Position numbers and translations under genes: made by a program. Shown here in pieces: positions 1-42,563 of a stretch of DNA of 42,563 nt. Below the pieces are notes generated by a model that saw only the letters and a program-made list of their open reading frames with translations, was not told the origin of the DNA and made no database searches. Source of the stretch: Candidatus Woesearchaeota archaeon. GTDB taxonomy: Archaea; Nanobdellota; Nanobdellia; SCGC-AAA011-G17; GW2011-AR17. The stretch's first letter is position 1, and every line of letters begins with the position of its first letter. The stretch spans positions 1 through 42,563 of the forward strand of contig JACRKH010000064.1 of assembly GCA_016235495.1 (NCBI GenBank), written 5' to 3'.

Positions 1-3000
1 AGTCATCCTGTCAAGATCTATCTTTCCTGTCTCTGGATCCATCCCAACTTCAGTCATACAATATCTAAGCAAAGCAACAGCACGAATAGCATCCTCTTCT
101 TCAACCTCAGACTTTAATTTTATCCGAGCAGAAGCCTCAGCTAATCGAACAACAGCCTCTAACTGTCTCGCAGAAATAGGAATAGGTTTAATTCCTCCAT
201 CACCATGTGTGCTCGTAGAACGCAGCTCAACATAATAAGCTTTGATAACATCAATTGCCTTCTGTGTCAGCTTGGGAAACACTTTCTGCTTTGCATACGC
301 AAGATATTTCCTGATAAACTTTGCTTCAATCTCTGGCGCAGGTTCTTTTGCAGCATGTGAATCCAAGACTCGAGTAGCAATCTTTTCATCCAAATCTTTA
401 TTAGGCAAATCACGCATGACAAAAATCAAATCAAACCTATTAATCAAAGCAGGAGGCATATCAATCTGATTAGGAATAGGAGTTATAGGATCAAACCTCC
501 CCAGCTTGGGGTTTGCAGCCGCAAGGATAGAAGTTTGTGTTCGCAACGTAGCTTGTATATTCGCCTTTGCAACAGAAATACTATTATGAAGTACAAGTCC
601 CTCACTTAAAAAATTCTGTGTGGGCTCAACAGTAACATCATATACCCATTGTGCATCTGTATTTTTAATAGTTTTTATACTTTTAATTTTAACAAAACGT
701 AAATCAGACTGAATAAGAGTATTTTTCTTTTCTAAAAAAGGGAGTTTTCTCGGAGCTGGGACAAAAAGGCCTTCTTTCAAATCACAAGCAGCAATTTCAG
801 TATAAACATTATTTTGAAAAACAAAAAAAGGATGCTCTGGAGTAACAACAACCTTTCTGCCATGACTAAAAGTAACCTCTATAAAAAAATCTGGAGCTGC
901 ATGCCTGCTTACTCTATTTACTGGTATAGAAAAAATTTTTTTAAAGTCAGTTGTTAAAACATGTATATCAGAAACAGGAAGTATTTCACAATTCTTACCC
1001 AATTGTTTTTTTTCAGGATATTTTTCAAAAAGCTGATCAACAAATGAGCCAATCTTCTCAACACTCCCATCAGCAAACATAATCTTAAATTCTGGATGAT
1101 AACTTTGTTGCTCCATGGCCTCATGCAGTGCAGAAGTATCCTCTTTAGAGATTTTATCCATCTCATCAAGCACAAGAATTCCTTTATCAGCAAGCACCAT
1201 CGCTCCTGCCTCTAGTGCCCAGCCTCGGAGAAACTCATCTTTGACAACACTACAAGTATTATGAACCAAAATCCCATCCACGACAAAATTATGAGAATCC
1301 TCAACTGTTAAATCATAAACATAATCATAAGGAGAATCAAATTCACATACTGAAACAATTTTTTCCCAGAAGAGATCACTTTCGGCTAAATAAGAGAGCC
1401 CCTCATCCTTTATATGTGCACTATCTAACACTTTTTTAAGATGACAGGGTGAAAAACCATGAGAATGCCAATGTGATTTCCTTAAACTTATTCTTTTAGA
1501 TTGTAATAACTGCTTAACTCTATATTGAACACATGGAATAATATCAATATTTGTATCTGCCTTTACATGCTCCTTAAGCCTGCTCTCTATTTTATTTTTC
1601 TTGAGAGTATGTGCAATAGGGATATGTCTATAGAATTTTTCAATCTCAGACTGTGCGGAACTCGATAATTCCCATTTGAGAAGCCTGCTTTTTATTCTTC
1701 CTTCTGCAGGTTGACGAACACGAAGCTTCCAATGCATGCCATAACGTAAAAAGACAAGTTGAAGAGTTCTAAGCATTTCTTCTGAACCTGAGCAAAATGC
1801 AAGCTCCACTCTATTATTATCTTTTCTTTTTCCAACAGAGCCATCAGAATCAAAATATCCAGCTATAAATGAAGCAAGAAGAGTATTTGAAAAATGAAGA
1901 AGAATAGGAGTAAAAGTAATAATGTTAGATTTTGGAGAAAACTGCATACCAAGTTTCAACAAAATTTCAGACAAAATCCTAGAATTTGCAATAGTGCACT
2001 GAGGTCTTTTACTCGTAACAGCCTTCTGCAAAGAGAAATGAAGAGAAAATTCTTTTTGAAGGATAGACTGATATTTCAACTGCAAAGTCTCAGAAGAATT
2101 AGAGAAACCAAACTGATAACTCTTTCGTAAATTGCCATCACCAACAAGAAGACCAGTAAGATAAAGTAAATCTAAAGAAACGAAAGTGGGAAGACTGTGT
2201 TTTTTTCCATTATATAAACTGACAGTTTTAACTTTATCTCTATATTCTAATCCAACATCTTGTGCAAGTTTCTTAAGTGTTTGAAGTTTTATATTCCCCC
2301 GAGCGTCCTTTCTAACCCAATGATGATAGAGATTATTCTCGTGTACTTTCAGAGCTCTTGCTGCAATCCTTATACTTCCATATTTTTTCTGCAGTTTTAC
2401 AACAATTTCTTGAATAAAACCCTTTATATCATGAACAACAGGATTAGAATCAATAAGATCAACAATATACACTTTATCCTCATTTCCACCAATAAGTTGC
2501 CTTGGTGTTGCAATATAGTCTCCTTCTTTCAGTTCTATGCTTTTTTTCCAAAGAGGATATCCATTTTGAATAGAATAAAGTTGAGTATTTGCAGTAAGTT
2601 CAATCTTTTTCCCTGACTGTAATCGAACTTCAATCATTTTTGAAGGAGATTCAAGTTTCCACAAGGCTGCTGGATATTGAGAATGTACTTTAAAATCATA
2701 TCCCATGCTTTGAACTTTAATATCTGTGACTTTCTCTTTTCTCCAAACCCCATGGCAATATTGTGAAAGCCCCTCAACTTTAGGATTTACAAAGGAAGAA
2801 ATTTTTTCTATTCCACCTGGATTTAATAACACTTTACTTTGTGGGGAAACACAAAGTCCAGCACCGCTAGCACTTCGCCCAGCAACATACCGCGATTTAG
2901 GTGCAGTATTATTTACAAAGGTAAGCATCTGGCTTTTACCAGAGTTATGACAGAGTATACCATTAGCAATGAACGACTTGCTCACAGGCACTTCAAAATC

Positions 3001-5067
3001 ATAAACATCCTGAACACCTGCAAAATCTAAAGATACTACTTTCTCCCAAGATTGATAACGCTTTCGTAATTGTCTCTTATCTTTTCTTTCTTCAACTACC
3101 GCAGATACTCTCAAAAGAGCATTCTTCTTTTTCTGAGAAACAAAGCCAATATCTGTAATAAACTGATCCATATCCAAAGCCCTTCGTATACAAAGATTAT
3201 CTTCTATAATTCGAGATTGAATACCAAAAAATAAAAGAAGTTGCTGTACATCTTTCAACAACCCAGGGCTTCGGGATTTTAATTGAATCGAAGTCCTCCC
3301 TCTTCCATTTCCAAAAGCACACCCATCTGCTTCAAAAAGCCAGCGTAAAAAGCTAGCAATAACTGCTTTAGGACTCTGAAATATTTTCTGTGGAACACGC
3401 TTTGTAGACAAGAAAGAAAGTGAATGAGCTATTTGTTTGCTATTGACTTCTAAAAGATGAAGATCTTGCACAGAATGTATGACCCTTTCATACCCATTGG
3501 TATCAATAATAAGATGAGGCGAAGCTTTCCTAAGAATAGAAGCTGCTTCAACTCCAAAGACATTTTTCCAAAGAGACTGTAGTTGAGCAAGAAGCTCTTT
3601 TTCTTCTTCATTGATATAACAAGTTACTCTGTAGCCTTTAGGATGCAAATTTCCATCACCCAAAATATATCCACAAAGTGCTGCAAGTTCAGAATCAAAA
3701 AATTCCGGAAGATGAACCTCTTTTAATGGTCCATATGTCCTTTTTAGAGCACTAAATTCTGTCGATACCAAATCAGTAACAAGATGTGGAATATGAGGCA
3801 TAACACGAATTTTCTCTCCAAGAGTAAGACAATCTGCCCTCCTCCACCCTTCTTCAGTATAAACAGGCTGATTGAGTGTACAAATGATTTCTTTTCCTGT
3901 TTCAGTAACAAGCTTTAGAACAGGTTGCTTTTCATACTTCTGAAAAACAGTTGCATAATCATAAGCCTTATCCATACTATTCTTTCTTATTTTTACAACA
4001 GGAATATGAATAGACTGTCCATGTTCTTTTCCAAGAGATTGAATCTGCTTCAATCCTTTATTATGCAAAGCAACCAGAGAATCACCAGCAATACATCCAG
4101 GATCGCCAACCAAAAGCACGTGCAAATCTCCTCGCACAATGGTGCCATCCTTCTTTGTCTTTCGAATACCGCCAAACAGCTGCAAAAGAATTGCTTCTTT
4201 GATTTTTTCATGCCCATAAATAGAAGGAGCAATGCTTCGTATTAATCGCTCATTCACTTGCTTATCCCTCGCCAATTTCTTAATTTCCTTTTCATCCTCA
4301 GGACTGATGGAAATCTCAGAATAATCCTCCTCTACAGGCTCAATATAATTTGCCTGCACTGCAAGATCAAATCGTGTTGAAGTAGCACCAGTTTTTGTTT
4401 GTATAGGAATTTCATACAAAAGCCCATTCGTAAGAATTCTTGTCCCTGGAGTTGTTCGCTTCTCCATTCTAGGTTCAACAAGATCTTCCCGCAAAAATAT
4501 CTGCATCCTCTTCGGCTGTGCACCACCCTCAAGATTTTCAGGAGACTCCTCAATCACAAGCCTTTGTACATCAACCAACTCTTTTGAGAGTAATCGAAAC
4601 TTTCCTTTTCTCCCGCAGCTGCATCGCGAAGGTTCACGAAACTGCTGATCAATCTGAGGCATAGTAATAGTATTCCCGCAGGAAGGACACTCAAACTTTG
4701 CACTTACAGCTTGCGGTCGTACCTCAGAGCTCTGCCTGATGATGCCTTCCATGGCAATAAATTTATTCAAATGCTTGCTTCGCAGATTACGAATATAAAT
4801 CTCCTGAGACTTAGGTAAATTTCGAAAACGAATACGAAAACCTTTTTTCACTTCAAACTGCTCTAAAGCCATCTCCGCAGCCTTAGTCGTTTCCTCAGGT
4901 TCCTCTAACAACTGATCTGCAAGCTTAGGATCATACTTAGTAATATCAAAGAAATCAACGAGAAGATAATTCAGGCCCTTATTCATATTCTCATGCAGTT
5001 GTTTCTGATAGCTCTGCTCAATAAATTCCTGAAACTTCTCTATTTGCTCTGCTGCATCTATCGCCAT
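1..5067 (-). CDS. mcm: MCM replicative helicase containing three in-frame inteins; C-terminus truncated by the left window edge
   Basis: Minus-strand frame read from ATG at 5067 to base 1 with no stop codon found. Extein motifs: zinc finger CPSCGN...CSCG, Walker A split as VGDPG/SGKSQ, LVLDEMDKI (Walker B), HEAMEQQ/SISVAKANI, AAANPKLGRFD, NRFDLIFV arginine-finger region. Missing from the ORF track, presumably because it has no stop inside the window. Confidence 0.96.
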   Translation of the reverse strand, partial: MAIDAAEQIEKFQEFIEQSYQKQLHENMNKGLNYLLVDFFDITKYDPKLADQLLEEPEETTKAAEMALEQFEVKKGFRIRFRNLPKSQEIYIRNLRSKHLNKFIAMEGIIRQSSEVRPQAVSAKFECPSCGNTITMPQIDQQFREPSRCSCGRKGKFRLLSKELVDVQRLVIEESPENLEGGAQPKRMQIFLREDLVEPRMEKRTTPGTRILTNGLLYEIPIQTKTGATSTRFDLAVQANYIEPVEEDYSEISISPEDEKEIKKLARDKQVNERLIRSIAPSIYGHEKIKEAILLQLFGGIRKTKKDGTIVRGDLHVLLVGDPGCIAGDSLVALHNKGLKQIQSLGKEHGQSIHIPVVKIRKNSMDKAYDYATVFQKYEKQPVLKLVTETGKEIICTLNQPVYTEEGWRRADCLTLGEKIRVMPHIPHLVTDLVSTEFSALKRTYGPLKEVHLPEFFDSELAALCGYILGDGNLHPKGYRVTCYINEEEKELLAQLQSLWKNVFGVEAASILRKASPHLIIDTNGYERVIHSVQDLHLLEVNSKQIAHSLSFLSTKRVPQKIFQSPKAVIASFLRWLFEADGCAFGNGRGRTSIQLKSRSPGLLKDVQQLLLFFGIQSRIIEDNLCIRRALDMDQFITDIGFVSQKKKNALLRVSAVVEERKDKRQLRKRYQSWEKVVSLDFAGVQDVYDFEVPVSKSFIANGILCHNSGKSQMLTFVNNTAPKSRYVAGRSASGAGLCVSPQSKVLLNPGGIEKISSFVNPKVEGLSQYCHGVWRKEKVTDIKVQSMGYDFKVHSQYPAALWKLESPSKMIEVRLQSGKKIELTANTQLYSIQNGYPLWKKSIELKEGDYIATPRQLIGGNEDKVYIVDLIDSNPVVHDIKGFIQEIVVKLQKKYGSIRIAARALKVHENNLYHHWVRKDARGNIKLQTLKKLAQDVGLEYRDKVKTVSLYNGKKHSLPTFVSLDLLYLTGLLVGDGNLRKSYQFGFSNSSETLQLKYQSILQKEFSLHFSLQKAVTSKRPQCTIANSRILSEILLKLGMQFSPKSNIITFTPILLHFSNTLLASFIAGYFDSDGSVGKRKDNNRVELAFCSGSEEMLRTLQLVFLRYGMHWKLRVRQPAEGRIKSRLLKWELSSSAQSEIEKFYRHIPIAHTLKKNKIESRLKEHVKADTNIDIIPCVQYRVKQLLQSKRISLRKSHWHSHGFSPCHLKKVLDSAHIKDEGLSYLAESDLFWEKIVSVCEFDSPYDYVYDLTVEDSHNFVVDGILVHNTCSVVKDEFLRGWALEAGAMVLADKGILVLDEMDKISKEDTSALHEAMEQQSYHPEFKIMFADGSVEKIGSFVDQLFEKYPEKKQLGKNCEILPVSDIHVLTTDFKKIFSIPVNRVSRHAAPDFFIEVTFSHGRKVVVTPEHPFFVFQNNVYTEIAACDLKEGLFVPAPRKLPFLEKKNTLIQSDLRFVKIKSIKTIKNTDAQWVYDVTVEPTQNFLSEGLVLHNSISVAKANIQATLRTQTSILAAANPKLGRFDPITPIPNQIDMPPALINRFDLIFVMRDLPNKDLDEKIATRVLDSHAAKEPAPEIEAKFIRKYLAYAKQKVFPKLTQKAIDVIKAYYVELRSTSTHGDGGIKPIPISARQLEAVVRLAEASARIKLKSEVEEEDAIRAVALLRYCMTEVGMDPETGKIDLDRMT
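583..1104 (-). other. MCM intein 3 (174 aa), mini-intein without endonuclease, Ser1
   Basis: Starts SYHPEFKIMFADGSVEKIG after extein ALHEAMEQQ; block B VVVTPEHPFFVF; ends FLSEGLVLHN before SISVAKANI. No LAGLIDADG blocks; length fits splicing domains only. Confidence 0.93.
1258..2853 (-). other. MCM intein 2 (532 aa), with LAGLIDADG endonuclease and an HTH-like insertion
   Basis: Starts CVSPQSKVLLNPGG after extein GRSASGAGL; ends FVVDGILVHN before TCSVVKDE. Blocks LLYLTGLLVGDGNLRK and LASFIAGYFDSDGSVG. Removing it restores GAGLTCSVVKDE. Confidence 0.95.
2944..4095 (-). other. MCM intein 1 (384 aa) in the Walker A P-loop, with LAGLIDADG endonuclease
   Basis: Starts CIAGDSLVALHNKG after extein VGDPG; ends FIANGILCHN before SGKSQ. 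LAGLIDADG-type blocks LAALCGYILGDGNLH and IASFLRWLFEADGCAF. Removing it restores GDPGSGKSQ. Confidence 0.95.
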
Positions 5068-5115
5068 GCACCCAAAAGGTCAAAAGCCAAATATAAAGAT
5101 TTAGGTGCTTTTTTT

Positions 5116-5152
5116 GAAAGATTTTCGGTTTTTTCCTCTAAAGTCTTTTTAA
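5116..5152 (+). repeat. intergenic palindrome-containing element, copy 1
   Basis: GAAAGATTTTCGGTTTTTTCCTCTAAAGTCTTTTTAA, between divergent mcm and the PIN gene. Confidence 0.6.
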
Positions 5153-5174
5153 GGGAATAAATCTTCTAGGCAAA

Positions 5175-5591
5175 ATGACAAAGTATTATGTAGATTCCTG
5201 TATCTGGTTAAATCTTTTGAATAAAGAACAGATAAAAATCCAAGGCCTGCCTGTATGGAAGATTGCAGAACTATTCCTACAACAATATAAAGGGGATATT
5301 ATTATCTCGGATTTTGTAAGAAGAGAAATAATAAGAAAAATAAATTTTCCAGAGGCCATCCTTCTTATAGAAAAAAATGCAGAAGCTATAGTTGTAAAAG
5401 AAGAAGAAATTACCCTAGCAAGAGAGATTGAATCCAAAGAAAGATATAGACTTTCATTTTTTGATTGTATTCATATTGCAACTGCAAAGACAAGAAATTA
5501 CACCCTTATAACTCGTGATAAAGAGCTACTCCTAAGAGGAAAAGAATATAGTAACACTTTAAAGCCAGAAACTATAATGTATTGGTTCTAA
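5175..5591 (+). CDS. PIN-domain ribonuclease (VapC-like), no obvious adjacent antitoxin on the same strand
   Basis: ORF 138 aa; YYVDSCIWLNLL N-terminus, SFFDCIHIATA, LITRDKELL PIN acidic motifs. Confidence 0.8.
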   Translation: MTKYYVDSCIWLNLLNKEQIKIQGLPVWKIAELFLQQYKGDIIISDFVRREIIRKINFPEAILLIEKNAEAIVVKEEEITLAREIESKERYRLSFFDCIHIATAKTRNYTLITRDKELLLRGKEYSNTLKPETIMYWF

Positions 5592-5806
5592 GAAAGGTTC
5601 TTCTTTTTCTTAACATGTTGAAGCAAACATTCATATTTAGCACGAGCTTCTCTGCAATACCTCTCAACATCCTCAAAAGTCTTTATTTTCTTAGATTCTT
5701 CCCATCGAAATGCTCGAATATCAGCAATAGTCTGTTCAGCATCAGAGAGCTTTTTCTGTTTTTGAAGAGTCTTCATTTCCATACTAAAATCCATAACAAA
5801 ACTCAT
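5588..5806 (-). CDS. small charged hypothetical protein (72 aa), convergent to the PIN gene
   Basis: ORF with protein-like composition (MSFVMDFSMEMKTLQKQKKLSDAEQTIADIRAFRWEE...); its stop overlaps the PIN stop. Confidence 0.55.
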   Translation of the reverse strand: MSFVMDFSMEMKTLQKQKKLSDAEQTIADIRAFRWEESKKIKTFEDVERYCREARAKYECLLQHVKKKKNLS

Positions 5807-5830
5807 TTATAACTCTTTCCAAATACTTTT

Positions 5831-5844
5831 TGAAAGATTTTCAG
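5831..5844 (+). repeat. intergenic palindrome element, copy 2
   Basis: TGAAAGATTTTCAG upstream of vapB. Confidence 0.55.
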
Positions 5845-5891
5845 AAAAAGAAGAGAAAGGTTTATTAAGAAGTAATACTAGTAATACAAGT

Positions 5892-6128
5892 ATGACAACA
5901 ACACAGCTCAGCGTGAAAGAAGTAGATAAAAACACTTTCAGAGAATTCAAGGCAGAATCTACAAGAGAAGGTCTAAAAATTGGCCAAGCATTAACTTTAG
6001 CTATGCAACAATGGTTAAAAATAGAAAAGAAAAAACAAAAGAGGAGTTTTTTAGATTTCAAACCAAAACCTTGGGGAAAAGGAACCGAAAGAATCAGTGA
6101 AGAAACAGACAAGGCACTTTACCAATGA
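5892..6128 (+). CDS. VapB-like antitoxin
   Basis: 78 aa, MTTTQLSVKEVDKNTFREFKAESTREGLKIGQALTLAMQQWL (ribbon-helix-helix-like), overlaps the downstream PIN gene by ATGA. Confidence 0.7.
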   Translation: MTTTQLSVKEVDKNTFREFKAESTREGLKIGQALTLAMQQWLKIEKKKQKRSFLDFKPKPWGKGTERISEETDKALYQ

Positions 6129-6532
6129 CTATCTTTATTGATGCAAGTATTTTTTGTGCATATGCAAATACAAACGACGTACACCACAAAAAGGCAAAAG
6201 AAATTCTAAAAAGATATATAATAGAAAGACAGGAACAAGCTATTACCTCTGAATATATTTTTGATGAAACAGTAACAGTAGCCTTAAGAAAAGCAAATAA
6301 AAATCTAGCAAATGAAATTGGGCAACACCTTCTCAACTCCGAATACAAGATTGCAAAAGTAGATCAAATTTGCTTTGAAGAAGCTTGGAAATTATTTCAA
6401 GAGGAGAAAAACAATTTTAGTTTTACAGATTGCACCTGCATAATCTTAATGAGAAAATTAGGGATAAAACAAATAGCAACTTTTGATAAAGAATTCAAGA
6501 AAATAAAGGAAATTCAAGTAATTGATATATAA
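6125..6532 (+). CDS. VapC-like PIN-domain toxin
   Basis: MTIFIDASIFCAYAN...HHKKA, SFTDCTCIILMRKLGI, IATFDKEF; canonical PIN motifs; translationally coupled to the upstream antitoxin. Confidence 0.85.
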   Translation: MTIFIDASIFCAYANTNDVHHKKAKEILKRYIIERQEQAITSEYIFDETVTVALRKANKNLANEIGQHLLNSEYKIAKVDQICFEEAWKLFQEEKNNFSFTDCTCIILMRKLGIKQIATFDKEFKKIKEIQVIDI

Positions 6533-6692
6533 CAAATAATGACAAACATTTTAATACACTTTCTAAAGAACTTCTAGAAAATAAAAAAGAATAAATTAGA
6601 TTTTAGAACGGAAAAGATAATCATATCCTTTATAAGTAAATTCAAGACAAGATCACCTAATTTAAGAATTTTTCACAAGTTCATAAGTTTTA

Positions 6693-7016
6693 TTATTCAC
6701 TCTTTCTCTTCAGCCATTCTTCTCTTGCCAGTTGAGTTAACCTCTCTTCAAGCACAGAACCCTCACAATAATTTTTAAAACCACTGCGAAGACAATCATA
6801 AGCAAAAAGAGTAACAAGACCTAAACCACCAAAAACAGAAGAAGAATAAAGATAATCAATATTCTCATAGAGTATATGTTTCTCAATAAGCTCGCCCAAA
6901 TAAGCACCACTAAGAAACAAAGAAGAAGAAAAAATAAACCCGCCAGTCAAAAGATCACGCTTCCCCTCAGCAATTCTATCCTTACAAACTTGAAAATCTA
7001 ATTGTTCTAGAGGCAT
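6693..7016 (-). CDS. hypothetical membrane protein
   Basis: 107 aa with two hydrophobic segments; lies directly downstream of tbp on the same strand. Confidence 0.55.
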   Translation of the reverse strand: MPLEQLDFQVCKDRIAEGKRDLLTGGFIFSSSLFLSGAYLGELIEKHILYENIDYLYSSSVFGGLGLVTLFAYDCLRSGFKNYCEGSVLEERLTQLAREEWLKRKSE

Positions 7017-7018
7017 TT

Positions 7019-7567
7019 CTATTTATACCCAACCTTAGCCAGCTCTTTAATGAGCAAATCAACTGCTTCATGCAATTTAGCTTCAGATCGTGTTCCCGTA
7101 CAAACAATTTTTCCATTGCTGAACAACAAGAAAGTCGCTCGAGTATTAGGAAGCTTATAGACCAACCCAGGGAATTGTTCTGGTTCATACTCTGTGTTGC
7201 TTAACTGAACTGCCAATGCATTGAGATTTAAATCCAAACCAATAGACCCAGATGCAACAAGGTTTTGAACAGTAAACTTCGGTTGAACAGTGATCTTCAC
7301 TTTAATCTTTTCAACATTTTTAATAATCATGTCAATAGAATCTTTTACAATCTGCATAGACTTTGCACCAGTGCAAACAATCTTACCTGAACTAAAAATT
7401 AAAGCAGAAGTTTTTGGGTCTTTAATTCTCATAACCAACCCTGGAAATTGTTCTGGGTTGTATTCTGTATTTGGGAGTGCCTCAGCAAGTTTCACAAGCG
7501 GAATCGCTCGTTCAAGGCTTGCAGTTGCAACAATATTTACAATCTTGATTTCTTTCTTAACTGCCAT
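7019..7567 (-). CDS. tbp: TATA-box binding protein
   Basis: 182 aa with two direct repeats: NTEYNPEQFPGLVMRIKDPKTSALIFSSGKIVCTGAKS and NTEYEPEQFPGLVYKLPNTRATFLLFSNGKIVCTGTRS. Confidence 0.97.
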   Translation of the reverse strand: MAVKKEIKIVNIVATASLERAIPLVKLAEALPNTEYNPEQFPGLVMRIKDPKTSALIFSSGKIVCTGAKSMQIVKDSIDMIIKNVEKIKVKITVQPKFTVQNLVASGSIGLDLNLNALAVQLSNTEYEPEQFPGLVYKLPNTRATFLLFSNGKIVCTGTRSEAKLHEAVDLLIKELAKVGYK

Positions 7568-7656
7568 AGTATAGCCTCCAATGTGTATTTTGTCGTAATA
7601 ATGAAGGAAAACCTCTTTATAAACCTATTTAAAGCTATGCTATCCCCTAAAGAGGA

Positions 7657-8403
7657 CTATTTAGGGTAATATTTCACAAGATAATAGAACCTTCTAAAAA
7701 TATTAAGGAATCTTACAGCAAGAATACGCAGGAAAGACCGAGAAGCAAGAGCAGCAATATACTCTGCAAGATCCTCGGAACGCAGCATGCTCCACCTTTT
7801 TCTCACTTTGCTGAACTGCGAAACTATTTCAGTATCGACACCAGCAGGATGCACGAGAGAAACCTTAATTTTTTCTTTCTTCAGCTCCCATCGCAAGGCG
7901 CGCATGAACCCAGTGACTCCATGCTTGGAAGCGCAATACACACTTCTGTTTGGCAAAGCAAGCAAACCTAAAACAGAGGAGACAGTAATAATATGTCCTT
8001 GCATTTTTCTTTCAGTCATCAATTTAGCAGCTTCCTGCGTGCAATAAAAAACCCCATAAAAATTCACTGCAAAGGTATCAAGCATATCTTTCTCGGAATG
8101 CAATAACAAAGAACTATTCCGTGCAATCCCAGCATTATTTACAAGAACATCAACAGCCCCTAATGTAATTTTAATCCAAGAAAACAATTTCTCCACTTCT
8201 TTCTTTCGTGAAATATCAGCAGGAAAAACAAAACACTCCTTACCAAGAGCACGAATCTTTTTCTGTAATGCGAGCAATCTCTCTTTTCTTCGTGCAACAA
8301 GCACAACAGTGCTCCCTTCTCGTGCAAAGGCCAACGCACTCGCTGCACCAATGCCAGAACTCGCACCTGTAATGACAACAACTTTATTTTTTAAAAAAGG
8401 CAT
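7657..8403 (-). CDS. short-chain dehydrogenase/reductase
   Basis: VVITGASSGIG, NNAGIA, YCASKHGV (YxxxK) motifs. Confidence 0.9.
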   Translation of the reverse strand: MPFLKNKVVVITGASSGIGAASALAFAREGSTVVLVARRKERLLALQKKIRALGKECFVFPADISRKKEVEKLFSWIKITLGAVDVLVNNAGIARNSSLLLHSEKDMLDTFAVNFYGVFYCTQEAAKLMTERKMQGHIITVSSVLGLLALPNRSVYCASKHGVTGFMRALRWELKKEKIKVSLVHPAGVDTEIVSQFSKVRKRWSMLRSEDLAEYIAALASRSFLRILAVRFLNIFRRFYYLVKYYPK

Positions 8404-8427
8404 AAAAAAAGAATATATGGTTTCCTT

Positions 8428-9266
8428 TTAAGGTTTCCCCTTCTTTTGAAAAGCTAACTTCTTCTTAGACTGATCTAAAAGCTCTTTTGCATTTTTAGAA
8501 GCGATAATACTCTCCCCTAATCTTTTCTCAATATCCTTTCGTGCATTCCCTGCAATAGTGCCGCCCTTCACAGCGATATCTTTACTTTCCACAAATGTTT
8601 TAGGATTTTCTTTCTTTGATATTTCTGTGCTAGTAACCTCTGCAAGCATATTCAAAACAAGCTCCATATTGGTCATATTATCTCTCAAGTTTTCTTTTTT
8701 AAGATTCTTGAACTGTTTATACTCAGAAACAGTCTTGCCAGACCAAGCTTTTGTTATTTCATTAGTAAGAAGAGCAAAATCAGATGGTTTATCCACTCCA
8801 GCTCTTTCCGTATCTCAATGGTTTTAAGCCTTTGATTTATCCATTCGCGAGAATAACCCTTCTGTAAATAAGTCTTCATCGCTCTCTCAAAAGCAAGCTC
8901 CGGATCCTCAGTCTCCTCAATCCTTTCATAACCCACTTTTGCCAGCCAGAGTTTGAAAGGTTCAGCATTTTTTGAAGGGATAGACTGTACCAAACGAAGA
9001 ATTTGTTCTGTATCAGCCACATCAGCAAGCCTCATTTTGCCATCAGATGCAAGCAATTTCAAAGCGTGACAATTTGTCACAGTTTTTTCATTTCCTTCAG
9101 CTTTTAGGCGTTCTTTAAATTTACGCCAATAAGCTCCAGGATCAACACTATCAGTAAGAACCCCTATTACATCAACTATAGAAAAGTACCATTTCTCCTC
9201 TTCTTGAACCCACTGAACTCGTACTTTCTTATTTTCAAACAGTTTAATGGAATGCTCTTGATCCAT
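8428..9266 (-). pseudogene. Bro-N/DinD-like phage-antirepressor family gene split into two frames
   Basis: Upstream ORF 8754..9266 ends RLKTIEIRKELEWINHLILLFLLMK*; downstream ORF 8428..8796 resumes in another frame at DFALLTNEITKAWSGKTVSEYKQFKNLKKENLRDNMTNMELVLNMLAE, matching the C-terminal half as I know it for DinD-like proteins. Confidence 0.7.
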
Positions 9267-9329
9267 AAAGAAAAGAAAAAGAAGCTGCCCATTTAAATCT
9301 GACGCAGAGGCATGCCATCTGTCCGAACC

Positions 9330-12158
9330 TTAAAGAACATCAAACCCTATAAAAAATTTCTTCTCCTTAATATCTCCCTCGCTATGATGCTTCATCTTTT
9401 CAGCTTTTACAAAAGATATTTTCTTTGCACCACACCTTTCTGCAATATGTTTCTTCCACACAAACAAGTCAACACCCTCAACAAATACAGACAAGACGAT
9501 ACTATCCTCTCGTTGAAGCCCAGCTTCCTTTCGTAAAGCTTGGACTCTCCTCATAATTTCCCGAGAGAAACCCTCAGCTTCCAATGCAGGAGTCTGCTTC
9601 AAATCTAAAACAACATGCATCTCAATATTACTTTCTTTTTTCGCAGCCACAAACACTAATTCTTTCAAGTTCGCCTGTTTCAAAAGCAAAGGAACAAAAT
9701 CCTTCAAATTTTTCACATCAAATTCTTTCTGCACATGCACTTCTGCTTTTTGCAAAGGCCAGCGAACATTAACTTTTTCTTTATCACGAGCAGCCATAAG
9801 CATCTGCAAGATATCCAAACTATTTTGCATCCCTTCTTCAAGTGCTTCTTTCAAATATTTCTTCTGCACTTTTGGCCATTCCTGAAGATGAATAGACTCT
9901 TCAGCAAAAAGATCTAAATTAATCTTTTCTGCAGTGAAAGGTAAAAAGGGTGCAAGCAAAGTTATTCCAGTAAGATAACAATCATACAACCCCTTCTGCA
10001 CCTTCGCATCATCTAAATCATCCCGGATAAACTGCACATAGGTCTTGGATAAATCAAACAACAAATAGTTCTTCAAAGATTCCATTGCCTTGTGATATTC
10101 TAAAGCATCTAAAGAAGCAGTAACATCCTGCACTAATCTCTCTCGCCTAGAAAGTATCCACGCACTCGCAGGATCAGTGCTATAACTCTTTGCTCGCTTT
10201 ACACAGTTCTCTTTCACATAACGCGCAAGGTTATGAATGATAAACAAATGTCTCTGCACTTCCTTCGCAGGTCCATAGCCAAAATTAACATTAAACTGCG
10301 GATTCTGAATACAGTACTGCCAGCGCATCACATCAGTGCCCATCTTTTCAACAGCATCATCAAACCATATTGCATTCCCACTGCTTTTATGCATAGGTTT
10401 TCCTTTTTCATCTCGAACTTCTTCATATGCTAAAACTCTTTTATAGGGAGCTTTGCCAACGAGAACTACAGACATGAACAGCTGTGCATAGAACCACAAA
10501 CGAACTTGTGCACGCATCTCAATCTCCAACTCAGCAGGGAACCACTTCTTCCAATAAGTCTGATCATCAAAATAATGGAGAGTAGAGAAAGGAACGATGC
10601 CAGCATCTAACCAGCAGTCGCCAACATCAGTAATTCTATGAACTATTTCACCGCAAGAGCATGTTATTTTCACAGCATCAATCCAAGGCCTGTGTAATTC
10701 AGGAAGAGCATCAACAGCTTTCTTATCAACAGCCTTCTCTCGCAGCTCTTTCAGACTCCCAATAACAGTAGTATGCTTGCACTTCCCGCATTCATAGAAC
10801 ATCAATGGCAGGCCCCAATATCTTCTTCGAGAAATATTCCAATCTTCCATATTATCCAGCCAGTCCTGCATCAGCTTTCCAACATGCTCTGGATACCATT
10901 CCACTTTTGCAGCTTCTTTCTTCATCTGCGCACGAACAGGATCGCAGGCAATAAACCAAGAAGAATCTAATCGGAAAACAAGCTCATGCTTGCATCTCCA
11001 GCAAATAGGATATCTGTGCTTGTACTGCTCAACAGCAAACAATAATCCTCTTTTTTCAAGATCTTCAACAATCTCTTTTTTTATCCTCCCAACATTCTTT
11101 CCAGTCAGCCATCCAAAACCTTTGTTATAATTCCCAAACTCATCAAGCGTAGGCTCTAAAATTTTCAATCCTAATTTCTTTGCTAACTGATAATCTTCTT
11201 CCCCGCAGTTTGGAGCAATATGTACAATGCCAGTCCCATCTTTTTCTCCAACCTCATCCCATGCAACAACCTTGTGCACAACCCCTTTCTGCACTTCAAA
11301 CTCCGGATAGAAAGCCTCATACTCTAAACCGACTAACTCTTTTCCTTTTATTTTCTTCAAAATACTATAATCTTTTTTTAGCTTGTGCACCAAAGCCTCA
11401 GAGAGATAATAAACATCTTCACCCTTCTTTGCTTGCACATACATAACAGCAGGATTCACTGCAGCGGCAATATTGCTGGAAAGTGTCCATTCGGTAGTCG
11501 TCCATAAGAGTAAATATTCATTTTTTCTCCCCACAATCTTCGCACGCGCATACACAGAGGGATGCACAAGCTCAGCATAGCCATCATCACTCATCTCATG
11601 CTTCGAACTGCTCGTCCCGCAGCGAATGCACCAAGGAAGACTTCTCCTCCCCTTGTACAACAACCCTTTTTCTTCACATTTCTTCAGAAAGAACCAAATA
11701 GCTTGAATGTTTGCATCACTCATAGTAAAATAATCCTTGCCCCAGTCCATCCACTGCCCTAAAAGTTTAGATTGTTCTGTCTGCACTGCAGAGAACTCAT
11801 CCACTCTTGCACGGCAGGCCTTGGAAAATCTATCCAGCCCATAATTTTCAATATCCTTTTTCGAATTAAAACCTAAAGATTTCTCAGTCTCCACCTCTAA
11901 CCAAAGACCCTGACAATCAAAACCATTTTGATATCGTTGATCATATCCCTGCATTGCTTTATATCGTTGATACAAATCCTTCAGTGTTCTCCCCCAAGCA
12001 TGATGCACACCCATAGGATTATTTGCAGTAATAGGCCCATCAAGAAAACTCCAAGATTTATGCGGAGCATTCCTTTTCCGCAATTGTGCAAAAATCTTCT
12101 TCTTTTCCCAGTATGCAAGAATTTCCCTTTCCATAGGAGATTTTGAAGCACTTTCCAT
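9330..12158 (-). CDS. ileS: isoleucyl-tRNA synthetase
   Basis: 942 aa class I aaRS; GVHHAWGR (HIGH-like), WTTTEWTLSSNIAAAVNP editing/CP1 region, C-terminal KPMHKSSGNAIWFDDAV in place of KMSKS. Confidence 0.88.
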   Translation of the reverse strand: MESASKSPMEREILAYWEKKKIFAQLRKRNAPHKSWSFLDGPITANNPMGVHHAWGRTLKDLYQRYKAMQGYDQRYQNGFDCQGLWLEVETEKSLGFNSKKDIENYGLDRFSKACRARVDEFSAVQTEQSKLLGQWMDWGKDYFTMSDANIQAIWFFLKKCEEKGLLYKGRRSLPWCIRCGTSSSKHEMSDDGYAELVHPSVYARAKIVGRKNEYLLLWTTTEWTLSSNIAAAVNPAVMYVQAKKGEDVYYLSEALVHKLKKDYSILKKIKGKELVGLEYEAFYPEFEVQKGVVHKVVAWDEVGEKDGTGIVHIAPNCGEEDYQLAKKLGLKILEPTLDEFGNYNKGFGWLTGKNVGRIKKEIVEDLEKRGLLFAVEQYKHRYPICWRCKHELVFRLDSSWFIACDPVRAQMKKEAAKVEWYPEHVGKLMQDWLDNMEDWNISRRRYWGLPLMFYECGKCKHTTVIGSLKELREKAVDKKAVDALPELHRPWIDAVKITCSCGEIVHRITDVGDCWLDAGIVPFSTLHYFDDQTYWKKWFPAELEIEMRAQVRLWFYAQLFMSVVLVGKAPYKRVLAYEEVRDEKGKPMHKSSGNAIWFDDAVEKMGTDVMRWQYCIQNPQFNVNFGYGPAKEVQRHLFIIHNLARYVKENCVKRAKSYSTDPASAWILSRRERLVQDVTASLDALEYHKAMESLKNYLLFDLSKTYVQFIRDDLDDAKVQKGLYDCYLTGITLLAPFLPFTAEKINLDLFAEESIHLQEWPKVQKKYLKEALEEGMQNSLDILQMLMAARDKEKVNVRWPLQKAEVHVQKEFDVKNLKDFVPLLLKQANLKELVFVAAKKESNIEMHVVLDLKQTPALEAEGFSREIMRRVQALRKEAGLQREDSIVLSVFVEGVDLFVWKKHIAERCGAKKISFVKAEKMKHHSEGDIKEKKFFIGFDVL

Positions 12159-12300
12159 ACGAGGGAAAAAATGGAAGACAATTTATATAACTTTTGTTAA
12201 AAAAGAGTATTTATCCTCCAGTACTAACAAAACGAAAACTATTTAAAGAAACAAAGGCCTATAAAGCATAGAAAAAGGGTGATGCTATGAGTACAAATAA

Positions 12301-12600
12301 ATGGAAGATCTTATCGAAAAACCTATGCTTGTCATGCAGATTCGCCCAGAGTTCTCTATAGTCTATAAAGCAAATCCTAAACTTAAATTAAGAAAAGAAC
12401 ATCTCAAAACAAAAAAAGAATTTACTGATTATCTTTCTAAAACCACAAAAAATTGGAAAGAAGGGGACTACTTCTTGCGATCTAATCTTGGCCCCTTTGC
12501 AGGTTTTCATGTAAAGAAAGGCGGGAAGGTAATACTCTACAAAGAAAACAAAAATAAAGTCCCATACCTCTGCTGGGGCTTGCTTGGTATGAAAAGATAA
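12301..12600 (+). CDS. hypothetical protein
   Basis: 99 aa ORF with protein-like composition and no overlap with other genes. Confidence 0.5.
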   Translation: MEDLIEKPMLVMQIRPEFSIVYKANPKLKLRKEHLKTKKEFTDYLSKTTKNWKEGDYFLRSNLGPFAGFHVKKGGKVILYKENKNKVPYLCWGLLGMKR

Positions 12601-12676
12601 AAAATATATATTTAAAATAAACCTTTATAAAGGAAAGATTGACTTCTGGGCTTATCAAAAAATAGGAGGAAAGTCT

Positions 12677-12826
12677 ATGTATCAGCTAAACTGTGAAGCC
12701 TGTGAACTACAAATTCCAGAAAAGGAAGCAACGACCTACATTAAGGTACATATAAATCCAATATGGATAGAGCATGTAAAAATTATTTGTAGTAGTTGTT
12801 TAAAAGAGAAGAAACTCAAAAAATAA
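12677..12826 (+). CDS. 49-aa zinc-ribbon-like small protein
   Basis: Read directly: MYQLNCEACELQIPEKEATTYIKVHINPIWIEHVKIICSSCLKEKKLKK*. Two CxxC pairs; Shine-Dalgarno-like AGGAGG upstream. Below the ORF-track length cutoff. Confidence 0.65.
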   Translation: MYQLNCEACELQIPEKEATTYIKVHINPIWIEHVKIICSSCLKEKKLKK

Positions 12827-12948
12827 AAATTTAATAAAATTTCAAGGATTTTTTTACACAAAGGTTTTACTTAACACACAAAAGAAACTTTCTGCACAAA
12901 CTCAAGAGATTCAGAAAATATTTAAACAATGAGGCCATAATACTAAAG

Positions 12949-13287
12949 ATGATACCACTTAATTTAGATCCAGAAACAAGAAAAGTCTTTAACAAAGAGC
13001 AAGGGATTAGAAATTTAGAGAATTATTTTAGTTTTAGAAATGAATCACCTGAAGAAGCATTAAAAACAAGACCCTACCTCGCAAATAGGGCAATAGCTCT
13101 TTTAGATGAAATTCAAGAACTAACAGGATTAGAATATGTTTTTCTTCATATTCAAGGTGGACCAAGAGGAGGAAGCTATTGCGTCCTACGAGAAAAGAGT
13201 TACGAACCTTCCAACGTTGTGCATTCTACCTTAGGTTCATACAATAAAGCTTATTTTGAGAAATTTCTAAAAGAAAATATAATATAA
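12949..13287 (+). CDS. hypothetical protein
   Basis: 112 aa ORF with protein-like composition. Confidence 0.5.
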   Translation: MIPLNLDPETRKVFNKEQGIRNLENYFSFRNESPEEALKTRPYLANRAIALLDEIQELTGLEYVFLHIQGGPRGGSYCVLREKSYEPSNVVHSTLGSYNKAYFEKFLKENII

Positions 13288-13473
13288 CTACTCTTTTTCA
13301 CCTGTATCAGCATTTACCCCTTGCCAAGTCCAAAAACAATGAGGCTTCTAAACGAAGCGAGAGAACAATAAGCTCTATTTCTCAGAAAATCCTTCGGAAA
13401 AAACACCAAAACACTTATAAATTACTAGAAACCCCAGTAGAATACCTAGCTAGCTAGGATTAAGGAGTTAAAA

Positions 13474-13797
13474 ATGGATTCAGAAGATAGATATAGAAAA
13501 CCTGTAGAAGTAGGTGACGTAATTGAAGTAACCATCGAGAGCACTGGTGCAAAAGGCGATGGAATTGCAAAGGTAAACAACTTTGTAGTTATCATACCTG
13601 GTGCAAAGGAAGGCCAAAAAGTAAAAGTAAAAATTACAAGGGTCTTGAAAAAGATGGCTTTCGCAGAGATTGCTGGAGAATCTTCAGGTGAAGATGACAA
13701 TGAATCTCGTAAAGAAGATGAACATGATGCTGAAGATGAAGAGCATGAAGAATCTGAAGACGAGTTCGGCGACGAATCTGAAGAAGAAGAATCTTAA
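13474..13797 (+). CDS. TRAM-domain protein with a long acidic C-terminal tail
   Basis: [57 protein letters not shown] (TRAM) followed by about 45 residues dominated by E/D. Confidence 0.85.
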
Positions 13798-13841
13798 GCA
13801 TTACACAAAAATTTATAAACAAATTTCTTTTTTATCTTTCT

Positions 13842-16697
13842 ATGTTTGATTCAGCAATCTGGACAGAAAAGTATAGGCCGCAAAAATTCTCAGAAATCAA
13901 AGGGCAGATAAAGATTGTAGAAAGAATCAAGGCTTTTGTTGAGCAAAAGAATATGCCCCACATCATGCTTGCAGGGCCTGCAGGAGTAGGCAAGTCAAGT
14001 ATCGCACTAGTCATCGCAAAAGAGCTCTTTGGCCCAGAATGGAAAAACAGTTTTCTCGAATTAAACGCGTCGGACGAGCGTGGCATTGATGTGGTAAGAA
14101 ACACAATTAAAGAATTCGCAAAAACAAAAGCAATGGGCAATGTTCCATTTAAAATAATTTTCTTAGATGAATGTGACTCATTAACGAAGGAAGCACAGCA
14201 GGCATTAAGAAGAACCATGGAAAATTTCGTTCTCACCACCAGATTTATACTAAGCTGTGTTACTCCAGACACAAAGATTCTTCTTAGTGAAGATAGAGAA
14301 ACAAATATAAAAACAATATTAGAATTAATGGAAAAAGGAACAGGAAATAGTATCACTAATCTTACAAAAGAAAAATCTTCCCTAAAAATAGATAAAATAA
14401 TTGCTGGAGTTGAATTACCTGCATCTTCAATAGGAAAAAAAGTCTTAGCTATAAAAACAAACACCGGAAGAAATATCAAAGTCACAGATGATCACAAACT
14501 CTTAACCGTAGAAGGATGGAAAGAAGCGGGAAAAATAACAAAAGAAGATAAACTTCTTATTTTCCCTGCAACAGAAGGAACCCCTTTAGAAGACAAACAG
14601 GAAAACATCATCAATCTAAAAGAGTTCATTAATTTTTTAGATAAAAGCGAGGAGGATTTAAATCTTAAGAATCTAGTAATTGCGAAAGAATTTAGAAAAT
14701 TAAAATCAATAGATAAGAAAAAAATATTTACCAGAATAAAAGAGCTTAAAGAAATGAATCTTAAGAATAGGGGTCTAACAAAAAGAGAATATGAAGTCTA
14801 TCAAATAATAAAAGAAAACAAAGCTATTTCAAGAAAAGAGCTACAAGATAAACTCAATATTACCCGAATGGGAACAAATTATCTAATAACCCAGCTTAAG
14901 AAAAAAGATATTATTCAAAGAAAAGGAAACCTCAGAAACCAAACTCTCACTTTAACTAACAATAATATTCTAATGCAACTAAGAACTGATATGGATATTA
15001 GAAAACTTATAGAAGAAGAATTTAAACTCTCCATATCCTACATAGCTGTACATAAACAAGAGAAGTTTACAACACATGGCAGAATCGATAGAATTATAGG
15101 AGAATTGAAAAGAAAAGATATCTTAGACATAACATATAACAATATTGAAATAATTGCAGCACTTGCAAGAATTTGTGGGTTTATAACTGGAGACGGGCAC
15201 ATTACCAAAAAAAATGGAAGAGTTTATTTTTCTGGTAATAAGCCAACCCTAGAAGAAGTGAAAAAGGATCTCCAAAAGATAGGCTATAATAATTACTCTA
15301 AAACAGAATCAAAAGAAATTAATAATTATATAGGCAGAAGAGAAATAAAAGGAATTTCTACATATTTCTACCTTGATTCAATAGCCTTTTCCTTATTATT
15401 ACAATACCTTGGTCTTGCAAAAGGAGATAAAGTAATAAGTCCATATAGAGTCCCAGAATTTATTGTAAATGGTACTATCCTAGCCAAAAGAGAATATCTA
15501 CGAGCCTTATTTGGAGCTGACGGAGATAGCCCAAGATGGAAAAACAAAAACTCTCAGCCATTAGCACTAAGACAAAACAAAGCAATTCCTTTCAAAAATG
15601 ACATGGAAGAATTTCTTAAAGAAATTTCTAATATATTAAAAGATTTTAAAGTTGAATCCTATGTAAATATAAGAGATAAAAAAGAATGGAGAAAGAAAGA
15701 TAATTTTCCAGTACTAACATTTGAATTACACATCAAAGCAAATAATTCTAATCTCCATAACTTTTTCACAAGAATAGGTTATTGTTATGAAAAAGAAAAA
15801 ATAAATCTAGCGAGAATAAGTGGAGAATACTTAAAATATAAACAAAATGCGATAGAAAAATGGGGGGAAAAAGGAAAACAAGCCTTAATAATACTTGAGA
15901 CTGAATCAAAAAAGACCAATATTGCAAAAACATTAAACATAAGCACAGATTTTATTAACCATCAAATAAAAGGAAAAATAGTAGGCCTACCCAGAAAGCA
16001 AATTAAAAATTTTAACAGGTGGAAAGAAGAATACATGTATAATGAAATTCTTATTTTAAATGAAATAGAAGAAATTGAAATAATCCAAGAAGATATAGTT
16101 TTAGATATAACTTGCAAAGGTAATCCTAACTTCATTTCAAATGGATTTATTTCCCATAATTGCAACTATTCCAGCAAAATCATTGATCCTATCCAAAGTA
16201 GATGCACAGTATTCAGGTTCAAACCATTAACTGAAGAAGAAATAGAAGAATATGTCAAGAAAATAATTACACAAGAAAACCTCCAAATGGACAACACCAC
16301 AGTAAAGGCTTTGGTGAACATTAGCGGAGGAGATGTAAGAAAAATTACAAATGTACTGCAAAGTTGTGCATCCATTGACAAAAGAATAAATGAAAATCTT
16401 ATTTACTCATTAGTATCCGCAGCAGAACCCCAGGAAATAAAAGAAATTCTTCTCCTCGCAACAGCAAGGCAATTCATCCGAGCAAGATCATTACTCTTAG
16501 ATACGATGCTCAAGCACGGGCTCTCAGGACTAGACATTTTAAAACAAATTCAAAAAGAAACCATTTTACTAAAAGAAGTTCCTGAAGAAAAGAGAATAGA
16601 TTTCATAGACAAGTGTGGAGAAATAGAATTCCGCATGGTAGAGGGAGCAGATGAATTTGTACAACTAGAAGCCCTGCTTGCGTACTATGGAAAATGA
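13842..16697 (+). CDS. rfcS: replication factor C small subunit containing one large intein
   Basis: Extein [22 protein letters not shown]...[10 protein letters not shown]...FLDECDSLT...RFILS / [20 protein letters not shown]; 951-aa ORF. Confidence 0.96.
14256..16160 (+). other. RfcS intein (635 aa) with LAGLIDADG endonuclease and winged-HTH-like modules
   Basis: Starts [15 protein letters not shown], ends [10 protein letters not shown] before extein CNYSSK. Blocks [15 protein letters not shown] and [13 protein letters not shown]. Confidence 0.95.
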
Positions 16698-17857
16698 AGC
16701 CATGGACAAAACTATATGAACCGAATTATCTAAATGAGATAGTCGGACAAGAAAAAGCCTTGTTTACAATAGAAAAAGCACTGACCATAAAGAAACCGCT
16801 TCTCTTTCATGGTCCGACAGGAACAGGAAAGACAATCACCGCACATCTTCTTGGAAAAGAAAAAAATCTAGAAGTATTTGAAATAAATGCATCTGATGTA
16901 AGAAACAAAGAAAACATTCAAAATATTTTGGGCAGCGCCATGACGCAGCATAGCCTTTTCTCAAAAGGAAAAATTATTCTCATTGATGACATTGATGCAT
17001 TGAGTGGCACAAAAGATCGTGGAGGATTGCCAGCAATAGAATCCCTCCTAGAATCAACAAAATTTCCAGTAATCATCACCTGCATAAACCCATGGGATGA
17101 TAAATTCTCAAAACTCAGAAGAAAATGCACTTTGATAGAATTCAATCCCATAAAAACTGAAGCAATGAGAGAAGTATTAAAAAATATTGCAGAGAAAGAA
17201 GGAATAGAAAGTACAGAAGAAATTCTTACAGAAATAGGAAAATGGAGTAAAGGAGATATGAGAGCTGCAATTACCGACCTGCAAACCTATGGAATTACCA
17301 AGATACTCAACACAGAAGAAAAAGGAGAACGCGATAAAGAAGAAGATCTACTCTTCTGCCTCAGAAAAATCTTAAAAGGAAAAAAATGGGAAGAAGTCTA
17401 TAACATTTTTGACAAAAGCAATGAAGATATCAATGAATGCCTTTTATGGCTCGATGAAAACCTCCCCAAAGAATACAAAGGGGCAGATCTCAACAAAGCA
17501 TACACAGCCATTTCAAAAGCAGATGTCTACAATGGGAGAATACGAAGATGGCAGCACTGGCGTTTTCTTATTTACATAAATGCACTGCTCACCGCAGGAG
17601 TCGCATTTGCAAAAAAAGAAACAAACCCCAGCATGATCGAATACACCAGAACAACAAGACTTCTCAAACTCTGGCAGGCAAACATGAAATATGCCAAGAA
17701 AAAATCAATCGCAGAAAAAATAGCAGAAGCAACACACACCTCAAAAAAAAGAGCAATAAAGGATAGCTTTCCCTACTTAAAAAATGTTATTCTTCAGAAA
17801 GCAATCCAGCAAGAACTCGAACTTGAAGAAGAAGAAATTGAATGGCTAAGAAAATAA
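16694..17857 (+). CDS. rfcL: replication factor C large subunit
   Basis: 387 aa; [36 protein letters not shown]; overlaps rfcS by ATGA. Confidence 0.93.
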
Positions 17858-18643
17858 TGAACGGCTTTTCTGCAAACGAACGCGCAGTTTATGCAGCTCT
17901 AACATTTCCATATCCTGATAGACTTCCTGCAAAGCCTCTACCACCTCAGCTCTCTGTGCATCAGAAACCTTATCCAAGAAGGGTTGTATTTCTTCATAAT
18001 AAATAACAGCAAAATCAAAATTACCATTGGCTACTGCATCTCTGCACTTATGCACAAGTTCAACACACTTTTGCCAGGGATCAACCTGAGAAAATTCAAA
18101 AGCTTGGGCAGGATGCAGCTCTTCTTCAACAGGCTGAAGCTCTTCAAATCGCAAAGGCTCCAAAACATGCTCTGGAAGCACAGTAACAATAGGCCCTTCT
18201 TTCCTCAATTTCTTCTGTGCAAGCAAAAGTTTCTTAGCACGCATTTTCTCCTGCATAGCAAGACGCTTTTTCTTCTCTCGCAAGAGTTTTTCTTCTCTCC
18301 TTTTCCTCACTCGTAACAATTTCTCTTGTCCCTTTACTTTTCTTTCAAGTTCTCTTTGTCTCAAGAATACAATTCTCTCCTTCTTCCTTTCAATGAGTGC
18401 TTTCTTCTTAAGCTCATCAACTTCTGGGAAACGCAAAATATTTTTTGGAGGAACAGGAACAGCTGATAATTTTAAAGGAGCTAAAATTTTCTTACGAACA
18501 GGACTCTTATGTAAAAGTTTTTTCTTTTTTAGAGAAACAGAAACATGAGATAAATGCAAAGGCTTCTTCACCCTTCCTTTCTTCTTAAGAAACGCAAGCT
18601 CAGGAAAAACAAGAGCCTTCTTCGGAGTCACCTTTTTTTTCAT
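17846..18643 (-). CDS. basic, coiled-coil-rich hypothetical protein
   Basis: 265 aa; long K/R/E-rich central helix (ERKKERIVFLRQRELERKVKGQEKLLRVRKRREEKLL). Confidence 0.65.
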   Translation of the reverse strand: MKKKVTPKKALVFPELAFLKKKGRVKKPLHLSHVSVSLKKKKLLHKSPVRKKILAPLKLSAVPVPPKNILRFPEVDELKKKALIERKKERIVFLRQRELERKVKGQEKLLRVRKRREEKLLREKKKRLAMQEKMRAKKLLLAQKKLRKEGPIVTVLPEHVLEPLRFEELQPVEEELHPAQAFEFSQVDPWQKCVELVHKCRDAVANGNFDFAVIYYEEIQPFLDKVSDAQRAEVVEALQEVYQDMEMLELHKLRVRLQKSRSLFS

Positions 18644-18681
18644 ACCAGCTTAAAAGAGACAAACAAGATATATAAACCTTT

Positions 18682-19530
18682 TCAAAACTTCATTGCCCGC
18701 AGGCGCTTCACTCTATCCTCAGTAGAAGGATGTGTGCTCAGCATAGTCATAAAACCTTTCCAAGAAAAAGGATTCACAATAAACAAAGAAGCGCCAGCAG
18801 TGGATTCATTATGCATAGGATGTGCGTGCACACCATGTTCTAATTTTTCTAAAGCTTTTGCAAGATGTTCTCCATTTTTCAATAAATGCGCACCAGATAA
18901 ATCAGCTTGATACTCTCGGCTTCGAGAAATAGCCATCTGAATAAGGAAAGCCATAATAGGAGTAACAATTCCGAGCACAAGAAGACCAAGAATCCCTCCG
19001 CTATTATCTCTATCATCCCCGCCAAACCCACCAAAAAGTGCCCCCCATCGTGCCATCATTGCAAGAAAAGAAATAACACCAGCAAGTGTTGCAGCAATGG
19101 AAGATATCAGAATATCTCTGTTCTTCACATGAGAAATTTCATGAGCAATAACACCCTTCAATTCTTCCTTTGTAAGTAAATCCATAATCGCAGTGGTTGC
19201 AGCAACCGCAGCATGCTCTGGGCTTCTTCCCGTCGCAAAAGCATTGGGATTAGAAGAATGCACAATATACACTTTAGGCTTTGGTATATGTGCTAGTTTT
19301 GCAATCTCTTCAACCAACTCATGAAGAACAGGCTGATCTTTTTTACTCACTTCCTTTGCACCATACATCCACAAAACAATCTTATCAGAGAAGAAATAAG
19401 AGAAGAAATTCATAACCAATGCAAAAGCAAATGCAATAAGCAAACCTGAAGTCCCAAAGAAAGCACCAATTCCTAAAATAATGCCAGTAAGCAATCCTAA
19501 AAACAAAACAGTCTTAATCATATTTCCCAT
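18682..19530 (-). CDS. htpX: HtpX-like M48 family zinc metalloprotease
   Basis: 282 aa; GVIAHEISHVKNRD (HExxH), REYQADLSGA, TMLSTHPSTEDRVKRL. Confidence 0.95.
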   Translation of the reverse strand: MGNMIKTVLFLGLLTGIILGIGAFFGTSGLLIAFAFALVMNFFSYFFSDKIVLWMYGAKEVSKKDQPVLHELVEEIAKLAHIPKPKVYIVHSSNPNAFATGRSPEHAAVAATTAIMDLLTKEELKGVIAHEISHVKNRDILISSIAATLAGVISFLAMMARWGALFGGFGGDDRDNSGGILGLLVLGIVTPIMAFLIQMAISRSREYQADLSGAHLLKNGEHLAKALEKLEHGVHAHPMHNESTAGASLFIVNPFSWKGFMTMLSTHPSTEDRVKRLRAMKF

Positions 19531-19562
19531 AACTAAAATGAGAAATATTCTGTTTAAATACC

Positions 19563-20909
19563 TTACGGAGACAAACCAGGACTTCCCTCAAATCCTGATT
19601 GTTCCATTTGCTCACGAAGAAAAGTAACTCTAGGACTATTAGCACCATGCTTAAATCTCATTAAACCCTCTCTTACAAGAAGTTCAGTCTCAATACACTC
19701 ACGATTTAACCCCCTCCATTTAAAGTTCGAAGATATCTCTAAAGCCACAGAATAATCTATAATTACTTCCCTTTTCAGGAAAAATCGACGAAAAAAGCCA
19801 GCACCAGGAAGCAAGGATTCATTGATTAAGGCTCTAAAAAGATAAGGATAAATATTCCTTTGAGAAGGAGCCATAGAAAATCCTCTATCTATATCTTCTA
19901 ATCCCTCTTGAACAAAACCTAACTTCGCTTTCGCAAAGCCTCTTTCCACAAAAGTAAGATAGAAAGGATCCAATTCCAAAGAAATATCAAGAACTTTAAT
20001 CGCCTCTGCATACTCCCCCAACCTAATTCTCACAAAACCCAGATCATGATAAGGGAGAGCCCACGTAGGATTCAATGCAATTGCTTGAGCCAGATCAACC
20101 TTAGCCTCTTCAAACAATCCTAAACTTATTTTAACACCAGATCTCTCAAAATAAGACTGTTCATACTGGGTATCCAGTGCGACAGCTTCATCCAAACCTA
20201 AAAGTGCATCATGATAAAACCCTTTATTACGGAGAACAGCAGCTCGTGCAATATGTGCCTCAACTAGCTTGGGATTCAACTGAAGAGCACGATCAAATTT
20301 TTCTTTTGCAAAATCAAATCTTTTTAAATCAAGCAAAACAAGCCCCATATTATGATGAAGACTTGCATCCTGAGAATCTATACCCAATGCAAACTCAAAA
20401 TTAGACAAAGCATCTTCATATTTTTTTAAACCACGAAGAGCTAAACCTCGAAAATTATAGGCAGAAACATTTTTAGGATCCAACTCAATAATATTTTCCG
20501 CATCTTGAATAGCATCTTCAAAATGACCTAATCTATAATTACCCCGAGCTCTCCTATAAATATGTTCAGATTCATGCCCTGTTTCCCGTACTTCATCCTC
20601 AGCAAGACGAAGCTCAAGTCGAGTAAAAGTCTGATCTAAAGGATTTTGAAGTAGTACAGGCCTTGGCCTTCTCATCTCTTCAATTTTTCTATAAACATCA
20701 AGACAACTTTCCTGTCGAAAATATCGTATTTGTTCATCAGAAAATACAGGTTCTGAATCTAAACGATAAGCACCACCCTCTACTTTTTCTGCTTGACCTT
20801 CACAATAATCAACAAAACTTTGCAATGCTGTCTGCACAAATTCAGTCTTCTTAGATGGAAAAGAACTAACCGTTTCTGCTATGCTTCGCAACCTATCAAC
20901 AAGAGTCAT
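19563..20909 (-). CDS. tetratricopeptide repeat protein
   Basis: 448 aa with repeated TPR units (LDPKNVSAYNFRGLALRGLKKYEDALSNFEFAL...). Confidence 0.9.
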   Translation of the reverse strand: MTLVDRLRSIAETVSSFPSKKTEFVQTALQSFVDYCEGQAEKVEGGAYRLDSEPVFSDEQIRYFRQESCLDVYRKIEEMRRPRPVLLQNPLDQTFTRLELRLAEDEVRETGHESEHIYRRARGNYRLGHFEDAIQDAENIIELDPKNVSAYNFRGLALRGLKKYEDALSNFEFALGIDSQDASLHHNMGLVLLDLKRFDFAKEKFDRALQLNPKLVEAHIARAAVLRNKGFYHDALLGLDEAVALDTQYEQSYFERSGVKISLGLFEEAKVDLAQAIALNPTWALPYHDLGFVRIRLGEYAEAIKVLDISLELDPFYLTFVERGFAKAKLGFVQEGLEDIDRGFSMAPSQRNIYPYLFRALINESLLPGAGFFRRFFLKREVIIDYSVALEISSNFKWRGLNRECIETELLVREGLMRFKHGANSPRVTFLREQMEQSGFEGSPGLSP

Positions 20910-21017
20910 AACCTAACAAAAATACCTCTATTATTTAAGTCTTTTGAAGAGGAAGAACTCTAATTTAAAAAGAAAGCAACAAAAACCTTATAACTCCCAC
21001 AGCTCTAATAACAAATA

Positions 21018-22355
21018 ATGGCTTTTGATATAATTATAGGAAGAACAGAGGAAGACAGAAAAAAGTTTGCCGATAAAGGAACAATCTTCTTAGGAAAGTC
21101 CTATGTCAAAATGGGGCAGACTACTTCACTTTCAAACCCTGTGCATTTAGATGTCACAAAGGCGCATGTTGTCTTTCTCATCGGTAAGAGGGGTGGTGGA
21201 AAAAGCTACTCAGCAGGTGTCGTCGCAGAAGGCATAGTAGATCTGCCTGAAGACATTGCAAAAAATATTGCAGTTATCATGCTAGACACCATGGGAGTAT
21301 ACTGGACAATGAAATATCCAAATGAGAAAGATGCAGACCTTCTGGAGAAATGGGGGCTGCAGCCAAAAGGTTTGGAAAAAATAAGAATATTCACACCAAT
21401 TGGAAAATTCGAAGAAACAAAAGCAATAGGCATACCCACAGACTTCCCCTTCTCCATAAAAGCATCAGAACTCACGGGAGAAGACTGGCGTTTGGCATTC
21501 GAATTAGACATCTCACACCCAGTAACCATTCTTATCGAGAAAATTCTCGGTGACTTGGCAGAAAGAAAAATAAATTCTTACGACATAGAAACAATCATAG
21601 AAATGATAAGAAAAGATCAAAGCTTCACTAATGAAACAAAGAACGAAGCAATAAACAGATTTAAAACTGCAACAAAATGGGGATTATTCTCAAATGAGGG
21701 AACCGCAGTCGATGTATTGGTAAAAGGAGGAGCAGTTTCTATATTAGACCTCTCCGCATATGCAACAGCAGAAGGAGGATGGGGGGTAAAATCATTAGTT
21801 ATTGGTTTGATAGCAAAAAAAATATTCATTGAAAGAATGGTCTCAAGACAGCTAGAAGAAATTGAAGCAATCAAGGTAGGCTATTCTTATTTTAAAATCC
21901 AAGAAGAATCAGAATCCAAAGAAAAGAAACCCCTAGTCTGGTTCCTACTCGATGAAGCGCACGAATACTTACCTGCAGAAGGCAAGACAGCAGCAACAGA
22001 CGCACTCGTTGCAATACTCAGAGAAGGAAGACAGCCAGGAATATCTCTGCTTCTCATTACCCAGCAGCCAGGAAAAATCCACTCCGATGTACTCACACAA
22101 TCAGACATTGTTATCGCACACAGAATCACTGCTCGCCGTGATGTTGACGCACTGAACTCCATGATGCAGTCTTATCTTGGAGACACGCTCACAGGATATC
22201 TCAATATTCTTCCCTCTGAACCTGGAGCAGCAATTATCCTCGATGACAATTCAGAAAGACTCTACCCAATTCGTGTCCGACCTAAATTTTCTTGGCATGG
22301 GGGAGAAGCACCAACAGCAATAAAATACAAAAGATCAATGAACTTAGGAATCTAA
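21018..22355 (+). CDS. HerA-like (DUF87) ATPase
   Basis: 445 aa; FLIGKRGGGKSYSAGVVAEG Walker A, VWFLLDEAHEYLP Walker B, LLLITQQPGKIHSDVLTQSDIVIAHRIT. Confidence 0.88.
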   Translation: MAFDIIIGRTEEDRKKFADKGTIFLGKSYVKMGQTTSLSNPVHLDVTKAHVVFLIGKRGGGKSYSAGVVAEGIVDLPEDIAKNIAVIMLDTMGVYWTMKYPNEKDADLLEKWGLQPKGLEKIRIFTPIGKFEETKAIGIPTDFPFSIKASELTGEDWRLAFELDISHPVTILIEKILGDLAERKINSYDIETIIEMIRKDQSFTNETKNEAINRFKTATKWGLFSNEGTAVDVLVKGGAVSILDLSAYATAEGGWGVKSLVIGLIAKKIFIERMVSRQLEEIEAIKVGYSYFKIQEESESKEKKPLVWFLLDEAHEYLPAEGKTAATDALVAILREGRQPGISLLLITQQPGKIHSDVLTQSDIVIAHRITARRDVDALNSMMQSYLGDTLTGYLNILPSEPGAAIILDDNSERLYPIRVRPKFSWHGGEAPTAIKYKRSMNLGI

Positions 22356-22356
22356 A

Positions 22357-22971
22357 ATGTATCAGCAAAAAGATTATTATTTTAACAAAGCAAAAAAAGA
22401 AGGTCTCCGAGCACGATCCTCATACAAACTCATTGAGATCCAAAAAAAATACAAGCTGATGAAAACAAATGATAATGTTCTTGACATTGCCTGTGCCCCA
22501 GGCTCTTGGTTGCAAGTAATAAAAAAGTTCACACATGGAAGAATTGTAGGGGTGGATTTAGAAAGCATAAAACCTATTGATGGAATAGAATTTATCCAAG
22601 GAGATATCCGAGATAAGAAAATACAAAGGCAGATAGGAAACAATTATCAAGTAGTCCTCTCAGATATCGCACCAAAAACAACAGGAATTAGAGACAAGGA
22701 TCAATATCTTTCTTTAGAACTCTCAAGAGTTTCTTTTCTCGTTGCAAAAGAGGTGCTCCAGAAAGGAGGTAATTTTCTCGTAAAAACATTCCAGTCGCAA
22801 GAAACAGAAGAATTAGTAAAAGAAATAAAAAAAGAATTTGATTTTGTAAAAAGATACAGTCCTGCATCAAGCAGAGAAGGTTCAAAAGAGATTTATATTC
22901 TTGCAACAGGATATAAAGGAAAAAAAATTAATTCAAAAAAGGAAGAGCTTTCTGTATCAAAGGAAGAATAG
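22357..22971 (+). CDS. rlmE: RlmE/FtsJ-like rRNA 2'-O-methyltransferase
   Basis: 204 aa; ARSSYKLIEIQKKYK, VLDIACAPGSWLQV, LSDIAPKTTG, GGNFLVKTFQ (K-D-K-E family). Confidence 0.93.
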   Translation: MYQQKDYYFNKAKKEGLRARSSYKLIEIQKKYKLMKTNDNVLDIACAPGSWLQVIKKFTHGRIVGVDLESIKPIDGIEFIQGDIRDKKIQRQIGNNYQVVLSDIAPKTTGIRDKDQYLSLELSRVSFLVAKEVLQKGGNFLVKTFQSQETEELVKEIKKEFDFVKRYSPASSREGSKEIYILATGYKGKKINSKKEELSVSKEE

Positions 22972-23167
22972 CTTCTGCTTCTTCTTTAAACAACCTTCCC
23001 ATTTTACTGAAAGAATATTCACCAGTAGCCTGGCTCCTATCTTCTCGAGAAATCTGAAGCTTTGCCTTTCCACCATTATAGGAAAAAACACTTACTGTTA
23101 AGCGTGTCGTCTCAAAATCCACTGATTCGTGAAATAATTCTTTATCCAAACTTTTGTCAAATGCCAT
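22928..23167 (-). CDS. hypothetical protein (79 aa)
   Basis: Protein-like ORF MAFDKSLDKELFHESVDFETTRLTVSVFSYNGGKAKLQISRED...; converges on and overlaps the rlmE 3' end. Confidence 0.6.
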   Translation of the reverse strand: MAFDKSLDKELFHESVDFETTRLTVSVFSYNGGKAKLQISREDRSQATGEYSFSKMGRLFKEEAEAILPLIQKALPFLN

Positions 23168-23212
23168 AACAATGAAAAATAAACAACTCCTTAAATACTT
23201 TTGCTAAGGAGC

Positions 23213-23271
23213 CTGAAAGATTTTCAGAAATCCTGAAAGATTTTCCATTTTTTCTCCTAAAGCTTTTTTAA
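23213..23271 (+). repeat. intergenic palindrome element, tandem copies 3 and 4
   Basis: CTGAAAGATTTTCAG at 23213..23227 and CTGAAAGATTTTCCA at 23233..23247, followed by TTTTTTCTCCTAAAGCTTTTTTAA; upstream of tRNA-Leu. Confidence 0.65.
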
Positions 23272-23295
23272 CAGAATTTTTGTAAAGAAGAAGAA

Positions 23296-23415
23296 GCCCG
23301 TGTCGCATAATTAGGTAGTGCGGAGGTCTCAAAAACCCTTAGCCCAGAGGAACTAAGGGTCTGAGGAAACCTCTTTCCTTCACCGGATCTCTGGGTTCAA
23401 ATCCCAGCACGGGCG
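23296..23415 (+). tRNA. tRNA-Leu(CAA) with a 34-nt intron at 37/38 (intron 23334..23367)
   Basis: Acceptor GCCCGTG/CACGGGC, D-arm GCA..TGC with GG, anticodon stem GAGGT/ACCTC, spliced loop CTCAAAA, class II variable arm, T-arm CTGGG TTCAAAT CCCAG. Intron BHB: CTCA/TGAG 4-bp helix flanked by 3-nt bulges AAA and GAA, capped by hairpin CCCTTAG/CTAAGGG. No encoded CCA. Confidence 0.82.
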
Positions 23416-23560
23416 ACATAAAATCATTGGAGAATATAAAGCTTACGAAAAAAATAATGGGTGGCTGATGAGACCACCTAAATCACTGGCTAATAACCAG
23501 AGACACACACCCGTATCAAAATAAAACCTAGTCCTCTATAAAAAAGTTTCGCTCAGTAAA

Positions 23561-23668
23561 GCTGGGGTGGCAGAAGCAGGTAAATGCACTTGGCTGATGA
23601 CCAGGAGACATACATCCGTGTGTCACGCGGGTTCAAAGGTGTCTTCACGGAAAGTCCCGTCCCAGGCG
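23561..23668 (+). tRNA. tRNA-like gene or pseudogene; apparent GAT anticodon; possible T-loop intron (23638..23654) and long variable arm
   Basis: Acceptor-like GCTGGGG / CCCAGGC (imperfect), T8, D-arm GCAGAAGCAGGTAAATGC, anticodon stem-loop CTTGG CTGATGA CCAGG, variable hairpin GACA..TGTC, T-arm GCGGG TTCAAA[17 nt]T CCCGT. Confidence 0.42.
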
Positions 23669-23688
23669 CTGAAACGAAAGGAGAAAAA

Positions 23689-24216
23689 ATGAAGCAAGAA
23701 AAAAAATTGGAAGCATACATTCACAAGAATGCATGGAATCTTAACTACCATAATGCAGAAGTCACAGACATCTGGGGCACGAACTACCAAGTAACAATAA
23801 AGCCAGCAGGCTCCTGCTTTGCATTACCCTACTCAAAAGTATTCGACAGAGAAATCACCCTCAGCACACCATGTCAGTACACAGTAAAGCAGTTCAACAT
23901 TTCAGAAACAGAATACCTCGCACAGGAGCTCGCACACGAAACAGGCCACCTTGATACATGGATACCATCAGCCACACTTACCGGACTAATACTTTTCGCA
24001 GGAATAAGACAAATGAAAAAAACAAGAAGCTTCCTCAAACCTTTCCTTTACACAATCCTTGCACTGGGAGCAAAGAAAACTGTAATAGATGAAACATTGG
24101 CAGAAGTAGCCGCACAATACATTCACAAATCCAACCCGACAGGGGAGCAATTTCACAAAGGAGAACGCAATCCCAGTAATTTTATCAATGGATTAGAGCA
24201 CCTCATTGAGGGATAA
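23689..24216 (+). CDS. membrane protein with HExxH putative zinc-metallopeptidase motif
   Basis: ORF-track start 23584 lies inside the tRNA-like RNA; the better start is ATG 23689 behind AAAGGAG. LAQELAHETGHLDTW motif, two hydrophobic segments, then DETLAEVAAQYIHK. Confidence 0.75.
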   Translation: MKQEKKLEAYIHKNAWNLNYHNAEVTDIWGTNYQVTIKPAGSCFALPYSKVFDREITLSTPCQYTVKQFNISETEYLAQELAHETGHLDTWIPSATLTGLILFAGIRQMKKTRSFLKPFLYTILALGAKKTVIDETLAEVAAQYIHKSNPTGEQFHKGERNPSNFINGLEHLIEG

Positions 24217-25123
24217 AATCAACACAAACCCTGTACTTGCCAGGAGCTGACTGTCCGCATTTCACAAATCGAATCACCTTAAACTTTGCCACTTTAGTGC
24301 GGATGAGGGAGAGTACTTTGTCAGGTATCTCTTCCTCCCTGGCAAAGCTATAGAAATGTATCATCCCTTTTTCTTTCAACAGCTTCACAGCAACATCAAG
24401 AAACTCTTCCGCAGAGTGTGGTAAAGGCATCAGAATCCTATCAAACTTTTCAGGATAATGAAACTGTTTTGCATCCATATTATATAAAATAATTTGTGGA
24501 AACTTCCTGCAGTTTTCCAATGCATACCTATGCGCATTAGGATTTTTTTCCACAGCAATAATAAAAGAAGCTTTACTGTGTTTTGCAAGAACCAAAGGAT
24601 ATGGCCCTACACCAGAGAATAAAACTAAAATCTTCTCCCCTTTTTTCACGAGCTGAGCAATCCTCATTCTTTCTGTTCCTAATCGAGGAGAGAAGTAACA
24701 AGTTTCTACATTCAATTTCATCTCCACACCGTTCTCTCTATACACAGTTTCCTTTCTTTTTTCACCAGCAACCCATTCTAATTTCTGTGTACGGAACTCT
24801 CCAGAATGTATTCCCTTTTTTCTAAGAACAACTTTAATATTATTCCCATTTAATAATTGCTTAGCATCCTTTTTCGTAGCATTTTCAGCAACAATAACAA
24901 TATCACCTATATGATCAAAAGAATGCACAGAAATTTTTGGCTTCTGCACCATTTTTTTACATACTTTCCCAACAAGAGTAAAACCAGATATTTTCTTAGT
25001 CACAGGAAAATAAATGTGAGCAGTATCCTTAGGAATAGAATAATTCTCCGCAAACACCTTTGCCTTTATCAAAGCAAGCTTTGTTTTTTGTGCATCCTTC
25101 TTTAAGACTTTGACGCATTTCAT
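24203..25123 (-). CDS. trm5: Trm5/TYW2-family tRNA methyltransferase, class I SAM-dependent
   Basis: 306 aa; SFDHIGDIVIV, KLNVETCYFSPRLGTER, VLFSGVGPYPLVLAK, DRILMPLPHSAEEFL. Confidence 0.88.
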   Translation of the reverse strand: MKCVKVLKKDAQKTKLALIKAKVFAENYSIPKDTAHIYFPVTKKISGFTLVGKVCKKMVQKPKISVHSFDHIGDIVIVAENATKKDAKQLLNGNNIKVVLRKKGIHSGEFRTQKLEWVAGEKRKETVYRENGVEMKLNVETCYFSPRLGTERMRIAQLVKKGEKILVLFSGVGPYPLVLAKHSKASFIIAVEKNPNAHRYALENCRKFPQIILYNMDAKQFHYPEKFDRILMPLPHSAEEFLDVAVKLLKEKGMIHFYSFAREEEIPDKVLSLIRTKVAKFKVIRFVKCGQSAPGKYRVCVDFIPQ

Positions 25124-25413
25124 AGAGAAAAAGAAGAAGAAAGAATTTATTAAAGTTCGTATGCAACAAAATCTACCCCAAATATTACATTCCCCAATAA
25201 TTTCTATTAGAAAAGTTTCTCTTTTTAAGTTTTCTCTTCACAACTTCCTTTTTAGCAACCTTTTTGTATCCAATTTTTTTCTTTATTGTCTTATAAGCAA
25301 TAATCATAATTATTGAAGATTTAAACCCACCTAAATCCTTCTTGATTTACTTCACAAACTAATATACCCAAGTATACAAAATACTTATATATGTAGAGAG
25401 TTTAAGACATAGC

Positions 25414-25533
25414 ATGAAAAAAAGAGTGGTAGAAAAATCATTAGAGGAAATTGACAAAGAGATTGAAGCCCTCATCCAGAAAGGAGACAGAGTGGTAGAA
25501 AACAATAAAAGACTACTTTCTCTTCTTCAATAG
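25414..25533 (+). CDS. possible 39-aa helical small protein
   Basis: Read directly: MKKRVVEKSLEEIDKEIEALIQKGDRVVENNKRLLSLLQ*; below the ORF-track cutoff; amphipathic helical composition. Confidence 0.4.
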   Translation: MKKRVVEKSLEEIDKEIEALIQKGDRVVENNKRLLSLLQ

Positions 25534-25580
25534 AATTCTTAAGACTTTTAATTAGATTTCTATTCTCTAGAACTCTAATT

Positions 25581-26588
25581 CTAAAACCACTTCTTCAATC
25601 CAGCCTCAGGCTTCTTCCTTCCTCGAATTTTTGCCAAAGTTTGTTCCACTCTTTCAAGAGAAAAGTTATGCCTCTCCACAAGAATTTCCTTTATTCTTTC
25701 TTCATTCATTTTCAAAGAAGGCAGCTTCACATCATCCACAGGAATATTCTTAAAAGTTTCAAAAATTTCTTTCCAATCAAAATCAACTTCTAAACTGCTA
25801 AAGATATCCTCAAACTTTTTTCCACTATGTAGCAATTTCAAAGCCTTCTTAGGTCCAATACCAGAGACACCTTTAGGATCATAATCTGTACCTACTAATA
25901 TTCCTAGAACTATCAACTGATCTTGATTCAATTCCAACTTGGTCAAAACATCTTTCAGCTCCACAAGATAGGGAGAGATATACACAGTCTTTCCACCAGA
26001 AATTTTTCTTTTCTGCGACAAAGTTAAATTCAACACTAATCGCGGAGCACCAAAAAGCAAAGAATCATAATCCTGAGACACAGACCCCCACACCACTTTC
26101 TTCTGTGCCATATACGCACACTGCGCCTCAGCTTCAGACGGAGCCTGCACTATCGGGAGACCCATTGCTTCCAATAACTCCTTGCTCTCTTCAAACATAG
26201 TAGAATTCACAGAAGAAAACTGCTTCGCATACATCCCAGCAGTCTCTACATCCTCATCAAGCACAGCCTCAGTATACCGCTCCCTAGCCTTCTCTTTTGC
26301 AGCTCTTCGTATTGCATGCACTTTAGATTTCAGTGCAGGAGCCTCACCATCAAACACAAACACAGGTGTAATTCCTTTCTGCATCATATTTGGCACGCGA
26401 GAAAACAAGCCTACTAAATGAGAAGTAACATTTCCTTCATTATCCATCAAAGGCGTTCCATCTGCCTGCCTGATAGAACTCAGAAACTGAAAAATGATAT
26501 TAGAAGCATCAACAGCAAGAGTCTTTCCCTCTAATTCTTCCCATTTGAGATTCCTCTTATCAACAAGCGCAGAGATCTTTACTCCCAT
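25581..26588 (-). CDS. fen: flap endonuclease 1
   Basis: 335 aa; MGVKISALV, TLAVDASNIIFQFLSSIRQ, APSEAEAQCAYM, VSQDYDSLLFG, GTDYDPKGVSGIGPKKAL; C-terminal GLKKWF resembles a PIP box. Confidence 0.96.
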   Translation of the reverse strand: MGVKISALVDKRNLKWEELEGKTLAVDASNIIFQFLSSIRQADGTPLMDNEGNVTSHLVGLFSRVPNMMQKGITPVFVFDGEAPALKSKVHAIRRAAKEKARERYTEAVLDEDVETAGMYAKQFSSVNSTMFEESKELLEAMGLPIVQAPSEAEAQCAYMAQKKVVWGSVSQDYDSLLFGAPRLVLNLTLSQKRKISGGKTVYISPYLVELKDVLTKLELNQDQLIVLGILVGTDYDPKGVSGIGPKKALKLLHSGKKFEDIFSSLEVDFDWKEIFETFKNIPVDDVKLPSLKMNEERIKEILVERHNFSLERVEQTLAKIRGRKKPEAGLKKWF

Positions 26589-26609
26589 AAAAACAAAAAA
26601 GAGAAATTG

Positions 26610-27044
26610 CTATAAAAAGTTTCCTATGTTCAAAAAGAAAAAAATACCCACAATTATTAATCCTAAACCAAAAATAAAGCCAAAAAAAGCATATATTTTT
26701 GCAGGCGTGCCAAGGATAAGAGCATTATGTATCCTATATTCTCCTCGCACCCAATACTGCCTAGAGAGAACCATGCACCAAATACCAGAAAATATCAAAA
26801 ACACTCCTAAGAATAAATAAACAAAGAAAAAGAGAATAAAAGAAAGCAATGCAAGCAATCCAAACAAAGAGAGTATTTTATTCAAAGAAGCAATATGCTC
26901 TTGTACTTCCTTAGTTTTTCTAGGTGCCTTCTTCAATCCCATCCAAGTGCTGTTCTTCAGAGACCAATAAGTCATTCCAAAAATAAAAGACAGTAAGAGA
27001 ATAAAACTAATGACAAACCAAAATACAAGAGACATAGAAATCAA
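26610..27044 (-). CDS. hypothetical membrane protein
   Basis: 144 aa with several hydrophobic segments. Confidence 0.65.
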   Translation of the reverse strand: MISMSLVFWFVISFILLLSFIFGMTYWSLKNSTWMGLKKAPRKTKEVQEHIASLNKILSLFGLLALLSFILFFFVYLFLGVFLIFSGIWCMVLSRQYWVRGEYRIHNALILGTPAKIYAFFGFIFGLGLIIVGIFFFLNIGNFL

Positions 27045-27067
27045 GAAGCAAAAGAACTATTTATAGC

Positions 27068-27766
27068 TTGCGAAAAGCAAGAAAATATATAAACTCTCAA
27101 AATCAAAAACTGAAAGTGGTGATAAAACAGATTTCTTTCAAGCATGGTTGGTGGTACTTCTATAGAATACACGAAGCAAAGACTGCAAGACTCACACAAA
27201 GCTACCCAGCACTGAAACAATACCTTTACAACATGTTCGAAAACTGCCCTCATGATTATTTTCAAGTCGAACCTAGATCTTCAAAACTGAGATTTAATCT
27301 CGCAAATATAAACCTAAAACACATTGACAAACATGAACTTGCTGAGCTCACAAAATTAGGTCTAAAAACAAACGCAGCAAGATATCAGTCAGCACACTCC
27401 AAAGTACAGATGTACATGCTGGAACAAGATGCAAACACTTTAGCTATAGAAATTCCTTTATGGTTGCACCACCATGAACTAGAAGCGTATGAAGATATAT
27501 TTAACTCAAAAAATCCTTTAACTGGCCATATTGATGCACTAAGAATAGAGAATAATAAGATTTGGATATGGGACTACAAACCAAATGCAAGAAAAGAAAA
27601 GTTCGCTTCAACACAAGTCTACTTCTATGCCTACATGCTTTCCAAGCGTACAGCCATTCCTATGGAACACTTTCGCTGTGGCTACTTTGATGACATAAAC
27701 ACTTATGCATTCAACCCAAATAGCTGCACAATTCCACAAATAGAGCAAGAAAAACTTATTAAGTAG
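27068..27766 (+). CDS. PD-(D/E)XK nuclease superfamily protein
   Basis: 232 aa; LTGHIDALRIENNKIWIWDYKPNARKEKFASTQVYFYAYMLSKR fits the D...(D/E)xK core. Confidence 0.78.
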   Translation: MRKARKYINSQNQKLKVVIKQISFKHGWWYFYRIHEAKTARLTQSYPALKQYLYNMFENCPHDYFQVEPRSSKLRFNLANINLKHIDKHELAELTKLGLKTNAARYQSAHSKVQMYMLEQDANTLAIEIPLWLHHHELEAYEDIFNSKNPLTGHIDALRIENNKIWIWDYKPNARKEKFASTQVYFYAYMLSKRTAIPMEHFRCGYFDDINTYAFNPNSCTIPQIEQEKLIK

Positions 27767-27784
27767 AAAACCACAAAGAAGCCT

Positions 27785-28924
27785 ATGCAAAAGCTCAGTC
27801 TCATTTTCAGTGATACAGAATTTGGAGAAGGAGATAATACAGATGATTTCATTGAAGATGACTTGCTCAACAAAGAAATAGAAAAAAACTTCAAATTTCT
27901 TAATCAATATCCCACAGAGCTTATACTCAACGGAGACACTTTTGACTTTCTTAAAGCTCCCTACAAGGGTCACCATCCAAGGCACATTACAGAAACAATA
28001 TCTCTATGGAAATTAGAGAAAATTTACCAAGCACATCCAGGAATATTCAAAACATTAGGAAAATTTCTAAAAATAGACCCAAGATCCAAAATTATTTTCA
28101 TTCCTGGAAACCATGACTTTGATTTAGTTTTTCCAAAGGTACAGAAGAGGGTAAGAGAACTCATTACAGAAAAAAAACAATTCGGAAGAATTATTTTTGC
28201 AGGTTTTGAATACACTTCAGGACTAGTGCATATTGAACATGGTTCTCAGTTTGATATATTTTTCAAAGTAAATCCTGATAAAATTATTTACGATACAAAA
28301 AACCAAATCATTGGAGAGCCATTTCTCTTGACACCTTGGGGGTATAACGCAATTTACGAACACTACTTAGCAATAAAAGAAGAGTTTCCCCTATTAGAAC
28401 GCCTTGTCCCCAGAGCAAGAACCTTTGAACTCCTTCCCTTCAAACTAAAAAAGAGACTGCTTCTTGGAACTGCATTATACATGCTCAAATCATTTTTTAT
28501 AACACAATTTATACATAGAAAAGATCCAACATACAAATTTACACTCTTAGAGTTCAAAAAATATGTAACAAACTTTATCAAAGGAGAATACGAACTGCAC
28601 ATAGATAAGCGTGCAAAAAGAAAACTAAGAAAAAATAAATTTCAAGTAATTTCCTATGGCCATAATCATAAGGGATTCATTAGAAAACACAAAAAGAAAT
28701 GGATCTTAAATACTGCAAGCTGGAGAGATGAATATTATTTATCAGAAAGAGACCAAAAATACCATCCAAAAATAAAAAATTATGGTTTCATCATTCATGA
28801 TAAAGAAAAAATCAACCAAATCAGGCTTGTAGAAGTCAAGTCAAAACAGCGTTCTATATCTGTAAAAGAATTAAAAGATCTTGCAAGAAAAAAAATAGAT
28901 TTAGGGAGAAGAATACCCAAATAA
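27785..28924 (+). CDS. calcineurin-like metallophosphoesterase
   Basis: 379 aa; FSDTEFGEGD, ELILNGDTFDFL, IFIPGNHDFDL, YGHNHKGF. Confidence 0.85.
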   Translation: MQKLSLIFSDTEFGEGDNTDDFIEDDLLNKEIEKNFKFLNQYPTELILNGDTFDFLKAPYKGHHPRHITETISLWKLEKIYQAHPGIFKTLGKFLKIDPRSKIIFIPGNHDFDLVFPKVQKRVRELITEKKQFGRIIFAGFEYTSGLVHIEHGSQFDIFFKVNPDKIIYDTKNQIIGEPFLLTPWGYNAIYEHYLAIKEEFPLLERLVPRARTFELLPFKLKKRLLLGTALYMLKSFFITQFIHRKDPTYKFTLLEFKKYVTNFIKGEYELHIDKRAKRKLRKNKFQVISYGHNHKGFIRKHKKKWILNTASWRDEYYLSERDQKYHPKIKNYGFIIHDKEKINQIRLVEVKSKQRSISVKELKDLARKKIDLGRRIPK

Positions 28925-31162
28925 AGATCTTTGTCCAGATAAAAGCTCATCAAACTTCAAATTCAAAAAAACAAGCACAGAATCTGCAATAGGCTTTAAT
29001 TGTTTCTGCACATAATGTTCATAATCAATCTTTCCCTTTACCAATTCTATCGGTTCTGCACCTTCAGTCGTATACACATAACGAACAACTTTCCCTTTAA
29101 AGCGTGGAAGTTTCCGAGCAGCCTTCACATGAGGAGGGGTAGTTTTCAGATAATCCTTCAAAGGTTTTCGCAATGCTTTCTTATACACCAGCAGAGAATC
29201 ATACTTCCCATCCTTCAACTCCTGCACAAAATGAGGAATAAAATCTTGCACCCTTTGACCAGCAAACACTCTCTTAAGCAGCTCTTCCTGAAACTTCTTT
29301 GCAACAGGAGTCCAATCTCCTCGCACAGCTTCCATGCCCACAACTTCCAACTTCCCTTTTACAATTCCAGCATAACGCTTTTTCGCACCTTTATCTACAC
29401 CTCGCAATTTTGGCATAATAAATTTTGTATACACTTTTTCAAACTCTAATTCTAGATGACTATCCACAAAATACTCGGCATGAATATAATCCTTCAACAT
29501 AATATTTATTTTATGCTGCAGCTCTTCACCTAACTTTTGCGCATCCTTTTTACCCCCAATAACAAACACCGAATCAGTATCAGAATAAATCACTTCATAT
29601 CCTTCCTCTCTTATCCATGCAGCGGTCTTCTTGATAAAAAATTGTGCAAAAGAGGTAATCGCATTCGCCATATCCAAACTATAAAATCTACAGAGAGGGG
29701 AGGCCATAACTCCAAAGAAGGAATTCATCAAAATTTTAATTGCATATCTCCCAACTTCATCCTTCTTTTGCTTATACTCTTCTCTTACTTTCATAAGTTC
29801 TTCAATAATTTCCGGCATAACTCCTGGCTTCTTCGCAAAACTTGCACCATTCGGAGCCTTGATTCCCTTCTTCCCAAAGGATAATGGATCAATATTAAAA
29901 GTTCTCATAAGAGAAGGATACAAAGATTTAAAATCAAAAACTAAAATATTCTCATACATCCCTGGCTTGGAATCCATGACATACCCGCCAGTAATAGATT
30001 CATCTTTTGCAGAGTGAGCAACAGAAGGAGCAACATAGCCTCTCGATCGCAGCTTTTTCAAATAAATAGAATCCAAAGAAGCGATGCTTCCTCGCACATC
30101 ATCAAGCATAAGTCCAGTAAGGAAAGACCTCCGCATATATAGAGAAAGCAAATCACTCTTCACAAGAATTCCTAAAACCAATACAGAATCTTTCATATTA
30201 TAATCAATCAATTTCTGTGTCTGCTTCGCATACATCTCCTCAATCTCTTCACCCTTGCTCACAAATTGAACATGCTTTTTCTCTTGCAGATAATATTGCG
30301 CCGCTGTTTCCAGCTTGTAATCATCTAACTTCACCGCATCCTTCACCCAGGAAAGCAAATCAACAACCTGTCTTCCCTCTGCAATCACTCGAGAGCGTTC
30401 AAAGTAACCCTCTTTAATCATTATTTTACTTACTTCAGCAATTCTACCTAAAACAAAAGCTACTTCCAGCTTCTGGCAGCGCTTCTTAATCACATGCAAA
30501 TCAAACTCAATCACATGCCATCCCATAATAATATCTGGGTCAAGCTCTTGTACTAAAGAAAAAAACCTCTCCAGCATATCTTTTTCTGTAGAGAAAGACT
30601 CTGCAGACTTCCACTTCTTCTCAGAAACAATCAATACTTTCTTATACTCTCCGCAGACCAAAGAAATACAATAAATACTTTTTGCCTGCATATCTGTCTC
30701 AATATCAATAGCCAAAGTTTTCAAAGGGACAGAAACCAAAGCAGAATGAATTTCAGGATTTTTATACACCTTCACATCATTTTGATATTCATACTCACCA
30801 CTAATCTCAACACCGCCTTGAATATTTTTATCAATCAAAAACCTTCTCGGAAAAAGAATATCAGCTTCATAGGTTTTAATGCCCTCACCCTCAAATATTT
30901 TTCTTAATTTTGCAACATCAGCAGGGATATCTACCAAAACTTTCACCATCTTCTCATCAGAGAAATTCTTCAGAGCACTTTCTTCAAATCGAAAATCCTC
31001 AACCCGGGAAGCCTCATCCATATCCTTTTCTCGAATAAAAAAATAAGGCTCATAAGCATGCAGACTGAGAAAGGCCTCTCCCTCTTCAGAACGCCCATAC
31101 AAACACACATACGGCATGCCATGCATAACCCTGTATCCGCTATCAACAATAAAACCTTTCAC
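28901..31162 (-). CDS. polB: family B DNA polymerase (no intein seen)
   Basis: 753 aa; ExoI LAIDIETD, ExoII MGWHVIEFDLHVI, motif A DFKSLYPSLM, motif B KILMNSFFGVM, motif C YSDTDSVFV; C-terminal QRSLFGY may be a PIP-like motif. Confidence 0.96.
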   Translation of the reverse strand: MKGFIVDSGYRVMHGMPYVCLYGRSEEGEAFLSLHAYEPYFFIREKDMDEASRVEDFRFEESALKNFSDEKMVKVLVDIPADVAKLRKIFEGEGIKTYEADILFPRRFLIDKNIQGGVEISGEYEYQNDVKVYKNPEIHSALVSVPLKTLAIDIETDMQAKSIYCISLVCGEYKKVLIVSEKKWKSAESFSTEKDMLERFFSLVQELDPDIIMGWHVIEFDLHVIKKRCQKLEVAFVLGRIAEVSKIMIKEGYFERSRVIAEGRQVVDLLSWVKDAVKLDDYKLETAAQYYLQEKKHVQFVSKGEEIEEMYAKQTQKLIDYNMKDSVLVLGILVKSDLLSLYMRRSFLTGLMLDDVRGSIASLDSIYLKKLRSRGYVAPSVAHSAKDESITGGYVMDSKPGMYENILVFDFKSLYPSLMRTFNIDPLSFGKKGIKAPNGASFAKKPGVMPEIIEELMKVREEYKQKKDEVGRYAIKILMNSFFGVMASPLCRFYSLDMANAITSFAQFFIKKTAAWIREEGYEVIYSDTDSVFVIGGKKDAQKLGEELQHKINIMLKDYIHAEYFVDSHLELEFEKVYTKFIMPKLRGVDKGAKKRYAGIVKGKLEVVGMEAVRGDWTPVAKKFQEELLKRVFAGQRVQDFIPHFVQELKDGKYDSLLVYKKALRKPLKDYLKTTPPHVKAARKLPRFKGKVVRYVYTTEGAEPIELVKGKIDYEHYVQKQLKPIADSVLVFLNLKFDELLSGQRSLFGYSSP

Positions 31163-31200
31163 AAGAAGAAAAAGTTATCTAGAACATATAAAGCTTTTCT

Positions 31201-33708
31201 CTACCCTAAATAATTCGTCCTTGCATGAATTTCAGCGCCTCGTGCAATGCGGATATAGCTCTCTTCAATCTCTTCATACCTTTTCATATCCTCACTTCGC
31301 ACAGAGCCGCGAACTTTCGCAAGCGCCTCAAGAAAATGCTCCATACGCACTTCAGTTGCTTTGATATTCTCACGCAGTGCAAGCATTGCAGCCTCACGGC
31401 AGACTCCTTCAATATCACTGCCTACATAATTCACAGTCTTCTCAACAAGCTGTTTCAGAACAATATCTTTCGCAAGAGGCATATTCCTCATATGCAGTTC
31501 AAATATTTCTTTTCGTGACTGCTCATCGGGCAAAGGAGTCAATAAAATCCTGTCAAATCGCCCAGGTCTCAACAAAGCAGGATCAAGAATATCAGGTCTG
31601 TTCGTTGCAGCAATAACGACAACTCCATGCAATTCTTCTAGTCCATCTATTTCAGTAAGCAAAGTATTCACCACTCGCTCAGTCACATTATTGCCAGCCT
31701 GCATTCCTCGCCTTGGAGCAAGTGCATCAATCTCATCAAAGAAAATAACAGTAGGAGCAACTTGTCTTGCCTTCTTAAATATTTCTCGAACAGCTTTTTC
31801 ACTTTCACCTACCCACATATTCAGCAGCTCAGGCCCTTTCACCAAAATAAAATTCGCCTCGGATTCATGTGCCACAGCTTTTGCAAGTAAAGTCTTCCCG
31901 CAGCCAGGCGGGCCATACATAAGAACTCCTCGTGGAGCCCTGATGCCCATCTGTTTAAACTTCTCAGCATAAAGCAAAGGCCATTCTACTGCTTCCTTCA
32001 ATTCCATCTTAATGCTTTGCAGACCGCCAATATCATCCCACCTTACATTAGGAATTTCCACCATAACTTCCCGCATTCCGGATGGAGCAACCACTTTCAT
32101 TGCTTCATTAAAATCTTCCTCAGTTATTAACAACTGATCCAAAACTTCTTTTGGTATAGGCTGATTTTCTTTCAAATTAATATCAGGAAGTATTCTTCGT
32201 ATAACATGAATAGCAGCTTCTTTACACAATGCAGCAAGATCCGCCCCTACAAAGCCATGGGTCTTTGCAGCATACTCGCTCAGCATCCCTTCTAAAAGAA
32301 CAGCTTTGACTTTATCTTTATTTTCTTCAGACAGAGCAGCAAGAACTGCATCATTCTCTGCATTGTTATGCTTCAATTCAGCAAGCAAATCCTTCAGCAC
32401 TTTCAATCGCACTTTCAAAGACTGCCCATCAGCCTCTTCATCCTTCTTTGCATTCTTCATTGCATCGCTTAACTTTCGTATTCCTCTTTCCACATAAGCC
32501 CTCTTCACTCCTGGCATGAGAGGCATATTTCTCGTATGAATCTTTAAAATATTCAACCTTCCTTCTTTAGAAGGTGGAGCAATAGTAATCTCCCTGTCAA
32601 ACCTTCCTGGGCGGCGAAGTGCAGGATCAACAGCATTAGGTCTGTTTGTTGCAGCAATGACAATAACTTTTCCTCTTTCCTGCATCCCATCCATGGTCGC
32701 TAATAACTGTGCAACCATTCTCTTTTCTACTTCACCATAACTATCTTCTCTCTTGGAAGCAATCGCATCAATCTCATCAATGAACAAAATACTTGGTGCT
32801 TTCTTTTCAGCCTCCTCAAACTTTTCTCTTATTTTCTTTTCTGCCTCGCCTACAAACTTGGAAACAACCTCAGGGCCATTAATCAAAAGAAAACTTGCAT
32901 CGGATTCATTTGCCACAGCCTTTGCCAAAAGTGTTTTTCCACAGCCAGGAGGTCCATGCAAAAGAATCCCCTTAGGAGGTTCAATGCCTAATCGTTCAAA
33001 GAGTTCAGGATGCTTCAATGGGAGCTCCACCATTTCTCGCACTTTTTTAATTTCATCAGTCAATCCACCAATATCTTCATAAGTAACATAAGGAACTTTC
33101 TCTTCCAACACTTCAACAGCCTTAGAATTAAATTTGAGATCAGTATTCTCAGTAATAATCACAGCATTTTTAGGAAAACCATCCGCAACCACAAATCGTA
33201 ACCCGGAAATACCAAAACCACCCATGAAATCATCTTCAAACATTTGAAACACATCTTCAAAGAAAGGATTATCAGTCATTGCAGTTCTTCTTCTTCGCGT
33301 GCCGCCCAAAGCAATAATATCACCCTTCACCACTGCTCTTCCTAACAATCCGCGCTTGAACATATTTGGATCAACCTTAATAGTAACCCCTCTTTGTGCA
33401 GGTGCAATCGTCACAGTTTTTGCTTCCTTCACTAAAGCCTTTCTTACCTTGACAACTTCACCAATACCAGTCTTTGCATTCCTTCGTACAATCCCATCCA
33501 TGCGAATCACAGTCTGCCCAATATCAGTAGGATATGCTCTATCAACAATGCCAACAGTAATTCTTCCCCCCTCTATCTCAACAATATCTCCTACACGAAC
33601 ACCAATCTCTCGCATAGTTTCTGTATCAATTCGTACAATACCTTTGTAAGCCTCTTCCTGAAGGGCTTCCATCACTTTCAAATTGACTTCTTGCATTGTA
33701 TTTTCCAT
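31201..33708 (-). CDS. CDC48/VCP-family AAA+ ATPase
   Basis: 835 aa; N-domain; two AAA modules, [23 protein letters not shown] and [23 protein letters not shown], each with FIDEIDA/FFDEIDA. Confidence 0.96.
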
Positions 33709-33719
33709 CCTTGCTTTTC

Positions 33720-34091
33720 TTAATAAATCTTCCGCACCCTGCTAAAGCTGATGATGACCCTTCCTGGTTCATCAATATGTATTTGCACTATTTTTTCTGC
33801 ATCCTGCAGTTCTTGAAAATGCACAATTTCCTTTGGGATGCTGATAATCCATGAATTCCCCACTTCTCTCATCTTCACATGAAAACTGCGTTCTCGTAAA
33901 TGCTGGTAGGCTTTAAAATTTTCTAAATCCCCAGGGTGAAACCACTGCTGGTTGCAATGCAGGCAGTGCCAGCTTCGTATGGGAAAACCCTCCTTGTGAA
34001 CGAGGGATTTATGCGTTGCTTTCCTGCAGTGCTCACAGAGCAGCTCTGCTTCATAGATATCTTTCATAGTATATCTTTTATGTATATACAT
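33720..34091 (-). CDS. zinc-ribbon plus AbrB/SpoVT-like domain protein
   Basis: 123 aa; CEHC...CLHC zinc ribbon followed by FHVKMREVGNSWIISIPKEIV (AbrB-like). Confidence 0.7.
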   Translation of the reverse strand: MYIHKRYTMKDIYEAELLCEHCRKATHKSLVHKEGFPIRSWHCLHCNQQWFHPGDLENFKAYQHLRERSFHVKMREVGNSWIISIPKEIVHFQELQDAEKIVQIHIDEPGRVIISFSRVRKIY

Positions 34092-34144
34092 AGAGGTATA
34101 TAAACTTTATGGATAAAGCCCCTAAAAAAGCAAACTAAGGATTT

Positions 34145-34159
34145 CCGCAAATCTTTCGG
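34145..34159 (+). repeat. intergenic palindrome element, copy 5
   Basis: CCGCAAATCTTTCGG followed by TTTTTCTCAAGAAATCTTTTTATT. Confidence 0.5.
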
Positions 34160-34205
34160 TTTTTCTCAAGAAATCTTTTTATTGAGAACAAACAAAAAAA
34201 GTAAA

Positions 34206-34631
34206 ATGTTTGCAAAAGAATTACAACATTTAGAGAATATCTTTAAAAATTTTAACTTGTTCATATCAAGAAACAATAATGCTATGGAACTATTATTTCT
34301 CATGATATACTCTTTAGAACAAATGCTATTAGTTTATTTTACATTAAACGCACATAACCACATTGAATATATCATTTCAATCTTTGTAATAATATTCTTC
34401 CTCACATTTGCCTTACAAAAACTCTGTTTAGAAATCAGAACCAAATCCACAGAGAAACTCCTGAATAAAAGCAAAATGGAAAAAAGTCTCATCCAAAATG
34501 ATGCAGAAATTTTGCATAATAAAAACAGAGAACTTAGCCAAGAACTAGAAGAAATGTATGAAAGATACGAAGAAATAACAAAAAGTTTAAATAAACGGAG
34601 CCCTTCAAAAAAAGGAAGAGTGAACGAATGA
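34206..34631 (+). CDS. membrane/coiled-coil hypothetical protein
   Basis: Track ORF starts at TTG 34182; first ATG is 34206. Two hydrophobic segments followed by a charged coiled coil. Confidence 0.6.
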   Translation: MFAKELQHLENIFKNFNLFISRNNNAMELLFLMIYSLEQMLLVYFTLNAHNHIEYIISIFVIIFFLTFALQKLCLEIRTKSTEKLLNKSKMEKSLIQNDAEILHNKNRELSQELEEMYERYEEITKSLNKRSPSKKGRVNE

Positions 34632-34756
34632 AAGCTACAAAAATTTCTAAAAGATTCAATTTAATGAGAAAGGAAAATGCAAGAATAATGAAAAGGATCA
34701 ATGAAAGAAGTAAAAATATAGATAAAAATTTCGAAGAAATAATAAGCCTGCTTTAA
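34628..34756 (+). CDS. 42-aa small protein, translationally coupled to the upstream gene
   Basis: Read directly: MKATKISKRFNLMRKENARIMKRINERSKNIDKNFEEIISLL*; its ATG overlaps the upstream TGA (ATGA). Confidence 0.5.
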   Translation: MKATKISKRFNLMRKENARIMKRINERSKNIDKNFEEIISLL

Positions 34757-34954
34757 ATTCTAATTGAACAAAATATTGTTACCTTAGTGAATGATGTTTC
34801 TTTTTTGCAATAGTAATATCAGTAGTTGGGATTTGTCTTGCGAAGGCATAAAAGAAAGAAACTTATATCATTTATAAATTCTGCGCAGACCTGCCAGCTG
34901 TCCAACAAAAATTCTAACACAACACTTATAAAGTACCATACTCTATAAACACTA

Positions 34955-35215
34955 ATGGTAAAGAAAATAAAAAAGAATGAAGGTCGTATCTATTCCATCA
35001 TAGGACTCATCTGTGGAATCATTGGTCTAATTGTCGCCCCAGTAATTTTTGGTCCTGTAGCATTAATACTTGGACTCATAGCAAGAAAGAAAGGAGATAA
35101 AAAATTTGGACTCTGGGTGGCAATCCTTGGAGGCTTAGATATAGTCTTATCAATAATAATTTTCATATACCTTCTCAGTATTCTTCCTAGCTACCTAAGC
35201 ACAGCACCTGCTTAA
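34955..35215 (+). CDS. small DUF4190-like membrane protein
   Basis: 86 aa; IYSIIGLICGIIGLIVAPVIFGPVALILGLIARKKGDKKFGLWVAILG. Confidence 0.7.
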   Translation: MVKKIKKNEGRIYSIIGLICGIIGLIVAPVIFGPVALILGLIARKKGDKKFGLWVAILGGLDIVLSIIIFIYLLSILPSYLSTAPA

Positions 35216-35225
35216 TTTTTTCTTT

Positions 35226-35516
35226 TTAATGAAATAATTTTGCAAGGCCATAGCCCAACCCATAACCCAGAATTATTTCAGCACCATTCGATAAAACATA
35301 AAAACTATATCCAACATTATCAGAACGGGGTGGAGACTCGCCAAATACATCTATCCCAGTTTCCACAATAAGAATACCAGCTAAAGTCTTCAAAGCAACA
35401 CCCAAATCCATATGATGCCCTTTCCCTGTCATATAACCAGCATACACGCCAGCACTGATATTAACCAAATCACTGATTTCCATAAAAAAAAGAATAAACT
35501 CCCAATATATAAACAT
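35226..35516 (-). CDS. hypothetical membrane protein
   Basis: 96 aa glycine-rich hydrophobic ORF. Confidence 0.55.
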   Translation of the reverse strand: MFIYWEFILFFMEISDLVNISAGVYAGYMTGKGHHMDLGVALKTLAGILIVETGIDVFGESPPRSDNVGYSFYVLSNGAEIILGYGLGYGLAKLFH

Positions 35517-35577
35517 TACCCTGAAAATCCTTCAACAAAAACACAAGAAAATTAATAAAGCAAAAGACTGCAAAACA

Positions 35578-36150
35578 ATGATGCTCAAGAATCTAAACTT
35601 CCCTAATGGAATCACGCTCATCTACGGCCCTCCTGCATCAGGGAAAAGCACGCTTTGTTTTCAAATCACTGCCAACAATCCCGGCAAGATTATTTTTATA
35701 GACACAGAAAACTCCTGCAACATAGAGCGTATACAACAGATCAACCCCTTAACCAACTTAAACAATATTATCATTATCGAAGCAAAAAGATATTCCGAAC
35801 AGTGCACAGCAGTAAAAAACATTGCAAGTATGAAAAATATTTCTTTAGTAATCATTGATTCTTTTACGGTCCACTACAGAAAAAAAAACTCAGCAGAAAA
35901 AAAACTTTTCATCAACAAATCATTTAGAAAAATGTTATATCAACTAAAAGGCTTAAAGATCCCAGTCATTATAACCTCACAAATCTACTCTGATTTCAAA
36001 AAAGACTTCCATCCCATTGCAGAAAATATTTTAGAAAAATTCTCTCAATACACACTCAGACTAGACAATAATAAACAAAGAATAATATACATCGAACAGC
36101 TCAAACTAGAAATCCCATTTATAATCACAGAAAAAGGCCTCAGCACCTAA
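35578..36150 (+). CDS. RadB/RecA-superfamily ATPase
   Basis: 190 aa; GITLIYGPPASGKSTLCFQIT Walker A, ISLVIIDSFTVHYR Walker B, PVIITSQIYSD. Confidence 0.82.
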   Translation: MMLKNLNFPNGITLIYGPPASGKSTLCFQITANNPGKIIFIDTENSCNIERIQQINPLTNLNNIIIIEAKRYSEQCTAVKNIASMKNISLVIIDSFTVHYRKKNSAEKKLFINKSFRKMLYQLKGLKIPVIITSQIYSDFKKDFHPIAENILEKFSQYTLRLDNNKQRIIYIEQLKLEIPFIITEKGLST

Positions 36151-38255
36151 GGCATTGCAGTATACGGCTGATCCTCAGGAACAGAGCTTCCAACATCAGA
36201 AACAGGCTTGCTAATACTTCTCTTATACTCTTCCTTCTTCGGACAGTTAGGATTAATACAGAAATTCCAAGGCCTCTTGCCTTTCTTAATCAAAAGCACT
36301 TCAGGAGAGGAACAAGCACCGCATTGTTTATCAGTAGTCTTCACGAGAAACCCTCGAGGCAGAGAAAAAGTAATCTTGCACTCAGGATACTTTGAACAGG
36401 CAATAAAATAGCTCTTGAACTTAGGAGTATACTTAATCTGCAAATCACCGCCGCAGCTGCACTTATTCACAAAATTTGCCTGCTTCAGAGTCTCATCATG
36501 AGAAGCAGACAACTCTGTTCCAATCTCTTTCTCTTTCTCTTTGAACTGAGCTAAGACCTTCGTTAAAAATTTCTCTGCATGTGTTAAAGTTTCCTTCTCA
36601 GAACTCACCCCTGTTCGAATCTTCTCCATATCAATTTCAAAATCTCTAGTCAGTTGTTCATCAAGAATATCCGGGCAGTATTTCTCCAGCACCACAACTG
36701 TCTTCAAGCCAAGACCAGTCACTTCAATAGAATCTCCTCGCTTCAAATAGTTCCTGTCAAATAAATTTTCAACAATCTCAGACCGTGTCGCCTTGGTTCC
36801 TAAATCCCTCTTCTCTAATTCTTTAATGATAGAAGCAGGAGTATACCTCTTCGGAGGAGAAGTCTCCTTATCCAAAATTTCTAAAGATTCCACATGCAGC
36901 TCCTGTTTTTCTTTCACAGTAATCTCTTGCTCTTCTAATTTTACATAAGGCTTGTAAAACTCATGCCAATTCGCTTCAACAGTTCTAGTTCCTTTTGTCA
37001 AAAACTTTTCTCCAGCCATATCTATAGTCACTTGCACAGTCTCACGCACTGCAGCTTCTGCAAAAGTAGCCATAAACCTCTTCACAATAAGATCATAGAG
37101 CTTTGCCTCTTTGTCATCCAGACTGCCAGGAATTTCTCCAGTAGGATACAACGCAGGGTGCGCAGGATCACTTTTCTTTCCATTGTTTGGCTTCAGGCTT
37201 TTCTGTCGTAACAAAGCCCCGCATAAGCCGCTGTACTGTTTCTGCTCAGAAAGTTTCTGCAATATTTTTTTATAGCCAATACTTTCAGGATATTGATTAG
37301 AAGATGTTCTCGGATAAGAAATGTAAGAATTAGTATACAAACTTTGTGCAATTTCTAAAGTTTCCTTTGGTTGAATATGAAATACTTTATAGGCTTCTAT
37401 CTGCAATGCAGTGAGATCAAAAGGATGAGGTGCTGCTTGGCTGAACTGTTTTGCATCTAACTTCTCCACAGCAGCTTTCTTTCCCAAGCAATGCGCATGA
37501 ATCTTCTCAGCATCTCCTCGTACCTCAAATTTTCCTTGCTCATGCAACGCACTCAGTTCTCTACATTGTAAAAGTAATTCCCAGAAAGGCACAGGAACAA
37601 AAGCCTGAATTTCTTTTTCTCTATCTGCAAGAATCTTCAATGCCGGCCCTTGCACTCTCCCAGAACTTAAAATCTTAAATCTGCCTGTTGCATGCTTAAT
37701 AGATAAAGTAAGTGCTCGAGAAAGGTTAATACCAAACAGCCAGTCTAATTCATGCCTTGTTATTCCTGCTTCAGCCTGAGGAAGATCCATATGCTCCATT
37801 TTATGCTCATAGGCCTCACGCAAATCTTCTTTAGTCGTAGTAGAAAACTTCATTCGAAATGCATCTGTTTTGCCGCAAGCAAATCGAACAATATTAAACC
37901 CTATGACCTCTCCTTCAACATCATAATCGCAAGCAACAACAACTTCTTGACTATCTTTGCATATTTTCTGAATAAGTTGTAAATAAGCTTTAGTAAAAGC
38001 AGCCCCTTTGTTTACCTCATAAGAAGCCTTCCACTCAACATCAAAAATAGGATAAGTCCAGCCTTTCTTATTCTTCTCAGTAACAGTATACAAATGACCG
38101 ACTGCACAAACAACAACAATCTTCTCCCCATTGTGGTTTAACTCATAATAAGGGATTTTTTTCATATACACAAGCTTCTTCGGAGTCTTATCAGCCAAAG
38201 CCTCCGCTATTTTAAGCGCCGCTGACGGTTTTTCAGCTATAATGACCTGTGCCAT
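36147..38255 (-). CDS. topA: DNA topoisomerase I (type IA)
   Basis: 702 aa; VIIAEKPSAALKIAEAL Toprim start, ACDYDVEGEVIGFNI, TNSYISYPRTSSNQYP catalytic Tyr, C-terminal zinc fingers (CSCGG...CSKYPEC, CGAC...CINPNC). Confidence 0.96.
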   Translation of the reverse strand: MAQVIIAEKPSAALKIAEALADKTPKKLVYMKKIPYYELNHNGEKIVVVCAVGHLYTVTEKNKKGWTYPIFDVEWKASYEVNKGAAFTKAYLQLIQKICKDSQEVVVACDYDVEGEVIGFNIVRFACGKTDAFRMKFSTTTKEDLREAYEHKMEHMDLPQAEAGITRHELDWLFGINLSRALTLSIKHATGRFKILSSGRVQGPALKILADREKEIQAFVPVPFWELLLQCRELSALHEQGKFEVRGDAEKIHAHCLGKKAAVEKLDAKQFSQAAPHPFDLTALQIEAYKVFHIQPKETLEIAQSLYTNSYISYPRTSSNQYPESIGYKKILQKLSEQKQYSGLCGALLRQKSLKPNNGKKSDPAHPALYPTGEIPGSLDDKEAKLYDLIVKRFMATFAEAAVRETVQVTIDMAGEKFLTKGTRTVEANWHEFYKPYVKLEEQEITVKEKQELHVESLEILDKETSPPKRYTPASIIKELEKRDLGTKATRSEIVENLFDRNYLKRGDSIEVTGLGLKTVVVLEKYCPDILDEQLTRDFEIDMEKIRTGVSSEKETLTHAEKFLTKVLAQFKEKEKEIGTELSASHDETLKQANFVNKCSCGGDLQIKYTPKFKSYFIACSKYPECKITFSLPRGFLVKTTDKQCGACSSPEVLLIKKGKRPWNFCINPNCPKKEEYKRSISKPVSDVGSSVPEDQPYTAMP

Positions 38256-38715
38256 AAGTCAAGGGAGCAGGGAGGCTTTTAAAAAGCTTTCTAATAAAAA
38301 TCCACTGTGTAGGACAGAGACATATGTCCCCCTAAACTCCTGTAATGATTTGTTTGTTATTTAATAAATACTTTTTGTGTCTTTTTTGCTCAAAATATAA
38401 ACTAAATTATAAGGAAAAGATGAATTTCCTATTTTCTTCTGAAGAATAATAAATTTTGCTTCATATTTTTCCATAAAACAATAAGAAAAATTCTCCATTT
38501 AAATATTTTTACATGAATCTCTGCTCTATACCAAAACTGAATCAGCTTTATAAAACAAACAATCCTACCATCAATAAGAAAACACCTCCCAAGCGTTTTC
38601 TTTTTATTTTTCTTTACAACTCTCTGTCGCAATAACGGGTGATAATTCTTAAGTCGAATGCGGGTGATGAGCAAACCTTGCTATTTATAAAGAATATAAC
38701 GTTTCTAAACTATAC

Positions 38716-40170
38716 ATGAATCCAATACTTACAAAATCAAAGTATATCTTAGGATTGGAATGTCCAAAGCATTTATGGATTACTTTTAATCAGCCTGAGA
38801 AGATTAGAAAAGTCACTTTAGCTGAAGAGTTTAAGTTTAGTGAGGGAAATAAAGTCGGACAGCTTGCTAAAACTCTATTTTCTGATGGAATAGACCTTCC
38901 AGTAGGGAATTATTCAGAAAACTTAGAGAAAACTAAAGAGGCTATGAAGAAAGGCAAGCCATTATTTGAAGCAGGATTTGCATTTGAAAATTGCTTCTCA
39001 AGAGCAGATATTCTTGTTCCTGTTGGAAAAGAATGGGATGTCATTGAGGTTAAGTCTGGAACAGAAGTAAAGGACATTAATGTTCATGATGTTTCTTTTC
39101 AGAAATATGTATATGAATCAAATGGTTTGAAGATAAGAAAATGCTTTTTGATGCATCTCAATAAAGAATACTTTAGAAAAGGAAAGTTGGATGCAAAAAA
39201 ACTCCTTGTGAAAGAGGATGTTACCTCTCAAGTTAATCTCGCAATGAAAGACATTAAAGAGAGAATAGATAAAATGTTTAAGATAATTTCTTCAGAAAAG
39301 CCGCCAAAAGCTGGTCTTTTAATTGACAAAATGATTAAAGAAGGAAATCATGACTGCTTTACTGAAAACTGCATAGATGATCTGCCTGAAAATCATGTAT
39401 TTTGTTTGTATCGTGGGAACAAATTAGCCTGTGAATTATTTGAAAACGGGATAATGCACATCAAAGACATTCCACAGCATGTTAAGCTAAATGGTAAGCA
39501 GAATATACAAAGAGAATGCGAAATAAAGAAGAAAGTTTATGTTGATAAAGAAGGGATAAAAGAATTTCTTGCAACATTGAAATATCCTGTTTATTATCTT
39601 GATTTTGAGACATTTTCAACAGCAATTCCTATGTTTGATGGCTTGGAGTCTTATTCTCAAGTTCCCTTCCAGTTTAGCTTGCATATTGCTAAGAAAGAAG
39701 GCAGTAAAGCAGAACATCACGCTTTTCTGTATGATGGAATTGGTGATCCCAGAGAAGATTTTGCTATTGCATTAAAAAAGGTAATTGGAGAAAAAGGAAC
39801 TGTCTTAGTATATAACCAAAGCTTTGAAATTGGAAGGCTAAAAGAGCTTGCTGAACATTTTCCAGAGCATAAAGAATGGATTGACAATGTCTTAAAGAGA
39901 ATTGTCGATTTGCTTGTTCCATTCAGGGAATTTAGCTATTACAATCCAAAACAGCAAGGCAGCGCTTCTATAAAAGATGTTCTTCCGGCAATAACTGGAA
40001 AGAGCTACAAAGGCATGGAAATAGGAGATGGCGGAACAGCTTCTGTTGAGTTTTATAATATGTGTTATAATAATGGAAAAGATGTTAGAGAAGCTTTATT
40101 GAGATACTGCGAGTTGGATACTCTGGCAGAGGTTATGATTGTGGAGAAGTTGAAGGAGATTGTCGGATAA
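38716..40170 (+). CDS. DUF2779-like protein (PD-(D/E)XK-like N-terminal part plus RNase H-like 3'-5' exonuclease-like C-terminal part)
   Basis: 484 aa; SKYILGLECPKHLWI, DVIEVKSGTEVKDINVHDVSFQKYV, YPVYYLDFETFSTAIPMFDG, VLVYNQSFEIGRLKELAEHFPE, RYCELDTLAEVMIVEKL. Confidence 0.85.
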   Translation: MNPILTKSKYILGLECPKHLWITFNQPEKIRKVTLAEEFKFSEGNKVGQLAKTLFSDGIDLPVGNYSENLEKTKEAMKKGKPLFEAGFAFENCFSRADILVPVGKEWDVIEVKSGTEVKDINVHDVSFQKYVYESNGLKIRKCFLMHLNKEYFRKGKLDAKKLLVKEDVTSQVNLAMKDIKERIDKMFKIISSEKPPKAGLLIDKMIKEGNHDCFTENCIDDLPENHVFCLYRGNKLACELFENGIMHIKDIPQHVKLNGKQNIQRECEIKKKVYVDKEGIKEFLATLKYPVYYLDFETFSTAIPMFDGLESYSQVPFQFSLHIAKKEGSKAEHHAFLYDGIGDPREDFAIALKKVIGEKGTVLVYNQSFEIGRLKELAEHFPEHKEWIDNVLKRIVDLLVPFREFSYYNPKQQGSASIKDVLPAITGKSYKGMEIGDGGTASVEFYNMCYNNGKDVREALLRYCELDTLAEVMIVEKLKEIVG

Positions 40171-40184
40171 TTAAAATCATAATT

Positions 40185-40676
40185 TTAGAACTTCCAGCCT
40201 TCTGTTCTAAATAATTCGACAACATCTATAGCTTCTATTGATTTTTGGCTGCAAACGAAAGGTATTTTTATTTGATTTCCCCTTAATTTTTCTTCTGTGA
40301 CTACTATTCTTTTTATAGTGACTAGCGTTGTTTGTTGGTTTGAGGACATCTCTATAGCTAGAGCAACAACCCAAGGATCAGCATCATATTTCCTTTCTGC
40401 ATCAATTAATGCTGGATAATCTTTAAGAATTTCTTGAACAATTGTAATTTGTTTTTGCGTTGGTTCTTTAAACATCTTTTTTTGCTGTTTAGCCCATTTA
40501 CTAAGCATATCATCATTCTGTTTTATTTCATTAAATACTTCTTTGGGGGCTATCAAGCGATTATTATCTGACAAAAGTTTAAGCTTTTCCCAAATACTAG
40601 GAAATACATCAATTGGGTTGTTCCTGTTCAACTTCACTAAAGAGGAAGTATCTACTATGTAAACATTATTTGTCAT
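40185..40676 (-). CDS. DUF4411-like PIN-domain protein
   Basis: 163 aa; VYIVDTSSLVKLNRNNPIDVFPSIWEKLKLL, DADPWVVALAIEM, TLVTIKRIV. Confidence 0.82.
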   Translation of the reverse strand: MTNNVYIVDTSSLVKLNRNNPIDVFPSIWEKLKLLSDNNRLIAPKEVFNEIKQNDDMLSKWAKQQKKMFKEPTQKQITIVQEILKDYPALIDAERKYDADPWVVALAIEMSSNQQTTLVTIKRIVVTEEKLRGNQIKIPFVCSQKSIEAIDVVELFRTEGWKF

Positions 40677-41833
40677 TTTTTCGCCTTAGATAATACCTTG
40701 TCAAAATTTCTTGATTTTATTGATAAATAATTTAATGCGTCATTGTAGGTGATATATTCCTTATCATAATTGTTTGCAACAAGAGATACAAAATTATTTC
40801 CAACTTCAGAAAGACACCTAACTTCAGAGGGTATTCCTCCACCAGTCACTTTTTCTCCTTCTTTTTTTGGTTTGATTTCTTCTTTCTTGAATCTTGCTAA
40901 AATAGTATCATAATCATTTTTTTCAATATATTTCAATTTGAGCATATTTAGTATAAGCATAGCCTTACTTACCTTGTATTTATTTGAAAGATATTTTAGT
41001 GTCTCTTTCCTAGTCAGATTTTCTTTGTTCGTATCAAAAGCTGATTTTGCTAAGTTTTTAGGTAGTAAGAATGTTGATGAAAATTCGTTACACCACTTCT
41101 CAACTTTATCTTTATAGGTGTAAGTTGCGTCAGGTAAATCAATAACTGATTCTCCCAACAAAATATGTGCAAATTCGTGCATTAAAGAGAATATTCTTGC
41201 TTCGATATTGTCTTTTGTATTGACGACGACAACATTGGGAGATTCGTCTACAAAAACAAATCCTCTCGCATCCTCAACAGGCATCGAGAATTGGAATAGG
41301 AAGATATTCATCTCTTCAAGTATATCTCTCAGATAATTGAATAATTCATAAGAGGTTTTGAATTTTCTCTGCTTTTCTTCTGTTAAGTTGAATTTTTCTC
41401 TGAATCTTAATGCTACTGTCTCAGGATTATCTGCAAGTTTTGCTTTTTCTAACTTTGATTTCGTTTCATATTCAATATTTTTTGAGAGTTCCTTGCTTAA
41501 TTCCTGTAATCTTCTCGCATGTCTCATAACGAGAATCGTCTTTTTGTCAAATTTATTGGTCTTATCCAGAAGCATTCTATAATCTTTTGGCTTTGGTTTC
41601 TCAGTTAATGGTTTTGATAATAAAAATGAGGCAACAGGTCTTTTGAATATGATCGAAAGTTCTTCTAATTGTCTAAATGATAGCTTCTTCTCGCCAGACT
41701 CAATCTTTCCAATATTCTGGGAACTAGTTTTGAGCCGTTTAGCTATTTCTTCTCTTGTCCATCCGGAGCTTTCAATAAGCCATTTCAAGACAGACAATTC
41801 AACATTCACAACAATCGGTTGTTTTTTTGACAT
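40673..41833 (-). CDS. XRE-family HTH plus ImmA/IrrE-like (HExxH) metallopeptidase
   Basis: Start re-read as ATG 41833 (MSKKQPIVVNVELSVLKWLIESSGWTREEIAKRLKTSSQNIGKIESGEKKLS); SLMHEFAHILLGES zinc motif. Overlaps the downstream PIN gene by 4 nt. Confidence 0.88.
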   Translation of the reverse strand: MSKKQPIVVNVELSVLKWLIESSGWTREEIAKRLKTSSQNIGKIESGEKKLSFRQLEELSIIFKRPVASFLLSKPLTEKPKPKDYRMLLDKTNKFDKKTILVMRHARRLQELSKELSKNIEYETKSKLEKAKLADNPETVALRFREKFNLTEEKQRKFKTSYELFNYLRDILEEMNIFLFQFSMPVEDARGFVFVDESPNVVVVNTKDNIEARIFSLMHEFAHILLGESVIDLPDATYTYKDKVEKWCNEFSSTFLLPKNLAKSAFDTNKENLTRKETLKYLSNKYKVSKAMLILNMLKLKYIEKNDYDTILARFKKEEIKPKKEGEKVTGGGIPSEVRCLSEVGNNFVSLVANNYDKEYITYNDALNYLSIKSRNFDKVLSKAKK

Positions 41834-41834
41834 T

Positions 41835-42506
41835 TTATAATCCCTTTTGTTTTTTATTTTTTCCAACTAATTTTTTACCAACTTTAATTATTTTCTCATT
41901 TCCATTATTGTAGATTATTATCTCAATCTCTCCAGTGAATGGTTTCCAGATAAAAAAATCTTTTTGTTTATCTCCACCTACCCCAGCCATATCAATAGTA
42001 GCATATACTTCTTTCCTTGATTCTGCAATATTGCTTTTTATGAATTTTGCTATGATCACTTTTTGTTTAATTTTTCTAGACACTTTTTTAGCTTCTTCAA
42101 TTAGCTTATTATACAGCTTTTTTGAACTATTTGGGTTCTCGTCATACACTATAGATAATAGAATAAACTCTAGGCTTGGAAATTTTAAATTTTTCCCTAC
42201 CTTAACCTTAGTGTATTCTTCTAAAGTCTTTAATTTTTCATACCATTTGGGTTTAGTATTCTCAACTTCAGCAATTCCTTCAATAGCATATTTTCTCCCG
42301 TTTTTTAGTTTACATAAAAAGATATCAGCAGTTCTATAGTTCCCTTTACTATCTTTTATTTTTCTCCCGCCATTATTTACCAATCTTTTTTCTTTAAGTG
42401 AAAACCACCAATCAATCCAAAGTCCGATTAATGCTTCGTGGCATTTTCCCCAAAGAAAAGGTAGCCTAGAATCTTTCAATTTTTTAAAATCAGTTTCTAT
42501 ACTCAT
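41835..42506 (-). CDS. putative restriction endonuclease (PD-(D/E)XK-like), unassigned family
   Basis: 223 aa; TADIFLCKLKNGRKYAIEGIAEVEN resembles a nuclease core; ATGA-coupled to the upstream methyltransferase-like 3' end. Confidence 0.45.
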   Translation of the reverse strand: MSIETDFKKLKDSRLPFLWGKCHEALIGLWIDWWFSLKEKRLVNNGGRKIKDSKGNYRTADIFLCKLKNGRKYAIEGIAEVENTKPKWYEKLKTLEEYTKVKVGKNLKFPSLEFILLSIVYDENPNSSKKLYNKLIEEAKKVSRKIKQKVIIAKFIKSNIAESRKEVYATIDMAGVGGDKQKDFFIWKPFTGEIEIIIYNNGNEKIIKVGKKLVGKNKKQKGL

Positions 42507-42563
42507 TTCAAACTCTCCTCAATAATTTTCTGCTCCTCTTTGGTTATTCCATAAATCTTGTAA
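42503..42563 (-). CDS. 3' end of a probable Eco57I-like/N6-adenine DNA methyltransferase (partial)
   Basis: Terminal frame reads YKIYGITKEEQKIIEESLK*, typical of the extreme C-terminus of such R-M proteins; the rest lies beyond the window. Confidence 0.55.
   Translation of the reverse strand, partial: YKIYGITKEEQKIIEESLK

What the first reader, a model, noticed from the sequence alone, without database searches (positions are those of the whole stretch)
23561..23668. tRNA-like locus with an apparent non-canonical T-loop intron and long variable arm
All tRNA arms are recognisable. The T-loop is interrupted after TTCAAA by GGTGTCTTCACGGAAAG; removing it gives a canonical TTCAAAT loop, and the junction can fold as a BHB-like structure (GGG/CCC, TTC/GAA, GTG/CAC). 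The variable region is a class II-like hairpin, yet the anticodon loop CTGATGA reads GAT (Ile, class I). The acceptor stem is imperfect. It could be a decayed tRNA, a multi-intron tRNA, or a novel tRNA-derived RNA.
Basis: partly seen in the sequence, partly recalled or inferred. Interest (0 to 1): 0.68.

Follow-up and report, generated by a model that had tools for sequence, protein, structure and literature searches.

The report
Spliced tRNA with mismatched identity signals
This is a real, conserved tRNA gene of Woesearchaeota-type archaea that needs an intron cut out of an unusual place, whose amino-acid signals (serine-like) disagree with its anticodon (a hydrophobic codon), and which sits just downstream of a matching, truncated copy of itself, so it may be a recoding or regulatory tRNA of a kind not described in archaea before.

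Summary
23561-23668 is a complete class II (long variable arm) tRNA gene with a 17-nt insert (23638-23654) interrupting the T-loop. It is not simply decaying: covariance models found relatives with the same architecture across the class (42 loci examined; named records are Woesearchaeota/Nanoarchaeia MAGs), and the arms covary, including all three pairs of the intron helix. T-loop introns also occur in ordinary tRNAs of this genome and order, so the intron is rare but of a known kind. The new parts lie beyond the finding. (1) All 42 loci carry discriminator G73 (here ordinary class II tRNAs are Ser=G73, Leu=A73), yet 41 have A35 and would read NUN codons (Phe, Leu, Ile, Val). Here the anticodon is GAU, although an intact tRNA-Ile(GAU) and proper Ser and Leu tRNAs exist elsewhere. 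(2) Just upstream lies a truncated copy (23459-23514) with its own TATA-like box. Such copies match their own locus's tRNA best in 39 of 42 loci, with an essentially identical terminal loop (variable loop: 1 mismatch in 162). Closest known: bacterial allo-tRNAs and nematode nev-tRNAs. Charging, splicing and the upstream element's role are unproven.

The parts
23561..23668 (+). class II tRNA gene 'B', G1 to G73, anticodon GAT (23596-23598), no CCA encoded
23638..23654 (+). 17-nt intron in the T-loop (between positions 59 and 60), hairpin GTG/CAC, BHB-like junction
   Evidence: excision itself not observed
23459..23514 (+). upstream element 'E': truncated copy of B (hairpin 23459-23479 replacing the acceptor/D region, anticodon-stem hairpin 23486-23500, variable-arm 5' strand and loop to 23514)
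23435..23440 (+). TATA-like box 24 nt before E
   Evidence: sequence reading; not tested experimentally
23537..23542 (+). TATA-like box 24 nt before B; similar boxes at about this distance in most relatives
23296..23415 (+). neighbouring class II tRNA 'A' with canonical anticodon-loop intron; anticodon CAA by its BHB, also G73
   Evidence: no upstream copy of its own

Best explanation
The locus is most likely a functional, intron-containing class II tRNA gene belonging to a family spread through Woesearchaeota-type DPANN archaea. Shown from sequence: architecture, conservation, covariation, G73, A35, and the matching upstream element. Inferred: the pre-tRNA is transcribed from the TATA-like box at 23537, the T-loop intron is cut by the archaeal BHB splicing endonuclease and the exons are ligated, and CCA is added. 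Because long variable arm plus G73 is the seryl signature in this clade and SerRS does not read the anticodon, the mature RNA is probably charged with serine while its anticodon GAU reads Ile codons. That makes it a missense (allo-tRNA-like) tRNA, used either as a low-level recoding or stress tRNA or as a toxic RNA. The upstream element E is a separately promoted partial tRNA matched to B locus by locus through its terminal loop and the 5' strand before it. I propose that E controls B, by competing for the variable-arm 3' strand or by acting on the B gene like a guide; that last step is the weakest.
For: Conservation and compensatory changes in every arm and in the intron helix. Homologues across the class. 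Same-site T-loop introns in ordinary tRNAs of the genome and order, and extra introns in two relatives whose removal restores tRNA structure. G73 in 42/42 and A35 in 41/42 loci, while 20 ordinary class II tRNAs of related genomes are Leu=A73 or Ser=G73. Own-locus E/B match best in 39/42, mean 32.9 against 13.7 between loci; variable loop 1 mismatch in 162; ordinary tRNAs show no such copy.
Against: No transcript, splicing or charging data. Whole-sequence identity of spliced B is not closer to Ser than to Leu, so seryl identity rests on G73 plus the variable arm. The 42 loci were picked by eye because they show an upstream copy; two G73 relatives without one read GTC and CCT. The G000 copy has a broken acceptor pair and two relatives are truncated. 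No splicing-endonuclease gene was found in the draft G000 assembly. Many E differences in the V-arm 5' strand weaken pairing with B's 3' strand (18 pairs broken, 8 improved).
Confidence: 0.5

Rival explanations
1. Non-decoding tRNA-derived RNA: B is spliced and perhaps aminoacylated but serves outside elongation (amino-acid donor, decoy for a tRNA nuclease, or regulator).
For: Redundant with an intact tRNA-Ile(GAT); presence is patchy (many genomes without a hit); truncated versions persist.
Against: Anticodon stem pairs, loop size and A35 are kept in 41 of 42 loci, which suggests the anticodon is used.
Confidence: 0.22
2. Ordinary hydrophobic-amino-acid tRNA: the clade's LeuRS or another synthetase accepts G73 and B decodes its codon normally.
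For: Many members have a Leu-like body, e.g. CTGGACTTAAGATCCAG with anticodon TAA; identity to Leu tRNAs is as high as to Ser tRNAs.
Against: Bona fide Leu tRNAs of these genomes all have A73, and a separate multi-intron Leu(TAA) with A73 exists in G000; Phe, Ile and Val anticodons on one class II body do not fit one cognate synthetase.
Confidence: 0.15
3. Selfish or decaying tandem duplication: E and B are a duplicated tRNA kept similar by recombination, without function.
For: Deletions between the two blocks in G006 and G018; broken acceptor pair in the window copy.
Against: Copy ends just past a loop at nearly all loci with block ends 103 +/- 10 nt apart; terminal loop far better matched than its flanks, which a conversion tract would not give; compensatory changes in B.
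Confidence: 0.1
4. Diversity-generating template/variable repeat: E is an adenine-rich template for mutagenic copying into B.
For: E has A where B has another base in 77 of 140 mismatches.
Against: Many C/T differences; reverse-transcriptase genes no commoner with than without the family (9/21 against 9/20); type 2 loci have identical anticodon loops in E and B.
Confidence: 0.03

Closest known systems
bacterial allo-tRNAs (Mukai et al. 2017, as reviewed in PMC7609411)
   Same: Long variable arm, seryl identity elements, highly diverse non-serine anticodons; some degenerate members suspected of transposon or toxin-antitoxin links.
   Different: Allo-tRNAs are bacterial with an 8/4 or 9/3 acceptor branch and no intron; B is archaeal, 7/5, with a T-loop intron, A35 and a matched upstream copy.
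nematode nev-tRNAs (PMC4300185)
   Same: Class II tRNAs whose anticodon (Gly CCC, Ile UAU) disagrees with the amino acid they accept.
   Different: nev-tRNAs are charged with leucine and eukaryotic; B has serine-type G73, an intron and element E.
archaeal tRNAs with noncanonical BHB introns (reviews PMC4090602, PMC4033280)
   Same: Small BHB-like intron outside the anticodon loop.
   Different: The intron is the only shared feature; isotype conflict and E are extra.
CreTA RNA toxin-antitoxin modules (PMC8501985)
   Same: Works-like only: two adjacent RNAs, one tRNA-related, matched locus by locus.
   Different: CreA needs a CRISPR effector; Cas1 was found in only 1 of 21 sampled carrier genomes, and E lacks CRISPR-like repeats.
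split or permuted archaeal tRNAs (PMC3218864)
   Same: Partial tRNA segments lying near tRNA sequence, possibly with their own promoters.
   Different: B is complete in itself; E has no acceptor strand and no trans-splicing partner was identified.

Membership tests
archaeal intron-containing tRNA gene | cloverleaf restored on removing the insert | tested here: met
archaeal intron-containing tRNA gene | BHB or relaxed BHB at the exon-intron junctions | tested here: met
   intron helix 3/3 pairs with changes on both sides; UUC/GAA paired in all 11 sequences
archaeal intron-containing tRNA gene | intron removed in the cell | not testable with these tools
   needs RNA sequencing
tRNA-Ile(GAU) | class I body with short variable loop | tested here: not met
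   7-bp variable stem conserved; true tRNA-Ile(GAT) is L015
tRNA-Ser | long variable arm and G73 | tested here: met
   42/42 G73
tRNA-Ser | serine anticodon (NGA or GCU) | tested here: not met
   anticodon GAT; A35 in 41/42
tRNA-Ser | charged by SerRS | not testable with these tools
   needs an aminoacylation assay
allo-tRNA | 12-bp acceptor branch, 8/4 or 9/3 | tested here: not met
   7 acceptor + 5 T-stem pairs
allo-tRNA | seryl identity with non-serine anticodon | tested here: inconclusive
   G73, V arm and anticodon fit; charging untested
CreTA | guide acting through a CRISPR effector | tested here: not met
   Cas1 absent from 20 of 21 sampled carriers; other cas genes not searched
diversity-generating retroelement | adenine-specific differences and an associated reverse transcriptase | tested here: not met

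The most novel reading that the evidence does not exclude
An undescribed two-RNA genetic module of DPANN archaea: a serine-identity tRNA that reads hydrophobic NUN codons, matured by T-loop splicing, and held under the control of a locus-specific partial-tRNA antitoxin or guide RNA encoded immediately upstream.
Probability: 0.3. Interest if true: 0.92.

Novelty: new variant of a known kind. Interest (0 to 1): 0.76.

Why it matters
If the inferred charging is right, many Woesearchaeota-type archaea carry tRNAs that can place serine at Phe, Leu, Ile or Val codons, which breaks the one-codon-one-amino-acid rule in a clade where the papers I could search do not report it. The co-varying upstream partial tRNA is a conserved RNA partner for which I know no counterpart. 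Standard tRNA finders miss the gene, so the family is probably largely invisible in annotations.

Tried and rejected
Box C/D sRNA (TGATGA in the anticodon loop): rejected, the motif becomes CTTAAGA in relatives. Decayed tRNA as the general reading: rejected on covariation and conservation. Leader regulating the downstream gene: rejected, downstream genes differ or lie on the other strand. Mobile or viral cargo: the one hit in viral contigs is unrelated in sequence. Diversity-generating repeat and CRISPR-guided CreTA: disfavoured. The first collection pattern was written wrongly and corrected. Literature searches found nothing on T-loop introns or isotype-conflicting tRNAs in DPANN, but most subscription papers are not held.

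Full report
Observation. All arms of a tRNA can be placed exactly on 23561-23668, and a 17-nt insert (23638-23654) separates TTCAAA from TCCCG. Neither ARAGORN nor Rfam at its cut-off reports the gene; with a permissive threshold Rfam sees a 17-bit tRNA. The junction fits a relaxed BHB with symmetrical cuts AA^G and AG^T. The acceptor defect is one G4/A69 non-pair.

It is a conserved gene. A DNA search of the genus found 90%, 79% and 78% identical loci, all with the T-loop insert. A covariance model from four sequences and a second from eleven distinct ones found further members in the family, order and class. On the eleven-sequence alignment 96.3% of pair cells are standard, 24 of 33 pairs change on both sides, and no shuffle reaches the observed values. 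The intron helix itself shows changes on both sides in all three pairs. That alignment was fitted to the structure, which inflates agreement somewhat; the four-sequence MAFFT alignment gives the same picture with 7 doubly changed pairs. Named records with the family are mostly Woesearchaeota, Nanoarchaeia or DPANN MAGs.

The intron. T-loop introns are not unique to this gene. The same genome has one in tRNA-Ala(TGC) (L034), D-loop introns in Asn and Gln tRNAs, and multi-intron Leu(TAA), Ser(GCT), Ser(GGA) and Met genes by my reading. Lys and Ser tRNAs of the order have T-loop introns too. Two relatives of B carry a further intron, whose removal restores the T stem (G014) or the anticodon loop (L148). 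Splicing is therefore the straightforward reading, though not observed. A splicing-endonuclease gene was found in four related genomes but not in the draft G000 assembly.

Isotype conflict. The genome has an ordinary tRNA-Ile(GAT) (L015), so B is not needed to read AUC. Ordinary class II tRNAs of these genomes obey a simple rule: Leu has A73, Ser has G73 (20 genes read by eye). In 42 family loci the discriminator is always G. The automatic anticodon call gives GAA 11, GAT 10, TAA 8, TAT 5, CAA 2, CAG 2, GAC 1 and three others. Of those three, AAG (G252c) still has A35, ACT (L148) is a miscall caused by an anticodon-loop intron and reads TAA, and CTC (G024b) is a true exception; A35 therefore holds in 41 of 42. 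These loci were chosen by eye from the hits because most showed an upstream copy. Two similar G73 tRNAs without an evident copy, L113 and L114, read GTC and CCT, so the A35 rule may belong to the E-linked set. By whole-sequence identity spliced B is not closer to Ser than to Leu. Serine charging is inferred from the variable arm plus G73 and from the established anticodon independence of SerRS (stated for allo-tRNAs in PMC7609411).

The upstream element. In the window, 23459-23514 folds into two hairpins followed by the 5' strand and loop of a variable arm, and resembles B. The same arrangement was found at nearly every family locus. Comparing 140 nt upstream with each of 42 B genes, the own B scores best in 39 cases; the mean own score is 32.9 against 13.7 between loci and 12.8 for shuffled upstream DNA. 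In a control set of 33 ordinary tRNAs the median is 14, and the six scores of 20 or more come from neighbouring full tRNAs or simple sequence. Within loci the variable loop differs in 1 of 162 positions although it varies between loci, while the V-arm 5' strand differs in 12% and the anticodon arm in 13-20%. In six loci (type 2) the copy stops just past the anticodon loop instead, and there the anticodon loop is the identical part. Differences are directional (E has A for B's G 61 times against 4 the other way, C for T 30 against 8), and the distance between the two block ends is 103 +/- 10 nt. In G006 and G018 the DNA between the blocks is missing and an E-like part is joined to the 3' part of B. 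A TATA-like box lies 24 nt before both E and B here.

Mechanism. Most likely B is spliced, given CCA and charged with serine, and reads a hydrophobic codon; E regulates it. The order of certainty is: gene and intron (high), isotype conflict as a sequence fact (high), serine charging (moderate), missense decoding (moderate), regulation by E (low to moderate). A CRISPR-guided mechanism is unlikely because Cas1 was found in only 1 of 21 sampled carrier genomes. A reverse-transcriptase-driven one is unlikely because RT genes occur equally with and without the family (9/21 and 9/20).

Comparison. Bacterial allo-tRNAs (reviewed in PMC7609411) and nematode nev-tRNAs (PMC4300185) are the functional parallels. 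B fails the structural definition of allo-tRNAs (it is 7/5). Searches of the held literature found no description of such tRNAs in DPANN archaea.

Noticed in passing
window 23296-23415 and G000:C43:6884-6999 (L032): Two class II tRNAs with canonical introns whose BHB gives anticodon CAA but discriminator G73, the same isotype conflict as the finding; related genes precede B in G004 (twice) and G006, where the acceptor stem is degenerate.
   Followed up: partly
G000 C24:7700-8200 (L050), C13:1-400 (L048), C60:2280-2640 (L173), C46:1-500 (L047), C66:16134 (L015), C6:10985 (L034), C3:3800 (L049): An unusually intron-rich tRNA set: D-loop, T-loop and multiple introns in Leu(TAA), Ser(GCT), Ser(GGA), Gln(TTG), Asn(GTT), Ala(TGC) and elongator Met genes, most missed by tRNA finders.
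   Followed up: partly
L087, L092, L094 and the tRNA just upstream of each: Neighbouring tRNA genes share the same T-loop intron sequence (e.g. CGGGTTCAAAACAAATAAAATT twice in L087), as if introns spread between adjacent tRNA genes.
   Followed up: no
upstream of E: L103, L102, L105, L106, L124, L125, L131; L080, L082, L098: A CACTGGACA-like motif about 25 nt before E's TATA box in several families, and a TTGGTTACCAA palindrome in family f3, which look like binding sites for a regulator of E.
   Followed up: no
window 23547-23556 and 23669-23679: Leader and trailer of B are complementary (TTTCG.TCAG / CTGA..CGAAA) with compensating changes in G005 (TTCAA/TTGAA); it is unclear whether the leader is transcribed.
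   Followed up: no
G000:C66:51820-52180 (L176): A lone 3' fragment of the tRNA-Tyr gene, including its intron tail, about 1.1 kb after the full gene.
   Followed up: no
G008 L054 and G015 L055, downstream of B: Both have similar secreted-looking proteins (TEVM..DGEWVEIYN motif, lamin-tail-like by eye) just after B; other loci have different genes.
   Followed up: no
window 13842-16697: Replication factor C small subunit gene looks interrupted by an intein (conserved ends ..LSC V/..SNGFISHNC) by eye.
   Followed up: no
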